A stretch of 64,000 bases of DNA, taken from Methanolinea mesophila (lineage in GTDB: Archaea; Halobacteriota; Methanomicrobia; Methanomicrobiales; Methanospirillaceae). Location of the stretch: positions 2,051,529 through 2,115,528 of the forward strand of contig NZ_JAGGKR010000001.1 in NCBI RefSeq assembly GCF_017873855.1, read 5' to 3'. The position numbers and the translations under genes are program-made. The notes beneath the pieces are model-generated. The model was not told the origin of the DNA. It saw only the letters and a list, made by a program, of their open reading frames with translations, and made no database searches. This document shows, piece after piece, positions 1 to 64,000 of this stretch; position 1 is the first letter of the stretch, and each line of letters starts with the position of its first letter.

Positions 1-118
1 GCCAGGCCGCGTGCTCTGCGATGAACCTGAACAGCACGAGCACGAGCAGGAATATGACGATCCCGATCACGCCCGAGACCAGGGCGCGAACCGGAGAACG
101 ACAGCGGTAATGTCTCAT
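1..118 (-). CDS. Membrane protein, N-terminal fragment cut by the window edge
   Basis: The frame starts at an ATG (118..116) and stays open to base 1. It encodes about 39 residues beginning MRHYRCRSPVRALVSG. A basic N-terminus is followed by one strongly hydrophobic stretch (about residues 14-32), so the product is probably anchored in the membrane. It lies 31 bp downstream of the topoisomerase VI subunit A stop on the same strand and may be the last gene of the hisS-top6B-top6A unit. No family can be assigned from this fragment. Confidence 0.5.
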   Translation of the reverse strand, partial: MRHYRCRSPVRALVSGVIGIVIFLLVLVLFRFIAEHAAW

Positions 119-149
119 GATATCCTTTTGTTCGTGGTGGAGAATATCC

Positions 150-1238
150 TCAGATTATCCCCATATCCGTGAGCCGGGCGGGGAGGTATTCTTTCGTCAC
201 GAAATCGAGTCCCTTGGCGGCGAAGGCCTGCTGTTCCGATTTCAGGTTCAGGGAGAGCTGGAGCTGGATCTGCTCTTTCCAGTAATCTGTCGCGAACCGG
301 GGATCGGTGAGCTCCGCCTGTAAGGCGGCGACGTCCCGCTCGGTGAGCTTGTCGGAAGGGAGGTTGTAGTCCCGGATATCGCTTGGCTGAACCCCGATGA
401 ACTGCGCCTTCGGGGTCGCGAGCAGTTCGGACATGTGGGCGCTCTTGATGGCCCCGTAAGCGACGCTCGCATAAATCCGGTAGGACCAGGGGTCGCCGTC
501 GGTGAAGACCACGACCGGGATCCCGAACTTCTCGTTCAGCTTGTTCAGGCAGCGCCGGGTGGAACGGGCAGGCTGGCCCTTGAGGTGGACCAGGATGGCG
601 TTATGGTCCGCGTCGAAGCCGTTCTCGATCAGACGGGCGTACATACCGCCGGTCTCAATGGCGATGATGAACTTCGCATCGTGGTCAAGAAAATCCACGC
701 TCTCCACGTTGTTCGGGATCTGGTATCCTGCCTCGCCCACGTCGTCCTGGCAGTGGATCTCACGGTCGCCGCGCCTGGTCAGCTCTTTTAGCCGGAGCGG
801 CCCGAATATGGTGGCCCCGTCCTCCTCCGGACGGAGATGGAACGCCTCCCGCTGGAGGTCGGTCAGGATCTCCAGGTCCTCGATTAAGAAGTTGCTCTCG
901 TCCTGGGCCCCGAACTTGGCCTTTTTCCAGCCTTCCGAGATATAATACAATTCTCTCAGTGTCGACGAACGGTTTTCGAGGATCTGCTTCTTCAAAAACC
1001 ATATCACATACGCCATCTTCAGGAGATGGAGCGCACTTTTTGCGTTTCCCGCGGAACGGACGCTCTCACGGTCTCCGTACTTCCATACCTCGCTCTCGTC
1101 GTCGTACTCGATATTCCGTTTCGTCCTGGTGGGCAGCGAGATCGAGGGCACTTCCCCGCCGGTCATCTGGTCGTACCACCGGCAGGCAATCTCGATCAGT
1201 TTCCTCTTCGCAGTGTTATCCATCTCTTCCTTAGACAT
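150..1238 (-). CDS. top6A: DNA topoisomerase VI subunit A (Spo11-like)
   Basis: 362 aa, normal length. It is the cleaving subunit of the type IIB topoisomerase, which breaks both DNA strands through a 5'-phosphotyrosyl link. The catalytic tyrosine lies in LRELYY (Tyr99 is the likely nucleophile). The Toprim metal site is visible as Glu195 in IAIETGG and Asp247/Asp249 in FTDGDPWSY. The ATG overlaps the end of top6B (ATGTCTAA), so the subunits are translationally coupled. An internal ATG five codons later is a possible alternative start. Confidence 0.96.
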
Positions 1239-3033
1239 CGAGATCCACCGTCACTACGTATTTCTGGTCGATTCCGCGGATATCCAGGCTCCCCCCGCCT
1301 GACCCGGAGTACTCAACTCTCCATACCGAACCCGGCTCTATCGGGACCTGCCAGACCTTGGTGAACTCCTGTTCCATCTGCGTTGAAAAGTCGGGTTTTA
1401 CGGTAGCGTCCTCTGCGGTGTCGGCAGAGGTGTCGTAGAGAGTGACCGCGCCTTTCTGGTCGGTGTAGTTCCTCACTTCGATGACCACCTTCCCGTCGCG
1501 GGTCTCCCGCCGGGTCACCAGTTTCCGCATGATCTTGCCTTCGATGGGGGAGATATCGGGAGGCGGCAGTTCCACGATCTCCGCTACTTTCGCAGCGATC
1601 TCGGGGATGATCGCACACACCGCCCTGGCCCGGTCTTCCTGGAGGCGGCTCTTGTCGCGCCGGGAAAGATAGGTCTTGAGCTCCCGTCCCAGGTCCTGCA
1701 GGGCAAGGGTGACCTCCCGTTCGATCTCCGGGATGGATGCCACGGCATCCTTGCTCTCGCTGGTGAAGGGGACATTGGTGGAGGCGATATGGACCAGGAT
1801 CAGGAGGGGCCCGATAGGAAGGCCGCTCTGGGAGATCCCATAGGTCTTCCAGTTTATCCCCGCGATACACCCGGTGATGGCGCATGCGCCCTGCTGGTAG
1901 ACCAGCGGGACCCGGTTTGCAAACCGGAGGATCTGGGCGTTTCCCTCCGGGGGAAGTTTCCCCCCGTACCCAATCGCAGCCTCCACCATGAACGGGTTGC
2001 CCGCGTACACCGAACTCGGCCTTGTCCTGGCGCTCACGAAGTCCATCTGGATCTCTTTCTCCAGTCCCTGGACGATCAGCGTTTCGCCTATCGGTGAGAG
2101 GCACTGCGTGGTCGGCGGAGCGGGGACCCTGACCTGCTGCATCGCATCGATCAGGCTCTTCTGCTGTCCCGGCGTAAGTGTCCTGGCCTTCATATCACCC
2201 TGGAGGCCGGCGAGCCGGCACATCTCCCGGGCGGTCTTGGTCCCCACCCGGGCGAAGCCGTTGACCAGGAAGTCTTCCAGCGTGTCATCCGAGTAGGCGA
2301 GCATCCGTTTCAGGTTCCCGATCTCTATTCCGTGGGGATGGGGCTGTATCGGTTCGGGGCAGGCGATTACCTCGTCGCTCACCCGCTCGAAGAGGAACGC
2401 CTCGTCATCCATCTCCACCCGGATCCGGGCATGGGGGTTGACGATTGAGGTATATTTCAGGTAATCGAGGAGCCTCTTCTTTGCGGCGAGCGTGCTCCGG
2501 AACTCGATCTGCACCCGGGTCCCGTGGGTGCGGTCCCACTCCGTCTCCTCCCGGCGGATGATCTCCGGTTCGTTCGACTCGATATCGATCTGGATCTCGA
2601 ACCTCCAGGCGGGTGATCCCGCCCCCGTCCGGGAGATCACCGTTGTGGGCACCCCGGTGGTGAGCTGTGCATAGAGCACCGCCGCACTGATCCCGATCCC
2701 CTGCTGCCCGCGGCTTTGCTTGATCTGGTGAAACCTCGACCCGTAGAGCAGTTTACCGAACACGTAGGGGATCTGGTCGGGGACGATCCCCGGCCCGTTA
2801 TCCTCGACGATAATCCGATAGACCTCCCCGGACACTTTCTTGATCCCGATGTAAATGTCGGGAAGGACCATGGCCTCCTCGCAGGCATCCAGGGAATTGT
2901 CCACCGCCTCCTTGACGGTGGTGATGATCCCCCGGACCGGGGAGTCGAAGCCGAGCAGGTGCTTGTTCTTCTCGAAAAACTCTGCGACGCTTATGCTCCG
3001 TTGTTTCTTGGCCAGTTCATCGGCCAGTGACAC
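1231..3033 (-). CDS. top6B: DNA topoisomerase VI subunit B (GHKL ATPase)
   Basis: 600 aa from a GTG start at 3033, which has GGAGGTG seven bases upstream. The open frame extends further upstream, but those residues are basic noise overlapping hisS. The product is the ATPase and clamp subunit partnering Top6A. The Bergerat fold shows as [19 protein letters not shown] and a Gly-rich lid near GQQGIG, followed by the transducer domain. The start codon lies inside the end of hisS (17-bp overlap), giving a hisS-top6B-top6A unit. Confidence 0.95.
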
Positions 3034-4252
3034 CGGTTTCCACCTCCCTGACCGCTGTTTCCAGCGGGACCGTCTTCTGCTCGCCGGAGGCAAGGTTCTT
3101 CAGGGTGACCATCTTCTGTTCCGCCTCCTTCTCCCCGATAATGAGGGCGAAGTCTGCATGACGGGCGATATTTGAAAGCTGGGCCCCTATTCCCTTCCCC
3201 GAGAGGTCGAGTTCCGTCCTGATCCCCGCGTCGCGGAACCTTGCCGCCACCCGGATGGCATAGTCCCGGCCTTCCGCCGTATGGGCAACACCCGCCACGG
3301 TATGGCGCGGGCCGGGGATCTCGCCCAGCGCGACCATCACCCTGTCGAACCCTATTGCGAACCCGCAGGAGGGGGTGTCTTCACCTCCGAAGAGGTGGGC
3401 GAGCCGGTAGGCCCCCCCGCCGAGAATCTGGTTCTCGGCTCCGAGGTTCTCCGCGAACGCCTCGAAGACCGTCCCGGTATAGTAATCCAGTCCCCGGGCT
3501 ATCCCCGCATTGAGGGTGTAACTGACCCCCGCCGCGTCGAGCATGGAGAACACCTCACCTATCTTCCGGGCATCGGGGATGGGTCCGGTGACTTCCAGTG
3601 CCTCCTCAAGGGAACGCGCCTCTATCAGCGCGACCAGGGACTCCTCCAGGTCACGCATACCAAGGCCGTCCAGGTACTCCGCAAGCCCGGTCCGGTCCTT
3701 CTTGTCAAGGTACATCCTGATCCTGCGCTGTTCATCCGGGACCAGGTGTGCCACGAGGGACCGCATCAGGGAGAGGTGGCCCACCTGCAGATCGAACTTC
3801 ACCCCGGTCGCGTTCAGCAGGTCCGACCCGAGCATGACCGCCTCGGCCTCGGCGGTCGCGGAGTCGGCCCCGATCAGTTCCGCACCGAACTGCCAGAACT
3901 GGCGGTATCTCCCCTTCTGGGGACGCTCATACCGGAAGCAGTCCGCAAAATAGAACCACCTTAGCGGCTTTTTGAGTGTTTTCCCCTCGTTGACGTACAT
4001 GCGAAGGACCGGGGCGGTGAGTTCGGGACGGAGTGCAAGCGACCTTCCTCCCTTGTCTTCGAACACGTACATCTCCTGGATGATCCCTTCACCGGAACGC
4101 AGGGTGAAGAGCTCGAGCTCCTCGAACTCGGGGGTGCAGACCTCACGGTAGCCCCAGCGGCGGGCGGCCTCGCGCAACCGGGCTTCCACCATTCTCCTCC
4201 GCTCCATTTCGTCCGGTAAAAAGTCCCGGGTGCCTCTCGGTTTTTGCAGCAT
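3017..4252 (-). CDS. hisS: Histidyl-tRNA synthetase
   Basis: 411 aa, typical for bacterial/archaeal class II HisRS. The start is [15 protein letters not shown], which matches the family N-terminus; the longer open frame upstream is a shadow. Class II motif 2 is in the region [20 protein letters not shown]. The histidine A motif is [13 protein letters not shown], and a C-terminal anticodon-binding domain follows. It charges tRNA-His in the cytoplasm. It is first in a minus-strand unit with top6B and top6A, and a small membrane gene ends 14 bp upstream. Confidence 0.96.
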
Positions 4253-4266
4253 ATCTTGTGTAGCTC

Positions 4267-4587
4267 CTATTTTGCCGGTTTCCTGTTCTGTACCCGGACA
4301 CTGCCGAGAAACCGTTCCAGGGTCGTCTCGCCGGTCCAGACATTCGGCTTTTTGATTCTCCCCTGGAGGTACAGCGCGGCGAGGATGATCCCCAGACCCA
4401 GCAGTTCTAGCGTGGAATACAGGGTTACCATGACCCCGAGCAGGGCTATCGCCCCGTACACGACCCCCCGGTAGGCCGCCGTCCGGTATTCGGCAAGTCC
4501 TGTCCGGAAGAAGATCCGTGCGTCCCGTAGCCACAGGAAAAAGACCACCGCCGCCCCGAATCCTGCGACATAAATCAGATAACTCAT
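4267..4587 (-). CDS. Small integral membrane protein, unknown function
   Basis: 106 aa from the ATG at 4587 (MSYLIYVAGFGAAVV); codons further upstream look like leader. Three hydrophobic segments are visible (about residues 1-17, 37-51 and 53-70), with a basic C-terminal tail RIKKPNVWTGETTLERF and a polar end. It sits directly upstream of hisS on the same strand (14-bp gap) and diverges from larB. I recognise no catalytic motif or named family. Confidence 0.7.
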   Translation of the reverse strand: MSYLIYVAGFGAAVVFFLWLRDARIFFRTGLAEYRTAAYRGVVYGAIALLGVMVTLYSTLELLGLGIILAALYLQGRIKKPNVWTGETTLERFLGSVRVQNRKPAK

Positions 4588-4637
4588 AATTCTGCACCTA
4601 TTATTAACACGCCAACCCATATCTTTATTATCACGTT

Positions 4638-5417
4638 ATGCAAGGGAATCACATGCTTCGGGAGATGCTCATCCGCTTCCGGGACGGCGATATCACGCTC
4701 GAGGACGCGATGAAAGAGATCGAGGGGCTCCGCATAGAGACCATCGGGGACTTTGCCCGTATCGACCTCGGGAGGGCGATGCGGTGCGGCATGCCCGAGG
4801 TGGTCCTCGCCGAGGGGAAGGAACCCGGGCATCTCCGGGAGATCGTATCCGGGATCGTGGCCGCACGGGGGATCTGCATCGTATCCCGGCTCGCCGGTTC
4901 CGAAGCCGGCACCCTTGCACATTTTGCGGAGGAACAGGGATACCAGGTCAGGCATAACGAGCGGGCGCGGATGATGGTTATCTCGACCGGGGAACGGATC
5001 CCTCCGACCGGTGGCGTGGTGGCGGTGATCACCGCGGGAACCTCGGACATCGCGGTCGCGGAAGAGGCCCGCGTGATCGCCGAGGAGATGGGGTGCAGGG
5101 TCTGCACCGCATACGACGTCGGAGCGGCGGGGATTCACCGTCTCTTCCCTGCGCTTCGCGAGTGCCTCGAGGCCCACGCATTCGTGGTGGCGGCGGGGAG
5201 GGAAGGCACCCTGCCGGCGGTGGTTGCCGGGCTGGTGGGAAGGCCGGTGATAGGAGTCCCGGTGAGCACCGGGTATGGCTACATGGGGAAAGGGCGCGCC
5301 GCGCTCGCGAGCATGCTCCAGTCCTGTTCGGTACTCACCGTGGTCAATATCGACGCCGGGTTCACGGCGGGAGCCTCGGCGGCGCTTATCGCGAACATGG
5401 TGGTGGAGAGCAGGTGA
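4638..5417 (+). CDS. larB: LarB: nickel-pincer cofactor pathway (NaAD carboxylase/hydrolase)
   Basis: 259 aa. The C-terminal half is an AIR-carboxylase (PurE)-like domain with [17 protein letters not shown], the Gly-rich [17 protein letters not shown] and [15 protein letters not shown], which is the LarB pattern. In characterised systems LarB carboxylates and hydrolyses nicotinic acid adenine dinucleotide on the route to the nickel-pincer cofactor. A second ATG at 4653 (MLREML) is an equally plausible start. The stop overlaps the nadM GTG (GTGA), so the two are probably co-translated. No larC or larE is in the window. Confidence 0.9.
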
Positions 5418-5935
5418 CAAGAGCATTTTATATCGGGCGTTTCCAGCCTTATCATAACGGGCACCAGTATGTGCTCGAACAGATCGCCGAACACTGCAAC
5501 GAGATAGTAATCGGGGTAGGGAGCGCCCAGCTTTCGCACGAGCCGACGAACCCGTTCACCGCCGGAGAGCGGGTGCTGATGATCACCCGTTCCCTGGAGC
5601 GGCAGAAGGCACGGTTTTACGTCATCCCCATCGAGGATATCAAGAGGAATGCGCTCTGGGCGGCCCACGTCCGTTCCATGACACCTCCGTTCGACCTCGT
5701 ATACTCTTCAAATCCCCTGGTAGTGCGGCTGTTCTCCGAGGAAGGCACCAGTGTCCGGTCTCCGGCAATGTACGAACGGCACACCCACAGCGGGACCGAG
5801 ATCCGGAGAAGGATGTTGAAGGATGAGAACTGGCACGATCTGGTGCCGGACGCAGTGGTGCAGGTGATCCGGGAGATCGACGGGGTGGAACGGCTCCGCC
5901 AGATCTCCCGGAATGACTGCGAGGTCGATTCATAA
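5414..5935 (+). CDS. nadM: Nicotinamide-nucleotide adenylyltransferase (NadM)
   Basis: 173 aa from a GTG at 5414 overlapping the larB stop. The protein begins (M)[16 protein letters not shown], the standard NadM N-terminus with the nucleotidyltransferase (H/T)xGH signature. The open frame upstream of 5414 is a larB shadow. The C-terminal SGTEIRRRM corresponds to the ISSTxIR motif. It transfers AMP from ATP to NMN to make NAD+. Coupling to larB, whose substrate is a dinucleotide of the same pathway, fits pyridine nucleotide metabolism. Confidence 0.95.
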
Positions 5936-5953
5936 CCGGGAAACGAGGTAACT

Positions 5954-7225
5954 ATGCCCCCCCTGAACCTGTTCAAAGGAATTTTTGGCAAAAAAGAGAC
6001 GCCCCGCAAGGAGCTGCACCCCGGGGAGGTCCCGGCCCTGCTCGCGGGGATCGAGAAAGAGGCGACGGATGAATTCCGGAACGCGATGCAGGAGCCGATG
6101 CGGGAGGTCCTTGCCGCCCGGGAGGAACTCGGGGAACTGATGGACCACCTCCATTCGGTGGAAAGGGACAAGGCATTTCACCCGAAACTGGAGAAAATCG
6201 CGGTAAACTCTCTCCCGCTCTTCGAAAAAGCGATAAGTTCATCGCTCTCGCGGCCGCTCCCCGAAGATCCGGAGGAGTTCTATGACGCCTCCGCCGAGAG
6301 CCTGAAGGGAATGGTCAAGGCCCTGACCGGCCCCGGCAGGTACCTCACCGGCGTGCTTCCGGAGGAGATGAAAGCGGTAAAAGGCGCGGTGAACCGGGTC
6401 GGACGGGCGATGAACTCCATGAATCCCCTCATCACGGGATACCGGGCAAAAAAGGAGACTGTCCAAAGACTTTTATCCATCACCGAGGAGTACCGGTCCG
6501 CCACGGAGGGCATCGCCGGGATCGACCGCCAGATCCCGCGTATGGAGGAGGAGATCCGTCGTACGGAGGATGCGATGGACGGAAAGGGAGGACAAGAGCC
6601 GGAGACGAGCAGCGCGGAGGAGGACTCTCTCGCCCGCCTGAAGGAAGATCGTGCGGATGTCGAGACTGCGTTGAATGAAAAAGAACGGGAACTGCGCTCA
6701 CTCTTCGCGGTGGTGATACATGTCCTCCGGAAAGGAGAGAAGATCGCCCACCGGAACAACGACACGCTTGCCCGGGAGATCCATGAGGTCATCCGTCTCC
6801 TCGAAGGAAAGTCCCTCCCCTCCTACCAGGAGGTTTCTGCCCCCCTCTCCCATGTGGTCGGTCTTGTGGCGAGTATGGTCGAATCCGGGGAGATCACCCT
6901 TAAAAACAAGGAGGAGAAGGAACTGTTCTCCCGTCCCGGGCAGATCACCGCCCGGGTAGAGGAACTGCTCTCGGATATATCCACGCTTTCGGCGCAATAC
7001 GGTGAGATCGATACACAGATCGGGGTTCATCCCTCGACCCGCCGGAACATCGCCCGCGAGGAGGAATCGCAGAGTCTCCAGGAGCAGCATGAAACGCTCG
7101 TAAACGAGAAGAACACGCTGGCCGGGGAGAGAAAAAATCTCGTGGAACGATCCGTAACGCTCCGCGATTCGCTTGGGTCCGGTCTCGAAGAACTGCTTGG
7201 GATACCCGTGACTATCACGGGGTAA
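5954..7225 (+). CDS. Long coiled-coil protein of unknown function
   Basis: 423 aa, with GAGGTAACT just before the ATG. It is very rich in Glu, Lys, Arg and Leu. Long predicted coiled-coil stretches lie around residues 25-75, 165-245 and 360-410. A Gly/Pro-containing middle (KALTGPGRYLTGVLP, about 115-135) breaks them. No signal peptide, TM helix or nucleotide-binding motif is seen, so it is probably a cytoplasmic structural or scaffold protein. It starts 18 bp after nadM on the same strand and may be co-transcribed. Confidence 0.75.
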   Translation: MPPLNLFKGIFGKKETPRKELHPGEVPALLAGIEKEATDEFRNAMQEPMREVLAAREELGELMDHLHSVERDKAFHPKLEKIAVNSLPLFEKAISSSLSRPLPEDPEEFYDASAESLKGMVKALTGPGRYLTGVLPEEMKAVKGAVNRVGRAMNSMNPLITGYRAKKETVQRLLSITEEYRSATEGIAGIDRQIPRMEEEIRRTEDAMDGKGGQEPETSSAEEDSLARLKEDRADVETALNEKERELRSLFAVVIHVLRKGEKIAHRNNDTLAREIHEVIRLLEGKSLPSYQEVSAPLSHVVGLVASMVESGEITLKNKEEKELFSRPGQITARVEELLSDISTLSAQYGEIDTQIGVHPSTRRNIAREEESQSLQEQHETLVNEKNTLAGERKNLVERSVTLRDSLGSGLEELLGIPVTITG

Positions 7226-7371
7226 TCCCCGTTGTGTCTTCTGATGAACATTTTTTGAAAAATAATTGCCTCTGCTCCAAGATGAGCATGAATTGCGGTG
7301 CCCTGAATTCCTGGCGTATGATGTGTAATCCGTTTGATTCCTTCATCCGGAAAAAAGAGGAAAATTTTTAG

Positions 7372-8172
7372 CTATTTTTTCATCTTTCCGACAATCAGGA
7401 GTGCAGCGAGGAGTCCCGCAATTGCGAGGGTGACCGGTCCCGGACCGGGAGCGGTGGTGGGGAGGGGAGTGGGAGTCGAAGGTGCGGCCTCGATCACGTT
7501 CCCTTCTGTCTGCGCTGCGGTCACCACGGGAGTAACCTGATTTTGTGAACCTCCGCTGCCCTCCCCGGCGGGGCCCGAAGCCGTGCCGGAGGGTGTGGCA
7601 GACGACGTCCTGGTTGGTGTGGCAGGCGTCTCTACTGCAGTACCCCCGCTCACCTCAGGGCCGGTATACGAGATGCTGCCCAGCCCGCTTTCACTCACGG
7701 TAACCGTAGGGACCGCACCCGTGGGAGTTATCGAGACCTCTACTTCCCCCGAATAGCTGTCGACCTCGGCATACACGATCTCCGGGATGATGGTACCTGC
7801 TCCGGAAGCCGTGACGTAGATGCGGGCCAGTTCAACGCTCCCTTCGGCCGGAATGGCGGAGCTCTGCATATTTGCCGCCCGTATCCGCACTATCTCGGCC
7901 GGGAGTGGCGAGGTCTGCGAAAGCACGGCCCATCCCGGGTACTCGACCCTGGTGATATTCGCGATGCCCGCCGGTTCCAGGGAGATTGTGATGTCGAATC
8001 CCGAGATGCTCCCCGGTGCCTGGTCGAGGGTGACATTCGATACACGCTCCTCTCCCGGACCGGAGAACACGATTTCAGGAGCATAGAGTCCCACGGCGGC
8101 CGCACATGGGAATACTGCGAGGACCGTCGTCATGACTGCCACGATAATCCATAGTGATCTCATTCTGAACAC
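7372..8172 (-). CDS. Exported cohesin-like surface protein with C-terminal anchor
   Basis: 266 aa from GTG 8172, or 263 aa from ATG 8163. It has an N-terminal signal peptide (about residues 1-26), then a beta-rich domain (about 27-165) resembling cohesin/BIG-type folds. A Thr/Ser/Pro/Gly-rich linker (about 170-240) follows, and a final hydrophobic helix with a KMKK tail. This signal-domain-linker-helix-basic-tail plan is that of a protein held at the archaeal cell surface. The tail lacks a clear PGF motif, so an archaeosortase link is unproven. No enzyme motif is visible. Confidence 0.8.
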   Translation of the reverse strand: MFRMRSLWIIVAVMTTVLAVFPCAAAVGLYAPEIVFSGPGEERVSNVTLDQAPGSISGFDITISLEPAGIANITRVEYPGWAVLSQTSPLPAEIVRIRAANMQSSAIPAEGSVELARIYVTASGAGTIIPEIVYAEVDSYSGEVEVSITPTGAVPTVTVSESGLGSISYTGPEVSGGTAVETPATPTRTSSATPSGTASGPAGEGSGGSQNQVTPVVTAAQTEGNVIEAAPSTPTPLPTTAPGPGPVTLAIAGLLAALLIVGKMKK

Positions 8173-8299
8173 TTCGCCCGTTTTCCTGCATTAGTATCCG
8201 GAAGGAGACAATTTGAGCTTTTCTCCCGGATCACACTGTACTTGCCGGATCTGCGGGTTTGAATAAGCATGGGGGTGAGGAGGTACAGGAAAGACGATC

Positions 8300-8566
8300 A
8301 TGCCCGAAGAAGATTACCGCGAAATTCCGGTGAGGAAAGGGACCGTGCAGTGCCTTCCGGAGAGGGAAGAGACGATAGAACACTGTCGTTTCTGTGTATT
8401 CTCCCGCTATTTCAAGGTCGGGGGGCACTATGTCAAATCTCCCGCTCTTGCATACTGTACACGCCACCGTGCGACGGATGAGGTGGATCTCTCGAAAGTA
8501 GAGTCGGTGAAGTGTGCCGATCGCAGGGGAGAAGGCTACAGGAGTATCATGAATATTATCGGGTGA
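8300..8566 (+). CDS. Small Cys-containing protein, possibly metal-binding
   Basis: 88 aa. GGAGGT lies about 15 bases before the ATG, a little far but the best site nearby. Five cysteines are present (18, 29, 32, 53, 72), including CRFC at 29-32 and Cys53 followed by His56. Together these could form a zinc or Fe-S site. Charge distribution and codon use look like real coding sequence. It stands alone between two minus-strand genes. I do not recognise the family. Confidence 0.6.
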   Translation: MPEEDYREIPVRKGTVQCLPEREETIEHCRFCVFSRYFKVGGHYVKSPALAYCTRHRATDEVDLSKVESVKCADRRGEGYRSIMNIIG

Positions 8567-8599
8567 CCGGGTTCTCTGTTTGACCGAATCCAAAAGTCA

Positions 8600-8938
8600 C
8601 TACGTCTTCCAGAACTCCCACCAGCGTTTCGTCTGGTAGGGGACGCCCCGCATCTCCCTGCCCCACTCGACGTCGATTGTATGGTGGATGAGGCGGAGCT
8701 CCTCGGTGACCCCCAGGAGTGCCGTCCTGATCTCTTCGATTCCTGCTTTTAATTCCCGGAACTCCTCGAATCCCCGCTGCTGGTTGAGGTTGATGGTGCC
8801 ACCCTCGTTGAGCCGCGCGTACCCGTTCTCGATAAACTCGAGAATGGCACGGTTCCGGTCGATCCCATGCTCCTTTGCAAACTTGTCGATAAGGTCCATG
8901 GTTTCGGTATCAAGGGTGAAAGAGACTCGCATCGCCAT
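8600..8938 (-). CDS. Ribbon-helix-helix (CopG-type) DNA-binding protein
   Basis: 112 aa from the ATG at 8938, with GGAG nine bases before it. The N-terminal MAMRVSFTLDTETMDLID gives the beta-strand and first helix of an RHH fold, and DRNRAILEFIENGYARL gives the second helix. A C-terminal helical, mildly coiled part and a Trp-rich end (RWWEFWK) follow. RHH proteins bind DNA as dimers and usually repress their own or neighbouring genes. The target is unknown, and no toxin-like partner is adjacent. Confidence 0.78.
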   Translation of the reverse strand: MAMRVSFTLDTETMDLIDKFAKEHGIDRNRAILEFIENGYARLNEGGTINLNQQRGFEEFRELKAGIEEIRTALLGVTEELRLIHHTIDVEWGREMRGVPYQTKRWWEFWKT

Positions 8939-9024
8939 TACGTCCAACTCCGGGTTTCTGTAATCTGGTATGTCATCGTTCGTTCAAAAAGCCCTTCCCC
9001 GGGTGCACCTGCCTTGTGGCATGA

Positions 9025-10467
9025 TCAGGGAAAATGGACCGTTAGTGCGTCGATATCCACGTGCCGTGAAAAAAATTCGCACAGGGCTTCGTAGGGGTCT
9101 TCGCAACAGTCATCCCTGACCGGGGTAAAAGCGAGTCCTTTTCTCTCGTAGAGGTACGAGAGCAGGGCGTTCACCGCACCGGGGTTCTCGAAGAGGCCGT
9201 GGAGGTAGGTCCCGAACACCAGCCCGTCCGCCGATGCCGTCCCCTCGTCCCCGAATGCCGGGAGGTCATCCCCGCGTTCTGTCTCGCCCATGTGGATCTC
9301 GTACCCTTTCACCGTGCCCATCCTGGAAAGGATAGGCCCGACCGGCGATGCCGTCCTCTTCACCTGGACCGTCTTCTTACGGTACGGGCCGAATCTGGTC
9401 ACCGCGGCGAGCAGCCCGAGACCGGGGTAGGTCCCTTCCCTGGACTCGACCCCGGAATCAACCAGGGTGGCAGAGAGCATCTGGTACCCCCCGCAGATCC
9501 CGATGATGGGAATTCCGCGTTCCCTGGCCCTGATCAGGGCGACCGCCGTGCCGTTCGCGATCAGGTCCTGGAGGTCCTCGATGGTGTTCTTGGTCCCCGG
9601 GATGATGAGGCAGTCGTATCCCTCCAGGCTCCCTCCCGGGATGATATAGTCCACCGTGGCATGCGGCTCGAGTTTTTCGAAGTCGGTGAAGTTCGAGATG
9701 TGCCGGAGCCTGATGATCCCGATCTTCACGGGGCCGGAGGAAGGCTTCTTGTCGGCGATGGAGAGCGAGTCCTCGCTCGGAAGGGGAAAGGGCGTATGCG
9801 GGAGCACTCCAAGGACCGGGACCCCGCAAAGATCCTCGATGATCGTCACCCCGTCCCGGAACAGTTCGGGGTCACCCCTGAACTTGTTGACGATCACCCC
9901 GATCACCAGGGGCCTGATGTCAGAGGGGAGAAGGGAGAGCGTTCCGTATACCTGGGCGAACACACCGCCCCGCTCTATATCGGCCACGAGAAGGATGGGG
10001 AACCGGAGTTCCCGGGCGAGCCGGATGTTCGCGATGTCCCTGTCGTACAGGTTGACCTCCGCCGCACCTCCGGCGCCCTCGACTACCAGGCTCCCGTACC
10101 GCTCCTCCAGCCGCCGGGCCGCCTTCAGCGCCGTTTCGAGCAGGAAATCAGTCTCACGGTAATATTCGGAGATACGGACATCCTTCCACGGGTGGCCGAG
10201 GAGCACCACCTGGGATGACTTCTCCGCCTTGGGCTTGAGCAGAATAGGGTTCATATCCGCCTCGGGCTCGAGGCAGGCGGCGAACGCCTGCATCGCCTGG
10301 GCGATGCCGATCTCCTCTCCGGCCGAGGTCACGTAGGAGTTAAGGCTCATGTTCTGGGACTTGAACGGGGCGACCGGGATCCCCCGCTTCACCATCGCCC
10401 TGCATATCGCGGCAACCACCGTGCTTTTCCCCACGTGGGAGGACGTTCCAAGGACCATCAGGGACAT
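9025..10467 (-). CDS. cobQ: Cobyric acid synthase
   Basis: 480 aa from the ATG at 10467 ([15 protein letters not shown]), the normal CobQ length. Residues decoded further upstream in this frame are the antisense of the ribonucleotide reductase. The N-terminal dethiobiotin-synthetase-like P-loop is [10 protein letters not shown]. The C-terminal class I glutamine amidotransferase carries the nucleophile motif [11 protein letters not shown] and a late His (GTYLHGLFE). It amidates the b, d, e and g side chains of adenosylcobyrinic acid diamide. It diverges from a B12-dependent ribonucleotide reductase across 55 bp. Confidence 0.95.
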
Positions 10468-10490
10468 GCTGTGGTACAGTATGGGGAGGA

Positions 10491-10502
10491 TTTTAATAAA
10501 AA
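10491..10502. promoter_or_regulatory. AT-rich TATA-like element shared by divergent cobQ and nrdJ
   Basis: TTTTAATAAAAA is the only AT-rich block in the 55-bp intergenic region. Its centre is about 27 bp from the nrdJ ATG and about 29 bp from the cobQ ATG. That is the usual archaeal TATA-to-start distance in both directions. Neither gene has a Shine-Dalgarno before its start, so both messages may be leaderless. Confidence 0.6.
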
Positions 10503-10522
10503 GCGGTACCTTCAGACTGGTA

Positions 10523-12172
10523 ATGGACCTTTCCCGGGCCGGGCGCATCCTTCTGGAAAGCCGGTACCTGCTGCCGGGCGAGACCCCGGAGGAGATGGCC
10601 CGCAGGGTGTCGGGCGCAGTCGATACGGGAAGAAGCGATGAGTTCCGGAAAGTGATCGACGACCTGCTGTTTCTCCCGAACTCCCCCACGCTCATGAACG
10701 CAGGGCTGCCTGACGGGCAGCTCTCTGCATGTTTCGTCCTCCCCGTAGAGGATTCCATCGAGGGGATCTTCCGGACCCTCAACCACATGGCCCTCATCCA
10801 CAAGAGCGGAGGGGGTACGGGGTTCTCGTTCTCGAGCCTTCGCCCCTGCGGGGACCTCGTTGCCGGGACTGCGGGGGTGGCGAGCGGTCCGCTGCCATTC
10901 ATCCAGGTATTCGACGAGGCGACCAATGCCCTCCGGCAGGGAGGGAGACGCCGGGGGGCGAACATGGGAGTGCTCTCGATATCCCACCCCGACATCGCCT
11001 GCTTCATCGAGGCCAAAAAAGGCGGTGGGCTCTCGAATTTTAATATTTCGGTCGGGCTGGACGATGCATTCTTCTCCGCCCTGGACAGGGGCGCGGGGTT
11101 CGACCTGGTCAACCCGAGGGACGGGGCGGTCTGGGAGACCAAGGATTCGCGGGAGTTATGGGACCTGCTCTGCAGGAACGCCTGGGCGTGCGGGGACCCC
11201 GGGGTCCTGTTCCTGGACGAGATCAACCGGGCCAACAAGGTCCCCGGCCTCGGAAGGATCGAGGCGACCAATCCCTGCGGGGAGCAGCCCCTCCTGCCCT
11301 ACGAGAGCTGTAACCTGGGGAGCGTCAACCTCGCCCGGTGCGTAACCAGGGGAGAGATCGATTTTGAACTGCTGCGAGAGACGGTCAGGTGCGGGGTGGC
11401 GTTCCTCGACGCGGTGATAGACGTGAACCGGTTTCCCCTGCCCCGCATCGATGAGCGGACCCGGAGCACCCGGAAGATCGGGCTCGGGGTGATGGGCCTC
11501 GCCGACGCCCTGATCGCGATGGCGATACCCTATGCATCGACCGAGGGGCTGAACACCACCGACAGGATCATGGCTGCTGTCGAGGATGAGGCAGTGGCGA
11601 TGTCCCGCGAGATCGGAGAACAACTCGGGTCGTTCCCGGCTCTAAACGAGAGCGTCTATACAGGCCCGATGCGGAACGGCACGGTGACCACGGTGGCGCC
11701 CACCGGGTCGCTCCACCTCATCGCCGGGACCAGCAGCGGGATCGAACCCGTATTCTCTCTTGCATTCGACCGGCTGATCAACGGGGAACGGTTCAGTTTC
11801 GTCCACCCGGCGTTGAAGAAACTTCTCGAGGGCCGTCCGGGCGGCCACGCCCTGATGCAGCGGGTGAAACGGACCGGGAGCCTCCAGGGTCTCGGACTCC
11901 CCGAGGACGAACTGGAACTATTCCTGACCGCCGCGGAGATCCCGCCCGAGTTCCACGTCCAGATGCAGGCGACGGTGCAGAAGCACACGGATAATGCGGT
12001 CTCGAAGACCGTGAACCTCCCCGAGGAGGCCACGCCCGGTGACGTGGGGAGGATCTTCCTCCTCGCCCGTGAACTCGGATGCAAGGGGATCACGGTCTAT
12101 CGGTACAGGAGCAAGGCGGATCAGGTACTTTCACGGGGCTGCGAGACCTGCAGGGTGGATTCCTGGAGCTGA
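10523..12172 (+). CDS. nrdJ: Adenosylcobalamin-dependent (class II) ribonucleoside-diphosphate reductase
   Basis: 549 aa, a short class II form without an N-terminal ATP cone. The active site is recognisable: NPCGE (Cys252, the radical cysteine, and Glu254), the redox pair Cys70 (SACFVLP) and Cys263 (SCNLGSVNL), and the substrate-phosphate loop [14 protein letters not shown]. The C-terminus ends with a CETC redox pair. It makes deoxyribonucleotides using B12. The divergent cobQ makes part of that cofactor, and the two share a promoter region. The start is the first ATG after the TATA-like element. Confidence 0.94.
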
Positions 12173-12293
12173 AACCCTCCGCCTGCAGGAGGGGATATTT
12201 TTAACGTTGCGGTGGTCGAATTTGTATGCCACGCGGAGAAACCGGAGTTTTATCCCGGCTGAAGCAATAAATTCCGGCACAATCCATGCCAAC

Positions 12294-12303
12294 AAATATA
12301 TAA
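12294..12303 (+). promoter_or_regulatory. TATA box of aIF1 gene
   Basis: AAATATATAA is centred 27 bp upstream of the aIF1 ATG at 12326. This places the expected transcription start at or next to the ATG. A GGAG occurs at 12303-12306 but is too far for that ATG and would lie upstream of the transcript. Confidence 0.65.
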
Positions 12304-12325
12304 GGAGAACTTGAAGGTACTTGTA

Positions 12326-12631
12326 ATGAGTGGAGGTATTTGTCCGACTTGTGGACTGCCCAAAGAACTGTGTATCTGTGAAGAGGTCGCAAAGGAACAG
12401 CAAAGGATCAATGTCAAGGTAAACAGGCGCCGTTACGGAAAAGAAGTGACGGTCATCGAAGGCCTCGACCCGAACGATATCGACCTGGAAGACCTCTCGA
12501 AATACATGAAAGGGAAACTCGCCTGTGGCGGGACCGTGAAAGGAAACTCAATAGAACTGCAGGGAAATCACCGCGAACGGGTGAAGGAACTGCTGGCCGA
12601 TAAGGGATACAGCGTGGAAAACATCACCTGA
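12326..12631 (+). CDS. Translation initiation factor aIF1 (SUI1 family)
   Basis: 101 aa. It begins [20 protein letters not shown], a Cys-rich N-terminal zinc motif (CxxC...CxC) typical of euryarchaeal aIF1, followed by the SUI1 fold with [14 protein letters not shown] and [18 protein letters not shown]. It monitors start-codon choice on the small ribosomal subunit. An in-frame TTG at 12311 would add five residues but does not match the family N-terminus. The TATA position suggests a leaderless message. Confidence 0.93.
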
Positions 12632-12657
12632 TCCTTCGGATCATTTCAGCTTTTTTT
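12629..12657 (+). terminator. Hairpin plus T-run after aIF1
   Basis: The inverted repeat TGATCC-TTC-GGATCA (12629-12643) includes the aIF1 stop codon. Seven T residues follow at 12651-12657, and a second run of nine T at 12712-12720. T-runs act as archaeal terminators. The hairpin may add to this but is not needed in archaea. Confidence 0.55.
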
Positions 12658-12759
12658 CGTCCGGGAAACACCGTACCCTTCGACCGGCAGGTCCCGGGAA
12701 GATCGGATCGCTTTTTTTTTCATTATTTCGGAAAACCGGAAAAAACAGAATAAAAATAT

Positions 12760-13185
12760 TCAGGAACTTTTCTTCTTCTTTTTCTTCCCCTTGATCATGG
12801 AGAGGAGGTCGAGGTGGTAACTTCCCTCTTCCCCCATTCCCACGACCCTGTCCTCGGTCCCGGCGAGTTTCGAGATATTGAGCTCGTATTCTCCGGGAGC
12901 GACGATGGTGATGCTCTCCACCCGGTCGGGATCGAGCTTCCGCTCCTCCCGGGTTTTTTTCTGCTGCTCCGGCTCGATTATGGTAATCTCTTCTTTCCGG
13001 AGCTCGCGGTCCCTCTCCGGCCTCCGGTCGGAGGGTAGGGCGGGCCATTCCCCCTTTGCCCTTTTGTGTTTTGACTGGTCCCCCACGTAGAGGAACTTCC
13101 TCCCCCCGCAGCTCTCGCACCCGTCGAGGATCAGGGGCGAAGACTCGGGATACAGCCTCCCGCAGTTCATGCACTTATGCGGCAT
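12760..13185 (-). CDS. Zn-ribbon protein (DUF2072 / OapC-like)
   Basis: 141 aa. The N-terminal zinc ribbon MPHKCMNCGRLY...CESCGG has two CxxC knuckles (Cys5/8 and Cys23/26). A charged linker (about 40-85) and a compact C-terminal part follow, ending in a lysine tract. Together with the next two genes it forms an archaeal trio: Zn-ribbon, DUF2073 and Era-like GTPase. The ATG is just downstream of the DUF2073 gene stop (1-bp gap). The molecular role is not established; a nucleic-acid or ribosome link is inferred from the GTPase partner. Confidence 0.8.
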   Translation of the reverse strand: MPHKCMNCGRLYPESSPLILDGCESCGGRKFLYVGDQSKHKRAKGEWPALPSDRRPERDRELRKEEITIIEPEQQKKTREERKLDPDRVESITIVAPGEYELNISKLAGTEDRVVGMGEEGSYHLDLLSMIKGKKKKKKSS

Positions 13186-13186
13186 A

Positions 13187-13549
13187 CTATTTCGTGGATA
13201 CCCAGGCGCTGATCATGTCCCGGTCCTTCTTGATCATCCGGAGCTGGTTGGCGGGCCCGATCACGGTGAGCCGCGTCTCCTTGGCGCTCTTTCCCATGAG
13301 CCGCTTTAAAAAACCGGGGCTTTCCTCCCGGGAGGGGTAGGTCTCGATCTCGATCCCGTTGAACCCGTCGGGGAGGATCTCCCGCATGGTCATCTCTATC
13401 AGGGTGCTCTGCTCCTCGGGCTCGAGACCCCGCTCCAGGATGACGATGGTCCCCTGCCGGACATCGTCGAGAATCATCCGGATCTTCTCCATCGAGGTCA
13501 TGTCGGCAAGCCGCTCCTCGGAGATCAGGTCAATTTGTACTCCCTGCAT
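13187..13549 (-). CDS. DUF2073 (OapB-like) protein
   Basis: 120 aa, small alpha/beta protein: MQGVQIDLISEERLADMTSMEKIRMILDD, then VILERGLEPEEQSTLIEMTM and a C-terminal RLTVIGPANQLRMIKKDRD. No catalytic residues stand out. It sits 6 bp after the Era-like GTPase gene and 1 bp before the Zn-ribbon gene, so the three are surely co-transcribed. The family is known from conserved archaeal gene neighbourhoods rather than from biochemistry. Confidence 0.8.
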   Translation of the reverse strand: MQGVQIDLISEERLADMTSMEKIRMILDDVRQGTIVILERGLEPEEQSTLIEMTMREILPDGFNGIEIETYPSREESPGFLKRLMGKSAKETRLTVIGPANQLRMIKKDRDMISAWVSTK

Positions 13550-13555
13550 GTTCCG

Positions 13556-14197
13556 TCACCTGAAGTAATACACCATCTTTTCATAGAGCTCGTCCAGGCT
13601 GCTTCCCTCGAGGCAGGAGATGGGCACCACCGGGTGCTGGGGGAAGGCGCTCCTGATCCGCTGCGGGGACGCATCCGGGAGGTCGGTCTTGTTCGCCGCG
13701 ATGAGCACCGGGAGGTTCCTGCTCTCGATGATCCCGATCATCATGATATTCACCTGCATGAAGGGGTCTTCCGAACTGTCCAGCATGTAGATGACCCCGT
13801 CGATGTCTTCCCGGAGCCAGTGCATCGCCTCCGCGACCCCCTCGGTTGCCTCTCTGGCCCGGACGATGGCATCCTCCTTCGCCACTCCGTACTCCAGGAA
13901 CTCCTTGTAGTCGACCTTGGTGGTGACCCCCGGGGTGTCCACGATGTCGATGGTGATCGAACTGCCGTTCGAGCCGGTGATGCTTATATCGGATTTTCTC
14001 ACCGCTCTCCTGGTCTCGTGGGGGATCTCGGAGACGAGGCCGAGCTGCTCCCCGGTCCAGTCTTTGGCGATCCTGTTTGCAAGGGTGGTCTTCCCCGCGT
14101 TCGGCGGCCCGTAAATACCTATCCGCGATCGCTTTTTACGGAGGAAGGCCGCCAGAAATGTTGATATCCGATTCCGGGTCTGGACGAAAATATTCAT
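13556..14197 (-). CDS. Era-like GTP-binding protein
   Basis: 213 aa. All G motifs are present: P-loop GPPNAGKT (30-37), DTPG (87-90), NKTD (169-172) and a G5-like SCLEGSS near 194-200. It has only a short basic N-terminal helix and no KH domain, unlike bacterial Era. It is the first gene of the trio with DUF2073 and the Zn-ribbon protein. A role in ribosome or RNA processing is plausible by analogy with Era but is inferred. Confidence 0.88.
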   Translation of the reverse strand: MNIFVQTRNRISTFLAAFLRKKRSRIGIYGPPNAGKTTLANRIAKDWTGEQLGLVSEIPHETRRAVRKSDISITGSNGSSITIDIVDTPGVTTKVDYKEFLEYGVAKEDAIVRAREATEGVAEAMHWLREDIDGVIYMLDSSEDPFMQVNIMMIGIIESRNLPVLIAANKTDLPDASPQRIRSAFPQHPVVPISCLEGSSLDELYEKMVYYFR

Positions 14198-14346
14198 GAT
14201 ATACCTCGAGGCTTATGGTTAACCCTGGCGGAGGAGCATTTCCCCGGAGAGCACCTGATACATATAACCTATTGAATAGCCGGATTATTAGATTTTTTCT
14301 GCATCTTCCGCTCCGGAGGTTCGTGCCCGGCATGGGCTGACCAATT

Positions 14347-14376
14347 CTTTTATATCGATGGTTACACTATGGTAAC
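14347..14376 (+). promoter_or_regulatory. TATA box and possible operator of the CBS cluster
   Basis: CTTTTATATC (14347-14356) is a good TATA box about 60 bp before the Shine-Dalgarno of the first CBS gene. Just downstream, GTTAC-N6-GTAAC (14361-14376) is an inverted repeat that would cover the transcription start, where a repressor would bind. The repressor is unknown. Confidence 0.5.
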
Positions 14377-14410
14377 GTGAAAAACCCATCAACCTAAAAC
14401 AACAGCAGAA

Positions 14411-14420
14411 AGGAGGTGAT
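14411..14420 (+). promoter_or_regulatory. Very strong Shine-Dalgarno before a CTG start
   Basis: AGGAGGTGAT is a perfect complement of the 16S rRNA 3' end. It is followed after only a few bases by CTG (14424), not by ATG, GTG or TTG. No standard start codon occurs between the upstream in-frame stop and the ATG at 14481, which is too far away to use this site. Confidence 0.7.
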
Positions 14421-14423
14421 CTT

Positions 14424-14990
14424 CTGAAAAATTCTTCAGATACGATTCGATTCGAAACCCGGGTCTCGGTTCGCGACGTCATGCGGAGCGACCCTACGAC
14501 CATTCAGCACAACGAGACCGTGGCGAAGGCTGCCATGGCGATGTGCCGCGATGAGGTAGGGAGTTGTATCGTGCTCGAGAACAGTCTCCCCGCGGGGATC
14601 GTGACCGAGGAGGATATCAACTGCAAAGTGGTCGCGAGAGACAGAAAGCCGGGATCTGTGCTTGTCAACGAAGTCATGAGTACGCCGCTGATCACCATCG
14701 GTGCTGATAAGGCTGTCCGGGACGCCGCTCACATGATGATCAAGAACCGTGTGCGCCGGCTCCCGGTGGTGAACGAGGAGAAGAAAGTCATCGGGATCGT
14801 CACGGTCAGGGATATCCTCTCGGTGTCTACCGAGATCAACGAACTGATGAACGACCTGGTGGAAATTAACCGGGAAGACGTCGTGGAGGTCGGGATGTGC
14901 AACCGCTGCGGCCAGATGTCCGACGACCTCCGCCGGATCGATAACGTGATGCTCTGCCCTTCGTGCCGCGAGGAGGAATTTCTCCAATGA
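14424..14990 (+). CDS. CBS-pair protein with C-terminal zinc ribbon
   Basis: 188 aa if read from CTG 14424. Two CBS motifs (VSVRDVMRSDPTTIQ and VLVNEVMSTPLITIG) form one Bateman module, about residues 12-135. A rubredoxin-like knuckle pair CNRCGQ...CPSC ends the protein. Starting at the ATG (14481) would remove the conserved VRDV strand of CBS1, so the CTG start is preferred. CBS pairs bind adenine nucleotides or SAM. It is the first of five CBS genes; the stop overlaps the next ATG (ATGA). Confidence 0.85.
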   Translation: MKNSSDTIRFETRVSVRDVMRSDPTTIQHNETVAKAAMAMCRDEVGSCIVLENSLPAGIVTEEDINCKVVARDRKPGSVLVNEVMSTPLITIGADKAVRDAAHMMIKNRVRRLPVVNEEKKVIGIVTVRDILSVSTEINELMNDLVEINREDVVEVGMCNRCGQMSDDLRRIDNVMLCPSCREEEFLQ

Positions 14991-15736
14991 AGTGCGTCGC
15001 AGATTTTATTACCGACGTGCCTGTGCTCAGGATCGACGACCAGGTGACCAAGGCACGGGCGGTGCTCCGTGACGATATCTACCGGGAGATATTCGTCCAG
15101 GAAGGAAAGAAGGCCCTGGTCGGCTACATCGACATATCGGATGTCCTGAAGGTCACCGCCACAAAGTCGAACGTGACCATCGAGGGGTATTTGAAAGAAA
15201 TTACCCCTGTACATCCCGAGGATACGGTTGAATGCGCCGCAAAGATCATCCGGGAGAACAAAACCGACAGCGCCCCGGTCGTGGACGCCCAGAACCGGAT
15301 CCTCGGCGGCGTGCTGCTCTCCGATCTCTTCCCGGTAATAGTCACAAGGAACGAGCTCCGGGGAACGGTAAGGGATTACATGACCACCAGGGTAGTCACC
15401 TGCTCCCCCGAAGACCAGGTGCAGAAGGTGCATACCCTGATCCTCGAGACCGGGCATACGGCGTTTCCGGTAGTAAAAAAAGGCGTCCTGAAAGGGATTA
15501 TATCCCGGAGAGACCTTCTGGTGGACGGAAGGCTCCGGAATGCGCTCGAGGGGAATGCCCAGGCCCGGGTGGACACGGTGATGATCCGGGAACTGACCAC
15601 GATCACTCCCGGGGAGTCCGTCGCCGTCGCGGCGGAAAAGATGGCGAAGTACGATATCAGCAGGATTCCGGTGATGAACGAAGATCGGATGGTAGGAATT
15701 CTGGACCGGCACGATATCCTTAAAGGCCTGGCATGA
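14987..15736 (+). CDS. Four-CBS-domain protein (second of cluster)
   Basis: 249 aa. GAGGAGG precedes the ATG, and the start overlaps the previous stop. Four CBS motifs follow each other: VADFITDVPVLRI, IEGYLKEITPVHP, VRDYMTTRVVTCS and VDTVMIRELTTIT. The protein is therefore two Bateman modules with no fused effector domain. It is probably a cytoplasmic nucleotide-responsive regulator whose partner is unknown. The gene is followed by a 70-bp gap before the third CBS gene. Confidence 0.88.
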   Translation: MKCVADFITDVPVLRIDDQVTKARAVLRDDIYREIFVQEGKKALVGYIDISDVLKVTATKSNVTIEGYLKEITPVHPEDTVECAAKIIRENKTDSAPVVDAQNRILGGVLLSDLFPVIVTRNELRGTVRDYMTTRVVTCSPEDQVQKVHTLILETGHTAFPVVKKGVLKGIISRRDLLVDGRLRNALEGNAQARVDTVMIRELTTITPGESVAVAAEKMAKYDISRIPVMNEDRMVGILDRHDILKGLA

Positions 15737-15806
15737 ACCCGGTCTTACGGGATTATCCGACACGTTTTTGAAATTGTGCGAATATGACCTGACACGAGGG
15801 GTGTAG

Positions 15807-16748
15807 ATGCATCAGCATGATAAAAATCTGAAACAGGGAGACAGGCTCCTTAAAATGCCTGGGAAGCTCGACAGGGGACCGATAGAGTTCAAGACGCGGA
15901 TGGCGGAGCATGAAGGGGAGATCATGGCCATCGCGACCAGGGAAGTGATCACGGTGTCACCCACCACCACGATCATGGGGGCGGTGGAGAAGATGACCGA
16001 GTGCGGGTTCCGCCGGCTCCCGGTGGCCGATCCGGGCAGCAGGAGGCTGCTCGGGATCGTCACGTCCAGCGATATTATTAATTTCATGGGAGGAGGGGAC
16101 AAGTTCAACCTTGTCAGGGTGAAGCACGGGGGAAACCTGATCCCCGCGGTCAACGAGAGTGTCCGGACCATTATGACCCCCCACCTGACCACCCTCCCGA
16201 GCTCCGCCTACATCACGGATGCCATTGAGATCATCACCGGGAAGATGGTCGGAGGCATACCGCTCCTGGGGACCGAGGGCCAGCTCGAGGGCATCGTGAC
16301 GGAACGGGACGTTATGGGCGTGCTCGCCAGCCAGAAATCGTCCCGGAAGGTCGAGGACGTGATGAGCACGTCGCTCCGGGTGACCGAACCGGACAGCCCT
16401 ATCGGCAAGGTGACGAGGGACATGACCACTCACCACTTCAGGCGTCTCCCGGTGGTGAGCGGCGACGTGCTCTTCGGGATCGTAACCAGCACGGACATCA
16501 TGAAGTACCTGGGGAGCAAGCGGGTGTTCGACCGTATGGTCACGGGCGACGTGAAAGAGGTGATGGCCCTCCCGGTCCGGACCCTCGTTTCGGGAACCCT
16601 GATCACCATCACCCCGGACAAGACCCTCAACGATGCCGCCCGTATGATGCACGAGAAAGGGGTCGGGGCGCTCCCTGTGATCGAGAACGCCCGTCTGATA
16701 GGCCTTATCACCGAATTCGACCTTGTAAAAGCACTTTCGGAGGAATAA
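15807..16748 (+). CDS. Four-CBS-domain protein (third of cluster)
   Basis: 313 aa. A hydrophilic N-terminal extension of about 40 residues (MHQHDKNLKQGDRLL...) precedes four CBS motifs: IATREVITVSPTT, VRTIMTPHLTTLP, VEDVMSTSLRVTE and VKEVMALPVRTLV. The ATG has GAGGGGTG just upstream. The extension is not seen in the sister genes and could contact a partner. No enzymatic domain is present. The next CBS gene starts 2 bp after the stop. Confidence 0.88.
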   Translation: MHQHDKNLKQGDRLLKMPGKLDRGPIEFKTRMAEHEGEIMAIATREVITVSPTTTIMGAVEKMTECGFRRLPVADPGSRRLLGIVTSSDIINFMGGGDKFNLVRVKHGGNLIPAVNESVRTIMTPHLTTLPSSAYITDAIEIITGKMVGGIPLLGTEGQLEGIVTERDVMGVLASQKSSRKVEDVMSTSLRVTEPDSPIGKVTRDMTTHHFRRLPVVSGDVLFGIVTSTDIMKYLGSKRVFDRMVTGDVKEVMALPVRTLVSGTLITITPDKTLNDAARMMHEKGVGALPVIENARLIGLITEFDLVKALSEE

Positions 16749-16750
16749 CG

Positions 16751-17590
16751 ATGCGTGCCGATGATATCATGACCGCCCCGGTCCACGTGGTGGCCGCGAA
16801 CGAGAACGTCGCCCATGCAAGGAACCTGATGCTCAAACACAAGATCTCCCGGTTACCGGTGATGGACGGCGACTGCCTCACCGGGATCATCACCAAGAAG
16901 GACATCGGGTACCGGCTCCGCCAGACCGAGCCCCACTGGAGGAGACGGCCGATCGACCACATCCCCATCTCGGTGCTGATGACCTGCAATCCACTCACGG
17001 TCGGGCCCGAGACCAGCATCGCCGAGCTTGCCGGGATCATGATCGAGTGGGATATCTCCGGCCTCCCGGTCATGGAAGAGACCTCACTGGTCGGGATTGT
17101 GACGAAATCGGACCTTATGAAGTCCGCGATGGTAGGAAAACTCTCCACGCACGTCGAGGACGTGATGGAAGATGCCATCACGGTCTCGCGCTACCACTCG
17201 CTCGACCACGTAATCGACCTGATGAAGGAGAGGAATGATAAGGTCATAGTGGTCAATAATGATGGAACTCTTGCAGGGATCATTACCGAGAGCAACCTTG
17301 CGTTCTTCCTCTACGAGACGGAACGAAGGGAACTCCCCCAGAAAGATGTGAAGATCCTGCGCCGGGAGGAGTCGGCAGGGAAGAAAGTCTTCCGCTATGT
17401 CTTTGAAACATCGGCGATTGCTGAAGACCTCATGTCCCGCCCGGTGGTGACCATACCACCCGGGGCACCGCTCTCCGAGGCGGTGACGCTGATGCGGGAC
17501 CAGCATGTCAACAGCATGGTGGTGCTTGACGGCACCGAGATCAGGGGGATCCTGAAGAGGGACGATATAATTAGGGAAGTGGCACAATGA
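16751..17590 (+). CDS. Four-CBS-domain protein (fourth of cluster)
   Basis: 279 aa, beginning MRADDIMTAPVHVVA. Four CBS motifs start at about residues 2 (ADDIMTAPVHVV), 73 (VLMTCNPLTV), 136 (VEDVMEDAITV) and 222 (AEDLMSRPVVTI). A longer charged linker lies before the last (TERRELPQKDVKILRREES). The start follows the previous stop by 2 bp, and the end overlaps the fifth gene by ATGA. The tight spacing shows co-transcription. No effector domain is fused. Confidence 0.88.
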   Translation: MRADDIMTAPVHVVAANENVAHARNLMLKHKISRLPVMDGDCLTGIITKKDIGYRLRQTEPHWRRRPIDHIPISVLMTCNPLTVGPETSIAELAGIMIEWDISGLPVMEETSLVGIVTKSDLMKSAMVGKLSTHVEDVMEDAITVSRYHSLDHVIDLMKERNDKVIVVNNDGTLAGIITESNLAFFLYETERRELPQKDVKILRREESAGKKVFRYVFETSAIAEDLMSRPVVTIPPGAPLSEAVTLMRDQHVNSMVVLDGTEIRGILKRDDIIREVAQ

Positions 17591-18363
17591 GCAACGATCT
17601 GTGCATCAAGGACATCATGTCCAAACCGGTGACCATCGCAAAATCGGCGCTGATCACCGAGGCGCTCGACAAGATGCTGGAGCAGGGGATCGACCCCCTG
17701 ATCGTGGTCAACAACGGCTCGGTGGTGGGAATGGTATCCCGCCGGAATCTCGCGGAGAAGCTTGGGACCCGGCGGAACTCGGACATCGCACCGACCTCCA
17801 TCCACGTGGCGAACACGATGGACGAGGACTTCACCACCGTGTACCCGGACGAGGACCTCGACGTCCTGATCCCTCTTCTGCAGACCTACAAGACCGTAGT
17901 CGTGTACGACACCGAGCACCGGCTGATCGGACAGGTCAGCTCGGGAGACCTCCTCAAGGTGGTTCGCCCCACGGGAAGTGCAGACGAGGTCATGGAAGCC
18001 GCGTGCACCATCGATGCCGAGGAGCGGGTCGTCCATCTCAGGAGAAGGATGCTCGATGACGGGATTCTCAGGTTTGTGGTCACCGAGAACGAACTGATGG
18101 TGGGGATCGTGACCGAGACCGATGTCGCGGTTGCCATGCGCAATTTCCGGGAGACCGTGGAGGACAAGCACCAGGACCACCGGATTAGAAACCTGCTGGT
18201 CCGGGACATCATGACGAGCCCTGTGCTCTCGGTCGACCGGGGGACTGATGTCGGGGAGATCATCGACATGATGGAGAAGAAGAACATCAGTTCCATGCCG
18301 GTCACCGACCAGGGAAGGCTGTGCGGCATGGTCACCCGCTATTCCCTGATCAGCGCCCTCTGA
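17587..18363 (+). CDS. Four-CBS-domain protein (fifth of cluster)
   Basis: 258 aa, MSNDLCIKDIMSKPVTIAKS. CBS motifs start near residues 6, 77, 136 and 206 (VRDIMTSPVLSVD); the second and third are degenerate. It is the last gene of the cluster, and a T-run follows about 30 bp after the stop. Like its neighbours it is CBS-only, so it probably acts by binding another protein or as an adenylate buffer/sensor (inference). Confidence 0.86.
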   Translation: MSNDLCIKDIMSKPVTIAKSALITEALDKMLEQGIDPLIVVNNGSVVGMVSRRNLAEKLGTRRNSDIAPTSIHVANTMDEDFTTVYPDEDLDVLIPLLQTYKTVVVYDTEHRLIGQVSSGDLLKVVRPTGSADEVMEAACTIDAEERVVHLRRRMLDDGILRFVVTENELMVGIVTETDVAVAMRNFRETVEDKHQDHRIRNLLVRDIMTSPVLSVDRGTDVGEIIDMMEKKNISSMPVTDQGRLCGMVTRYSLISAL

Positions 18364-18394
18364 ATTTCCCGTCGGAAAATGCTTCATATTTTCC

Positions 18395-18402
18395 TTTTTT
18401 TT
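18395..18402 (+). terminator. T-run terminator after the CBS cluster
   Basis: Eight consecutive T residues lie 32 bp after the stop of the fifth CBS gene. They sit in an AT-rich patch that breaks the otherwise GC-rich sequence, as expected for an archaeal terminator. Confidence 0.5.
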
Positions 18403-18617
18403 GTAATAAAAGCTTAAATTAGAGATTTTCCTCATACTTCTGAATGAACCGGGGTATCCGGTCTAGAACTCTCCCTGAAGTGTCCGGCAGACCGCGATCA
18501 GGGTCATTCCATGACCTCCCAAACGACGGGAGGGACTTTCGGATGAACTGCGTGACCTCCCGGAATTTTAACGTCCCATTTATTTTTAGGTATCCGAGCA
18601 CAATATCTGGAGAGACT

Positions 18618-19622
18618 ATGGCGCTTGAACCGAACGTCCCCGTCGTTCCCACCGGCAACGTGGCCGATCTCCTCAGGGGAATGAGCAGGACCGGATTCCA
18701 GGGAAGAAAGCTTGGAGAATCGGTGGAGATCTGGAAGCGGATGATCGAAGACCCGGAATGTACGATCTTCCTCGGGCTCTCCGGCGCGATGATCCCTGCA
18801 GGGATGCAGCAGTGCCTCGCGGAGCTCGTCAGGCACCGGTACGTGGATGCGATCGTTTCGACGGGCGCCAACATTTTCCATGATATCTGCGAGCACGCCG
18901 GGGTCCGCCATTACCTCGGCCACCACCACGTGGACGACGAGGAGCTCTACCGCCAGGGAATCGATCGGATTTACGACGTCTTCGCGTTCGAGAACGAGTT
19001 CCGGGAGATCGATCGCGGGATCGCGGATTTCGGGGAGACTATCGCGCCGTTCCGCGGCTCTTCACGCGAGTTCATGCGACTGTACGGGGAGTTCCTCGTG
19101 CGGGAGTATCCCGGCCGCGACTCGCTGGTCGCCGCGTGCACGGAGAAAAATGTCCCCATCTTTATCCCTGCCCTCTGCGACTCGTCCATCGGGATCGGGC
19201 TCCTGATCGCCCGCCGGCGCGGGGTGGACGTTGACGTGGACCAGATCGCGGATGCTGACGAGATCACCTGCATGATCGAGGACGCAAAGAAGACCGGCGT
19301 GGTCTACATCGGGGGCGGGGTCCCCAAGAACTTCATCCAGCAGACCCAGGTGATCGGTTCGATCCACGAGAAGGACCTCGGCGGGCACGATTACGCGGTC
19401 CAGTATACTACGGACGCACCGCACTGGGGCGGGCTCTCCGGGTGCACGTTCGAGGAGGCGATCAGCTGGGGCAAGGAGTCTACAGGTACCTCGCAGGTGC
19501 AGGTCCATGTCGATGCGACGATTGCACTCCCGCTGGTGGTCTCCGCCCTGATCGCGTCCGACGCGGAACGGGTGAAACAGTCCGGGGCAAAGAAAAAGAA
19601 CGTCTTCCGCCAGGGACTCTGA
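18618..19622 (+). CDS. dys: Deoxyhypusine synthase
   Basis: 334 aa from the ATG at 18618, with GGAGAGACT just before it. The frame is open further upstream, but that part has no coding character. Motifs include NAD-binding STGANIFHD, HHHVDDEEL, IGGGVPKNF and the catalytic lysine Lys286 in EAISWGKES. The enzyme transfers the aminobutyl group of spermidine to a lysine of aIF5A. It is monocistronic, between the CBS cluster and the ribosomal operon. Confidence 0.95.
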   Translation: MALEPNVPVVPTGNVADLLRGMSRTGFQGRKLGESVEIWKRMIEDPECTIFLGLSGAMIPAGMQQCLAELVRHRYVDAIVSTGANIFHDICEHAGVRHYLGHHHVDDEELYRQGIDRIYDVFAFENEFREIDRGIADFGETIAPFRGSSREFMRLYGEFLVREYPGRDSLVAACTEKNVPIFIPALCDSSIGIGLLIARRRGVDVDVDQIADADEITCMIEDAKKTGVVYIGGGVPKNFIQQTQVIGSIHEKDLGGHDYAVQYTTDAPHWGGLSGCTFEEAISWGKESTGTSQVQVHVDATIALPLVVSALIASDAERVKQSGAKKKNVFRQGL

Positions 19623-19950
19623 TTTCACAACCCGGACAGGAATATCATCCCTCCTGCGGACAGAAGGAGTGGCCCGGGTGAAGAAAGTTTTCGGACGGAA
19701 TAACGAATTCCGGGAGGGTATGGCCGTGGGATCAACCGGTCCCTCCCGGTTTCGTCGGATTTAAAAGGTACGTCCCGCGAAATGTATGACATACTCCACG
19801 ATGGCGGCACAAATGAATAGCAGGAATTTGTCGATAGAAGGGATTTGTCTCTCCCGCAACTCTTATTACCCAACCCTTACTATAATATAAAGCACCATTC
19901 ATGGAGCAGCATGGAAGTTGCTGCGAGTATCGAAAGATGCGAGATTCTCT
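19623..19950 (+). other. 328-bp gap between dys and tRNA-Ser with operon promoter
   Basis: No convincing reading frame on either strand. Near its end CTATAATATAAA (19880-19891) is a good TATA box. It predicts transcription from about 19912, some 40 bp before the tRNA, so tRNA-Ser and rps13 may be cut from one precursor. GCAGCA (19906-19911) and TGCTGC (19919-19924) form a small inverted repeat there. The rest holds nothing I can name. Confidence 0.55.
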
Positions 19951-20035
19951 GTTGAGGTAGCCAAGCCAGGTATGGCGCAGGTTTGCTAAACCTGTGTCCC
20001 CTTGGGACTCGAGGGTTCAAATCCCTCCCTCAGCG
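19951..20035 (+). tRNA. tRNA-Ser (GCT anticodon)
   Basis: 85 nt, class II with a long variable arm. The acceptor stem GTTGAGG pairs with CCTCAGC, with G as discriminator. The anticodon arm is CAGGT-TTGCTAA-ACCTG (anticodon GCT) and the T arm is GAGGG-TTCAAAT-CCCTC. CCA is not encoded. It precedes rps13 by 34 bp, a common arrangement in euryarchaea, and may share the S13 operon transcript. Confidence 0.95.
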
Positions 20036-20069
20036 CTGTCGGAATTCTCAAGAAATCAAGAGGGATTGG

Positions 20070-20525
20070 ATGGCACAACAGGAAGAAGAGATAAGATACT
20101 TTGTCCGGGTCGGGACCACCGACCTTGACGGCACGAAACCGGTGGGGATAGCCCTGACTGGCATCAAGGGCGTGGGCCGGCACACCTCGCAGGTCATCGC
20201 CCAGATGGCCAGTGTCGACGAGCACGAACTCATGGGCAAGATCCCCGAAGAGGACGTGGACCGTATCAGGAATGCCGTAGAGACCTACGTACAGAACGTA
20301 CCGACCTGGATGGTCAACCGGCCGAAGGATGTGTATACCGGGGAGGCCCGGCATCTCTTCGGGACCGATGTCGCGACCGCACGGGACGAAGACGTCAACC
20401 TGATGAGAAAGATCCGTTGTTACAAGGGGATCCGCCACGAGACCGGACAGAAGGTCCGCGGCCAGAGAACGAAGTCCACAGGCCGTACCGGAACCACGGT
20501 GGGTGTCCGCCGCAAGAAGGACTAA
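20070..20525 (+). CDS. rps13: Small ribosomal subunit protein uS13
   Basis: 151 aa, archaeal length. The start [19 protein letters not shown] has GGGATTGG immediately upstream. Family motifs [13 protein letters not shown] and [22 protein letters not shown], with a basic C-terminal tail, are present. The protein sits in the head of the 30S subunit at the inter-subunit bridge. It is the first protein gene of the superoperon, with 12 bp to S4. Confidence 0.97.
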
Positions 20526-20537
20526 CGAGGCGACTAC

Positions 20538-21086
20538 ATGGGATATCCAGGAAAAAACCATAAATCGTACCAGACTCCGAAGCGACCCTTCGAGAAAACG
20601 AGGATCGAAGAAGAGACCCGCCTGGTGATCGAGTACGGGCTCCGGAACAAGCGGGAGGTATGGAAGGCCGCAAGCACCCTCCGTCGTTACCGTAAGGGGG
20701 CCCGGGACCTCCTCGCGCTCATGTCCGCCGGGGCGGACGCCGCGACCTTCGAAGCCAAGAAGAACGAACTGCTGGGACACCTGGAGCGGATGGGGCTGCT
20801 CGGGGCGGACGCCGATATCGACAGCGTCCTGTCTCTCAAGATCCCCCAGGAACTCGAGCGCCGGCTGCAGACCCTCGTATACCGTAAGGGTCTCGCCCGG
20901 TCGCCGAAGCAGGCCCGGCAGATGATCACCCACGGCCACATCGCCGTCTCGGGCAGGAGGGTCACCATTCCCGGGTACCGTGTACCGCGGGACCTCGAAG
21001 GCCAGATCTCTTATTACGGGAGGTCTCCCTTCTCGAACGGCGACCATGCCGAGCGGAACAGGATTAGCAAGGTCGGGAGGGCATAA
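20538..21086 (+). CDS. rps4: Small ribosomal subunit protein uS4
   Basis: 182 aa. It starts [20 protein letters not shown], the archaeal S4 N-terminus. The S4 RNA-binding domain (about residues 104-170) contains [21 protein letters not shown] split around [15 protein letters not shown]. It is a primary 16S rRNA binder in 30S assembly. The stop TAA shares its last base with the S11 ATG. Confidence 0.97.
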
Positions 21087-21481
21087 TGGCGAGTGACAAG
21101 GAAAAATGGGGTATCGCCCATATATTCGCGTCGTTCAACAACACCATCATCACCGTGACCGACCTGTCGGGTGCGGAGACGGTGACCAAGAGCAGCGGCG
21201 GCATGGTGGTCAAGCAGGACCGGAACGAGAGTTCACCCTATGCGGCGATGCAGATGGCGGCCAACGTCGCCCAGACCGCGATGGAGAAGGGAATCGTCGG
21301 AGTGCACGTGAAAGTGCGTGCCCCCGGCAGAGGCAAGCAGCGCAGTCCCGGGCCGGGTGCGCAGGCGGCAATCAGGGCCCTCGCCCGTGCGGGCATGAGG
21401 ATCGGGAGGATCGAGGACGTGACTCCCGTCCCCCACGACTCGATCAGGTCCAAGGGCGGACGCCGGGGAAGGAGAGTCTGA
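21086..21481 (+). CDS. rps11: Small ribosomal subunit protein uS11
   Basis: 131 aa. [20 protein letters not shown], the glycine-rich [20 protein letters not shown], and the C-terminal [21 protein letters not shown] are diagnostic. It lines the 30S platform near the mRNA exit. It overlaps S4 and rpoD by one base at each end (TAATG, TGATG), so translation is tightly coupled. Confidence 0.97.
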
Positions 21482-22326
21482 TGGAGATCATCATCAGCAG
21501 GCTCGAAGACGGCATCACCAGGTTCAAGCTGGCAGACAGTAACCCTGCCTTTGCAAACGCCCTGCGCAGGGCGATGATCGGCGAGGTCCCCAGCCTTGCC
21601 ATAGAGGATGTGCGAATCTACGACAACACCAGCGCGCTCTTCGACGAGATCCTGTCCCACCGACTGGGCCTGATCCCGATCGTCACCGACCTTACCTGCT
21701 ACGTAAGGCCGGAAGAGTGCAGTTGCGGCGGAGAGGGATGCGCGAGTTGCACCGCGGTCTTCACCATGAGCGTGGAAGGCCCCGGTATGGTATACTCCCG
21801 GGACCTCATCCCGCAGGACCCCTCTGCGAGGCCGGCGCTGGAAGACGTTCCGCTGGTCAAGCTGACCAAGGACCAGAAGGTGGTCCTCGAGGCGCGGGCG
21901 GTCCTCTCCACGGGAAGGAAACATTCCAAGTGGCAGCCCACCACCGCGTGCGGGTTCAAGAACTACCCGATAGTCGAGATCTCGGACCGTTGCGATGCAT
22001 GCGGCCAGTGCGTCGAGGAATGCCCCCGGGGTATCCTCGAGGTGCAGGGCGGCAGGGTCACCGTGATCGAGGGCCGGGTGGAGGAGTGCTCCCTTTGCAG
22101 GCTCTGCGAACGGGCCTGCATGAACACCGGGATCGGGGAGGAACCCGCGATCCGGGTCACTCAGGACGAGTCCCGCTTTATCTTCGTGGTGGAAGGGGAC
22201 GGGTCGCTCCCGGTCGTTGAGATCGTGGAACAGGGCCTGAAATTTTTCAAAAATCGCTCCGATGAGCTTTCCGAACAGATAAGTGAATTATCCGGAGGGA
22301 CAAGAGATGAAAAGTCCGAAGAATAA
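21481..22326 (+). CDS. rpoD: RNA polymerase subunit D (Rpo3) with ferredoxin-like domain
   Basis: 281 aa. It is the archaeal counterpart of alpha/Rpb3 and nucleates polymerase assembly with RpoL, RpoN and RpoP. The dimerisation motif is NALRRAMIGEVPSLAIEDV. A Cys cluster (80, 82, 87, 90) lies in domain 2. Two complete 4Fe-4S motifs follow (Cys171/174/177/181 and 203/206/209/213), so this lineage keeps both clusters that many archaea have lost. Its end overlaps rpl18e by 20 bp. Confidence 0.96.
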   Translation: MEIIISRLEDGITRFKLADSNPAFANALRRAMIGEVPSLAIEDVRIYDNTSALFDEILSHRLGLIPIVTDLTCYVRPEECSCGGEGCASCTAVFTMSVEGPGMVYSRDLIPQDPSARPALEDVPLVKLTKDQKVVLEARAVLSTGRKHSKWQPTTACGFKNYPIVEISDRCDACGQCVEECPRGILEVQGGRVTVIEGRVEECSLCRLCERACMNTGIGEEPAIRVTQDESRFIFVVEGDGSLPVVEIVEQGLKFFKNRSDELSEQISELSGGTRDEKSEE

Positions 22327-22675
22327 CAAGACCAACCCCCGCCTGTTGGCCCTTATCGATGAACTCAAGGCCGTTTCAAGGGATAACCAGGTCAATATCT
22401 GGCAGGATATCGCGGCAAGGCTCGAGACATCGAGCAGGAATTATGCCGAGGTCAATCTCAGCAAGATCAGCCGGTATGCGGCTGACGGCGAGACGATCCT
22501 GGTCCCGGGCAAGGTGCTCGGGAGCGGGGTCCTCGAGACCTCGGTACGAGTAGCGGCGCTGAACTTCTCCCAGTCTGCGACAGACAAGATCCGGGGAGCG
22601 AGTGGAGAGTGCCTGAGCATCGAGCAGCTGATCCGGGACAACCCCAAGGGCAGCAAGATAAGGATTCTCCGGTGA
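22307..22675 (+). CDS. rpl18e: Large ribosomal subunit protein eL18
   Basis: 122 aa from the ATG at 22307, with GGAGGGAC nine bases upstream. The frame is open upstream inside rpoD, but those residues do not belong. The start [20 protein letters not shown] and [23 protein letters not shown] are typical. Its first codons overlap the last 20 bp of rpoD. Confidence 0.95.
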
Positions 22676-22680
22676 TTCCA

Positions 22681-23103
22681 ATGGTGACAGTGATCGACGC
22701 GGACGGGCTCCTGCTCGGGCGGCTGGCAAGTATCGTGGCCGGGAGAGCCCTTGCAGGGGAAGAGATCGCGATAGTAAACGCGGAAAAGACCATCATCTCG
22801 GGGAGCAGGGCCCGGGTACTGGCAAATTACGACCAGAAGAGGAGGCGCGGGTCCACCGAAGGCGGCCCGTTCTTCCCCCGGAGGCCCGACCACATCGTGC
22901 GACGCACGATCAGGGGCATGCTGCCCTACAAGCGGCAGGCCGGAGCGGCGGCGTTCAAGCGGGTCTTGTGCTACGTGGGAGTGCCTGTCGAGTTCCAGGG
23001 GAAAGAGTTTGAGACCCTTGAAGAAGCACACATGGACCGGCTGAACACCCCGCAGTTCGTGACCGTCGGAGCAGTGAGCACGTTCCTTGGAGCGAAATAT
23101 TAG
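22681..23103 (+). CDS. rpl13: Large ribosomal subunit protein uL13
   Basis: 140 aa, [19 protein letters not shown], with [14 protein letters not shown] and the signature region [20 protein letters not shown]. The start is the ATG at 22681, 5 bp after L18e, and agrees with family length. It is an early assembly protein of the 50S subunit. The next gene, S9, starts 10 bp after the stop. Confidence 0.96.
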
Positions 23104-23113
23104 AGGTGAAGAT

Positions 23114-23515
23114 ATGGTGAAAGTGGTGAATACAAGTGGAAAGCGGAAGACGGCGATCGCCCGTGCGACCCTCCGTACCGGAAAAGGTATCGTCCGGGTC
23201 AATTCCGTTCCCCTGGATATTTACGGGAACGAACTTGCCCGGCTGAAGATATCCGAGCCCCTGCTCATGGTGCCCCATGCCCTCGACGGGATCGATGTGG
23301 CCATCGATGTCGCCGGAGGCGGGATGATGGGACAGGCCGAGGCGGTCCGCACGGCGCTTGCCCGGGGTATCCTGAAGTGGCATAACGATCCCGCGTTAAA
23401 GGACGTCTTCCTTGCCTACGACCGCACGCTGCTGGTGAACGACTCGCGCCAGAAAGAGTCCAAGAAGCCCCACGGGCGCGGCGCACGTAAGAAATTCCAA
23501 AAGTCTTATCGTTAA
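23114..23515 (+). CDS. rps9: Small ribosomal subunit protein uS9
   Basis: 133 aa from the ATG at 23114, with GAGGTGA just upstream. [40 protein letters not shown] and the basic tail [17 protein letters not shown], ending YR as usual, are visible. The tail contacts the P-site tRNA. The gene is part of the conserved L13-S9-rpoN-rpoK block. Confidence 0.96.
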
Positions 23516-23547
23516 GATAATCGAATTAAGAGGGAGATCAAATCGGT

Positions 23548-23736
23548 ATGATACCCGTACGGTGTTTCACCTGTGGAAAGGTGATATCTACAGCCTACGA
23601 AGAGTTTAAACGCCGCAAAGAGGCCGGAGAGGATCCTAAAAAGATCCTCGACGATCTCGGCATGGAGCGCTATTGCTGCCGGCGTATGCTTCTTACGCAC
23701 AAGGAGATAATTGATGATCTCAATCCGTATCAGTGA
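23548..23736 (+). CDS. rpoN: RNA polymerase subunit N (Rpo10)
   Basis: 62 aa, full length. The zinc-binding pattern is complete: CFTC near the N-terminus and the paired CC in [12 protein letters not shown]. It bridges the D/L assembly platform to the large subunits. GAGGGAGATC lies upstream of the ATG. The stop codon is directly followed by the first base of tRNA-Pro, with no spacer. Confidence 0.97.
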
Positions 23737-23811
23737 GGGGTCGTAGGGTAGCCTGGTCCATCCTATGGCGTTCGGGACGCTGTGACCTGAGTTCGAATCT
23801 CAGCGACCCCA
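23737..23811 (+). tRNA. tRNA-Pro (CGG anticodon)
   Basis: 75 nt with discriminator A. The acceptor stem GGGGTCG pairs with CGACCCC. The anticodon loop TTCGGGA gives anticodon CGG, and the T arm is CTGAG-TTCGAAT-CTCAG. CCA is not encoded. It lies between rpoN and rpoK and begins at the base after the rpoN stop, so mature 5' end processing must cut the operon transcript right there. Confidence 0.95.
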
Positions 23812-23843
23812 TTTATTATTACCTACGTAGATTTTGAGGATCG

Positions 23844-24014
23844 ATGATGCAGTCTTATACTCGTTACGAGAGAGCGCGGATAATAGGAGCTCGTGCCCTG
23901 CAGATATCGATGGGTGCCCCGCTGCTTGTCAGGACTTCAAAAATTGACCCGCTCGAGATAGCCATCGAGGAATATCAGCAGAACGTGATTCCGATCACGG
24001 TAAAGAGGAAATGA
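23844..24014 (+). CDS. rpoK: RNA polymerase subunit K (Rpo6)
   Basis: 56 aa. It reads [20 protein letters not shown], then the C-terminal part with [19 protein letters not shown] and ending TVKRK. This is the archaeal RpoK (omega/Rpb6) core with the conserved [15 protein letters not shown] helix. Two consecutive ATGs are possible starts; GAGGATCG precedes them. The stop overlaps the enolase ATG region. RpoK stabilises the folding of the largest subunit. Confidence 0.95.
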
Positions 24015-25213
24015 GCATGACCACCATCTGCGAGATTGAGCTCCGGACCATACTGGACAGCAGAGGGAACCCCACCGTCGAGGCGGACATCTATACCGAC
24101 AGCGGCTTCGGAAGGGCCGCTGCACCGAGCGGCGCCAGCACCGGGGCCCACGAGGCGAAAGTCCTGGACCCACGGGCAGCGGTGGAGTACGCGAAGGAGA
24201 ACCTCATCTCCCGGCTGATCGGGGAGGACACCAGGAACCAGGTGGGTTTCGACGCACTCCTCCGGGAGATCGACGGGACCCGGGACTTCTCCGTCATAGG
24301 GGCCAACGTGGCGGTAGCGCTCTCCCTGGCCAATTCGAAGGCGGCCGCATCCTCCCTGGGAATGGAACTGTTCCATTACCTGGGCGGGGCGTTCGTGCCG
24401 GAACTGCCGCTCCCCCTGGGGAACGTGATCGGGGGAGGAGCCCATGCCGAAGGGGCCACCGAGATCCAGGAATTCCTGATCGTCCCCACCGGGGCGTCAG
24501 GCCCTGAAGAGGGAGTGTTCGCGAATGCTGCGGTACACAAGACCGTAAAGGACCTCTTAAAAAAGAAGGGCAAGTCCTCGGGCAAGGGAGACGAAGGGGC
24601 CTGGGCACCGCACATCGAGGACCAGGAGGCCTTCGAGACGGTAACCGAGGCGATCGGCATCGTGTCCGACAAGATGGGGATCTCCATCTCCATGGGCGTC
24701 GACGTCGCTGCGAGCCAGATGTGGAACGAAGGAGAACAGAAGTACCGTTACCGGGCGAGGACCCTCGACACCGAGGGGCAGGTCGCGTATATCGCCGAAC
24801 TCGTCGACCGGTACAACCTGATATACGTGGAAGACCCGCTCCAGGAAGAGGACTTTGCAGGGTTCGCCGACCTCACCGAACAGGTGGGAGACCGGTGCCT
24901 GGTGTGCGGGGACGACCTGTACGTGACCGACGTGTCGCGGATAATCCAGGGACTGGAACAGGGCTCCACGAACTGCGCTCTGATAAAACCCAACCAGGTG
25001 GGAACCCTCACCGAGACGTTCGAGGCCATTCACCTCGCCCATACCCACGGGATGGACACGGTGATGAGCCACCGCTCGGGAGAGACCACCGATGCCACCA
25101 TCGCGCACCTTGCGACCGCGTTCGGGTGCGTGTTCCTCAAGACCGGGATAGTCGGAGGAGAAAGGACGGCCAAACTGAATGAACTCATACGTATAGAGGA
25201 ACTGATAGAATGA
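24011..25213 (+). CDS. eno: Enolase
   Basis: 400 aa. Features are [18 protein letters not shown] at the N-terminus, the mobile loop GASTGAHEA, the metal ligands around VDVAAS and [11 protein letters not shown], the catalytic lysine region [14 protein letters not shown] and SHRSGETTD near the C-terminus. It interconverts 2-phosphoglycerate and phosphoenolpyruvate. Its ATG overlaps the rpoK stop (a second ATG two codons later is possible) and its stop overlaps the S2 ATG. Confidence 0.97.
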
Positions 25214-25821
25214 CAGAAGCAACAGAGATGGAAATTGAACTGAAAGAGCCGCTGGTCCCGGTCGAGGAATACCTCGCCGCCGGAGTGCATATCGGCACCC
25301 AGCAGAAGAGCAAGGACATGAAGAGATTTATCTACCGGGTAAGGGGCGACGGCCTCTACATCCTGGACATCAGGGAGACCGACGAGCGGATCAAGACCGC
25401 CGCCAAGTTCCTCGCCCAGTTTGAGCCCGGTAAGATCCTCGTGGTGACCTCACGCCAGTACGGCCAGTACCCGGCCAAGAAGTTCGCGGAGACCGTGGGC
25501 GGCATCGCCGCAACCGGCCGGTTCATCCCCGGGATGCTCACCAACCAGAACCTGAACGGATACCTGGAGCCCGAGGTCCTCGTCGTGACCGACCCGATCG
25601 GCGACTCGCAGGCGGTCAAGGAAGCGGTCCAGTCGGGGATCCCCATCGTGGCCCTCTGCGACACCAATAACATGACCAGTTTCGTCGACCTGGTGATACC
25701 CACCAACAACAAGGGACGAAAGGCACTCTCCATGATCTACTTCCTGCTGACCAGGGAGATCCTGCACCTTCGTGGCATATCCACCTCCCTCACCCAGGAA
25801 GACTTCGAGACCGAGTTATAA
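25210..25821 (+). CDS. rps2: Small ribosomal subunit protein uS2
   Basis: 203 aa. [21 protein letters not shown] is split by family-typical residues; [26 protein letters not shown] and [20 protein letters not shown] are conserved archaeal S2 motifs. It binds at the 30S head-body junction. The start overlaps the enolase stop by ATGA. A 30-bp gap separates it from the MEMO-family gene. Confidence 0.97.
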
Positions 25822-25851
25822 TAATAACCCCAGAAAACGAGGGTTTACCGG

Positions 25852-26640
25852 ATGAAGATACGTGCAAGCATGCTCGCCGGCACGTGGTACCCGAGGGATC
25901 CCAGCCATCTCGAACAGCTGCTGGAGAAGTATTTCCGGGGCAAGGAGCCGGGAGTGAAAGCCCTGGGGGTCGTATCCCCCCACGCGGGCTACCCTTACTC
26001 CGGGGAAGTCGCCGCCTGGGCATTCAGCGCCATCGATCCGGATTTTTCCGGTACAATCGTGGTGGTGGGCCCGAGTCACCGGGGATACCGGACCTCCGTG
26101 TCCCGGGTCCCCTGGGAGACTCCTCTCGGGATCCTCGATAACGACCCCGGGTTTTCGGAGGCCCTCGACCTCGTGCAGGACGAGGTCTCCCACCAGGAAC
26201 CCGAAAACTCGCTCGAGGTGCAGATGCCGTTCATCAAGTTCCGGTTCCCCCGGGCACGGGTGGTCCCCATCATGATGGGCGACCAGGACCCGTCCCATGC
26301 CGAAGAACTTGCCGGGATAATCCTCGAGGCAGTGAAACGGACAGGAAGGGAGGTCAGGATCGTCGCGTCCAGCGACTTTTCCCACTACGTTCCCGAAACG
26401 CAGGCGAGGGAGCAGGACCTCTACGCGATAGAGGCGCTCACCACCCTGGACGTCCCGGAGTTCTACCGCCGGATAGCATCCCGCGGGGTGAGCGCATGCG
26501 GGTACGGGCCCATCGCGACCATGTGCCACGTATGCCGGGGGCTTGGGGCTTCTATGGGACGCCTGATCCGGTACGGGACCAGCGGCGACGTCACCGGGGA
26601 CCCCACGGTCGTGGGGTATGCGGCCATCGCGGTGATATAG
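25852..26640 (+). CDS. MEMO1-family protein (AmmeMemoRadiSam system protein B)
   Basis: 262 aa, full length. MKIRASMLAGTWYPRDP, the metal-site histidines in VSPHAGYPYSG and VGPSHRGY, then ENSLEVQMPFIK and SSDFSHYVP match the MEMO fold. Its fold is related to class III extradiol dioxygenases. The archaeal role is unsettled, but the gene is constantly found between rps2 and mevalonate kinase, as here. Its TAG stop is directly followed by the mevalonate kinase GTG. Confidence 0.92.
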   Translation: MKIRASMLAGTWYPRDPSHLEQLLEKYFRGKEPGVKALGVVSPHAGYPYSGEVAAWAFSAIDPDFSGTIVVVGPSHRGYRTSVSRVPWETPLGILDNDPGFSEALDLVQDEVSHQEPENSLEVQMPFIKFRFPRARVVPIMMGDQDPSHAEELAGIILEAVKRTGREVRIVASSDFSHYVPETQAREQDLYAIEALTTLDVPEFYRRIASRGVSACGYGPIATMCHVCRGLGASMGRLIRYGTSGDVTGDPTVVGYAAIAVI

Positions 26641-27510
26641 GTGGCGACCTGGAGCGCACCGGGGAAAGTATTCCTGTTCGGCGAACACGGGGTAGTCTAC
26701 GGGAAACCGGGGATCGCCATGGCGATCCGCCCCCGGGTGTTCGTCACGGTGCGCCGGAGCAGGGTCGCCCACCATGCAAAATCTCCCTACATCGAGAGTT
26801 GTTTCGACGAGATGGGGGTGCGGGGAAGCGTGTATGTCAACTCCCAGCTCCCCAGTTCCTCCGGGCTCGGGTCCTCGGCGGCCGTTACCGTCGCCACCCT
26901 GGCTGCAATAAACGACGAGTTCGGGAAGAAGAATTCGCTGGAGGAGATCGCGGACATGGCATTCGCCATCGAGAAAAAGGTGCAGAAGGGGCGGGCCAGC
27001 CCCACCGACACCTCGGTCTCCACGTTCGGGGGGATCGTGCTGATCACCGGCACCTCCCGGAGGCGGCTTGCTCCCCATAATTTCCAGATGGTGATCGGCA
27101 ACAGCATGGTCTCCCACAATACCAGCAAGATGGTGGAGAAGGTCGCGGACCTGAAGGCGAAGAGCCCGGGTATCTGCAATCCGGTCCTGGACGCAATCGG
27201 GGCCCTCACCATGACGGCCATGCACCATATGACCGACCCGAACTCCCTCGGGAGACTGATGAACATGAACCATGCCCTCCTTGAGGTGCTCGGGGTCGGA
27301 CACCCCGCGATATCCCGGCTCGTCCTCGCGTCCAGGGCTGCGGGCGCCTACGGGGCAAAGATTACCGGCGCAGGTGGCGGCGGGTGTATGGTCGCCCTCT
27401 GCCCGAAACACCTGAAAAGCAGGGTTGCGGGAGCAATCGAGGCCTGCGATGCGCGGGCCATTATCACTACCCTCGATACCGACGGGGTAAGAAAGGAAAA
27501 AGATGTCTGA
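26641..27510 (+). CDS. mvk: Mevalonate kinase
   Basis: 289 aa, read from a GTG that immediately follows the MEMO stop. APGKVFLFGEHGVVYGKP is the N-terminal GHMP motif, PSSSGLGSSAAVTVA the ATP-binding loop and KITGAGGGGCMVAL the C-terminal motif. It phosphorylates mevalonate for isoprenoid (archaeal lipid) synthesis. It is followed by isopentenyl phosphate kinase with an 8-bp overlap. Confidence 0.95.
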   Translation: MATWSAPGKVFLFGEHGVVYGKPGIAMAIRPRVFVTVRRSRVAHHAKSPYIESCFDEMGVRGSVYVNSQLPSSSGLGSSAAVTVATLAAINDEFGKKNSLEEIADMAFAIEKKVQKGRASPTDTSVSTFGGIVLITGTSRRRLAPHNFQMVIGNSMVSHNTSKMVEKVADLKAKSPGICNPVLDAIGALTMTAMHHMTDPNSLGRLMNMNHALLEVLGVGHPAISRLVLASRAAGAYGAKITGAGGGGCMVALCPKHLKSRVAGAIEACDARAIITTLDTDGVRKEKDV

Positions 27511-28261
27511 ACGGATCCTCCTCAAGCTCGGCGGGAGCGTCGTCACCGAGAAGGGAAGAGCCGGTGCCATCGATGAAGGCCGTGTCCTCTCCATAGCCCG
27601 GGAGATAGGGAAACGGCCCGAGAAGGAGTACCTGCTGGTACACGGGGCAGGGTCCTGCGGACACCCGGAGGCGAAAGCCTACGGGATCGCCGGAGGGGTG
27701 GACCGGAGCAACCGCGAAGGTATTGCCATCACCCATCACGCGGTCCTCGCCCTGAACCGGGAGATAGTGAAACGCCTGCGGGAGGCGGGCGTGGACGCAG
27801 TGGGGATCTCCCCGCTGCAGGGATGCCTGGCGGACAACGGACGAATCCGATCCTACGAGCACCGGCATATCGCCGGGATGGTCGGTCTCGGGATCGTCCC
27901 GGTCCTGCACGGCGACGTGGTGATGGACTGCACCAGGGGGGCCTGTATCGTATCGGGCGACCAGCTGGTGCAGTACCTGGCAAAGAACCTGGCACCGGAC
28001 CGTATAGGTCTGGCGACCGACGTGCCGGGGATCCTCGAGGGGGACCGGGTGATACCCTCGATTGTTCCCGGAAAGTTCGATCCTTCCTCCATCGGTTCTT
28101 CCGGTCACACGGACGTGACCGGAGGGATGAGGGGGAAGGTGGAAGAACTGATGGACCTTGCTCGGACGGGCAGGACCTCGGAGATATTTCATGTCTCCCG
28201 GCTTTCGGACTTCCTCGACGGAAGGCCCCACGGGGGGACTGTAGTGAAGGGAAGGGACTAA
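27503..28261 (+). CDS. ipk: Isopentenyl phosphate kinase
   Basis: 252 aa. It belongs to the amino-acid-kinase fold: ILLKLGGSVVTEK, VHGAGSCGHPEAKAY with the diagnostic catalytic histidine, GDVVMDCTRGACIVSGDQL and TDVTGGMRGKVEEL. It makes isopentenyl diphosphate from isopentenyl phosphate, the last step of the archaeal alternative mevalonate route. It lies between mevalonate kinase and IDI-2, all overlapping or spaced by 2 bp. Confidence 0.95.
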   Translation: MSERILLKLGGSVVTEKGRAGAIDEGRVLSIAREIGKRPEKEYLLVHGAGSCGHPEAKAYGIAGGVDRSNREGIAITHHAVLALNREIVKRLREAGVDAVGISPLQGCLADNGRIRSYEHRHIAGMVGLGIVPVLHGDVVMDCTRGACIVSGDQLVQYLAKNLAPDRIGLATDVPGILEGDRVIPSIVPGKFDPSSIGSSGHTDVTGGMRGKVEELMDLARTGRTSEIFHVSRLSDFLDGRPHGGTVVKGRD

Positions 28262-28263
28262 CG

Positions 28264-29355
28264 ATGGGAGACAAGAAAAGATTCACCTCCGGCCGGAAAC
28301 TGGACCATATCAGGATCTGTCTCGAGTCGGACGTAGAGCAGGGAGACCCGGGTTTTTCCGATGTCCGGCTGCTCCACGAGGCCCTCCCTGACTGTAATAT
28401 GGCGGAGATCAGGACGGGCGTCCGGTTCCTCGGACACGAGTTCTCGTCCCCCCTGTTCATCGCAGCGATGACGGGCGGGCACCCCGATACCAGGGAGGTA
28501 AACCGGACCCTGGCACGGGCGGCCCGGCACTTCGGGATCGGCATGGGTGTCGGGTCCCAGAGGGCGGCGCTGGAAAACCCGGAACTGGAAGATACCTACT
28601 CCGTGGTCAGGGAAGAGGCGCCGGACTCGTTCATCGTGGCAAACCTGGGGATCGTCCAGCTCCGTGACCACGGGACAGAATGGGCCGAGCGGGCGGTGGA
28701 GATGATCGATGCGGATGCCCTCGCCATCCACCTCAACTTCCTTCAGGAAGCCCTCCAGCCCGAAGGCGACCACAATGCCACAGGATGTTTCGGAGCGCTC
28801 GCAGACCTGTGCAGCGGGTTTTCCACCCCGGTGATCGTGAAGGAGACCGGGAGCGGGATCTCGGCCCCCACAGCCCGCCGCTGTTTCGGTATCGGGTGTG
28901 CGGCGATCGACGTGGGAGGCTCCGGAGGGACCTCCTGGCAGGCCATAGAGGGTGTCCGGGCCCGGGAGAGCCGGAAGGAGGAACATTCCGGCCTGGCCTC
29001 CATGGGCGAGACGTTCCGTGACTGGGGCATCCCTACGGTCGTGAGTATCTGTGAGGTAAACCGGGCCGGTGGCCCGGTGATCGCTACGGGAGGGATCCGC
29101 TCGGGGCTGGATATGGCCCGGGCGATCGTACTCGGCGCCGACCTCTGCGGGATGGCCCTCCCGCTTTTAAAACCGGCGCTTGAAGGCGATGAATCGTTAA
29201 ATAAAACTATCGAGGCATTTCTGCAGGAACTGAGGGTGGCCATGTTCTTAACCGGCTCAGGCACTCTGTCCGACCTGAGAACTACCAAAGCGACCATCAC
29301 CGGGGCTACCCGGGAGATGCTCGAATCCATTTCGGAGGAATATCATGGATATTGA
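28264..29355 (+). CDS. fni: Isopentenyl-diphosphate delta-isomerase, type 2 (FMN)
   Basis: 363 aa from the ATG at 28264, 2 bp after ipk. SSPLFIAAMTGGH, GMGVGSQRAALENPE, ALAIHLNFLQEALQPEGD, VKETGSGIS, VGGSGGTSW and IATGGIRSGLDMARA build the TIM-barrel FMN and substrate sites. It converts IPP to DMAPP. The end overlaps RNase J by 11 bp. Confidence 0.95.
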   Translation: MGDKKRFTSGRKLDHIRICLESDVEQGDPGFSDVRLLHEALPDCNMAEIRTGVRFLGHEFSSPLFIAAMTGGHPDTREVNRTLARAARHFGIGMGVGSQRAALENPELEDTYSVVREEAPDSFIVANLGIVQLRDHGTEWAERAVEMIDADALAIHLNFLQEALQPEGDHNATGCFGALADLCSGFSTPVIVKETGSGISAPTARRCFGIGCAAIDVGGSGGTSWQAIEGVRARESRKEEHSGLASMGETFRDWGIPTVVSICEVNRAGGPVIATGGIRSGLDMARAIVLGADLCGMALPLLKPALEGDESLNKTIEAFLQELRVAMFLTGSGTLSDLRTTKATITGATREMLESISEEYHGY

Positions 29356-30682
29356 AATAATTGCGGTGGGCGGCTATGACGAAGTCGGGAGAAATATGAC
29401 TGCCGTCCGCTGCGGCAAAGAAATTGTTATTTTGGATATGGGACTCCGCCTGGATCAGGTCATGATCCACGAAGAGGCGGAGGTGGAGAACCTTCACTCG
29501 CTGGACCTGATCCAGATGAAGGCGATCCCCGATGACACGCTGATGAACACCGTGGAAGGGACGGTAAAGGCTATCGTCTGCTCCCACGGGCACCTGGACC
29601 ATATCGGAGCGATCCCGAAACTGGCCCACCGGTACAACGCCCCCATTATCAGCACCCCCTATACGACGGAGCTGATCAGGCAGCAGATCGCCGGGGAGCA
29701 GAAGTTCGGGGTGAACAACAAGCTCTTCGCACTCAAGTCAGGGCAGCGCTACACGCTCTCGCAGCACCTCTCCCTGGAGTTCGTGCGAATGCAGCACTCC
29801 ATCATCGACACGGTGACGGTGGTCCTTCACACCCCCCACGGGGCGATCGTGTATGCCTGCGACTACAAGCTGGACCGGACCCCGGTGATAGGTGAGCCGC
29901 CGGATTTCGCCCGCCTGCGCCAGATCGGAAAAGAAGGCGTACTCGCGCTGATCGTGGAGAGTACCTACATCGACAACCGCGGGAGGGCCCCGAGCGAACG
30001 TATTGCCCGGGACCTGGTGCGGGACACTATAACCAGTTACGAGGACGATAAAAGCGCCATCATGGTGAGCACGTTTTCGTCCCACATCGCCAGGGTGAAG
30101 ACCATCGCCGAGTGCGCCCACGAGATAGGGCGAAAGCCGGTGCTGCTCGGCCGTTCGATGGAACGTTACAGTTCCACCGCGGAGCAGATGAAACTGGTCG
30201 GCTTCCCGGAGACCATGAGCATGTTCGGTAACCGGAGGACCGTGGACCGGACGCTCCGCCGGATGATGAAGATGGGGAAGGACAAGTTCGTCCCTATTAT
30301 CACCGGCCACCAGGGCGAACCGGGCTCGATCCTCACCAGGATCGCGCTCGGGGATACCCCCTATAAGGTGGACAAAGGGGACAAGGTCATCTTCTCGGCG
30401 AAGGTGATCCCAAACCCCATGAACTACGGCCAGCGGTACATGATCGAGGCCCATCTCGGAATGGCGGGGGCCAGGATCCTTCCCGACCTCCACGTCACCG
30501 GGCACGCCTACCGGGAGGACCACTACGAGTTCATCCACCTGTTAAACCCCCAGCACATCATCCCTGCCCACGGGCACATCAGGATGACCTCGGGGTATGC
30601 GGAGTTCACCGGGGAGATCGGGTACACCCTGCATAACGACGTACATGTACTATCAAACGGGCAACGCGTAAAACTGAAGTGA
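29345..30682 (+). CDS. rnj: Ribonuclease J (metallo-beta-lactamase / beta-CASP)
   Basis: 445 aa. IIAVGGYDEVGRNMTAV opens the lactamase fold, and the metal motif is CSHGHLDHIGAI. The beta-CASP segment includes the region FSSHIARVKTI. The end carries the late motif HIIPAHGHIRMTSG. Archaeal RNase J is a 5'-3' exoribonuclease for RNA decay and maturation. It starts inside fni and lies in the isoprenoid block, a recurrent euryarchaeal placement. Confidence 0.93.
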   Translation: MDIEIIAVGGYDEVGRNMTAVRCGKEIVILDMGLRLDQVMIHEEAEVENLHSLDLIQMKAIPDDTLMNTVEGTVKAIVCSHGHLDHIGAIPKLAHRYNAPIISTPYTTELIRQQIAGEQKFGVNNKLFALKSGQRYTLSQHLSLEFVRMQHSIIDTVTVVLHTPHGAIVYACDYKLDRTPVIGEPPDFARLRQIGKEGVLALIVESTYIDNRGRAPSERIARDLVRDTITSYEDDKSAIMVSTFSSHIARVKTIAECAHEIGRKPVLLGRSMERYSSTAEQMKLVGFPETMSMFGNRRTVDRTLRRMMKMGKDKFVPIITGHQGEPGSILTRIALGDTPYKVDKGDKVIFSAKVIPNPMNYGQRYMIEAHLGMAGARILPDLHVTGHAYREDHYEFIHLLNPQHIIPAHGHIRMTSGYAEFTGEIGYTLHNDVHVLSNGQRVKLK

Positions 30683-30693
30683 GGAATCAGGCA

Positions 30694-31656
30694 ATGGAGC
30701 TGAAAGAGTATCTGGAGAAGACCGCGCTGCAGGTTGACAAGATGATCAACCGCTATTTCGGGGACACATGCGACGACTTGGGAAAAGCGAGTGCGCACCT
30801 GCTGATGGCCGGAGGAAAACGGCTCCGGCCCGCGATGCTCCTGCTTGCGGCCGATGCGTGCGTGAAGGGCAGCAGCATCGATGTCATGCCTGCCGCGATC
30901 TCCCTGGAACTGACCCACAGCTTCACCCTGATCCATGACGACATCATGGACGAGGATACCGTCCGCCGTGGAGTACCCACGGTGCACACGGTATGGGACG
31001 AACCCACCGCCATCCTGGCCGGGGATGTCCTGTTTGCCAGTGCATTCGAGTTTCTCTGCCTGGCCGACGCCCCGGAGAACGCCAAGGTGCGGGCGGTCTC
31101 GATGCTTGCCCGGACCTGCATCGACATCTGCGAAGGACAGCACATGGACATGTCCTTCGAGACCCGCGACGACGTGTCGGAGGGTGAATACATGACCATG
31201 GTGGGGAAGAAGACGGGCGCACTCTACGCCGCCGCGGCGGGGATCGGAGGGATCCTTGCCGGTGGAAAGCCCACCTACATCGATGCCCTCTACCACTACG
31301 GGTACGGTATCGGGATGGCATTCCAGGTCCAGGACGATATCATCGATCTCATGGCGAGCAAGGAGATCAGCGGCAAAGACCAGGCCTCCGACCTCCGGGA
31401 AGGAAAACAGACGCTGATCAACATCAAGGCGAGGGAGAAGGGGATCGACCTCTCTCCCTACCGTAAGGAACTTACCCCGGAGGAGATCGATGAGGTCATC
31501 GCCCTGCTCCGGAAGGAGGGAGTGATCGACGAGGTGCAGGCGATCTCCCGGGACCTCGTGGACTCCGGGATCACCCGGATCGGGATCCTTCCGGATTCGC
31601 CCGAGAAACAGCTCCTCCTCTCCATGGGTTCGCACTTCATCACCCGGAGTTACTGA
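30694..31656 (+). CDS. idsA: Short-chain isoprenyl (geranylgeranyl) diphosphate synthase
   Basis: 320 aa from the ATG at 30694. GGKRLRPAMLLLAA, the first Asp-rich motif HDDIMDED and the second FQVQDDIIDL are all intact. The residues before the first motif (SFTLIHDD) favour C15/C20 products. It supplies the chains of archaeal ether lipids. It follows RNase J by 11 bp and precedes gltX by 2 bp. Confidence 0.94.
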   Translation: MELKEYLEKTALQVDKMINRYFGDTCDDLGKASAHLLMAGGKRLRPAMLLLAADACVKGSSIDVMPAAISLELTHSFTLIHDDIMDEDTVRRGVPTVHTVWDEPTAILAGDVLFASAFEFLCLADAPENAKVRAVSMLARTCIDICEGQHMDMSFETRDDVSEGEYMTMVGKKTGALYAAAAGIGGILAGGKPTYIDALYHYGYGIGMAFQVQDDIIDLMASKEISGKDQASDLREGKQTLINIKAREKGIDLSPYRKELTPEEIDEVIALLRKEGVIDEVQAISRDLVDSGITRIGILPDSPEKQLLLSMGSHFITRSY

Positions 31657-31658
31657 CC

Positions 31659-33347
31659 ATGGAAGGGGACCTCCATCGGATTCTTCTCTCTTTCGCGCTC
31701 CAGAACGCGGTGCGGCACGGGAGCGTGCCCCAGGCGGGTGCGGTGATGGGGGCGGTCATGAGCCGCCACCCCGAGCTCCGGCCCCGGGCGAAGGAGCTGT
31801 CCGGACTGATCCGGGAGACCCTCTCGGAGGTCCAGGCCCTTTCTCCGGAAGAGAGGATGGACCGGCTCCGGGAGATCGCCCCGGACCTCCTGGAAGACCT
31901 CTCGAAAACCCGGGAACACATCAAGGAGCTCCCCGCGCTCGAAGGCGCGGAACAGGGTGTAGTGATGCGGTTCGCCCCCAACCCCAGCGGTCCCCTCCAT
32001 CTCGGCCACGCCCGCGCGGCGGTGCTGAATGACGAGTACGTGAAGCGCTACGGGGGGAGGTACATCCTCCGGATCGAGGATACCGACCCGAAGAGGGTCG
32101 ATACGGACGCCTACCGGATGGTGCAGGAGGACATCGAATGGCTCGGGCTCGGGATCACCGATATCGTCTACCAGAGCGACCGGTTCGACCTGTATTACGA
32201 CCTGGGGAGGCAGCTCATCTCACTCGGCGGGGCCTACGTCTGTACCTGCGAGAACGAGCAGTTCAAGGAACTGAAGCTCAAAAAGACCGCATGCCCCTGC
32301 AGGGCGCTCTCCGTGGAGGAAAACCTTGAACTCTTCGATAAGATGCTCGCCGGGGAGTTCTACGAAGGAGCCGCGTCGGTCCGGGTAAAGACCGACCTCG
32401 CCCACCCGGATCCCGCGATGCGGGACTTCCCCGCATTCCGCATTCTCAATTCGCCTCCCCACCCCCGGAAGGAGGCCCTCGTATACCCCCTGATGAACTT
32501 CTCGGTGACGGTCGACGACCACCTCCTCGGGGTGACCCACGTGATCAGGGGCAAGGACCACATCGCCAATACACGGAGGCAGCGGTTCATCTTCGAGTAT
32601 TTCGGGTGGACGCCTCCTGTCTACCGGCATTACGGGAGGATGGGGATCGAGGGCGTAGTCCTCTCCACTTCCCAGATGCGGGAAGGGATCCGTGCCGGAG
32701 TCTACCAGGGATGGGACGACATCCGGCTGGGGACGCTCCGGGCCCTCGCCCGCAGGGGTATCACGAAGGACGCGGTGCGCCAGGCGATGCTTGATATCGG
32801 GAGCGGGGAGACCGACATTTCGTTCTCCTGGGACAACCTCTACGCCAGGAACCGCGAACTGGTCGACCCGGTGGCCCACCGCTACTTCTTCGTGCCCCGG
32901 GCGGTCCTCTTTTCCATCAGGGAGGCTCCCCCGCACACCGCCCATGCCCTTCTCCACCCCGGCGACCCCACCCAGGGGCAGAGGACGCTCCATTTCACCG
33001 GGGAAGCGCTGCTCCCCGAGGCAGAACTCGCGCCCGGGGTGAAGATGCTCCGTTTGAAGGACCTCTTCAACATCGGGGTCGAATGGACCACCGAAGGACG
33101 AGTCCTTACTTACAAGGGCGACTCGCTTGCGGATGCACGGTCGGAGAAGGCCCCAATCATCCAGTGGCTCCCCCCGGAAGAAGCGGTGCCCTGCACCCTG
33201 GTGACCCAGGAAGGGGAGCAGAAGGGATACTGCGAACCGGGGGCCGCCATGGAGGAAGGGAAGGTGGTCCAGTTCGAGCGGACCTGTTTTGCGAGGATCG
33301 ACACGGTTTCCCGGGAAGGTATTATAGCCTATTTCACTCACAAGTAG
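31659..33347 (+). CDS. gltX: Glutamyl-tRNA synthetase (archaeal type)
   Basis: 562 aa. An archaeal N-terminal helical extension (about residues 1-95) comes before the class I core FAPNPSGPLHLGHARAA (HIGH is HLGH). The KMSKS equivalent is STSQM in VVLSTSQMREGI. The anticodon end is beta-barrel, as in GlnRS, not the bacterial helical form. Methanogens normally use it to charge both tRNA-Glu and tRNA-Gln, with GatDE correcting the latter. Confidence 0.95.
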   Translation: MEGDLHRILLSFALQNAVRHGSVPQAGAVMGAVMSRHPELRPRAKELSGLIRETLSEVQALSPEERMDRLREIAPDLLEDLSKTREHIKELPALEGAEQGVVMRFAPNPSGPLHLGHARAAVLNDEYVKRYGGRYILRIEDTDPKRVDTDAYRMVQEDIEWLGLGITDIVYQSDRFDLYYDLGRQLISLGGAYVCTCENEQFKELKLKKTACPCRALSVEENLELFDKMLAGEFYEGAASVRVKTDLAHPDPAMRDFPAFRILNSPPHPRKEALVYPLMNFSVTVDDHLLGVTHVIRGKDHIANTRRQRFIFEYFGWTPPVYRHYGRMGIEGVVLSTSQMREGIRAGVYQGWDDIRLGTLRALARRGITKDAVRQAMLDIGSGETDISFSWDNLYARNRELVDPVAHRYFFVPRAVLFSIREAPPHTAHALLHPGDPTQGQRTLHFTGEALLPEAELAPGVKMLRLKDLFNIGVEWTTEGRVLTYKGDSLADARSEKAPIIQWLPPEEAVPCTLVTQEGEQKGYCEPGAAMEEGKVVQFERTCFARIDTVSREGIIAYFTHK

Positions 33348-33401
33348 TGTAAAGGGCATACAATCTCCCCGGGGCACTTCCCGGGTCCGGGTGGCATCGT
33401 C

Positions 33402-35054
33402 ATGGTTACCAAGTTCCGTCGCTACTGGCAGATCGCGGACATTCTTTTCAAATACGAGTACGGGATCTTCGTCCAGCGGCTGTTTCCCGGAGTGCACCGG
33501 TTCCGGAGGTGCAGGAAGTGCCCGGTGGAGACGGTCTCGAGCGAGTATGCCCGGGCACGCCTGGCGATCGAGGAACTCGGCCCCACCTACATCAAGTTCG
33601 GGCAGATCCTCTCCACCCGGCAGGACCTCCTTCCCCCCGGCCTTATCAAAGAGCTGAAGAAACTCCAGGACCACACCAACCCCCTCCCGTTCGAGACGAT
33701 CCGGCCTGTGATCGAGGCGCAATGTCCCCAGGGGTGCGGGGCGTTCTCCTGGATCGACGAGACGCCTCTCGCTTCTGCTTCAATCGCCCAGGTCCACAGG
33801 GCGAGGCTGCAGGACGGCACCGAGGTAGTCCTCAAGGTCCGTCGGCCGGGGATCCAGGACATCATAGAGACCGACCTGGTAATCCTGGAAAATGCCGCCC
33901 GGCGGTCGGGATCCGCCTTCCCCGAGTGGAAGGTCTACAACCCCGAAGGCCTCGTCGGGGAATTCGCGGTGCAGATACGAAAAGAACTCGATTTCGTTCT
34001 TGACGGGAAGAACGCCGACCGCCTCCGGAAGAACATGCGGGAGGTCGAGGGTGTCAGGGTCCCCTTCGTATACTGGGAATACAGCACCCCCGAGCTCCTG
34101 GTAATGGAGTTCATCGACGGTGTCCGGGTGGACGACCTGGAGAAGATCGCGGAGTTCGGGGTATCCCGGTGGAAGATCGCTGAGCACGGGTTTAATGCCT
34201 ATATGACCCAGATCTTCGAGGACGGGTTCTTCCACGGCGACCCCCACCCCGGAAACCTCCTGGTGACCCGCGATGGCGAACTGGTCTTTTTAGATTTCGG
34301 CATCGTTGGCATCATCCGCCCGGAGCGGAGGATCTGGTTCATCGGGGTGATCAACAGCATGGTGGAGAAGAACCCCACCATGCTGGTCAAGTCCCTCGAG
34401 TCGCTCGGGGTGATAATCCCGGAGGAATACAGGGAAGATCTCCGTGACGACCTCTACGTGGCCATGCTGGACTCGGAAGGGACCACCATCGGGCAGTACA
34501 GTTTCTCGGGGATGGCCAACGGCCTGACTGATATCCTGCGCAAATACCAGATCGTGGTTCCGAGCAACCTTATGCTGATGCTGAAGGTGATCATCATGGT
34601 CCTGGACGTGGGCGTGACGCTCGACCCGAAGTTCGATTTCCTCACCCACACCCAGGCCTTCATGGGCCAGCTCTCCCGGAGGTCCTCCATCATGGACTAC
34701 CTGTTCAAGAGGGGCACCGGATCGGTGGTCGAGGCTATCGACGGGCTCCTCGATACCCCGCGAAGCCTCAACATGATGGTAAAGCAGCTCGCCACCGGGG
34801 CGATAAAGCTCGATATCGAGCACGAGTTCCTTCACCTCCAGGACTCGCTGGAGCGCACAAGCGACAAGATCCTTATCGGGCTTATCATCGCCGGGATGCT
34901 CGTAGGGTCGTCCTATATCCTCCAGGCCGCGACAAATCTAATCGTCCCGGACATTGTGGTTCTCCTCTCCTCGCTCACCTACATCGCCGCGATCATCATC
35001 GGGTTCTACGCGGTGTATCACGTGCTTTTCGCCGTGGGAAGGCAGAGGAAATAA
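33402..35054 (+). CDS. UbiB/ABC1/AarF-type protein kinase-like membrane protein
   Basis: 550 aa. The family KxGQ motif is in [16 protein letters not shown]. An Ala-rich nucleotide loop ([13 protein letters not shown]), catalytic [10 protein letters not shown] and metal-binding DFGIVG are visible. Two C-terminal TM helices lie at about 485-505 and 515-545. UbiB proteins support quinone or other prenyl-lipid metabolism through an unusual ATPase activity. Methanogens of this order lack ubiquinone, so the role here is open. It is 54 bp after gltX, near the prenyl synthase. Confidence 0.92.
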
Positions 35055-35760
35055 AGGCAAAGAGCACGAATCAGCCGGGGAAAAGCAGGAAATACCGTTG
35101 TCAGACTCATCGTCGCCCGGGAGCTTTCGTGAATGGACCTTGCTCTGTCGCATTTAAAGGAAAATCAACAGGAATAATCCCTTGCACTTGTCGGCAGCAA
35201 TCAGTGGTCCACGGGGAAAGAACATTCTACAGGGGTACCCTTGTTCACTTGTCTCCATTCTGCCGCTTTTCCGCTGACCGGGCAGAAATGAATTTCAGCA
35301 CCGTCGAGTTTTGTCAGCATGCAGGGTTTTTCGCACTGTTCGCATCTTAATATTCTCATCACGTATATCCACCGCCGTTCCTTTCAGTGATGACAGAGGA
35401 AATATATATATTTAATTCATAATATCGTAACTATCGATGAATAATATTGAGAAATATTTAGATCCCGAAGGGTAGGAATGTCCCAAGGGAACGGGGCTTT
35501 TGCCTGTCATCGGTTTCGACCCCCGGAGAAATTTGTTCCTTCATCCTCCTTTGTGATTTTCCGGAGATCTGGGGACGTCCTCCTTCCAGATACATCTCCA
35601 GTCATTTAATGCTTCTGTTGAAACGGGCCTTATTGGATGCAGTCCCAATGATTCAACTCACATGGGCAAAAAAAGGCCGGGACTGCATGCGTGGAAAATC
35701 TGAAAAATCTGACGGGAAGCAGGAATACACAGACGGAGAAAACCCTTCGCTCTCCCCCAG
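35055..35760 (+). other. 706-bp gap without genes, AT-rich, possible RNA
   Basis: No frame longer than about 70 codons looks coding on either strand. AATATATATATTTAATT (35401-35417) is a strong TATA-like element. Downstream the sequence has short hairpin-like elements CCCGAAGGG and TCCCAAGGGA near 35463-35490. A perfect 10-bp inverted repeat, ATGCAGTCCC (35637-35646) with GGGACTGCAT (35679-35688), encloses a 32-nt loop with a run of A. A small RNA or a decayed gene is possible. Confidence 0.5.
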
Positions 35761-36039
35761 TTATTCCTTCCTGTAATAGAGGTTACAGTGGCAACTGCCT
35801 TCCTGCTCGATCTCTTCCTCGTGGAAGACACAGGGGCAGACAATGGCCTTGTCCTTCTCCTTGTCCCCGCTCCGCAGCCGGCAGGGGCAGTAGCGCTCCC
35901 CGAACTTCGCCTCGTTCCTTGCCAGGCCCTTGACCACGATATTCAGTCGTTTCTGGTCGGGGTTTAAGGCCAGGTGGTGCTTTTCCGCATAGTTCCTGGC
36001 CCATTCCAGTATCTCGATCTCCTTCTCGTCCTCGCTCAT
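35761..36039 (-). CDS. Ferredoxin-thioredoxin reductase catalytic-subunit-like protein
   Basis: 92 aa from the ATG at 36039; a GTG two codons upstream overlaps the purQ stop. Six conserved cysteines are arranged as CPC (51/53), CPC (68/70) and CHC (83/85), the FTR beta pattern holding a 4Fe-4S cluster beside a redox disulfide. In methanogens such proteins pass electrons from ferredoxin to thioredoxins. It is the last gene after purS and purQ, probably co-transcribed. A poly-T on this strand follows at about 35675-35668. Confidence 0.9.
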   Translation of the reverse strand: MSEDEKEIEILEWARNYAEKHHLALNPDQKRLNIVVKGLARNEAKFGERYCPCRLRSGDKEKDKAIVCPCVFHEEEIEQEGSCHCNLYYRKE

Positions 36040-36041
36040 GC

Positions 36042-36746
36042 TCACTTCGCCTCGTTCCGCTCGATATGCCGTATCATGGAGAGGAATATCTTCTCCCCGT
36101 CCTTTGAGCCGAGGATCTCTTCGGACGCCCGCTCGGGGTGGGGCATCATGGCCATCACGTTCCTCTTCCCGGAGAGGATCCCGGTGATATTGCCCGCGGA
36201 CCCGTTCGGGTTGCTCTCCGGGGTGACCTCGCCGTCAGGGGTGCAGAACCGGAACGTGATCCGGTCGTCCCGTTCAAGATCCCTGCAGATCTGCTCGGGT
36301 GCCACGTACCTCCCCTCCTTGTGGGCGATGGGGATCCCGACGACCTCTCCCTTCCGGTAGAGCGAGGTGAACGGCGAGTCCGTGGTCTCCACCCTCAGGT
36401 GCACCGGCCTGCAGATGAACTTGGGATAGGCGTTGATGGTGAACATCCCCGGGATGAGCCCGCTCTCGTCGAGGATCTGGGCGCCGTTGCAGATCCCGAG
36501 GACGAGTTTCCCTTTCTCCGCGTGCCGGACGATATCCGCCATCACCGGGGTCCGGGCGGCGATCGCCCCCGCCCGGAGGTAGTCCCCGTAGGAGAACCCG
36601 CCGGGGATGATCACCGCGTCGTAGGAGGGGTCGAGCCTCGATTTGAACCATACCAGGTCGGTGTCCACCCCGCAGATCTCGGAGAGCACGTACTCGGCGT
36701 CACGGTCGCAGTTGCTCCCCCCGAACTGGATGACGGCGAATTTCAT
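36042..36746 (-). CDS. purQ: Phosphoribosylformylglycinamidine synthase subunit PurQ
   Basis: 234 aa from the ATG at 36746 (MKFAVIQFGGSNCDRD). Upstream in-frame residues overlap purS and are not coding. It is a class I glutamine amidotransferase: nucleophile motif VLGICNGAQIL and catalytic HPE in MMPHPERAS. It delivers ammonia to PurL in the fourth purine step. The ATG overlaps the purS stop by 4 bp. PurL is not in the window. Confidence 0.95.
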   Translation of the reverse strand: MKFAVIQFGGSNCDRDAEYVLSEICGVDTDLVWFKSRLDPSYDAVIIPGGFSYGDYLRAGAIAARTPVMADIVRHAEKGKLVLGICNGAQILDESGLIPGMFTINAYPKFICRPVHLRVETTDSPFTSLYRKGEVVGIPIAHKEGRYVAPEQICRDLERDDRITFRFCTPDGEVTPESNPNGSAGNITGILSGKRNVMAMMPHPERASEEILGSKDGEKIFLSMIRHIERNEAK

Positions 36747-36988
36747 CCGCTGACCTCGATGGTGTACTGGTGTATCACCGGGTTTGCGAGCAGCCGTTCG
36801 CACATCTTGGCTGCCATCGCTTCGGCCTCTTGTACATCCTTCGCCTCGAACCCGATGAAGAAGAGTTTCGCCGAGGTCAGGGTGTCGGTCTTGTATCCAA
36901 GGTTGGCAAGGGCGTGCTGAATCGCCCGGGCTTCGGGGTCGAGCATCCCTTCCTTGAGGGCTATGGTAATTTTTGCCTGGTAGTGCAT
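36743..36988 (-). CDS. purS: Phosphoribosylformylglycinamidine synthase subunit PurS
   Basis: 81 aa, complete. MHYQAKITIALKEGMLDPEA, then AIQHALANLGY and FIGFEAKDVQEAE, and the C-terminal NPVIHQYTIEV are the usual PurS sequence. It bridges PurQ and PurL in the FGAM synthase complex. It is the first gene of the purS-purQ-FTR unit. GGAGGAACATTCG stands just before the ATG. Confidence 0.95.
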   Translation of the reverse strand: MHYQAKITIALKEGMLDPEARAIQHALANLGYKTDTLTSAKLFFIGFEAKDVQEAEAMAAKMCERLLANPVIHQYTIEVSG

Positions 36989-37121
36989 CGAATGTTCCTC
37001 CTTTCCGTGAACGTGATCGGCATGTTCATCCTGCCACGCGTGGGTCCGGGCCGCAGAGGTCCGTCCTGCACACGATCACATTCACCTTCATAGCATATAC
37101 GTCGGACGATCGCCCGGGAGG

Positions 37122-37826
37122 TTACGAGAGGATCCTCTCGCTCACCCGGCGATAGACCTCCATCACGTCCCCCTTGCCGAAACGGAATACGTCCTTGTCC
37201 AGGGACTCTCCGGTCTTCTTGTCCCAGAGCCGCATGGAGTCCATGCTGATCTCGTCCCCCAGGTAGACCCCGTCTTTTCCTCTCCCGAACTCGATCTTGA
37301 AGTCCACCAGGGTGATCCCCAGCGAGTCGAAGAGTGCGGCGAGGACCGAGTTTACCCGCAACGCCTCACGCTTTATGGTCGCGAGCTCCTCCGGGGTCGA
37401 GAGTCCCAGGGCGAAGATAAGGTCGTCGTTCAGCATGGGGTCGTGGCGGGCGTCGTCCTTGAGGTCGATCACGATAACGGGAGGGTCGAGGGGGGTACCC
37501 TCCTTTATGGGATAGTTCCGTGCCATTGACCCTGCGGCGACGTTCCGCACGATGACCTCGAGGGGGATCATCTCCAGCCTCCGGACGAGCATGGTCGACC
37601 GGTCCATCATGCCGATAAGGTGGGTCTTCACATGGTGGCGCTCGAGATAGCGGAACAGGTACTCCGAAACCCGGGCGTTGAACGCCCCCTTCTCGGAGAG
37701 CACCTCTTTCTTTCCCCCGTCGAACGCGGTGATGTCGTCCCTGAATTTTACCAGCAGTACGTCGTCCTCGTCGGTCAGGTACACCGATTTGGCTTTTCCG
37801 GAGTAGAGCAGCTCTCCCTGTTTCAC
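37122..37826 (-). CDS. purC: SAICAR synthetase
   Basis: 234 aa from GTG 37826, with GGAGAGGACCGC before it. The upstream open frame is cofG antisense-frame noise. LLYSGKAKSVYLTDEDD, DDITAFDGGKKEVL, VIVRNVAAGSMARNY and LVDFKIEFGRG are PurC landmarks. It joins aspartate to CAIR in purine synthesis. The start overlaps the cofG stop (GTGA), so cofG and purC form one unit mixing F420 and purine pathways. Confidence 0.95.
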   Translation of the reverse strand: MKQGELLYSGKAKSVYLTDEDDVLLVKFRDDITAFDGGKKEVLSEKGAFNARVSEYLFRYLERHHVKTHLIGMMDRSTMLVRRLEMIPLEVIVRNVAAGSMARNYPIKEGTPLDPPVIVIDLKDDARHDPMLNDDLIFALGLSTPEELATIKREALRVNSVLAALFDSLGITLVDFKIEFGRGKDGVYLGDEISMDSMRLWDKKTGESLDKDVFRFGKGDVMEVYRRVSERILS

Positions 37827-38815
37827 GCGGTCCTCTCCTTTCCCATTATCTGTTGGGCAAGTTTCCTTATAAGGGGTTCCAGCACCGGCGGGTACCATCC
37901 CTTCTCGATGTAGCGGGGGTAGATGCAAAGCCGTTCTTTCAGGACTGCATCGCCGACAATGGTCTGTAGTTGGTCGAGCTCCGGCCACGGGTGTCCGGGG
38001 TTGACGTAATCGATGGTCAGGGGGGAGACTCCGCCGAGGTCGTCCACCCCGCAGTCGATCAGCCGGGACGCGTCCGCGAGGTTCGGGGGGATCTGGACCG
38101 CCACTTCGTCAGGGAGAATATCCCGGGCCAGCCGGATCGTTTCGCAGATCTCATCCGGCCCCACCCCCCGGACCCCCGCCATGGGGGTGCCAGCCTTCGG
38201 GCAGAAGTTCTGGATGATGACCTCCTGGATATGCCCGTAACGCCGGGAAAGGTCCCGGATCACCTCGAGCGACTCCACGCGGTCGGCCCTGGTCTCCCCG
38301 ATCCCGAGCAGGAGCCCGGTGGTGAACGGGATCCGGAGCATCCCCGCCTCTTCCATCATCCGGACCCGTACTTCCGGGTCCTTTCCTGCCGAGTTTATAT
38401 GTGCCGGGACCCGTGCGGTGGTCTCGAGCATCAGGCCCATGCTCGCGTTGACCTGCCGCAGCCGGTCCATCTCCTGGTAGGTGAGGATGCCGGCGTTGGT
38501 ATGAGGGAGGAGACCGGCGGCAATGCTCCTGTTGCAGAGGTGCTCGCAATACTCGAGGATATCGGAAAAACCGGTGGTCTCGCGGAGCCTCGCGGTGAAC
38601 CCCGTCTCGAGCCCCGGCCGCTCCCCGAAGGTGAAGAGCGCCTCGGTACAGCCGAGCGTCGCCCCCCGGGCCAGGGTGTGCTCAACCTCCGCAGGACGAA
38701 GGATGCATTCCCCGTCGACCGGGGTGCGGAAGCAGCAGTACCCGCACCGGTTGTGGCACACGGTGGTCAGGGGGAGAAAGACGTTCTTCGAGAAGGTGAT
38801 TTCCCGGGACGGCAT
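37823..38815 (-). CDS. cofG: FO synthase subunit CofG (radical SAM)
   Basis: 330 aa from MPSREITFSKNVFLPL; an ATG three codons upstream (38824) is an alternative. The radical SAM cluster CxxxCxxC is Cys20/24/27 (CHNRCGYC). GITR-like parts include LLLGIGETRADRVESL and QNFCPKAGTPM. With CofH it makes the deazaflavin FO of coenzyme F420. It diverges from cofC, another F420 gene, across about 114 bp, and overlaps purC. Confidence 0.94.
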   Translation of the reverse strand: MPSREITFSKNVFLPLTTVCHNRCGYCCFRTPVDGECILRPAEVEHTLARGATLGCTEALFTFGERPGLETGFTARLRETTGFSDILEYCEHLCNRSIAAGLLPHTNAGILTYQEMDRLRQVNASMGLMLETTARVPAHINSAGKDPEVRVRMMEEAGMLRIPFTTGLLLGIGETRADRVESLEVIRDLSRRYGHIQEVIIQNFCPKAGTPMAGVRGVGPDEICETIRLARDILPDEVAVQIPPNLADASRLIDCGVDDLGGVSPLTIDYVNPGHPWPELDQLQTIVGDAVLKERLCIYPRYIEKGWYPPVLEPLIRKLAQQIMGKERTA

Positions 38816-38929
38816 GGTTACCATATCATGCACCTGATCCCTAATAATTGCCCCGAATGCGGATTTCTGAGTTCCCGAATGCGCATTACGATGCTTTTTT
38901 GAACCATCGTCTCCAACCCCGCTAAGTAT

Positions 38930-39562
38930 ATGGGAATCCCCGCGGTCATCCCCTTCAAGCCGGTCAACCCCAAGACCCGGCTCTCCTGCGTGCTCGACCA
39001 GCCCGAGCGGGAGAAGTTCGCCGAGACCATGCTCGCCGACGTGGTGAACGCGGTGGAAGACGCAGGGTGCGACCCGCTTATCCTCTCGACGCACCCCTAC
39101 AACTTCGACCGGGTGCCGGTGCGCGAAGACCCCACCGGGCTCAACGAGGCGCTCAACGCGATCCTTTCGGAGGAAAGGGGCCCCCTCATGATCATCATGG
39201 CCGACCTCCCTCTTGCAACGGGAGAGGCGGTGGAACGGTTGATCTCCACCCGGGAGGATATCGCCCTGGTCCCCGGAAGGGGCGGAGGGACGAACGCCAT
39301 CTACCTCTCCCGGGCGGACCTCTACCGGGTGGACTATTACGGGGCGAGTTTTCTGAAGCATCGCAGGATCGCGCTCGAGCGGGGTCTTTCACTCAGGGTG
39401 GTGGACTCGTTCCGCCTCCATACCGACGTCGACGAGAAAGAGGACCTTGTGGAGCTGCTCATCCACGGGGCGGGGCTTTCCCGGGGGTTCCTCGAAGGAC
39501 TGGGCTTCTCTCTCTCCATAGAGAAGGGAAGGGTGGGTGTGGTCCGGGAAAGAAAGGAATAG
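38930..39562 (+). CDS. cofC: 2-phospho-L-lactate guanylyltransferase (CofC)
   Basis: 210 aa. It has the nucleotidyltransferase fold: IPFKPVNPKTRLSCVL, IIMADLPLA with the metal aspartate, and VPGRGGGTNAIYL. It activates 2-phospholactate (or phosphoenolpyruvate in some lineages) for F420 side-chain synthesis. No Shine-Dalgarno precedes the ATG, so the message may be leaderless. It is adjacent to divergent cofG. Confidence 0.94.
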   Translation: MGIPAVIPFKPVNPKTRLSCVLDQPEREKFAETMLADVVNAVEDAGCDPLILSTHPYNFDRVPVREDPTGLNEALNAILSEERGPLMIIMADLPLATGEAVERLISTREDIALVPGRGGGTNAIYLSRADLYRVDYYGASFLKHRRIALERGLSLRVVDSFRLHTDVDEKEDLVELLIHGAGLSRGFLEGLGFSLSIEKGRVGVVRERKE

Positions 39563-39711
39563 CCTGGATTACAGTATTTTTCATTGTTCCATTACGGGGG
39601 TGTGTCCTATTTCGGCGGAGTCCCGGATCTTTTTGGAATCCCAATCCACTCATAATTTTTCGAAAGCAATATTATCCCGGCCTCCATTAGTCCTTTTGAG
39701 CAGTGAAACTC

Positions 39712-40251
39712 ATGAGCAAGAAACATCACGGCGAACAACATTCCAGTGAAAAGAACGAGGAGAAGTCGCCCTCGGTCAACAAGGTGGTGGCGATCATCAT
39801 CATCTTCTGTTTCATCGGGATTATGCCGATTCTGACCCTCTGGAGTGTACCCCCGGTACATCCCATTACGCCGACCGCGCCCCCTCCGGCAAGTGTGGTG
39901 AATGCCGCCGGTGCTGCGGGGATGAAGGTCTGCAGCACAGGCCCTGTCACCTATAAGAATGCGGGTATCGAGACCGCCTCTCTCTACCAGCTCTCGACCG
40001 ACTGCGGGAAGGTGACCCAGAGTAACTCTGTCGCGGTCCTGGTGGTGGAATTTTCCAGCGTTAATGCCATGAACAGTGTAATAAGCATCGCCTTAAGCCA
40101 GTTATCGAGCTACGAGGCAGTGAATTACATCGCCTACACCGACGGCACCCAGGTCATCATTGTCAAAGGGTCTCCCGGGAATTCGTACGTGCAGCAGGTC
40201 GGTACATCGTTAGAGGAACAGGGCGCGGTTGAGTTCGCGTCCGGTTCCTGA
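39712..40251 (+). CDS. Membrane-anchored protein of unknown function
   Basis: 179 aa from the ATG at 39712 (MSKKHHGEQHSSEKNEEK); an in-frame GTG three codons upstream is possible. A hydrophilic N-terminus and one TM segment (about residues 24-45, VVAIIIIFCFIGIMPILTL) are followed by a Pro/Thr spacer and an external domain with two cysteines (about 75 and 94). A single small alpha/beta domain is likely outside the cell. The family was not recognised. Confidence 0.72.
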   Translation: MSKKHHGEQHSSEKNEEKSPSVNKVVAIIIIFCFIGIMPILTLWSVPPVHPITPTAPPPASVVNAAGAAGMKVCSTGPVTYKNAGIETASLYQLSTDCGKVTQSNSVAVLVVEFSSVNAMNSVISIALSQLSSYEAVNYIAYTDGTQVIIVKGSPGNSYVQQVGTSLEEQGAVEFASGS

Positions 40252-40364
40252 CACTTTCCGGGAGACCAGATCTCCTCTTTTTCCTTCCGGGCCCGGACGT
40301 GCCGTTGGGCGCGATGCAGTGGTGCCTGGGACGTGTTTGTATCCGGCGACGTCCCGCTCCCGGT

Positions 40365-41018
40365 TCAGTCCCTGATATTTTCCTGCTCCCGGGCTCGCCA
40401 CCACGCGAGGAGGACCTCACCAAACAACGCCATCGCGATGACGAGAATGCCTCCGGCAAGGAACACGGTGAGGAGCGTGGAATCGTGTGCGAGGATGTCC
40501 GGTGGTGCGGCGGGCGGCGGGGCGGACACCGGTTCGAGCCTCCCTCCGCCGAGGAGGGGTTCGGGAGCGGGAGAGAGTAATCTCGCCACTACCGCGACTG
40601 CGAGGGTCCCGAGGACGAAGATGCCGAAGATCGAGGAGTACCGGAGGAGCATTGTTTTGAGATCGACCTTTTTAGGGGCGACCACGAGGATCTGCTTCTT
40701 CAGGGCGTAGAATTTCACGGGCCGCCCCTTGACGCTGTACCGTTCCTCCGCGACCTCGATGACCCCCGCATCGAGGAGGTTTGCGATATGGTAGGTCAGG
40801 CCGGAGATGGGGACCTCGAGCATCTCGGAGATGGTGGAGAGCGGCGCCGGGCCTTCTTCGAGCACCTGGAGGATCTGCCCTGCGGTCCTGCTCGCGATGG
40901 CCTTCGCGATCTTCTGCGCCCGCTCGTCGCCGGGTTCGAGGATGATCACCGGTTCCTTGTTCCGTGAGTCCACCGGTTCTTCCCTGGTCTCTCCCCCGGC
41001 CCCGGTCTCTCCCGTCAT
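40365..41018 (-). CDS. Membrane-tethered winged-helix regulator
   Basis: 217 aa. A charged N-terminal tail (1-30) precedes an ArsR-like winged helix (about 32-110: RTAGQILQVLEEGPAPLSTI, VPISGLTYHIANLLDAGVI). Two TM helices follow at about 128-148 and 183-207, separated by a Pro/Ala-rich loop. The DNA-binding half should face the cytoplasm while the loop senses outside or in the membrane. This HTH-plus-2TM design is recurrent in methanogens. The gene stands next to a lipoprotein gene, 19 bp apart. Confidence 0.85.
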   Translation of the reverse strand: MTGETGAGGETREEPVDSRNKEPVIILEPGDERAQKIAKAIASRTAGQILQVLEEGPAPLSTISEMLEVPISGLTYHIANLLDAGVIEVAEERYSVKGRPVKFYALKKQILVVAPKKVDLKTMLLRYSSIFGIFVLGTLAVAVVARLLSPAPEPLLGGGRLEPVSAPPPAAPPDILAHDSTLLTVFLAGGILVIAMALFGEVLLAWWRAREQENIRD

Positions 41019-41036
41019 GGATCCCTTACTCTCCGT

Positions 41037-41297
41037 TCATCCCGGATGGGTACTCCGGAAGAGCTCCCATTCGTCCACTTCGGTCCCGTTCGGGAACTTA
41101 CAATACCCGCATTGACTTCCCTGTGCGTCAGTGTGGATCACCGACTCGTACCCGAGCGAATGACAGTAGAGTGTCGCGGGGTTTCCCATGGGGGCCTGGT
41201 CGGTACCGGCGGAAATCTGCTGCTGCTGGGTGCACCCTACAAAGAGGAGGCAGAACAGCAGGAGTATGCCGGACACGATGATCATGAACCGCTTCAT
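41037..41297 (-). CDS. DUF333 lipoprotein
   Basis: 86 aa. A lipoprotein signal peptide with lipobox FVGC (Cys22) is followed by one DUF333 unit: NPATLYCHSLGYESVIHTD, QCGYCKFPNGTEVDEWELF. DUF333 is a small Cys-containing exported domain of unknown role, often annotated as hemolysin-like. It is upstream of the membrane-tethered regulator on the same strand and related to the two-repeat protein just upstream. Confidence 0.85.
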   Translation of the reverse strand: MKRFMIIVSGILLLFCLLFVGCTQQQQISAGTDQAPMGNPATLYCHSLGYESVIHTDAQGSQCGYCKFPNGTEVDEWELFRSTHPG

Positions 41298-41455
41298 CCG
41301 AAATTTCTCCTATTCTTCGCTATATCAGGTATCATCATCCCGACTCTAACATTTTGTGATCCACAGGGAGATCCCGGATAAAAGAAGGGGTGTGCCGGGT
41401 GTTCCCGCCCGGACATCCGTACCGGGCGGGTGAACGGCAGGTGGCGAATGTCACC

Positions 41456-42160
41456 TTATTGTGCGAGCAGGCTCGCGATAAGCGACTGCCGGAAGGACTG
41501 CCCGTCGCCCAGGAGGGAGGCGACGGTCGTCCCGGAGTGCACCCTGGAGAGCGCGTCGTCCGCGCCGGATGCATGGAAAAAGTCCCGTCCGTCCCCGTTC
41601 CTGTAGGTGAACAGGTCGTGCTTGTACACGAAGTCGTCAGATCGGATGAGGCTCGTGAATCCTGTGGAAGGATCCGGCATACCGATTACGGGATCGGTCC
41701 CCGCGTCCTGTGCTGCGAGGTATTCGCGGTAGGCTTCCCAGGCATCGCGTTCGGTCCCGTCGGGGAGTATGATGACGCCGTACTGGCCGCCCTGTTCATC
41801 GGTCCGGGTCTCGTACTGGTACCCCATCTCGTCGGCCCACACCGCGGACGGATTCGGCATCCCGATCATGGGGCCGTCCTGCTGGTTCGGGTCATCCTGT
41901 GCTGCGAGGTATTCGCGGTAGGCCTCCCAGGCATCGCGCTCGGTCCCGTCGGGGAGTATGATGACGCCGTACTGGCCGCCCTGTTCGTCGGTCCGGGTCG
42001 CATATCCGTATCCCATCTCCGCAGCCCATACGGCCGAGGGATCCGGCATCCCTATGATCATTCCCTGGTCGGACGACCCTGTCCCCGCGTCCGCGAATAC
42101 CGGGACCGTCATACATGCCGCGGTCAAAAATAGTGCGGCTATTATCCACTGTATCTTCAT
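41456..42160 (-). CDS. Exported protein with two near-identical DUF333 repeats
   Basis: 234 aa from the ATG at 42160 (MKIQWIIAALFL), with GGAGGAACACCAT before it. A signal peptide (1-23) is followed by two copies of a 63-residue unit, each with IGMP(D/N)PSAVWA, QGGQYGVIILPDGTERDAW and EAYREYLAAQD. The cysteines usual in DUF333 are absent in both. A different C-terminal part (about 150-234) starts with a third IGMPDPS. The DNA of the two repeats is nearly identical, pointing to recent duplication. Confidence 0.82.
   Translation of the reverse strand: MKIQWIIAALFLTAACMTVPVFADAGTGSSDQGMIIGMPDPSAVWAAEMGYGYATRTDEQGGQYGVIILPDGTERDAWEAYREYLAAQDDPNQQDGPMIGMPNPSAVWADEMGYQYETRTDEQGGQYGVIILPDGTERDAWEAYREYLAAQDAGTDPVIGMPDPSTGFTSLIRSDDFVYKHDLFTYRNGDGRDFFHASGADDALSRVHSGTTVASLLGDGQSFRQSLIASLLAQ
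41706..42010 (-). repeat. 189-bp direct duplication inside the DUF333 gene
   Basis: The block beginning TCCTGTGCTGCGAGG at 41706 recurs at 41895, an offset of 189 bp (63 codons). Only a few substitutions are seen across about 110 bp, so the reading frame is kept. The high DNA identity indicates a young tandem duplication. Confidence 0.85.
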
Positions 42161-42685
42161 ATGGTGTTCCTCCGTCGAGGCGACCCCGGCCGTGCGTCCC
42201 ACCCGGGCCTTGGAGTCGGGCGGGCCTCATGCCGGTGCCACCTTAACAGCTTCAATCAATGATATTCGAAGAAATAAACCATTCTGTGGGTTCAAAATTT
42301 TTTATACCCATGGGCAGCGCACTTCCCGGAGTGACATAAATTCGAAAGTGGGTGCTGTTTTTGGTCCTTCTTGTCCGGCGGTGGTTCCGGACACGGCATG
42401 AATTGACTACTATTTCCAAACGTGTAGTACGTGTTCCTTTGGTGAGCGGTATTGCGGATGCCGTCTGAATAACCTGTGGAGGGTGTAGTGCGTGTTCCTT
42501 TGGTGAGCAGTATTGCGGATGCCGTCTGAATAACCTGTGCGAGCGCGTATGCGTTCTCCTCCATGTCCGATAGTCCGGAAACCGAAGAACCGTAACTTTG
42601 ATTCCATGATATTTCCCGGGACAGGGATGTCTTGCCCCAGGACTAATCGCGTAAGGGGCGATTCCCCCCGTTCCACCCGCCAGAT
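42161..42685 (+). other. 525-bp gap with no convincing gene
   Basis: Short open frames here overlap the 61-bp tandem repeat and have no start signals or coding bias. The left edge holds the promoter region of the DUF333 protein. Composition is more AT-rich than neighbouring genes. Confidence 0.5.
42423..42544. repeat. Two tandem copies of a 61-bp unit
   Basis: The unit begins TGTAGTACGTGTTCCTTTGG at 42423 and TGTAGTGCGTGTTCCTTTGG at 42484. Nearly all bases match. The copies are directly adjacent with no spacer, so this is a tandem duplication rather than a CRISPR array. Period 61 is not a multiple of three, so it is non-coding. Confidence 0.85.
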
Positions 42686-43753
42686 CTATCCGGCGGTAAT
42701 GCCAAGGAATTCGGCGTACCGTTGTGCGGCAGCGGAAAACGCCTCCGCTTCGCCCCGGCGAAACGGCGTGAACGGAGTAGGGACGATGCGTACGCTGCCG
42801 TTCTTCACGGTCTTTTTCCAGGTACCTGCTATATGGCCGTCGATCACAATGGTAGGAGTGATTATCCCGTTCTTAAGGACCAGGGACCTCCATTTTCCAT
42901 GGCCGGCCATGGCGCTCCGGTCCTTGTACCCGACGAGGAACTCGTCATAGGCGGGGAGAAGGTGCATCGCGGGAGGTTCTTCTTCCGCCGAGGCCGTGTT
43001 CCCGGGGCCTATGAAGCTCAGGTTATCAAGCTCTGTCCGGATGAGCCCGGGAGCGGCCGCTTCGAGTCCTGCCCGTGCGTCTGAGGCCGGAAGTCCCGAC
43101 CACCAGGTGAAATCTTTCAGGGTTGCGGGACCGTGGCTGGTGAAGTACCGCCTGGCGAGCTCACGGAGGGCATCGCTCCGGTCCTTAAGTTCCCTTCCCG
43201 GCGGATACGGCCCGGGCGAGGCGAACACGGGTGCGTTTCCGCACATCCCACGCTGGACGATGAGCCCCTCGAGTGACGCCCGCTGGAGCATATAGACGTA
43301 CCTCTGCCCCCCGGTCAAGATACCGCGATCCTCGAGAATTGCACGGAGCGAGGGGCGGTCCAGCGCGTTTCCGTCCTGAAGGGCCTCCCGGATCACCCTG
43401 CTGCTCCGGGCAAGAGTATGGTCGTCGAGCCCCAGCTCACGGTATCTCCGGGCGTTCTTCCGTATCACGACCGGTCCAACCAGCCCGAGCAGCCACCGGA
43501 GGTCGCAGGCAGCCACAAGGTGCAGGGTCCCCCGAAGCGCCCAGGTCCGCACGATCTCCTTCCCGGCGAACGCCTGCTCGATGGCCGCGTCCGTGCTGCC
43601 CGGAAGGCGGAGCCCGACGGCCCACTTTGATCCCGCATAGTCCTGGGCCTGTACCGCTCCCATATGCATAACAACCTCCGAAGGGCTGGTGCACGCGGAG
43701 GCGGCGATCTGCTGGTTTATGACGCGTTCCAGGGCTATCTCCTTTTGATTCAC
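42686..43753 (-). CDS. Winged-helix DNA-binding domain protein (HTH_42 / YcaQ-related)
   Basis: 355 aa. It has the family layout: N-terminal INQQIAASACTSPSEVVMHM, GAVQAQDYAGSKWAVGLRL, IVRTWALRGTLHLVAACDL and a late LLPAYDEFLVGYKDRS followed by a C-terminal beta part with GTWKK. Distant relatives act in DNA interstrand-crosslink repair, but the function of this branch is unknown. It is followed on the same strand by a DUF1697 gene upstream, 16 bp apart, so the two may be co-transcribed. Confidence 0.85.
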   Translation of the reverse strand: MNQKEIALERVINQQIAASACTSPSEVVMHMGAVQAQDYAGSKWAVGLRLPGSTDAAIEQAFAGKEIVRTWALRGTLHLVAACDLRWLLGLVGPVVIRKNARRYRELGLDDHTLARSSRVIREALQDGNALDRPSLRAILEDRGILTGGQRYVYMLQRASLEGLIVQRGMCGNAPVFASPGPYPPGRELKDRSDALRELARRYFTSHGPATLKDFTWWSGLPASDARAGLEAAAPGLIRTELDNLSFIGPGNTASAEEEPPAMHLLPAYDEFLVGYKDRSAMAGHGKWRSLVLKNGIITPTIVIDGHIAGTWKKTVKNGSVRIVPTPFTPFRRGEAEAFSAAAQRYAEFLGITAG

Positions 43754-43769
43754 TCTCTTTGGCCCTCTC

Positions 43770-44312
43770 TCATTCTTTTACCATCTCCGCCAGTGCGGTT
43801 ACGGTCTTCCAGTTCCTGGTCGTTGCGACGAGCGCGAGTCTCTTCTCGAAGAAGGCGTTCGAAAATTTCGTCCTGCCGTACCCCTGGGGACAACAGAGGT
43901 AGATTTCAGTTCCCCTGACAATGAAACGGTCCGTCTCATCCCGCACCCTGTACATCTCACCGACTGGACCGGCCGCGGGCAGACCCGAAAGAAACGTGAC
44001 GTGCAGAGCCCCGGGGTTGCATGATTTTTCCCTTAAAAAGGGATTATCCAGGGCTATCCGGGAGAGTTCCTCCCCTGTCCGGAGAAGAACCTTTACCGGG
44101 AAGCCTGTCGCCCCGGCGAGGGAGTCCTCAATGGTCGTCGCCAGGGTATCCGACTCCCGGTCCGGGGCATCGAACAGCACGTTCCCGCTCCTGAGATAGG
44201 TCCTGATATTCTCCAGTCCCAGGGACCGGTACAGCATCCCAAGGTCCTCCATCTTCACCGTCGTGTTCGGGCCGACGTTGATCCCCCGGAGGAGAGAGAC
44301 GAATGTGGTCAT
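43770..44312 (-). CDS. DUF1697 family protein
   Basis: 180 aa from the ATG at 44312 (MTTFVSLLRGINVGPNTTVKM is the family start; in-frame residues further upstream are leader). LGLENIRTYLRSGNVLFDA, TGFPVKVLLRTGEEL and a late GRTKFSNAFFEKRL with TTRNWKTV are typical. The family is mostly bacterial and uncharacterised. The neighbour downstream on this strand is the winged-helix gene. Confidence 0.88.
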   Translation of the reverse strand: MTTFVSLLRGINVGPNTTVKMEDLGMLYRSLGLENIRTYLRSGNVLFDAPDRESDTLATTIEDSLAGATGFPVKVLLRTGEELSRIALDNPFLREKSCNPGALHVTFLSGLPAAGPVGEMYRVRDETDRFIVRGTEIYLCCPQGYGRTKFSNAFFEKRLALVATTRNWKTVTALAEMVKE

Positions 44313-44611
44313 CGTTTCAGACCCGTTTTTGTGTACAGGATGATTTATCCTTTCTTCCTCCTCGCCGGGAAAACACTGTTTTCCAAGGCGTTCCTCCGTC
44401 ACTCCACTGATCGGTATGACGGAGTGGGGAGTGACTGACAACGGTGCTGGTCCGGAAGACCTTAAGCATGATGCTTTGTTGTTCACATGCAGAAAAAATT
44501 CGTCCCGGCTGATCGCAATCCCGGCATTGAAAGGGAAAGAGGTTCCGTGGACTGTTCTCTTTCCACCGCTCCTTTTTTCTTCTAAAACCCCGATATCCCC
44601 TCGGGAAATGT

Positions 44612-45115
44612 ATGCCGGGAACCATTCTTGTCGCGTATGTATCGCCCAAGGGATCGACTGCCGGGATCGCGGAGGCCATCGGGGACGAGCTCCGGCTCGC
44701 TGGGTACCGTGTCGACGTCACGGAACTGAAAGAAGTGTCATCTCTCGAGAGTTACCAGGCGGTGATTATCGGGGGGCCCTTCTATATGGGAAAAATCGTG
44801 GGGGATGTGAAGAAATTCGTCGGCCGTTTCCGGGACGCACTGGGAACGCTGCCGGTCGCTGCGTTTGCCGTGGGGGTGGCCCCTGTCAACGCAACCCCTG
44901 CCGACATCGAAAAGGCGCGGGAGATCTTCCATTCGACGCTCGACCCCGTGAAGCCGGTCGCAGAGGCCCTCTTTGCCGGGAAAATCGACCGTGAGAAGCT
45001 GTCATTTGTCCAGAAATGGATGGTGGAAAAGGTGAAAGCCCCGATCGGCGATTTCCGAGACTGGGACGCTATCGCGGCGTGGGCGAGGGAGCTCCCGGGG
45101 AAGTTCGGGATGTAG
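44612..45115 (+). CDS. Flavodoxin-domain protein
   Basis: 167 aa. The FMN-phosphate loop is SPKGSTAGIAEAIG near residue 11, followed by AVIIGGPFYMGKIVGDVKKF in the 50s-70s and a typical flavodoxin fold. It resembles the flavodoxin/HemG-like group of methanogens (menaquinone-independent protoporphyrinogen oxidase family by fold). It is probably a small electron carrier or FMN oxidoreductase. It is the first plus-strand gene before the AHSA1-DUF1801 gene. Confidence 0.85.
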   Translation: MPGTILVAYVSPKGSTAGIAEAIGDELRLAGYRVDVTELKEVSSLESYQAVIIGGPFYMGKIVGDVKKFVGRFRDALGTLPVAAFAVGVAPVNATPADIEKAREIFHSTLDPVKPVAEALFAGKIDREKLSFVQKWMVEKVKAPIGDFRDWDAIAAWARELPGKFGM

Positions 45116-45216
45116 GTGTCCGGGCTTTCACTCACGGTCCGGTCTGATCGACGAAGGACAACTATTTACCCCGGTGGCTGGAACAGGGCATGCGATGAGA
45201 TGAGAGAGGATTGGAA

Positions 45217-46077
45217 ATGTCAAAGCGAAACGATAACCGGGAATTGTTCTATACGCGGACATTCAACGCGCCGCGTGAACGGGTATGGGATGCATGGACC
45301 CGGCCGGAACTATTCGGGCGCTGGTGGGGGCCTAAAATATTCAGCGTACCTCTCGTGAAGACGGACCTCCGTGAAGGAGGCAGCTACCTCTGGTGCATGC
45401 GTTCTCCCGAGGGGAGGGATTTCTGCAATACGGGGGAGTTCCGTGAGATCGTTCCCCCTGAGCGGATTGTGTTCTCCCAGAAATTCGCCGATACAGGAGG
45501 CCGGGTGCTCCCTGCAGCGGAATTCGGCCTCCCCGGAGACTGGCCTCCCGAGATCCTCGTCACCGTGAGGTTCGGGACGAAGGGGAAAAAAACCATAATG
45601 ACCGTAACGGAATCCGGTATCCCCGAAGAGATGAGAGGTCCTGCATCGGCAGGCATGAACGAGTCCCTGGACAAGCTTGCGGGCGTTGTCGAGGAAGATC
45701 TTGTCTCTACCGCCGGGGAATCCGACTCCGTGGACGAGTTTGTCGCCAGGAAGGTGCTGCCCGAATTCCAGCCGGTAGTTGCGATGCTCCGGGAGTTGAT
45801 GCGGGAAGAGGCTCCCGGGGCGAAAGAGGTGATCGCCTATGGCATCCCCGCATACAAAGGGAAGAAGTTGATCGCCGTAATAAACCCGACAAAGAACTAC
45901 GTCACCTTCGGCTTCGGCCGCGGGGCCGAGTTCGAGGATAGGTATGAGCTCCTCCAGGGAGAAGGGCATGTTTCGAAGCACGTGAAGATCAAGAAGACCC
46001 GGGACATTGACAGGAACGTGCTGAGGTATTACATACAGCAGGCGGTCCGTCTCGACGAGGAATCCGCGAAGAACTAA
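45217..46077 (+). CDS. Fusion: AHSA1/SRPBCC domain plus DUF1801
   Basis: 286 aa from the ATG at 45217, with GAGAGGATTGG just upstream. The first part (about 1-158) is an SRPBCC/AHSA1 ligand-binding domain: RTFNAPRERVWDAWTRPEL, GGSYLWCMRSPEG and FGTKGKKTIMTVTESG. The second (about 170-286) is DUF1801: SVDEFVARKVLPEFQ, EVIAYGIPAYKGKKL and GRGAEF. Both occur as separate small proteins elsewhere, so the join is unusual. No frameshift is needed. Substrate unknown. Confidence 0.82.
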   Translation: MSKRNDNRELFYTRTFNAPRERVWDAWTRPELFGRWWGPKIFSVPLVKTDLREGGSYLWCMRSPEGRDFCNTGEFREIVPPERIVFSQKFADTGGRVLPAAEFGLPGDWPPEILVTVRFGTKGKKTIMTVTESGIPEEMRGPASAGMNESLDKLAGVVEEDLVSTAGESDSVDEFVARKVLPEFQPVVAMLRELMREEAPGAKEVIAYGIPAYKGKKLIAVINPTKNYVTFGFGRGAEFEDRYELLQGEGHVSKHVKIKKTRDIDRNVLRYYIQQAVRLDEESAKN

Positions 46078-46150
46078 ACCCTCCCCCGGATCCTGAACGG
46101 AGACAACCCGGAGTTTTGGAAAAAAACCGGCTTTCTTTTTCTTCACAAGT

Positions 46151-47005
46151 TCACCAGGGCTCTTCACCACTCGTGTTGGCTTCGGCCCCTGCAAAGACCG
46201 GGCACTCGGTGATGCACCTGCTGCACCGGATCGTCGCCGTCCTCGCGATCCACGGAGCGAGGGGTGCCATCGCCGAGAGCAGCATACGCCGTCCCAACAT
46301 CCATTTCACCGCGGGAACGTGCAATGGCGGGATGACGGCACTGATCGTCCGGCAGCGGAAGGTGTCCACGCCATCCGGACCAATGGCCCTCTCCGGGCAG
46401 ATCTTTGCGCATTTCCCGCACATCGTGCATTTCACGGAACCTGTTGTATCTGTCGGGCTTCCGCCGCCGGGCGCCATGGCCGGCCCGTTACCCACGGGAG
46501 CTCCGGCTGTTCCACCGGCCACATCTCCGGGTATGGCCCCGATATCGGGGAATTCCGCAACAGGCTTGCCGGTCACCACGCCGGAGAGCAGGAGGCGCGG
46601 GCCGAACCGCGGGGACACCAGCACGGTATTCATCCCGATGCTTCCGAGCCCGCCGGCAGCGGCGACGTGTTTCAACCGGACAAGACCGTGCACTCTCCCG
46701 TGCGAAATCCCTACGGGGAGGTAGAGAGGGACCGCCTTAGCCGGGATATTTTCTTCATTCAGGCGTTCTGCAAGAAGTTTTGCAGTCGCATCCAGCGACT
46801 CTGCGATGGCGAGCATCCCCCTGGTCTTCTCTTTTGCCGTCCTTCTGTATACGTCAACCGGGACTTCCTTCCCGAATACGATGACGGACCGGGCTCCCGG
46901 GAAGAAATTTTTCACCAGATTCTGGTCCTCCACTGGGAGGTCTTCGGCCCCCACCGCCGAGAAAACGTCGATTCCTCGTTCTTCGAAAAATTCCGGAAGA
47001 TCCAC
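46151..47005 (-). CDS. 4Fe-4S protein, QueG-like (epoxyqueuosine reductase family)
   Basis: 284 aa from a GTG with AAGGAGTGAAAGT upstream. The N-terminal half is QueG/corrinoid-like alpha/beta (ARSVIVFGKEVP, VAAAGGLGSIGMNTVLVSPRFGPRL). It lacks other QueG landmarks. Cys193/196/199/203 form a standard 4Fe-4S motif. The second cluster would use Cys218 and Cys261/264/268, separated by 42 residues. A Gly/Pro/Ala-rich insert (about 155-190) is unusual. Substrate unknown. Confidence 0.75.
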   Translation of the reverse strand: MDLPEFFEERGIDVFSAVGAEDLPVEDQNLVKNFFPGARSVIVFGKEVPVDVYRRTAKEKTRGMLAIAESLDATAKLLAERLNEENIPAKAVPLYLPVGISHGRVHGLVRLKHVAAAGGLGSIGMNTVLVSPRFGPRLLLSGVVTGKPVAEFPDIGAIPGDVAGGTAGAPVGNGPAMAPGGGSPTDTTGSVKCTMCGKCAKICPERAIGPDGVDTFRCRTISAVIPPLHVPAVKWMLGRRMLLSAMAPLAPWIARTATIRCSRCITECPVFAGAEANTSGEEPW

Positions 47006-47218
47006 ACTTTCACTCCTTGATAGAAATTAGGCGCTGATTTCTTGAGCGTGTCGGTGGATAGTTGTGCCAGCCCACCTTTCCGGAGTCCAGGGTTTCTATC
47101 GTGGTCTAGAGAGGAATTGGCTGATCCAAAAGCGGTTTTGATAACCAGGAAAAAACCGGGGACCTGCCGGGGGTATATATTGCAGGAATGGTATTGCCGA
47201 ACGATCCCTTCTGACCAG

Positions 47219-48883
47219 TTATGAAGCAGCATACCCGCTGGAGAGCAGGGAATCTCCGCCCTGTCCAGGGCGATAGACCTGAAAGTCTATCAGGCTCAGG
47301 TAGTAAGGAATCATTCGCACGGTTTCGCGATCTTTTTCTTTTTCTGCCTCGGAAAGACTTTCGTAGGCTATCATCGAAGGATGAGTTTTAGCCCGTTCGT
47401 CCTTAATAGATCCAAACGAGAATCCCTGTGTATCCATTTCTTTTACCCACCGGATATGTTCCTGCTCTGCGAGGTATTCGACCTCACCAGGGGTAAACGA
47501 AAAACAGGCCGCCGACCAGTCGGTCATCGGGCAGATATCACAGCCGATCGCATGTAATTTTTCAACGATGCTCGCTGCCTGGGACCGGTTCGATTCTTTC
47601 AGCCTCCGGGAGAGGCGTTCCCATGGGACGAGAGCCGGGTCGTCGAGAAGAGGGTCATCCGACAGCCTTGCGGTCACGTAGTGTTCGTGGATCGCCCTCG
47701 CGAGTGTTTCCCTTATCCCTCCGAGCACCATGCCACATTCAGAGGATACTGTAAGGCTGTTGAACGGGATGATCCCTGTCTCTCCCATCACTTTCTTTCC
47801 GAGCAGGCTGGCAAGGGACGGATTGTTGTCCATTCTCACAAATATCCTGGTATCAGCTCCCTTCAGATGGTGCGAGAGAGTTAGGGCGGCTGAAAGTCCG
47901 GCAGTGTCGTCCTTGAGACATACGAATGCGATCGTAGGGGAGGAAGGTAGCCTCTCTAGGTCTATAAACCCGGCTTTCTGAAATTCTGCCGACTGGATGT
48001 CTATTGATACCGCCGTAATGCTCGCTGCATCCTCCAGGCGGGGATACGTTGCGACAAGCCGCTCCTTGAGCGACGATGCTTCCAGATCGATGAGGATCAT
48101 GCGAAGTTTTTCGTTCGACTGCCTCTTGTCGAACCATTCCCGCGCAGCACGTGCAGTGATGTTCTCGCCAAGCTTCCCAAGACCGACCACGACCAAAAGA
48201 GGGGGATTACTTGTCCATTCCCCGGTATGAGGGGAAAAAAATCTTCCGAGCAGAATCCGGGCGCTCAACGCGGGAGGGTTGTAGAAATCGATTCTCATCG
48301 GTTTATTCTGGCGGGGTAAAAGCGCATGTTCCCGGATAATCCTCCAGAGCCCCGGGTTGTGAATCTGGAGGATGCAGTTGAGCGGTTCCGACCTTGTCTT
48401 TTTCACAAGTTTCCCTGCGGAAAGAGCGATTTCGGCATTTATACCATCCGAATCGGTCAGGGCAAGAAGCGTCCTTGCCCGGGTTATTCTCGCCAGTGCG
48501 AGCGTGGATGGGTCCTTTGGGTCTCCCGATAGCACTATAGTGCCGTAGTTTCGGAGACTCTGAGCTTCCGGGGAGCGGTTGTCAGACCCTATGACAATGG
48601 TCTTGATCTTTTTCGCTTTCAGCTGGCGCACGAGCGGAGTGGTAATCTCATGAAGTCCGCAGATAATGACGTGATCCCTGCAAAACAGGAGAGGGATCTG
48701 GCGTATTTTATCCCAAAAATAGATCACGACGACGCCTGCGGACCCGGATCCGGCAAATGCTGCAGTAAGAATTTTGAGGTAATCCGCCTGGTTCGGCGCG
48801 ATCACCTCTTCATAAATCGGGATTATCCCGCTCCTGAGTAAGGTGAAAAATGCCTGCAGCACCCCTATCAGACTGTTATCCAT
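47219..48883 (-). CDS. Membrane-anchored double TrkA-N protein with C-terminal RyR-like domain
   Basis: 554 aa. One TM segment (about 36-57) anchors two NAD-binding Rossmann units: HVIICGLHEITTPLVRQL (71-88, about 71-185) and LLVVVGLGKLGENITARA (229-246, about 229-390). Residues 465-535 match the ryanodine-receptor-type repeat: EYLAEQEHIRWVKEM, GFSFGSIKDERAKTHPSMIA, SEAEKEKDRETVRMI. No K+ pore is encoded. Such proteins are thought to sense nucleotides; the ligand is unknown. It is 99 bp downstream of a TIR gene on the same strand. Confidence 0.82.
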   Translation of the reverse strand: MDNSLIGVLQAFFTLLRSGIIPIYEEVIAPNQADYLKILTAAFAGSGSAGVVVIYFWDKIRQIPLLFCRDHVIICGLHEITTPLVRQLKAKKIKTIVIGSDNRSPEAQSLRNYGTIVLSGDPKDPSTLALARITRARTLLALTDSDGINAEIALSAGKLVKKTRSEPLNCILQIHNPGLWRIIREHALLPRQNKPMRIDFYNPPALSARILLGRFFSPHTGEWTSNPPLLVVVGLGKLGENITARAAREWFDKRQSNEKLRMILIDLEASSLKERLVATYPRLEDAASITAVSIDIQSAEFQKAGFIDLERLPSSPTIAFVCLKDDTAGLSAALTLSHHLKGADTRIFVRMDNNPSLASLLGKKVMGETGIIPFNSLTVSSECGMVLGGIRETLARAIHEHYVTARLSDDPLLDDPALVPWERLSRRLKESNRSQAASIVEKLHAIGCDICPMTDWSAACFSFTPGEVEYLAEQEHIRWVKEMDTQGFSFGSIKDERAKTHPSMIAYESLSEAEKEKDRETVRMIPYYLSLIDFQVYRPGQGGDSLLSSGYAAS

Positions 48884-48982
48884 GCTCTCCCCCTATAACC
48901 GTTGCCGCACCCAGAATTCTGTCGGTTTCACAAATAATTGGCGTGAAACTGGTTATAAAATCCGGGCCGGATAGTATGGACG

Positions 48983-50386
48983 TCATCGCGGATCGTCATT
49001 GCGCTCCGGGGACTCAGCGGAAGGAAGGAGCACCCGGATGGTATCGGCGAGATGCACGAGATGTCTTTCGAGCGGGGGGGTCATCGCGTCCAGCCAGTGC
49101 GGGATTCCAATAAGGTACTCCATGTCTTTCGAGGGGGGGATGTTCTCGATCCGGAAGGGAATAATAATCACTCCCCTGGAGACTGCATGGGTGAGTTCAC
49201 GGACGACATGAGGTGATGAATTCGAATGAGAGGAGTACACCAGCACCATTACCCGGCTCCCGTCGATAGCCTCAACAATCGAACGGGGATAATTTGATCC
49301 GGGGAGGACGTCCCTCGGAGCGATCCAACACCTGATACCTCGCGATTCGAGGGACGCGCAGGTAGCGTCTGCCACTGCCTTGTCGTTCGAGGAGTAGCTG
49401 ATAAACACATCATGGTGGTCTCCACCGATCCGATCCCCCGGTTCATGGGCATATTCCGGTCCGCTCGCGGGGGGCGGATAGATCGCCCTGCCACCATCAC
49501 TTCCCCGGACGGCACTTCTCTTCATCCGGATGAAGAGAAACAGTCCCGCTGCAACGATGGCAACGGCCGCCAGGAGCAGGACCTGAGCGAGCGGATCGGG
49601 CATTGAGGGGGTTCCTGCCGTTGAACCGCTCGTGTTTCCACCGATATAACTGCGCAATGCCGATTCGGCTTTGGCCCTGGCCTGGATCAGGTCGGCATTC
49701 CCGGGGGATACGATCAGCCCCCTGTTGTAACCCTCGATTGCTTCCTGATATCTTCCCATGTGAAACAGAGTGTCTCCCTTGTATTGCCAGGCGATGGCAC
49801 TCCGTTCGTCGATATCGGTGGCACGTTCGAATGCGTCAAGGGCTGACGGATAATTCCCAATAGAATAATAATCAAGGCCCATACAGAGCCAGGCATCGAA
49901 ATTGTCCGGGGCGAGTTCGATGACGTTCGTGTAGGCCACTATCGACTCGTTCGTCCTCCCGAGCGCGGACAGGGTGAGACCTTTCTGAAGCCATGCGAGC
50001 TGGTCGCCGGAATTGATCTCAAGGGCGTGATTAATCTCAGTGAGAGCTGCCTCGTCCTTCCCCTGCCGCGAATAGACATATGCCAGGCCTTTAAGCGCGG
50101 GGGTCATGTCCGGTTCGACTGCGAGCACGTGCAGGTACGCATCTGCTGCGTCATCCAGTCGTTCGGTCTGGACGCACACGTATGCGAGCGAATACCAGGC
50201 GTCGGTGTACCCCGGGTCAATGGAAACGGCATTACGGTACGCGTCGACGGCCGCAGAATAGTCTCCTTTCTGCCGGAATTCCTCTCCCTGGTTGTACCAT
50301 GTTTTTGCATCCGTGGCCCCTGCGGGCATGGCGGACAGGCATGCAAGCATCAGTGCCGACAGGATCACCAGGAACAGGAGGCGCAT
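48983..50386 (-). CDS. Receptor-like TPR-TM-TIR protein
   Basis: 467 aa. A signal peptide (1-25), six TPR-like repeats (about 27-245), a linker, one TM helix (267-287) and a cytoplasmic TIR domain (about 325-455): HDVFISYSSNDKAVADA, IRCWIAPRDVLPG, and SSPHVVRELTHAV with Glu397 at the position used for catalysis in NAD-cleaving TIRs. The topology puts the repeats outside and TIR inside, as in Toll receptors. Its job is unknown. It lies between a TPR lipoprotein and the TrkA-N/RyR gene, all on the minus strand. Confidence 0.88.
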   Translation of the reverse strand: MRLLFLVILSALMLACLSAMPAGATDAKTWYNQGEEFRQKGDYSAAVDAYRNAVSIDPGYTDAWYSLAYVCVQTERLDDAADAYLHVLAVEPDMTPALKGLAYVYSRQGKDEAALTEINHALEINSGDQLAWLQKGLTLSALGRTNESIVAYTNVIELAPDNFDAWLCMGLDYYSIGNYPSALDAFERATDIDERSAIAWQYKGDTLFHMGRYQEAIEGYNRGLIVSPGNADLIQARAKAESALRSYIGGNTSGSTAGTPSMPDPLAQVLLLAAVAIVAAGLFLFIRMKRSAVRGSDGGRAIYPPPASGPEYAHEPGDRIGGDHHDVFISYSSNDKAVADATCASLESRGIRCWIAPRDVLPGSNYPRSIVEAIDGSRVMVLVYSSHSNSSPHVVRELTHAVSRGVIIIPFRIENIPPSKDMEYLIGIPHWLDAMTPPLERHLVHLADTIRVLLPSAESPERNDDPR

Positions 50387-50520
50387 AGAAATGGATCATG
50401 TAACAATATCGAGGGGGTGTATAAAAACGCTGTGAATCGAAAGAGCCCCCGGGGGAAGGAGCGGAGGAATTGCATCCGAAGGTCGGGATAACAGTTTTTA
50501 CCGTGCGGGCAGTGGTTTTC

Positions 50521-51975
50521 CTAGGGTATCAGAGACCGGTTGTACGCGTCGCGGGCTGCTTCTTCATTCTCGATCAACAAATAGAGTACACCTATCTTCT
50601 CCCATACATCAGCATCACCGGGTTGTATCCGGGCTGTCTCATTGAAGGCGGTGATTGCGCCACGATAGTCCCCGAGGTCGCGGAGGACGACACCGAGGTT
50701 GTACCATGTATCCGGATTCCCGGAATCGAGCAGGAGGCTTTTATCGTAATATGCCTTTGCCTCTTCATAGTCTCCCTTTCGCAGGGAATAATCGCCAACT
50801 TTTTTCCAGTACATCGCAGAGCCCTCGCGGAGAACTTCGGCGTATACTTTTGCGGTGACAAAATCTTCAGAATAACTCGAGGGGTATCCCCCATAGCTTG
50901 AATATTCGAATGAAAACCTCGGGTCGATGACAAAATAATATTTCGAGGTCTTAGGGATGGAAATAAACGCTTCGGTGTCGAGGGAGAGATCTTCCTGGAA
51001 AATCCCTCCGTTGTTCGCCGAGATCTCCCCGTATGAATATCCCCAGTGTTCGGCGTCGGTGGTCCTGTTCCGAATATTCATCGCAACCGGTTCTACTTTT
51101 GAAAATGCCTCCATTGCTTCTGCATCGAGAACGAGGACGTTCACCGGCCTGGTAGTGCTCACCGAGATGTGAAGCGAATCTCCCGGGGCCAGTGTGGAAT
51201 ACCCATACTCGTCGAGCGGATAGATCTTGGTTGTGCCAACGTATCCTGTTGGGATGCCCACGATCTCGTTTATCGTATCCGGACCTTCACTCCTCGCTGC
51301 CACTCCCGGAAAGTCGTGCTCTTCGAGCTCCAGTGTCGTTCTGAAATAATCATGGGAGATCGAAGCTCCGGAGAGATCCCATGTGACGTCTCCATGGAAC
51401 CGCGGATCCAGTATGATGAGGTATTTTCCCTTCCTCGGGACAGTGAAAAGGACGATATCCTCTATGATATTGTCTTCCTGGGCGATGAGGGGCACTCCGT
51501 AAGAAAAACCGTAAGAATAGGAGACGGTGCGATCAGGTGCTTTTGAAGGCCTCGTTCCATATTCGGGGAGAAAGAGGGGGAACCTGTCGGCATAGAGGGA
51601 GTCTATAACGAGAAGATTGACAGGGCGGCCGGAAACGATATGGAGGGTATACTCGACATCCGGCGAGAAGTACTGGTAACCGTATTCTTCCGGGTCTATG
51701 ATCACGGGGTCCCCCCCTGCAAGTACAGGGAATGTCCGCGAGAATATCATACGGGAATAGGCCGGGACATTTTCAGAGGCGGGAGTTTCACTGGGAAGGG
51801 CTGCCACGGCTGAACTGTTGAGCTCGGATTCCTGCGTGGGAGTGGGAAGAGGGGTGACGGACTGAGTTTTCTCAGGAGGCATTGTGCAGCCACAGAGTAC
51901 TACCATGCCTAGCAGTGCGATTACCAGAAGGGATGGGACAGTTAAATACCCCCCACACGACATCAGATGATTCAT
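50521..51975 (-). CDS. TPR lipoprotein with duplicated beta domain
   Basis: 484 aa from the ATG at 51975; the frame is open to 52020 and the start is uncertain. A lipobox LCGC (Cys30) is followed by a Thr/Pro linker. Two related beta domains follow: one with DPEEYGYQYFSP, GRPVNLLVID and KGKYLIILDPRF, the other with LDEYGYSTLAP, TRPVNVLVLD and SKYYFVIDPRF. Three TPRs end the protein (about 385-484). It is outside the cell membrane and precedes the TPR-TM-TIR gene by 134 bp. Confidence 0.82.
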   Translation of the reverse strand: MNHLMSCGGYLTVPSLLVIALLGMVVLCGCTMPPEKTQSVTPLPTPTQESELNSSAVAALPSETPASENVPAYSRMIFSRTFPVLAGGDPVIIDPEEYGYQYFSPDVEYTLHIVSGRPVNLLVIDSLYADRFPLFLPEYGTRPSKAPDRTVSYSYGFSYGVPLIAQEDNIIEDIVLFTVPRKGKYLIILDPRFHGDVTWDLSGASISHDYFRTTLELEEHDFPGVAARSEGPDTINEIVGIPTGYVGTTKIYPLDEYGYSTLAPGDSLHISVSTTRPVNVLVLDAEAMEAFSKVEPVAMNIRNRTTDAEHWGYSYGEISANNGGIFQEDLSLDTEAFISIPKTSKYYFVIDPRFSFEYSSYGGYPSSYSEDFVTAKVYAEVLREGSAMYWKKVGDYSLRKGDYEEAKAYYDKSLLLDSGNPDTWYNLGVVLRDLGDYRGAITAFNETARIQPGDADVWEKIGVLYLLIENEEAARDAYNRSLIP

Positions 51976-52086
51976 CTGGCGATGACATGATAAGAATAGC
52001 GGATTGGAGCTGCTTGTCAAGCAAATCGTATTTCACGACAGTCAGCTCCGGAGATGACCCGTCCGGAATTATTGCATGTTGAACTG

Positions 52087-52120
52087 TGCATTATGACAAA
52101 ACGTTTATGCATAATGACAA
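52087..52120. promoter_or_regulatory. Two direct repeats 21 bp apart between divergent genes
   Basis: TGCATTATGACAA (52087-52099) and TGCATAATGACAA (52108-52120) differ at one base and are offset by two helical turns. The second overlaps the palindrome TTATGCATAA. They lie between the TPR lipoprotein (minus) and the Ig-like protein (plus), where a dimeric regulator could control either gene. Confidence 0.5.
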
Positions 52121-52255
52121 GTACAAATTGCATCAGGGATGAGAGGGGAGACCCTGGCATCCTCCTCCTACAGTGTGAAGACCGGAGATGACGCGGGATA
52201 TGAATACCATAACAGGGATTGCCGCCGGATCGGCAGGAAGAAAACCAGAGGTTCT

Positions 52256-53464
52256 ATGAAAAAAACGGCCCTGTTTTTCGCCGGGATCGTCTCGGCTACG
52301 ATTCTCGTGGTCATGGGACTCGGGATCCTCCTGACCGGCTCCTTCTACTTTACGCCCTCGATCACAATAGATCCCTTCAGCGACAGGGATATCGATGGAA
52401 ACGGCATGCTGGTGCTTACCGGCACGACAAACCTCGGACTGAACACTCACCTCCTGGTGAACCTCTCGGCAGGACCGGGACAGGTTGCAGGTCCGGACCG
52501 GGGATACATAACTGAGATTGTCCAGGTCCTGCACGGAACGGGGGGGCGAAACACGTGGAAAGCCGCCCTCAACGTATCCTCGCTTGCACCGGGTGACTAT
52601 ACGATCAGGGTGTCCAGCGTCACCTTTTCGGGTAACAACTGGACGGCTGCCCCCGGAACCGTAGTGGTCGCCAGGCAGTTCAGGCTCGGGGGCGAAACGG
52701 CCGGAGAGAATCGCACGCTTCCCGCAGCGTTCATCGTCGCGAATTTTATCGGGGACAAGGTTCCGGGAGCGCGTATTACCGTCAACGGGACTACGAGTCT
52801 TCCAACGGGGACCACCCTACTCTGGGATGTGTATCCGGGTCAATGTCCGGTAAACGGGACAGGATCCCCAGTCAGCGTACCGGCACCTCTCCTGACGGGC
52901 AGCTCCACGGTTGCGACCGGGACCTCCGGGGTCAACAGATGGGCGCTCCTGTTCAATTCGTCGGGGATGGCGCCGGGCTGTTACCTGATACGGTTCTCGG
53001 GGGAAACCCCTGAAGGGATGTTTTCAGAAGGTGCGGCAGAGTTTGTTCTTTCGAATACGGCGAGTCCCGAACCCCAGGGCCCGGGTACGTTCATCACCAT
53101 CGATACGCTCCCCGGCCTGAAGGTGAACAGCAGGGTCGTCATTACCGGGACGACCAGCCTCCCGGAACATGATGAACTTTTGATCGAGATCTCACCTGTC
53201 ACCCGGGGAGGGTACGACTTCCTCGTGAACCCGCGAGACATGTCCCAGGGTGCAATATTTGCCGGGGTGGCCGGGACGGCGGTAATAGTCGCCGGGACGG
53301 ACGGGGTGAACCTCTGGGCGATGGACTTCGATACCTATCACCTTCCCCCGGGAGACTACGCGGTGAACGTCCACAACACGAACGTGAACCTGACAACGTT
53401 CCGGGCCGAACCCGGGGATGTATCCGCCATCGGGACGTTCACCGTTCGGGAGGGTTCGCCATGA
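52256..53464 (+). CDS. Membrane-anchored protein with three Ig-like repeats
   Basis: 402 aa from MKKTALFFAGIVSATILV; upstream in-frame codons have no start signal. One N-terminal TM anchor (about 5-28) is followed by three repeats of about 100-120 residues, each with (L/V)xGTT(N/S)L and ending in an LAPGDYTIRVS-like strand. The same repeat is in the beta-propeller protein downstream. It is probably exposed outside the cell. No enzymatic motif. It starts a plus-strand run ending at 57.0 kb. Confidence 0.82.
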   Translation: MKKTALFFAGIVSATILVVMGLGILLTGSFYFTPSITIDPFSDRDIDGNGMLVLTGTTNLGLNTHLLVNLSAGPGQVAGPDRGYITEIVQVLHGTGGRNTWKAALNVSSLAPGDYTIRVSSVTFSGNNWTAAPGTVVVARQFRLGGETAGENRTLPAAFIVANFIGDKVPGARITVNGTTSLPTGTTLLWDVYPGQCPVNGTGSPVSVPAPLLTGSSTVATGTSGVNRWALLFNSSGMAPGCYLIRFSGETPEGMFSEGAAEFVLSNTASPEPQGPGTFITIDTLPGLKVNSRVVITGTTSLPEHDELLIEISPVTRGGYDFLVNPRDMSQGAIFAGVAGTAVIVAGTDGVNLWAMDFDTYHLPPGDYAVNVHNTNVNLTTFRAEPGDVSAIGTFTVREGSP

Positions 53465-53570
53465 CCCGGAGGGTGAACACGGCCTGTTCAATTTCCACGG
53501 AATCCCGTATCGAAATACTATCCGGATGGACCGTCGCTCCAGGATTTTTCACAGTGCGGGGTGAGAGTCC

Positions 53571-54149
53571 GTGAACCGCACGACGTACCTGGTCTGCGCA
53601 CTCCTCACTTCGGCCCTCGTTGCGGCAATGGTCGGGTGGTCGGTTGCCGCGGGTGCATTACTTGTCCCGGTCATCGCGGTCCCGCTCGGCATCGTGGTCA
53701 TCCTTGCCTGCCGCCAGCAGGTGAAGGGGGTAATTTCTGACGAACGATCGAATCGAATCCGGTATCAGGCTTCATTCCGCACCATCGAGATCCTCCTGAT
53801 ACTGGGGGTGATCGGTACGGTAGTCTTCTCGTCGTACGCCTATTCCGCTCCGCTGGCACCCACGATAAACGGGAAGGTGACGATCAACGAGGACGGCACA
53901 CGGTCGATGACGATCACGATCTCACGGGGCGGGGACCCCGGGATGCCGGGAGACGTGATCAGGTCGATCACTATCAGGAACATGGACGCCATGAACGAGA
54001 CCGAAGCGTCGGCATACGCTGCCTTCTGGCAGGAGGGCCTCCGGCAGTACAACGAGAGTGCGATCACCGCCAGGACCATCCTGTACTGCCTGATCGTGCT
54101 TATCGTGACATTCGGGGCGTTCTACCTGTATTACGCCAGGAAATACTAG
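53571..54149 (+). CDS. DUF2178-type membrane protein
   Basis: 192 aa from a GTG at 53571. Four TM segments lie at about 6-26, 29-47, 63-85 and 165-188. Between segments two and three is the family motif VISDERSNRIRYQASFR, and an external domain sits between three and four. DUF2178 genes are typically followed by a small Xre regulator, as here (17 bp later). Function unknown; possibly it signals to or is controlled by that regulator. Confidence 0.85.
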   Translation: MNRTTYLVCALLTSALVAAMVGWSVAAGALLVPVIAVPLGIVVILACRQQVKGVISDERSNRIRYQASFRTIEILLILGVIGTVVFSSYAYSAPLAPTINGKVTINEDGTRSMTITISRGGDPGMPGDVIRSITIRNMDAMNETEASAYAAFWQEGLRQYNESAITARTILYCLIVLIVTFGAFYLYYARKY

Positions 54150-54166
54150 AGAATCGCGAAATTACC

Positions 54167-54394
54167 ATGAAAAACAGGATACGGGTCCTTCGGGCAGAAA
54201 GAGAGATAACGCAGGAGGAGCTCGCGGAGTTGGTCGGAGTGACGAGAAACACCATCACATCCCTGGAGAAGGGGAAGTATTACCCGTCCCTGAAACTTGC
54301 ATTCCGGATTGCGGATGCGTTCGGGGTCGGGATCGAGAACGTATTCACGTATGAACGAGACAAGGACGGTCCCGGTTCGGGTGATGACCCATGA
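54167..54394 (+). CDS. Xre-family helix-turn-helix regulator
   Basis: 75 aa. MKNRIRVLRAEREITQEELA, VGVTRNTITSLEKGKYYPS and LAFRIADAFGVGIENVF give a complete five-helix HTH_3 domain. This is the short archaeal type that usually sits beside DUF2178 or similar membrane genes. It probably represses its own operon. The stop overlaps the ATG of the next frame (ATGA). Confidence 0.92.
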   Translation: MKNRIRVLRAEREITQEELAELVGVTRNTITSLEKGKYYPSLKLAFRIADAFGVGIENVFTYERDKDGPGSGDDP

Positions 54395-54666
54395 ACCGGG
54401 GGTTGCTGCAGGCTTCTGAACACGGGTGGCGCCCGGATGGGTTCCATGCCTGCCATCGCGTTTCAGGGAAAGGTGCAGGCATACGTCACAGAATGGACTT
54501 CGTTCCTGCCGGCCCTTCGTATCTCCGGAACACCGGACACGGGACGAAAGTCATGCAGAAGGAACGTGGTTCGCGGTCCGTCGGGTCGGGCAACGGCCCT
54601 TCCCCCCGGGCCGGGGGTCGGATCTTCCGTACCTCGTGCAGGTCGTTACGGGGTGATCCGGCATGA
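54391..54666 (+). CDS. Doubtful small frame between the regulator and the beta-propeller gene
   Basis: 91 codons. It overlaps the stop of the regulator and the start of the next gene, both by ATGA, which hints at coupled translation. The product is unusually rich in Arg, Gly and Ser, with no hydrophobic core or motif. A different frame over the same DNA is equally open. It may be a decayed gene fragment or non-coding. Confidence 0.3.
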   Translation: MNRGLLQASEHGWRPDGFHACHRVSGKGAGIRHRMDFVPAGPSYLRNTGHGTKVMQKERGSRSVGSGNGPSPRAGGRIFRTSCRSLRGDPA

Positions 54667-57017
54667 TCGGAAGAAAGGAGAGTCTTATCCTGGTTTCCGG
54701 CGTCGCTATCGGCATCGTGATCGCGATAGGGCTCCTCGCGTTCGTCCAGGTGCTCTCGCCCGGGACGGGCACGCTGCCTCTTCCCGACCTGACCGGGAAC
54801 GGGGACACCCTGCCGCTCACCCAGGGGATCGGACAGTTGCCCTCGGCAGAAGACGTGAGGAATTTCATCCTTTCCCACACGGAGACCGAGACCCAGTCCG
54901 GGCAGGAAATGGTGCCCATGACGGTGCAGGAGACATCCCCGGTCCCATTGGGAGAAGGAGTGCGGACGTGGCGGTACGAACTGGATACTGCGACCTTTAA
55001 ACCCGATGAGTACATCGTGACCGTCTCCGGAATCCAGGTCTCGACGAGCGCTTCGGCATTGTTCAACCTTCTCGCGGGGCCTTCCGGGGGTGTCGTAACC
55101 CAGCAGGTCATTCACGTGCCGGTCAGCCAGAGGGGCGGCAGCGACAAGCTCTTCATTTCAATCGACCCGATCGGGGACCATTACGTCGGAGAGAAGTTTG
55201 CCATTACCGGGACCACGAATCTTCCCGCAGGCGAAGACGAGATCCTCGTCGAGGTGGTTTCTTCATCCTTCGCACCCACCCAGAAGACACAGTCAGGGGA
55301 GTTCTCGGGCTCGACAGGGACCATACACGCTTCAACCGGGGGGGCAGGGGCCTTTTACACACCGGGGGGCTATTGGCAAACGCCCGTTCCGACCCCCGCG
55401 ATGACCCTCGTTCCCACTACCTCTGCGGACCGTGAGTACTCCACCACGAACGTCCAGGTGAAGGAGGTGGACGAGGCCGACATCGTCAAGACCGACGGAA
55501 CGTATATTTACGTCGTCTCGGGCAACGAACTTAACATCGTCCGTGCCTACCCGGCAGAGTCCGCCGGTATCATCTCGACGACGGGGTTCTCCGGGACCCC
55601 GGTATCCCTCTACCTCTACGGGGACAAGGTCGCCCTGATCTGCAGGGACTACCGCCCGCCGGAGTACTGGCGATGCGAACCCGGCCGGTGTACGTGGCCC
55701 GCAGGGAACGGCGAGAAGACCGTTATTTACATCTTCTCCGTCAAAGACCGGGCCATGCCCACGCTCGAACGGGAAGTGGAGATCGACGGCGGGTACACCG
55801 ATTCCCGGATGATAGGGCAGTGGCTCTACTTCCTCACGTCGACCCCGGTGAACCCGCACTCCGACGACATCACCTTCCCGGCGGTCCGGGACGGGGTGGC
55901 AGGGACATTCACCCCGGTCGCCTATTCCCTCGAAGGGACCGACAAGGCCTTCGCATTCACCACCATCGGGTCGGTCGGTCTCGATACCGATGCCCCGGTG
56001 AGGGCGAAGACATTCCTGGTCGGGACGGCCGGGACGGTCTACGTCTCCCCGACAACCCTCTACTTCGGCGTCCACTCGATGGGTGAACCCTCGCCGCTCC
56101 GCCACGTCGACGCACAGGGACGTGAAGTCGGAGGAACGACCGATCAGACCGCGATCTACTCGTTCTCCCTCCAGGATGGAGCGATCCGGTTCAATGCGGC
56201 CGGAAAGGTGGACGGGACCCTGCTCAACCAGTACGCGATGGACGAGTACAAGGGCAACCTCCGCCTGGGGACGACCGTCACCGAGTACGGGTATACCGGG
56301 AGGTCCACGCTCTCCAGCACGGTCAGCGTGCTCGACACCCGGCTCAACACCATAGGAATGGTCGCCGGTATTGCGCCGGGCGAACGGATCTACGCCACGC
56401 GGTTCATGGGAGACCGGCTCTACCTGGTCACCTTCATGCAGACCGACCCGTTCTTCGTGGTCGATCTCTCCGACCCGGCGCACCCGGCGCTCGCGGGAGA
56501 ACTCAAGCTTCCCGGCTTCTCGAATTATCTCCATCCCTACGATGCCACGCATATCATCGGGGTGGGGAAGACCGCGAACTTCGGGGCGGTGAAGCTCTCG
56601 CTCTTCGACGTCTCGGACATCTCGAGACCGGGCCTCGTGGACAGCGTGGAGCTCGGCGAGGCGGGGAGCAGTTCCGAGGTGCTGAACGACCCGAAGGCGT
56701 TCCTCTTCGACAAGGAGAAGGATATCCTGGTCCTGCCCGTGGAGCTGGCCGGACTCTACCGGACCCAGCCGGCGGGAGGGAACTACTATGGTACCCGGGA
56801 TGTCTGGGGCGGGGCATATGTCTTCTCGGTCGACCCGGACCGGGGCTTCTCGCTGAAAGGGACGGTGAAACACTACGACGAACACTCAGGGGACCAGGTG
56901 CAGGTGAAGAGGGCGCTCTATATCGAGGATACCCTCTACACGATCTCGCCGAGAGTGATCTACATGAGCGACCTCGCCAACGGGGTGAGCTACCTTAACA
57001 ATGTGAGGCTGGGGTGA
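54663..57017 (+). CDS. Secreted beta-propeller protein with one Ig-like domain
   Basis: 784 aa. An N-terminal TM anchor (about 8-30) precedes a GTTNLP-type Ig-like domain near 160-200 like those of the 52.3 kb protein. A Pro/Thr linker leads into a large beta-propeller domain (about 255-780) starting TTNVQVKEVDEADIVKTDG, which is the Beta_propel family signature, with YIYVVSGNELNIVRAY and blade motifs. It should be outside the cell, where propellers usually bind proteins or sugars. Confidence 0.88.
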   Translation: MIGRKESLILVSGVAIGIVIAIGLLAFVQVLSPGTGTLPLPDLTGNGDTLPLTQGIGQLPSAEDVRNFILSHTETETQSGQEMVPMTVQETSPVPLGEGVRTWRYELDTATFKPDEYIVTVSGIQVSTSASALFNLLAGPSGGVVTQQVIHVPVSQRGGSDKLFISIDPIGDHYVGEKFAITGTTNLPAGEDEILVEVVSSSFAPTQKTQSGEFSGSTGTIHASTGGAGAFYTPGGYWQTPVPTPAMTLVPTTSADREYSTTNVQVKEVDEADIVKTDGTYIYVVSGNELNIVRAYPAESAGIISTTGFSGTPVSLYLYGDKVALICRDYRPPEYWRCEPGRCTWPAGNGEKTVIYIFSVKDRAMPTLEREVEIDGGYTDSRMIGQWLYFLTSTPVNPHSDDITFPAVRDGVAGTFTPVAYSLEGTDKAFAFTTIGSVGLDTDAPVRAKTFLVGTAGTVYVSPTTLYFGVHSMGEPSPLRHVDAQGREVGGTTDQTAIYSFSLQDGAIRFNAAGKVDGTLLNQYAMDEYKGNLRLGTTVTEYGYTGRSTLSSTVSVLDTRLNTIGMVAGIAPGERIYATRFMGDRLYLVTFMQTDPFFVVDLSDPAHPALAGELKLPGFSNYLHPYDATHIIGVGKTANFGAVKLSLFDVSDISRPGLVDSVELGEAGSSSEVLNDPKAFLFDKEKDILVLPVELAGLYRTQPAGGNYYGTRDVWGGAYVFSVDPDRGFSLKGTVKHYDEHSGDQVQVKRALYIEDTLYTISPRVIYMSDLANGVSYLNNVRLG

Positions 57018-57030
57018 ACGAGCAATACTA

Positions 57031-57038
57031 TTTTTTTT
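57031..57038 (+). terminator. T-run after the beta-propeller gene
   Basis: Eight T residues lie 13 bp after the stop, in an AT-rich stretch. They fit an archaeal terminator for the plus-strand run from 52.3 kb. Confidence 0.5.
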
Positions 57039-57190
57039 GATTCCCCCGATTCCTGCAGTTTATGCTCACAATTTTACTCTTATTCCCTTTTTGTAACCAT
57101 TGTGCCGGGGTCAATGCATTATACCCTTAAGAACTTCATGCGGTTGAAAAAATAATCGGCGTTTTTCCCGAAAAAAAGGCAAATAAAAGT

Positions 57191-57769
57191 TTATACCTGA
57201 TAATCCACCCCGGCCAGGATCACCGAAGTATTCGAGCCTGTGTCCACTGGGGCGAATCCGGATATGAATGTGCCATATTCATCGGTATATGGCCCGATCC
57301 CGATCGGTCCTGTAACGGGCGTTTTCAGCACCTCAGGGGGATTAAGATATTCCTGCATGAACAAGGGAGCCCCCGGTTCGCCCTGGTAATTGGTGACGAT
57401 AAACACGACTGTACCGTTCTTCTGCTCGAGCACATAGGCATAGAAGACCTGCGGATTGTCCGCCTTGAAAGTCTGGAGTTGAACGAGCACGGCCGCGAAT
57501 GCCGTGGAGTTTTCGCCTTCTTTTAGTGCGGCGGAGAGATTCTGCTTATCGATGGTGGTTGCCAGCGTTTCGGCCATGGCCATCATTTCGGTTTTCAGCG
57601 TCTCGTTATCTGCCGGGGGAGTGGTGACAGGAACAGTCACCTGGGGGGTGGCAGTCGCGGTTGGTGTCACGGTGGTTGTGGGGGCACCCGATGGCTGGGT
57701 GCATCCTGCTACAAGGAGAACGAGCACTAAAAGCAGTGCTCCGAATGCCATTGTACGAGTACGTTTCAT
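57191..57769 (-). CDS. Lipoprotein with small sensor-like domain
   Basis: 192 aa from the ATG at 57769. Signal peptide with lipobox VAGC (Cys23), a Thr/Pro linker (25-52), then an alpha/beta domain with TLATTIDKQNLSAALKEGEN, FKADNPQVFYAYVLEQKNG, VTGPIGIGPYTDEYG and a C-terminal SVILAGVDYQV. The external domain looks like a Cache-type ligand sensor, but no kinase is fused. A TATA element 26 bp before the ATG suggests a leaderless message. Confidence 0.8.
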   Translation of the reverse strand: MKRTRTMAFGALLLVLVLLVAGCTQPSGAPTTTVTPTATATPQVTVPVTTPPADNETLKTEMMAMAETLATTIDKQNLSAALKEGENSTAFAAVLVQLQTFKADNPQVFYAYVLEQKNGTVVFIVTNYQGEPGAPLFMQEYLNPPEVLKTPVTGPIGIGPYTDEYGTFISGFAPVDTGSNTSVILAGVDYQV

Positions 57770-57790
57770 AGGTTGATCTTCAAGTAAGAC

Positions 57791-57800
57791 AATATAAAAA
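57791..57800 (-). promoter_or_regulatory. TATA box of the 57.8 kb lipoprotein
   Basis: On the minus strand the sequence reads TTTTTATATT, centred 26 bp before the ATG at 57769. No Shine-Dalgarno lies between, so the transcript probably starts at the ATG. Confidence 0.6.
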
Positions 57801-57956
57801 TAATTCTCGATAGGAGGACAATCCAAGGAGATAGATTCCACCGTAAAGTGGAGCAATGACACTGCCACGGTCACTCTGATTCCCCCCCCCGTGCAACCAC
57901 AAAGAACTTGGACTCATTGCGTCAACCTTTCCTTCATCAATAGTTCGGGTTTTTTC

Positions 57957-59057
57957 ATGAACGACCAATATACGGGGTGCGGTCAGCCGCATTCTCTTCC
58001 TTTGCAACAACTCGGCTGGACGGACGAACACGAAGACGCCTACGCAAAATATGACGGTCCCTACCGGCCCGGGAGAGTTGCCTGCCGGCAGAAGACCGTG
58101 TGGGAAGTCCTCACCGAAGACGGACAGGTGACGGCGGGGATCTCCGGCGCCATGCGAAAGCTCGGCCGCTACCCGGCGGTAGGGGACTTCGTGGTCCTCC
58201 TCGTCCGGCCGGAAGCCGGAACCACCATGATCGTTGACATCCTACCCCGAAAGACTCTGTTCTCGCGGGGAGCTTCCGGGCGCGAAGGGACCGACCAGGT
58301 CATCGCTGCAAACGTGGATACGGTCTTCATTGTGACCGCCGCCGGGCACGACCTGAACGCCCGGAGGACTGAGCGATACCTGGCGATCGCCCACGCATCC
58401 GGCGCCCGGCCGGTGGTAATCATCAACAAGGCGGACCTCGCCGAAGACCCCGCCTCGCTCGCGGAAGGAGTCGTCCCGGCATCGTCCGGGATCCCGGTCG
58501 TCACCCTGAGCGCCCTGACCGGCGAGGGGATCGACCGGATCGAACCGTTCCTCGCACCCGGAAAGACTATCGTCCTCATCGGCTCCTCCGGCGTGGGCAA
58601 GTCCACGCTGATCAACCGGCTGCTGGACCGCTCCGTGCAGGAGACGGGAGGTATCCGGGACTACGACGGGAAAGGCCGCCACACCACGACCGTCCGCCAG
58701 CTTTTCGTATTGGACGGCGGAGCGCTGATGATCGACAACCCCGGGCTCCGGGAGGTCGGTATCGGGACCGCGGTCGCAGGCCTCTCCGACACCTTCCCCG
58801 ACATCCAGGAACTGGCCGCGGGCTGCCGTTTCGCGGACTGCCGGCACGAAGGCGAACCGGGCTGCGCCGTCAGGGAGGCGGTGGAGCGTGGGGACCTCTC
58901 CCCGGCCCGGCTGGAGAACTACCACCGTCTCGCCCGGGAGCTTGTCTTCGAGCAGGAAAAGGCGGAGATCGGCCTCGTCCGATCCGAGCGGAAACGCTGG
59001 AAACAGATCAGCGGCTATGCAAAACAGGTAAAGGAACACAGGGACCGGTGGGAGTAG
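57957..59057 (+). CDS. rsgA: Ribosome small-subunit-dependent GTPase A (RsgA)
   Basis: 366 aa from the ATG at 57957. An OB-fold start is followed by the circularly permuted GTPase: NKAD (157-160), P-loop GSSGVGKS (209-216), DNPG (260-263). The zinc finger has Cys290, Cys295, His297 and Cys303. In bacteria it helps 30S maturation. This is mainly a bacterial family, so transfer from bacteria is likely. Neighbours on both sides are on other strands, so it is probably monocistronic. Confidence 0.94.
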   Translation: MNDQYTGCGQPHSLPLQQLGWTDEHEDAYAKYDGPYRPGRVACRQKTVWEVLTEDGQVTAGISGAMRKLGRYPAVGDFVVLLVRPEAGTTMIVDILPRKTLFSRGASGREGTDQVIAANVDTVFIVTAAGHDLNARRTERYLAIAHASGARPVVIINKADLAEDPASLAEGVVPASSGIPVVTLSALTGEGIDRIEPFLAPGKTIVLIGSSGVGKSTLINRLLDRSVQETGGIRDYDGKGRHTTTVRQLFVLDGGALMIDNPGLREVGIGTAVAGLSDTFPDIQELAAGCRFADCRHEGEPGCAVREAVERGDLSPARLENYHRLARELVFEQEKAEIGLVRSERKRWKQISGYAKQVKEHRDRWE

Positions 59058-59192
59058 GGCTGTGGGGCGGTGAGTGCTCGAAACGGAAAAAGAGGATTGA
59101 TAGCATCCCTGCCGGACTTTTGAGATGACCTGGGATCCGGCGATAATTGTGAATACTGTCGACGCTCGATCCGCCACGGTTTACGGTCCGGG

Positions 59193-59250
59193 ATATGCAG
59201 GTTCAAATCAGCCGATTGACTGTCCTGAATATACAAGTTCAAATCAGCCG
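59193..59250. repeat. Pair of 22-bp direct repeats downstream of rsgA
   Basis: ATATGCAGGTTCAAATCAGC (59193) and ATATACAAGTTCAAATCAGC (59229) recur with a 36-bp offset and few differences. They lie between the convergent rsgA and DUF1579 genes. No function can be assigned. Confidence 0.6.
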
Positions 59251-59258
59251 CTTCACGG

Positions 59259-59750
59259 TTAATCCGGCTTCATCACGTACTCTTCGATCAGGCTCCATGG
59301 TGCACCGCCGACCGACATCTCGTTCTTCCAGGTCATTGCGTTCGGATCCTTCGCGTCCCAGGTGAACCGCAGCCTGACCGGGACATCCCCGAGCGACTCC
59401 ATCACCAGCCGGTCACCTTCGATCTTCCCGTGGAATATGAAGGCGAGACCGTTGGTGTCGGCACCGACCGCCCGGTATTCATTCGCGATTCGATCCCACC
59501 CGATGATCCACTTCGCCTTCCAGGTCAGGACCTTCCTGCCTTCGGCGAACTGGTCCTGTTCGAAATGGCAGGAGAGCCAGAGCCCGTCGAGGACCCACTC
59601 GCAGGTCGCTCTTCCTTTGCCCTCCATTTCGGGTGATCCTGGCCCCATCCCGTTCGCTTCAACCGTGCCGGTCCAGGTCCCGTTCCAGAGGAACCGTGAG
59701 AGTGCCTTCGTCTCCGGGCCGGGAATTACTTTCGGGGGTGTCCATGTCAT
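59259..59750 (-). CDS. DUF1579 family protein
   Basis: 163 aa from the ATG at 59750 (MTWTPPKVIPGPETKALSRF). ETKALSRFLWNGTWTGTVEA, WVLDGLWLSCHFEQDQF and the final ENEMSVGGAPW-like part match this lipocalin-like family. The frame stays open upstream through the 23-bp repeat array, giving a repetitive extension that is not counted. A TATA element 26 bp before 59750 supports the short start. Role unknown. Confidence 0.85.
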   Translation of the reverse strand: MTWTPPKVIPGPETKALSRFLWNGTWTGTVEANGMGPGSPEMEGKGRATCEWVLDGLWLSCHFEQDQFAEGRKVLTWKAKWIIGWDRIANEYRAVGADTNGLAFIFHGKIEGDRLVMESLGDVPVRLRFTWDAKDPNAMTWKNEMSVGGAPWSLIEEYVMKPD

Positions 59751-59772
59751 GATGGAGGAGGATGCGTGAAGG

Positions 59773-59780
59773 GATATATG
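59773..59780 (-). promoter_or_regulatory. TATA box of the DUF1579 gene
   Basis: The minus strand reads CATATATC, centred about 26 bp before the ATG at 59750. No Shine-Dalgarno is present in between, consistent with a leaderless message. Confidence 0.55.
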
Positions 59781-59798
59781 AGGGTTGCGGGGAGTGGG

Positions 59799-60090
59799 CA
59801 ATCCGGACAATTCCATTGAGCCAATCCGGATGATTCCATTGAGCCAATCCGGATAATTCCATTGAGCCAATCCGGATAATTCCATTGAGCCAATCCGGAT
59901 AATTCCATTGAGCCAATCCGGACAATTCCATTGAGCCAATCCGGATGATTCCACAGAGTTAATCCGGGTGATTCCGTAAAATCAATCCGTCTCTTCCGGA
60001 GATCAATCCCGATAATTCCACAGAGTTAGTCCGGGTGATTCCGTAAAATCAATCCGTCTATTCCATTGAGCCAATCCCGATAATTCCACA
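59799..60090. repeat. Tandem array of a 23-bp unit
   Basis: The unit CAATCCGGATAATTCCATTG plus AGC recurs every 23 bp from 59799. About six or seven copies are near-perfect (to about 59960), followed by about five degenerate copies to about 60090. Most copies carry the palindrome ATCCGGAT. No spacer sequences are present, so it is not CRISPR. It fills the region between the divergent DUF1579 and HTH genes. Confidence 0.9.
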
Positions 60091-60095
60091 AAGCA

Positions 60096-60118
60096 TTTAA
60101 TGTAAACATTCAAATGTT
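60096..60118 (+). promoter_or_regulatory. TATA box and palindromic operator of the HTH gene
   Basis: TTTAATGTA (60096-60104) is centred about 25 bp before the ATG at 60125. Directly after it, AACATT-CA-AATGTT (60105-60118) is a perfect inverted repeat that would lie over the transcription start. The HTH gene is the obvious candidate to bind it. Confidence 0.6.
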
Positions 60119-60124
60119 GACGGT

Positions 60125-60571
60125 ATGTTTCTCACAACGGATGACAGGCAATTCGGATTCTGGGCATTACGCCGGAGCGGCGAGTCCAATATCGGGATTG
60201 CCAACCGCTTCGGCATCTCGCGCCAGGCGGTGTCACGGGCGCTCCTTCTCATGAACCGGAAGGTTGAGGATACTCTGCGCGGGATGGCGGATGCGAACCA
60301 GATCACGGTTGAGAAGATTAATCCCGAGAAAGGAGTCCTTCTCGGAAGGTCGGTCCCCTTCCAGACCACGGCCATCGTCTTCGTGACAAAGAAATCCGGG
60401 GTGCAGGTGTGGTACGAACACGAGGGCGACTGCGGGACGTGCCCGCGGTATACCGAGTGTTGCGAGCTGCTCTGGGACTATGCCGCCGAGCTCGGCGTCC
60501 GGATCGGGAAGACTGCCGACCCGACGACGATGGCGGACGAACTCTTCAGAAACGTGAAGGCGATGGTCTGA
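60125..60571 (+). CDS. HTH regulator with Cys-rich C-terminal part
   Basis: 148 aa. FGFWALRRSGESNIGIANRF and GISRQAVSRALLLMNRKV form a helix-turn-helix near residues 10-46. A central domain (60-95) and a cysteine group (Cys103, 106, 112, 113 in GDCGTCPRYTECC) follow, which may bind metal or a cofactor. It starts at a probable leaderless ATG after a palindrome and the 23-bp repeat array, and overlaps the next membrane gene (TGATG). Confidence 0.85.
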   Translation: MFLTTDDRQFGFWALRRSGESNIGIANRFGISRQAVSRALLLMNRKVEDTLRGMADANQITVEKINPEKGVLLGRSVPFQTTAIVFVTKKSGVQVWYEHEGDCGTCPRYTECCELLWDYAAELGVRIGKTADPTTMADELFRNVKAMV

Positions 60572-61368
60572 TGGCACGGTTTGCCTCAGTACTCTGGGAC
60601 ACCATGGGCTGGTGCCCGATGGAGGAAGCCTTTACGAAGCCGGCCGTAAGAACGAGTGGGATCGTCGGTCAGGTGCAGGAGTCACGCAGCCACGGCCGGA
60701 TCAGCCGTCGTTCGCCGCTCCACATGCGTCTCGCCTGGGGGGTCGTCATTCTCTCCTGGGTCGTCGCGTTCCTCGTCCTGCCGTACCTGCCGGATGTTAT
60801 CGAAGTCCACTGGGATGTCCACGGGGTGGCCGACGGGTTCGCCGACCGTTTTACCGGTGCGTTCGGCCTGCCCCTGATCATCACGCTCGTCATGGGGATC
60901 CTCATCATCCTGCCCCGGTTCGACTCGATGCAGATTAAGCTCACGCCACTCCGGGACATCTACGCGTTCGTGATACTTGCGGTCATTTCGATGTTGTTCT
61001 GCATCGAGGTGATCACGCTCGCGGTTGCGCTCGGAGTCGACCTGCCGGTTGTGACGGTCATCCCGGTCGTTTTGGGTTTCCTGTTTGTAATCCTTGGAAG
61101 AGTCCTGCCCTTCATCGACCGGAACACCACGGTGGGGATACGGCTTCCGTGGACGCTCGCGAGCGAGGAGATCTGGAAGAAAACCCATGAATACGGGGGA
61201 AATCTCATCACCCTCGCAGGCATCCTCATAATCTTCGGGAGCCTGGTCTCCGGGACCTGGGCGATCGCCCTGATGCTCGTCATCATCTTCGGGGTGTTCC
61301 TGTATATCAGCGTCTGGTCGTACCTGCTCGCAAAACGGGAGAATGAAGATAAGTTCCCGGGCATGTAG
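60571..61368 (+). CDS. DUF1648/SdpI-like membrane protein
   Basis: 265 aa. A 50-residue cytoplasmic start is followed by about six TM segments. The DUF1648 motif VHWDVHGVADGFADRF follows the first TM. The SdpI-type motif NTTVGIRLPWTLASEEIW and KTHEYGGNLITLAG lies in the C-terminal half. SdpI relatives act as membrane sensors that bind or sequester regulators. The start overlaps the HTH regulator stop, so the pair form one unit. Confidence 0.88.
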   Translation: MARFASVLWDTMGWCPMEEAFTKPAVRTSGIVGQVQESRSHGRISRRSPLHMRLAWGVVILSWVVAFLVLPYLPDVIEVHWDVHGVADGFADRFTGAFGLPLIITLVMGILIILPRFDSMQIKLTPLRDIYAFVILAVISMLFCIEVITLAVALGVDLPVVTVIPVVLGFLFVILGRVLPFIDRNTTVGIRLPWTLASEEIWKKTHEYGGNLITLAGILIIFGSLVSGTWAIALMLVIIFGVFLYISVWSYLLAKRENEDKFPGM

Positions 61369-61560
61369 GAAAAAACCCGGAATGTACTCGGGTATGGGCC
61401 GAACCGTTCTCCCGGGGAACTCTCGGCCTCGCTTTTGGGCCACCCCCTATTAATCGAATTTCCAATTTTGTTAAAAAAATTATGGTTTCCCTCAATCTTG
61501 ACGATTTTTTATAACAAATGGATAATAGATTGAAATCACCTTCACCCCGCCTACCTTCAT

Positions 61561-61570
61561 CTTATATCAA
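61561..61570 (+). promoter_or_regulatory. TATA-like element before mre11
   Basis: CTTATATCAA is centred about 30 bp before the mre11 ATG. The nearby sequence lacks a Shine-Dalgarno, so the leader is at most a few bases. Confidence 0.5.
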
Positions 61571-61594
61571 TTCCCAGTTCCAAAACAAACATAG

Positions 61595-62770
61595 ATGAAA
61601 CTCATCCACATCGCCGATACCCACCTCGGACACGCCGCTTTTAACAGGCTCGATGCGGAGAGCGGGGCAAACCTCCGCGAGAAGCAGATTTATGATAATT
61701 TTCTCTCTGCCATCGATCGGATCATTGCGGAGAAACCCGATGTTCTGGTCCACGCCGGGGACCTCTTCGACCAGGTGAAGCCGAAAACCGCGGCATATAA
61801 AACGGTCATGGAGGCGCTCGACCATCTTCACGCCGCCGGCATTCCGTTCGTAGTGATTGCAGGAAATCACAGCATGGTGAAGACCCGGTACACTGTATCG
61901 CCTTTTGCGGTCCTGGATTACCATCCCGGGGAGATGACCGCGGCATACTCGTTCCGGTACGAAAACGTGGAGATCGGGGACACTATCTTTCACCTTATTC
62001 CCAACATGCTCCGTCCCGAAGATTATCGGAACGCCTTTGACCAAATCGAGCTCTCCGGGAAACACCACAACGTGCTGGTTACGCACGGGCTTGCCACGGG
62101 ATTAAAAGATAAACGGCTCTCTACGGTGGCGGAACACGAGTTGGACAACACTATTCTTTCCGACGGGTTCGATTATATCGCACTCGGGCATTATCACGGC
62201 CAGTCGGAGATAACAGGGAACGCCTGGTACTCCGGTTCACTCGAATACATCACTTACGGCGAGATCTCTGATGAGAAGGGAGGTCTCCTCGTAGACCTGG
62301 ATAAGACTCCGTCACCGGACACGCCCCACGGGGAAGTGAATATTCGTCACTTCGACCTCCCCAAAACGCCGATGGTGGACCTGGGGACCATCCTGTGCGA
62401 GGGTATGGCACCAGGCGAGATTACCGAGGAGATCATCTCCCTCGTTGCCAGAAAGAACGTGCCACTCCAGGCGATGGCGCAGGTGACCCTCAAGGACCTT
62501 TCGCGTGAGCATGGGAAAGGCCCGGATACAAAGGACCTCGCCAGTGTGCGTGAACAACTGCTCGACCTGAAGATCCGCCAGGTCTCCAGGGACCAGGGCG
62601 GAGAGGCCGTCCCGATCCAGCAGGACGTGCGGGCGATAGATTACCTGCAGGAGTTCTCTTCGTTCCTCGGCAAACAGCAGATCAGTGCGAAACAGAAGGA
62701 GTACGTCGCGTCGTGCGGTCTTGAAGTCCTGAGGACCGTTATGGACCGCCACCGGGAGGACTCGGAATGA
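61595..62770 (+). CDS. mre11: DNA double-strand break repair nuclease Mre11
   Basis: 391 aa. The phosphoesterase motifs are complete: IADTHLGH near the start, VHAGDLFDQ, IAGNHSM, TVAEHELDNT, and ALGHYHGQSEI. With Rad50 it trims and tethers broken DNA ends. The start is the first ATG after the TATA-like element. rad50 follows 64 bp downstream, not overlapping as in some archaea. Confidence 0.95.
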   Translation: MKLIHIADTHLGHAAFNRLDAESGANLREKQIYDNFLSAIDRIIAEKPDVLVHAGDLFDQVKPKTAAYKTVMEALDHLHAAGIPFVVIAGNHSMVKTRYTVSPFAVLDYHPGEMTAAYSFRYENVEIGDTIFHLIPNMLRPEDYRNAFDQIELSGKHHNVLVTHGLATGLKDKRLSTVAEHELDNTILSDGFDYIALGHYHGQSEITGNAWYSGSLEYITYGEISDEKGGLLVDLDKTPSPDTPHGEVNIRHFDLPKTPMVDLGTILCEGMAPGEITEEIISLVARKNVPLQAMAQVTLKDLSREHGKGPDTKDLASVREQLLDLKIRQVSRDQGGEAVPIQQDVRAIDYLQEFSSFLGKQQISAKQKEYVASCGLEVLRTVMDRHREDSE

Positions 62771-62834
62771 TCCCTGCCGGTGAAAACCGTGTGATCCCCG
62801 GAAACACAATGCCAAGCTCAACGGGGGTCTCGCG

Positions 62835-64000
62835 ATGATCATAGACCGCATCGTCCTTAAAAATTTCAAGCGGTTCAGGGACCAGGAGATACGGTTCAGG
62901 GATGGGATCACCGGGATCCTGGGGAACAATGGGACCGGAAAGAGCAGCATCGTCGAGGCGATCTTTTTCGCCCTGTACGGTGTGCAGGCAACCGGGATCT
63001 CGTCGGAATACATCGTTTCATCGTTTGCGTCTCCCAAAGACAGATGCGAAGTTCGTGTGGACTTCAGGATTGGCGGTGACGAATATACCATCCTCCGCAC
63101 GTTCAAAAAGGGGAAAACTGTCCAGCATGATGCACAGTTTAACAAAGGGCAAAAACTTTTAGCGAAAGGCGTCAGCGACGTAGAGATCCAGGTGAGAAGG
63201 GTTCTGGGGATGGGGCCTGTCGACTTCCGGAACACGGTATATGCAGCCCAGAAAGATCTTCTCACCCTGCTCGAAAACACTCCCGGTAAAAGGAAGGAAT
63301 GGTTCCTCAAAGCACTCGGCATTGATTACCTGAAGACGGAGAGCGATCGGCTCCTGAAGGAGCGGACCGATGCAAAAGACCGCGACCTGAATCTCCTCGA
63401 AGGAGAACTGCAGGGGCTCATCGCCCGGCACGACCCCGAAGAGCTGAAAGCCCTGGAAGATTCGAAAATGGTGCTCTGCACTGCACTTCAGGAACTCGGT
63501 TTGCGAGTGGAACACCAGAAAGAGAAAAGAAAACAGGTTGCAGCAGAATTGCTGCAGTTCTCCGATAAAAAAACAGAATACACGCGTCTTGTTGAACGGA
63601 AGACGGCACTTGCGGCGGAGGCTCAGGGGCTAGTCCGGCAAAGGGACCTGCTTGCTCTCCAACTTGAAGGTCTTCCCGCTCTGGAAGAAGAGTATCAAAG
63701 ACTCGGAAGATCTCTGGCGGCCCTTGAAGGAAAAAAGAACGCTCTCGAAAAATTACGGATAACGAAATCAGATTTCGAGCACCTTAAATCGGAACAGAGG
63801 TTCGCGGAAAAAGAATTCAGTACTTTGAAAACACAGGAGGAAAAAACAAGGGCAAAGATTGAACTCCTCGAAAGGGACTCGGTACGGCTGGCATCGTTGC
63901 GAAAAGGAGTCAGGGACCTTTTACATATCGGCCAGGGGATCCCGGACCCGGATCTTGAACAGGCTGCTCTCGCAAGAGAAGGGGAAATCGTTCATTCCCT
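62835..64000 (+). CDS. rad50: DNA double-strand break repair ATPase Rad50, N-terminal part
   Basis: Begins MIIDRIVLKNFKRFRDQE and stays open to the window end (388 codons); the gene is cut. The Walker A loop is GNNGTGKSS (about residues 29-37), followed by IVEAIFFALYGVQ. The Q-loop motif is in NTVYAAQKDLLTLL. The long coiled coil then starts. It forms the Mre11 complex and holds DNA ends by ATP-driven closing of its heads. The zinc hook and C-terminal ATPase half lie beyond the edge. Confidence 0.95.
   Translation, partial: MIIDRIVLKNFKRFRDQEIRFRDGITGILGNNGTGKSSIVEAIFFALYGVQATGISSEYIVSSFASPKDRCEVRVDFRIGGDEYTILRTFKKGKTVQHDAQFNKGQKLLAKGVSDVEIQVRRVLGMGPVDFRNTVYAAQKDLLTLLENTPGKRKEWFLKALGIDYLKTESDRLLKERTDAKDRDLNLLEGELQGLIARHDPEELKALEDSKMVLCTALQELGLRVEHQKEKRKQVAAELLQFSDKKTEYTRLVERKTALAAEAQGLVRQRDLLALQLEGLPALEEEYQRLGRSLAALEGKKNALEKLRITKSDFEHLKSEQRFAEKEFSTLKTQEEKTRAKIELLERDSVRLASLRKGVRDLLHIGQGIPDPDLEQAALAREGEIVHS

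What the first reader, a model, noticed from the sequence alone, without database searches (positions are those of the whole stretch)
47219..52020. Candidate envelope-to-cytoplasm signalling module: TPR lipoprotein, TPR-TM-TIR receptor and TrkA-N/RyR protein
Seen: three genes on one strand, with gaps of 134 and 99 bp. They are a surface TPR lipoprotein, a protein with outside TPRs, one TM helix and an inside TIR domain (Glu397 at the catalytic position), and a membrane protein with two NAD-binding Rossmann domains and a RyR-like C-terminus. Known: many bacterial and archaeal TIRs cleave NAD and make cyclic ADP-ribose isomers as alarm signals, as in Thoeris. In animals cADPR acts on ryanodine receptors. 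Inference: ligand binding outside activates the TIR, and the TrkA-N/RyR protein reads the NAD-derived product or NAD depletion. I know of no described system with this layout, but it may be coincidence.
Basis: partly seen in the sequence, partly recalled or inferred. Interest (0 to 1): 0.8.

Follow-up and report, generated by a model that had tools for sequence, protein, structure and literature searches.

The report
TIR sensor paired with RyR protein
A methanogen-like archaeon carries side by side an immune-type enzyme gene (TIR) and a membrane protein ending in the ligand-binding domain of animal ryanodine receptors, and the same pairing recurs across archaea and bacteria, suggesting a two-gene alarm system in which one protein makes a nucleotide signal and the other reads it.

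Summary
In detail: three minus-strand genes encode a TPR lipoprotein (50521-52020), a signal peptide-TPR-TM-TIR protein (48983-50386, Glu397 at the catalytic position) and a membrane RCK-RCK-RyR protein (47219-48883).

TIR-RyR pairing is not coincidence. In 199 genomes of the order, 16 of 34 RyR places have a TIR within 2 kb on the same strand (0.08 expected). In a set spanning many phyla, TIR sits directly beside a RyR gene in 32 of 83 loci (11 when positions are shuffled), mostly immediately upstream with tiny gaps.

The RyR part folds like the tandem Repeat12 of human RyR3. It keeps the four ligand residues, with identical spacing, of phage RyDEP, a RyR-domain protein shown in 2026 to bind and cleave the TIR products 2'cADPR and 3'cADPR. 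Some relatives carry a TVGYGD potassium-channel pore.

Best reading: a Thoeris-like system in which a TIR makes an NAD-derived signal and a RyR module on an RCK membrane protein reads it. The lipoprotein does not belong. The window protein has no pore motif, and the TIR has His where many cADPR-making TIRs have Trp, so product and output are unproven. I found no description of this pairing, but one key preprint could not be read.

The parts
48983..50386 (-). TIR receptor gene, 467 aa: signal peptide, 7 TPRs, one TM helix, cytoplasmic TIR
   Evidence: Pfam TPR_1 1.2e-39, TIR_2 1.2e-21; AF2 model pLDDT 86.5; TM 268-286 followed by RMKR
49640..50308 (-). extracytoplasmic TPR superhelix, residues 27-249
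   Evidence: AF2 helices H27-39 to H231-249; position outside inferred from the signal peptide and the positive-inside rule
49514..49594 (-). transmembrane helix, residues 265-291
49028..49411 (-). TIR domain, residues 326-453
   Evidence: profile match to solved TIRs incl. Cat1, AbTIR, SARM1
49196..49198 (-). codon of Glu397, catalytic position of TIR NADases; His393 stands at the Trp position of WxxxE
   Evidence: invariant in A5 and A7; aligned to Cat1 SDWCWDE
47219..48883 (-). RCK-RCK-RyR membrane protein gene, 554 aa
   Evidence: Pfam TrkA_N and RyR; AF2 pLDDT 87.4, pTM 0.83
48683..48874 (-). N-terminal helix hairpin, residues 4-67: weak membrane helices, no P-loop or TVGYG filter
   Evidence: relatives L037:7674-9533, L036:9645-11378 and L082 have TVGYGD at this place
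48224..48679 (-). first Rossmann/RCK domain, residues about 69-220, GxGxxG degenerate
   Evidence: Pfam TrkA_N 72-176; Foldseek GsuK, TrkA; motif check
47762..48199 (-). second Rossmann/RCK domain, residues about 229-374, GxGxxG and Asp266 kept
47264..47737 (-). tandem RyR repeats, residues about 383-540
   Evidence: two Pfam RyR stretches; Foldseek to human RyR3 Repeat12 over about 185-190 columns, E 4.5e-7
47330..47458 (-). span with the four ligand-site residues His476, Trp479, His501, Asp518 (RyDEP H75, W78, H100, D117; same spacing)
   Evidence: His476 113/113, Trp479 101/113, Asp518 97/115, His501 64/113 family sequences
50521..52020 (-). TPR lipoprotein gene: neighbour, judged NOT part of the conserved unit
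   Evidence: non-TPR part found mainly in G121, G149, G011, G164, away from RyR

Best explanation
This is an archaeal member of a widespread, Thoeris-like two-gene system. Gene 1 is a TIR enzyme, here a membrane receptor with outside TPRs. On activation it should use NAD+ (Glu397) to make an ADP-ribose-type signal such as 2'cADPR, 3'cADPR or a relative. Gene 2 is an RCK-ring membrane protein whose C-terminal tandem RyR repeats bind that signal in the pocket His476/Trp479/His501/Asp518. Binding should change the RCK ring and its membrane helices: ion flow in relatives that keep a TVGYGD pore, and in the window's pore-less form either TM clustering, as proposed for TM-macro ThsA, or control of a partner channel. 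Shown: genes, domains, folds, residues and conserved adjacency. Inferred: NADase activity, signal identity, binding by this protein, the output, and the outside trigger.
For: Adjacency in the order: 16/34 RyR places with same-strand TIR within 2 kb, expected 0.08; genome co-occurrence 20/24, Fisher p 1.7e-10. Across phyla: TIR at position -1 in 20 of 74 loci, none at -4 to -6; 14 of 23 upstream neighbours closer than 30 bp are TIRs; 32 of 83 loci against 11.0 after shuffling, p <= 5e-5; TIRs confirmed by Pfam in Chloroflexota, Acidobacteria, Aminicenantes, Sphingobacterium, Gammaproteobacteria, Planctomycetes. The window's own layout, TPR-TM-TIR plus RCK-RyR, recurs in L037, L043, L045, L084, L091. 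Ligand site: RyDEP residues and spacing present in the window and conserved; phage RyR proteins bind 2'/3'cADPR, two with nanomolar Kd. RCK ring: GsuK, TrkA, CASTOR folds; GsuK is opened by ADP and NAD+ (PMC3510474). Relatives with Ion_trans_2 pore, 1.2e-15. Archaeal TIR TcpO makes v-cADPR (PMC10022894).
Against: No biochemistry on any member. The TIR has His393 where cADPR-making AbTIR has Trp (WxxxE), a residue I recall as needed for cyclisation, so the product may be plain ADPR or another conjugate. The window protein has no channel filter. About half of RyR genes have no TIR close by. The gap here is 99 bp with a TATA-like box. RyR domains also bind ATP and ADP (solved RyR3 complexes), so the ligand could be an ordinary adenine nucleotide. 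RyDEP shows that the fold can also destroy the signal.
Confidence: 0.55

Rival explanations
1. Off-switch: the RyR protein is the cell's own hydrolase that cleaves the TIR signal to ADPR, as RyDEP does, and so ends or buffers the alarm. The RCK part tunes this to NAD or ADP level.
For: Catalytic dyad residues of RyDEP (H75, D117) are His476 and Asp518 here, nearly invariant in the family. RyDEP hydrolyses 2' and 3'cADPR.
Against: None of the eight RyDEP homologues tested besides RyDEP itself cleaved, although six bound. An off-switch does not need RCK rings, membrane helices or a potassium-channel pore. The same residues are kept in animal RyRs, which are not known as enzymes.
Confidence: 0.17
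2. Metabolic sensor: the RCK-RyR protein reads ADP, ATP or NAD+ and senses NAD depletion caused by the TIR, not a dedicated second messenger.
For: GsuK gating by ADP and NAD+; RyR3 Repeat12 is solved with ATP, ADP and AMP-PCP; second RCK keeps GxGxxG.
Against: The first RCK site is degenerate in this subfamily. The linked part is the RyR module, which also sits beside TIRs on an entirely different carrier, PAS-HisKA-RyR, so the RyR and not the RCK tracks the TIR.
Confidence: 0.15
3. Generic conflict-island neighbours: TIR and RyR proteins are both accessory genes that gather in the same islands without working together.
For: Patchy distribution (25 of 199 genomes). Other neighbours are diverse: WD40, FGE, TPR, RelA/SpoT, PPK2.
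Against: Sharp peak at position -1, same strand, gaps of 2-9 bp or overlaps, in unrelated phyla; nothing at -4 to -6.
Confidence: 0.1

Closest known systems
Thoeris (ThsB TIR + ThsA effector)
   Same: TIR gene next to an effector gene; proposed NAD-derived signal; TM-macro ThsA is also a nucleotide-gated membrane effector (PMC11204291)
   Different: Sensor is a RyR module on an RCK ring, not SLOG-SIR2 or macro; window TIR is a membrane receptor with outside TPRs; defence not tested
Phage RyDEP and RyR-domain sponges (PF02026, PMC13232231)
   Same: RyR fold; H75/W78/H100/D117 equivalents with identical spacing
   Different: Cellular, tandem repeats in one chain, fused to RCK-RCK-TM and coupled to a TIR gene; phage proteins oppose the signal instead of belonging to its pathway
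GsuK and other dual-RCK channels; CASTOR/DMI1
   Same: TM hairpin followed by two RCK domains; pore present in some relatives
   Different: Extra RyR module; window member has no selectivity filter
Animal ryanodine receptors
   Same: Tandem RyR repeats like Repeat12, on a membrane protein, in a pathway with a possible cADPR-type signal
   Different: No calcium-channel pore domain, SPRY or EF-hand; far smaller; fed by TIR and not CD38-type cyclase

Membership tests
Thoeris | TIR gene adjacent to effector gene | tested here: met
Thoeris | Effector is SIR2-SLOG or TM-macro ThsA (PMC11204291) | tested here: not met
   Effector candidate is RCK-RCK-RyR; no meaningful PADLOC match for the family. 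Types described later could not be read.
Thoeris | TIR makes an NAD-derived signal that activates the effector | not testable with these tools
   Glu397 conserved; His393 at the Trp position
Thoeris | Protects against phage | not testable with these tools
RyDEP / PF02026 RyR domain | Significant match to PF02026 | tested here: met
   59.6 bits, cut-off 27.4
RyDEP / PF02026 RyR domain | His, Trp, His, Asp ligand site | tested here: met
   His476, Trp479, His501, Asp518; spacing +3, +25, +42 as in H75, W78, H100, D117
RyDEP / PF02026 RyR domain | Binds or cleaves 2'/3'cADPR | not testable with these tools
RCK-gated potassium channel | Two RCK domains | tested here: met
   only the first is recognised by Pfam
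RCK-gated potassium channel | TM-P-loop-TM with TVGYG filter | tested here: not met
   Absent in the window protein; present in L036, L037, L082 relatives
TIR NADase | TIR fold with catalytic Glu | tested here: met
TIR NADase | Trp of WxxxE linked to cyclisation in AbTIR (own knowledge) | tested here: not met
   His393 in the window, also His in most partner TIRs
Animal ryanodine receptor | Calcium-channel pore with SPRY/RIH architecture | tested here: not met
   Only the RyR repeats match

The most novel reading that the evidence does not exclude
Archaea and bacteria have a TIR-to-RyR axis: TIR enzymes make cyclic ADP-ribose isomers that open or assemble RCK membrane proteins, some of them true potassium channels, through a RyR ligand module. 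This would be a prokaryotic counterpart, perhaps a forerunner, of cADPR control of animal ryanodine receptors and a new effector class for TIR immunity.
Probability: 0.42. Interest if true: 0.92.

Novelty: new variant of a known kind. Interest (0 to 1): 0.77.

Why it matters
If true, phages would carry RyR-domain sponges and hydrolases as copies of a cellular receptor for TIR signals. A new effector class, RyR-gated RCK membrane proteins and channels, would join TIR immunity. The old dispute over whether cADPR acts directly on ryanodine receptors would gain a simple prokaryotic test case, since the relevant pocket is the one studied in human RyR3 with dantrolene and adenine nucleotides.

Tried and rejected
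Lipoprotein as third component: rejected. PADLOC for the TIR, RCK-RyR and partner TIRs: no known system; TIR matches are partial and domain-only. Intact potassium channel in the window protein: rejected, no filter. L069 TIR hit from my iterative profile: false positive by Pfam, removed. A profile of all 17 archaeal RCK-RyR proteins was too divergent for the contig scan; a six-member one worked. The RyDEP sequence itself was not retrieved from the phage collection, so the comparison uses the residue numbers in the paper plus RyR proteins of a Pectobacterium and a Ruegeria phage, which may not be the same ones that were tested. Preprint 10.64898/2025.12.03.692087 (systematic discovery of TIR-based systems) is not held.

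Full report
1. Observation. The three reading frames, their strand and both gaps are as reported. Pfam finds TPRs in the genes at 50521-52020 and 48983-50386, TIR_2 (1.2e-21) at residues 327-422 of the second protein, and TrkA_N (1.4e-14) plus RyR (3.6e-16) in the third. AlphaFold2 models agree: the second protein is an N-terminal helix, a seven-TPR superhelix, one TM helix and a TIR domain. The third is two N-terminal helices, two Rossmann domains and a helical RyR region (pLDDT 87, pTM 0.83). The TM helix is followed by RMKR, so a TPR-outside, TIR-inside topology is a fair inference.

2. The RyR part. Pfam sees a second, weak RyR stretch upstream of the main one. The model aligns with the whole tandem Repeat12 domain of human RyR3 (E 4.5e-7, about 185-190 aligned columns, several ligand-bound entries), so the module is a tandem repeat of about 155 residues. 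A 2026 preprint (PMC13232231; [quoted passage not shown] W78 and H100 hold the ligand, and six of eight phage homologues bind the signals without cleaving them. The window has His476, Trp479, His501 and Asp518: +3, +25, +42, exactly the RyDEP spacing. In 116 RyR regions from the collected loci the first His is present in 113 of 113 scorable rows, Trp in 101, Asp in 97 and the second His in 64. RyR proteins of a Pectobacterium and a Ruegeria phage show the same residues.

3. The RCK part. Foldseek and sequence profiles point to GsuK, TrkA, KtrA and CASTOR gating rings. GsuK is opened by ADP and NAD+ (PMC3510474). In the window subfamily the first RCK has lost GxGxxG, while the second keeps it together with Asp266. 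Three relatives (L036, L037, L082) have a true TVGYGD potassium filter, and L037:7674-9533 scores Ion_trans_2 at 1.2e-15. In genome G161 the pore-bearing and pore-less forms are tandem neighbours. The window's genome holds only the pore-less form.

4. The TIR part. Glu397 is invariant in 16 TIRs collected next to RyR genes and falls on the Glu of Cat1 in a profile alignment. His393 sits where Cat1 has Trp. I recall that the equivalent AbTIR Trp is needed for cyclisation; that paper was not held. An archaeal TIR, TcpO, is a known v-cADPR producer (PMC10022894), so archaeal TIRs can make such signals, but this one is untested.

5. Adjacency. In 199 genomes of the order, RyR occurs in 25 and TIR_2 in 57. 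At curated cut-offs, 20 of the 24 RyR genomes have TIR (Fisher p 1.7e-10), and 16 of 34 RyR places have a same-strand TIR within 2 kb (0.08 expected). A contig scan gave 80 loci from many phyla. TIR is at position -1 in 20 of 74 loci and absent at -4 to -6. Fourteen of 23 upstream genes closer than 30 bp are TIRs. Beside any RyR gene, TIR occurs in 32 of 83 loci against 11.0 after shuffling positions (p <= 5e-5). Pfam independently confirms TIRs in Chloroflexota, Acidobacteria, Aminicenantes, Sphingobacterium, Gammaproteobacteria and Planctomycetes. The TIR genes carry varied extra parts (TPR, WD40, PDZ, PFK, Con A-like), as expected of sensors. The exact layout of the window, TPR-TM-TIR with RCK-RyR, recurs in L037, L043, L045, L084 and L091, in some with another gene between or with opposite strands. 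A second carrier, PAS-HisKA-RyR without an ATPase domain, also sits beside TIRs (L051-L054, L130). So the RyR module, not the RCK ring, is the common partner of TIR.

6. What does not belong. The lipoprotein's unique part has clear relatives in only a few other genomes of the order, at unrelated places or in genomes without RyR. TATA-like boxes upstream of both the TIR and the RCK-RyR gene (own reading) mean that co-transcription is not assured.

7. Mechanism. TIR activation, then an NAD-derived signal, then the RyR pocket, then the RCK ring, then a membrane output. The first four steps rest on homology plus conserved linkage. The output is ion flow in pore-bearing relatives and, in the window's protein, probably TM clustering as proposed for TM-macro ThsA (PMC11204291) or control of a partner. 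The main rival is an off-switch like RyDEP.

8. Novelty. The RyDEP preprint does not mention TrkA, archaea or cellular TIR-RyR pairs, and ten literature searches found none. A preprint on systematic discovery of TIR systems could not be read, and a 2015 survey of nucleotide-centric conflict systems that I recall was not available either. I therefore rate this a new variant of a known kind, Thoeris-like signalling with a RyR reader, and not categorically new.

Noticed in passing
L051:7292-8413 (-), L052-L054, L130; genomes G059, G140, G184, G064, G173: PAS-HisKA-RyR proteins of about 360 aa: the kinase ATPase domain seems replaced by a RyR domain, and the gene sits beside a TIR-TM gene. Possible nucleotide-switched histidine relay.
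   Followed up: partly
L044:4204-6801 (-), L046:3083-5629 (-), L058:14340-17087 (+) and others: A second RyR protein of 830-950 aa with an AAA ATPase domain often accompanies the RCK-RyR gene.
   Followed up: partly
L037:7674-9533 (+), L036:9645-11378 (+), L082:7818-9542 (+): Complete potassium-channel pores (TVGYGD) fused to RCK-RCK-RyR: candidate RyR-gated potassium channels.
   Followed up: partly
L048:11905-12834 (-): A RelA/SpoT-domain (alarmone synthetase) gene directly beside two RyR genes in a genome where no TIR is near them, as if another nucleotide maker took the TIR place.
   Followed up: no
L104:8903-10555 (+): TIR fused to a phosphofructokinase domain, downstream of an RCK-RyR gene in Aminicenantes.
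   Followed up: no
L038:2726-4165 (+), L078:9628-11145 (+): Polyphosphate kinase 2 gene downstream of soluble-TIR/RCK-RyR pairs in Methanomicrobiales.
   Followed up: no
phage records, e.g. Arthrobacter phages ON970608, OR613480: Phage RyR-domain genes lie next to PnuC nicotinamide riboside transporter genes in several actinophages, another NAD-salvage link.
   Followed up: no

What the first reader, a model, noticed from the sequence alone, without database searches (positions are those of the whole stretch)
48983..50386. Archaeal protein with Toll-receptor-like topology
Signal peptide, external repeat domain, single TM helix and cytoplasmic TIR in one chain is the layout of animal Toll receptors, with TPRs instead of leucine-rich repeats. 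Most prokaryotic TIR proteins are soluble. Here the linker and TM are clear (residues 250-290), so TPRs would be outside and TIR inside.
Basis: partly seen in the sequence, partly recalled or inferred. Interest (0 to 1): 0.65.

Follow-up and report, generated by a model that had tools for sequence, protein, structure and literature searches.

The report
Archaeal Toll-shaped receptor beside RyR partner
An archaeon related to methanogens encodes a one-pass membrane protein built like an animal Toll receptor, and the gene beside it, here and in many related genomes, carries the ligand-binding domain of animal ryanodine receptors on a potassium-channel-type gating ring, which suggests a membrane alarm that signals through a molecule made from NAD.

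Summary
P0001 (50386..48983, 467 aa) has a signal peptide, six TPRs, one TM helix, a linker and a TIR_2 domain. Charge bias gives N-out/C-in in 11 of 11 homologues examined. The TIR catalytic-site Glu is invariant in 23 of 23 aligned TIRs, so an enzyme is likelier than a pure scaffold. The next gene (48883..47219) encodes a membrane-anchored RCK (TrkA_N) ring ending in tandem RyR domains with the four ligand residues of RyDEP, a phage RyR enzyme that cleaves 2'/3'cADPR. In 199 genomes of the order, 18 of 31 RyR loci have a TIR within 5 kb (0.2 expected), and TIR and RyR divergence correlate (Mantel 0.54, 0 of 9999 permutations). In two genomes an RCK-RyR protein has a TVGYGD potassium filter. 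I read the pair as a Thoeris-like module: extracytoplasmic sensor, TIR-made NAD derivative, RyR-gated membrane effector. NADase activity, ligand, ion flux and antiviral role are inferred. The window's own partner lacks a canonical pore and its neighbourhood is not a clear defence island. No description of a TIR-RyR system was found in the papers searched.

The parts
48983..50386 (-). CDS: SP-TPR-TM-TIR membrane receptor (467 aa, P0001)
50315..50386 (-). signal peptide, residues 1-24
   Evidence: hydrophobic core, AGA at -3..-1; signal-peptide-like N-termini in homologues
49637..50308 (-). six TPRs plus capping helix, residues 27-250, predicted outside
   Evidence: Pfam; model; structural match to consensus TPR proteins Z about 25
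49526..49594 (-). transmembrane helix, residues about 265-287, followed by R/K-rich stop-transfer
49025..49411 (-). TIR_2 domain, residues 326-454
49196..49198 (-). Glu397, aligned with the TIR catalytic-site Glu; invariant in 23 of 23 aligned TIRs
47219..48883 (-). CDS: partner, TM-RCK(TrkA_N)-RyR-RyR protein (554 aa), 99 bp downstream on the same strand
48716..48871 (-). two hydrophobic segments (5-23, 38-56) of the partner, with an AFAGSGSAG stretch; no potassium-channel filter
   Evidence: low pLDDT
48356..48670 (-). TrkA_N/RCK domain of the partner, residues 72-176 (a second RCK-like half follows)
47534..47713 (-). first RyR repeat, residues 391-450 (weaker)
47276..47488 (-). second RyR repeat, residues 466-536, with H476, W479, H501, D518 at the spacing of RyDEP H75, W78, H100, D117
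50521..52020 (-). CDS: lipoprotein-like protein with C-terminal TPRs, upstream on the same strand; candidate third component, found kept beside the TIR gene only in L102

Best explanation
The gene encodes a one-pass membrane receptor whose TPR ectodomain, perhaps with a neighbouring lipoprotein, senses something at the cell surface or envelope. On activation its cytoplasmic TIR domain converts NAD+ into an ADP-ribose-derived signal. The next gene encodes the receiver: an RCK gating ring anchored in the membrane that ends in tandem RyR domains, which bind the signal and change ion flux, either through a pore of its own (the TVGYGD versions) or by gating or joining another channel (the pore-less version in the window). 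Shown by sequence or model: the architecture and topology signals, the catalytic-site Glu, the RyR ligand residues, the RCK and RyR folds, non-random adjacency and correlated divergence of the pair. Inferred: NADase activity, identity of the signal, ligand binding by this RyR domain, ion flux, and an antiviral purpose.
For: Topology. Glu397 invariant in 23 of 23 aligned TIRs and aligned with the Glu of TIR-STING; that Glu is reported as critical for TIR NADase activity (PMC7075850, passages). Partner: TrkA_N and RyR; AF2 model matches the GsuK K+ channel RCK (Z 21.5, rmsd 3.3 over 278 residues) and the RyR12 chimera 6uhi (Z 14.7, rmsd 3.0 over 157 residues), with Foldseek E 5.5e-10 and 2.7e-7. 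RyDEP uses H75, W78, H100, D117 on 3'cADPR (PMC13232231 section 4), and six of eight phage homologues tested bound the signals (section 5); the window RyR has H, W, H, D at the same spacing. Association: 18 of 31 RyR loci with a TIR within 5 kb, 16 same strand, 0.2 expected; genomes TIR 57, RyR 25, both 21 of 199, p 9e-10. Of 22 non-self TIRs scoring at least 120 bits to P0001, 14 have RyR within 5 kb. Eight of ten named relatives of the partner have a TIR within 5 kb. TIR-RyR Mantel r 0.54, 0 of 9999 permutations over 23 pairs. A partner homologue scores Ion_trans_2 1.2e-15 (L104) and has TVGYGD.
Against: The window's partner has no canonical pore; TVGYGD was seen in the RCK-RyR proteins of two genomes only (G161, G143), and there another gene or about 10 kb lies between TIR and channel. 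In type B pairs the RyR protein has no TM, and the one scanned carries PAS and HisKA. Four of 25 RyR genomes have no TIR hit, and 13 of 31 RyR loci have no TIR within 5 kb. Receptors without RyR nearby exist: G011:1880628, G103, G096. No clear defence genes beside the window. The Mantel test does not remove genome relatedness. No activity measured.
Confidence: 0.6

Rival explanations
1. A housekeeping envelope or osmotic sensor: the TIR-made signal tunes potassium transport through the RyR-RCK ring under envelope stress, with no role in defence.
For: RCK/TrkA proteins control potassium transport (match to the TrkH/TrkA complex 4j9u, Z 22.2, rmsd 3.9 over 306 residues); window and L104 neighbours are metabolic or not defence-like; the type B partner scanned carries PAS and HisKA; lipoprotein neighbours.
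Against: Patchy: RyR in 25 of 199 order genomes; type C modules lie beside IetA-like AAA genes (L106, L107) and, in L106, a kinase with PD-T4-6 matches; a TIR and a RyR gene lie together on a contig classed as viral (L101).
Confidence: 0.25
2. The RyR partner is the off-switch: like RyDEP it hydrolyses or sequesters the TIR signal, and the TIR itself is the effector by depleting NAD+.
For: RyDEP's catalytic dyad H75/D117 corresponds to H476 and D518 of the window RyR; some phage RyR homologues are sponges.
Against: Fusion of RyR to a membrane-anchored RCK ring, and to a true channel in two genomes, fits signal reception better; one pore-bearing copy has N in place of the catalytic D (L069:9674); the other RyDEP homologues tested in the preprint did not cleave.
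Confidence: 0.15
3. A Toll-like scaffold: the TIR is non-catalytic and recruits cytoplasmic proteins by TIR-TIR contacts.
For: Receptor topology; two of the four PDB sequence matches of the TIR are Toll-receptor-related proteins, weak E.
Against: Catalytic-site Glu invariant in 23 of 23; partner has a nucleotide-binding-type RyR domain and no TIR.
Confidence: 0.08
4. TIR-RyR adjacency is a by-product of gene islands and the proteins act independently.
For: In G033 five TIR and two RyR hits crowd into about 17 kb.
Against: 16 of 18 near pairs share a strand, with immediate adjacency in many genomes and different flanks; correlated divergence.
Confidence: 0.1

Closest known systems
Thoeris anti-phage systems (ThsB TIR with ThsA SIR2-SLOG or TM-macro)
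   Same: TIR protein with catalytic-site Glu encoded next to a protein with an ADP-ribose-type ligand domain; TM-macro ThsA is also a membrane effector (PMC11204291, abstract and passages)
   Different: TIR is a signal-peptide, one-pass receptor with an extracytoplasmic ectodomain; partner is RCK-RyR, with no SIR2, SLOG or macro domain found in it by Pfam; defence not shown
Phage RyDEP and RyR Repeat12 (PF02026)
   Same: RyR fold and the four ligand residues at the same spacing
   Different: phage RyDEP is an anti-defence enzyme or sponge; here RyR is fused to a membrane RCK ring and encoded beside the TIR
GsuK and MthK RCK-gated potassium channels
   Same: RCK ring; full 2TM-pore-RCK in two genomes
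   Different: tandem RyR repeats at the C-terminus; the window copy has no canonical filter
Animal Toll and Toll-like receptors
   Same: topology: signal peptide, external repeats, one TM, cytoplasmic TIR
   Different: TPRs, not LRRs; RyR partner gene; likely catalytic TIR
Animal cADPR-ryanodine receptor calcium release
   Same: RyR Repeat12 domain on an ion-channel-type protein, with a TIR able in principle to make cADPR-type signals
   Different: potassium-type RCK architecture; no link to calcium; ligand untested

Membership tests
Thoeris | TIR protein with catalytic-site Glu | tested here: met
   Glu397 invariant in 23 of 23 aligned TIRs; activity itself untested
Thoeris | ThsA effector with SIR2-SLOG or TM-macro domains | tested here: not met
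   partner has TrkA_N and RyR only
Thoeris | ADPR-type signal made by TIR activates the partner | not testable with these tools
   needs biochemistry
Thoeris | anti-phage activity | not testable with these tools
   needs infection assays
Toll/TLR receptor | signal peptide, one TM, cytoplasmic TIR | tested here: met
   (rule-based and model)
Toll/TLR receptor | LRR ectodomain | tested here: not met
   TPRs only
Toll/TLR receptor | TIR acts as scaffold for adaptors | not testable with these tools
   catalytic-site Glu argues against a pure scaffold
TIR_2 (PF13676) | score over curated cut-off | tested here: met
   77.9 against 28 bits
RyR (PF02026) | score over curated cut-off | tested here: met
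   59.6 against 27.4 bits
RyR (PF02026) | RyDEP ligand residues H, W, H, D | tested here: met
   H476, W479, H501, D518
RCK-gated potassium channel | RCK domain | tested here: met
   TrkA_N 54.8 bits; GsuK Z 21.5, rmsd 3.3, 278 residues
RCK-gated potassium channel | 2TM pore with TVGYG filter | tested here: not met
   absent in the window copy; present in G161 and G143 homologues

The most novel reading that the evidence does not exclude
Archaea run a receptor-triggered TIR-to-ryanodine-domain axis: a Toll-shaped receptor makes a cyclic ADP-ribose-type signal at the membrane, and RyR domains on an RCK potassium-channel assembly read it and change membrane permeability. This would be a prokaryotic counterpart of animal cADPR-RyR signalling and a new Thoeris-like type with an ion-channel effector.
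Probability: 0.35. Interest if true: 0.92.

Novelty: new variant of a known kind. Interest (0 to 1): 0.75.

Why it matters
It pairs the two halves of a question raised by the RyDEP preprint, namely whether RyR Repeat12 domains outside phages read TIR-made ADP-ribose signals, in one small gene pair that can be expressed and tested. It also offers a prokaryotic receptor with Toll topology and a candidate ion-channel effector for TIR signalling.

Tried and rejected
The strand was checked: the plus-strand translation has stops; the ORF is on the minus strand. Plasmids were searched for the partner with no match; phages were not searched. Viral contigs were scanned with the receptor alignment and gave one relative. 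The upstream lipoprotein was first judged not conserved, because an ORF had been called in the wrong frame in L102; tblastn then found a 72% match there, so it is kept as a candidate part. Two different lipoprotein families sit beside the TIR genes, which weakens any claim that one particular lipoprotein is required. The structural second look at the receptor returned only TPR-dominated rows, so the TIR fold was not tested on its own. The search for RyR outside the order was limited to the same phylum (21 of 392 genomes, the window's order included); bacteria were not sampled. Of the nine regions fetched around its out-of-order hits, L129 and L130 have a TIR near RyR; TIR was not seen near RyR in L127, L128, L134 and L135, nor in L133, whose RyR match is below the family cut-off; in L131 and L132 the RyR hit was not recovered by my ORF calls. 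No control family was used for the adjacency count; the expectation of 0.2 assumes random placement. L065 and L066 partner ORFs were taken from over-extended starts. Recalled, from no call: the lipobox, signal-peptide, 2TM-pore and positive-inside rules. The 2015 survey of nucleotide-centric conflict systems by Burroughs, Aravind and colleagues was looked up and is not held, so an earlier mention there cannot be excluded. Papers: PMC13232231 abstract, passages and sections 4 and 5; PMC11204291 abstract and passages; PMC7075850 passages; PMC7016017, PMC9503650 and PMC7159879 term searches only (no link of RyR to TIR in the first; RyR not mentioned in the other two). Searches for prior description of a TIR-RyR system.

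Full report
Observation. The finding's ORF is real but lies on the minus strand, 50386 to 48983, 467 aa. Pfam gives strong TPR matches from residue 27 and TIR_2 at 327-422, 77.9 bits against a cut-off of 28. The N-terminus is a signal peptide with AGA before residue 25, and a second hydrophobic segment at 268-286 is followed by an R/K-rich stretch. In 11 homologues with both ends present, the window protein included, 11 have a hydrophobic N-terminus, a later TM and more K+R on the C-terminal side; 10 have a -3/-1 candidate in the range scanned. The AF2 model from a 10-sequence alignment gives six TPR pairs plus a cap, a TM helix at 265-292, a disordered linker and a TIR; the TPR part matches consensus TPR proteins at Z about 25. 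N-out and C-in is therefore the supported topology, by rule and model rather than by a trained predictor.

TIR. The glutamate aligned with the catalytic-site Glu of TIR domains, here Glu397, is invariant in 23 of 23 aligned TIRs of this group and lines up with the corresponding Glu of a TIR-STING protein. A survey states that this Glu is critical for NADase activity in a subclass of TIRs, archaeal ones included (PMC7075850, passages). An enzyme is likelier than a pure scaffold, but activity was not shown.

Partner. Ninety-nine bases downstream on the same strand is a 554-aa protein with two N-terminal hydrophobic segments, TrkA_N (54.8 bits) and RyR (59.6 bits against 27.4); a profile of 18 relatives matches animal ryanodine-receptor repeats and the GsuK potassium channel. 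Its AF2 model (pLDDT 78.9, low in most of residues 1-50) aligns with TrkA (Z 22.2, rmsd 3.9, 306 residues), GsuK (Z 21.5, rmsd 3.3, 278 residues) and the RyR12 chimera 6uhi (Z 14.7, rmsd 3.0, 157 residues); Foldseek agrees. A 2026 preprint shows that the phage protein RyDEP is a RyR-domain glycosidase for 2'/3'cADPR that holds ligand with H75, W78, H100 and D117, and that six of eight homologues tested bind these signals while the other homologues tested do not cleave them (PMC13232231, sections 4 and 5). The window's second RyR repeat has H476, W479, H501 and D518 at the same spacing.

Association. In 199 genomes of the order, RyR occurs in 25, TIR_2 in 57 and both in 21 (Fisher p 9e-10). RyR hits form 31 loci; 18 have a TIR within 5 kb, 16 on the same strand, in 16 genomes, against 0.2 expected under random placement. 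Of 22 non-self TIRs scoring at least 120 bits to P0001, 14 have RyR within 5 kb; of the other eight, two lie on contigs under 4 kb and one has RyR about 13 kb away. Of ten named contigs found with the partner profile, eight have a TIR within 5 kb; the two without (L103, L109) are from one genome. TIR and RyR distances over 23 pairs correlate (r 0.54; 0 of 9999 permutations reach it; highest 0.38). In two genomes that carry two pairs each, each pair falls with its own type for both proteins. Genome relatedness was not removed from this test.

Variety. Four layouts recur: (A) SP-TPR-TM-TIR with TM-RCK-RyR, as in the window; (B) TIR-TM, with a zinc ribbon in the one scanned, beside a soluble RyR protein, which in the one scanned carries PAS and HisKA; (C) a short TIR protein directly before TM-RCK-RyR; (D) more distant TIR with RCK-RyR. 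In G161 and G143 one RCK-RyR protein has a 2TM segment with TVGYGD; the G161 copy scores Ion_trans_2 at 1.2e-15 (L104). In G161 a histidinol dehydrogenase gene lies between TIR and channel, and in G143 the two are about 10 kb apart. The window copy and its L102 relative lack the filter and keep an AFAGSGSAG-type helix. Outside the order, L129 holds RyR, a 4TM protein and TIR-TM in a row, and L130 holds RCK-RyR convergent with TIR-TPR.

Third component. The lipoprotein-like gene upstream (52020..50521) has a 72% relative directly upstream of the TIR gene in L102 and only weak matches elsewhere in the order sample. A different lipoprotein family sits beside the same TIR type in L064, L067 and L107. 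An extracytoplasmic co-sensor is plausible but not shown.

Reading. The best-supported mechanism is a Thoeris-like relay with a surface receptor: ectodomain senses, TIR makes an NAD-derived signal, RyR domains on an RCK ring receive it at the membrane. Against this stand the missing pore in the window copy, the PAS-HisKA-RyR partner, RyR loci without TIR, receptors without RyR, and the lack of clear defence genes near the window. Defence hints come from type C neighbours (IetA-like AAA genes in L106 and L107, a PD-T4-6-like kinase in L106) and a contig classed as viral with TIR and RyR (L101). Housekeeping envelope sensing remains a serious rival.

Novelty. No paper in the held library was found to describe TIR-RyR gene pairs; one likely earlier survey is not held. 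I rate it a new variant of a known kind.

Noticed in passing
L069:9674-11533 (= L104:5979-7838) and L068:16645-18378: RCK-RyR proteins with a TVGYGD potassium filter: apparent potassium channels with ryanodine-receptor ligand domains in archaea.
   Followed up: partly
L077:7292-8413, same layout in L071-L074, L078: Soluble proteins with tandem RyR encoded beside TIR-TM proteins; the one scanned carries PAS_4 and HisKA without a HATPase match.
   Followed up: partly
L101 (viral-class contig, 10,251 of 47,974 bases): TIR-TM-DUF5050 gene facing a 4TM protein and a RyR gene at the contig end.
   Followed up: partly
L129:5137-9210: Row of RyR protein, 4TM protein with weak DUF4231/SLATT_1 similarity, and TIR-TM protein outside the window's order; resembles L101.
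   Followed up: partly
L081 and L082 (G033:C1 198.9-216.3 kb): Five TIR hits and two RyR hits in about 17 kb; one RyR hit (211727-211999) is a 102-aa frame that is almost only the RyR domain.
   Followed up: no
L089:368-2677: 769-aa protein with TPRs, two TMs and a domain like the lipoproteins found beside TIR genes elsewhere, next to an RCK-RyR gene with no TIR in sight.
   Followed up: partly
L134:3567-6791 and L135:4071-7268: About 1,070-aa proteins with three RyR repeat matches in two 4.6-Mb genomes of the phylum, no TIR seen nearby.
   Followed up: no
L002 (G000:C1:268934-269251): The window's genome has a second TIR_2 hit in a 912-aa frame.
   Followed up: no
window 59259-59954: The ORF translation is built of repeated units (SGLAQWN.PDWLNG), suggesting a short tandem DNA repeat.
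   Followed up: no
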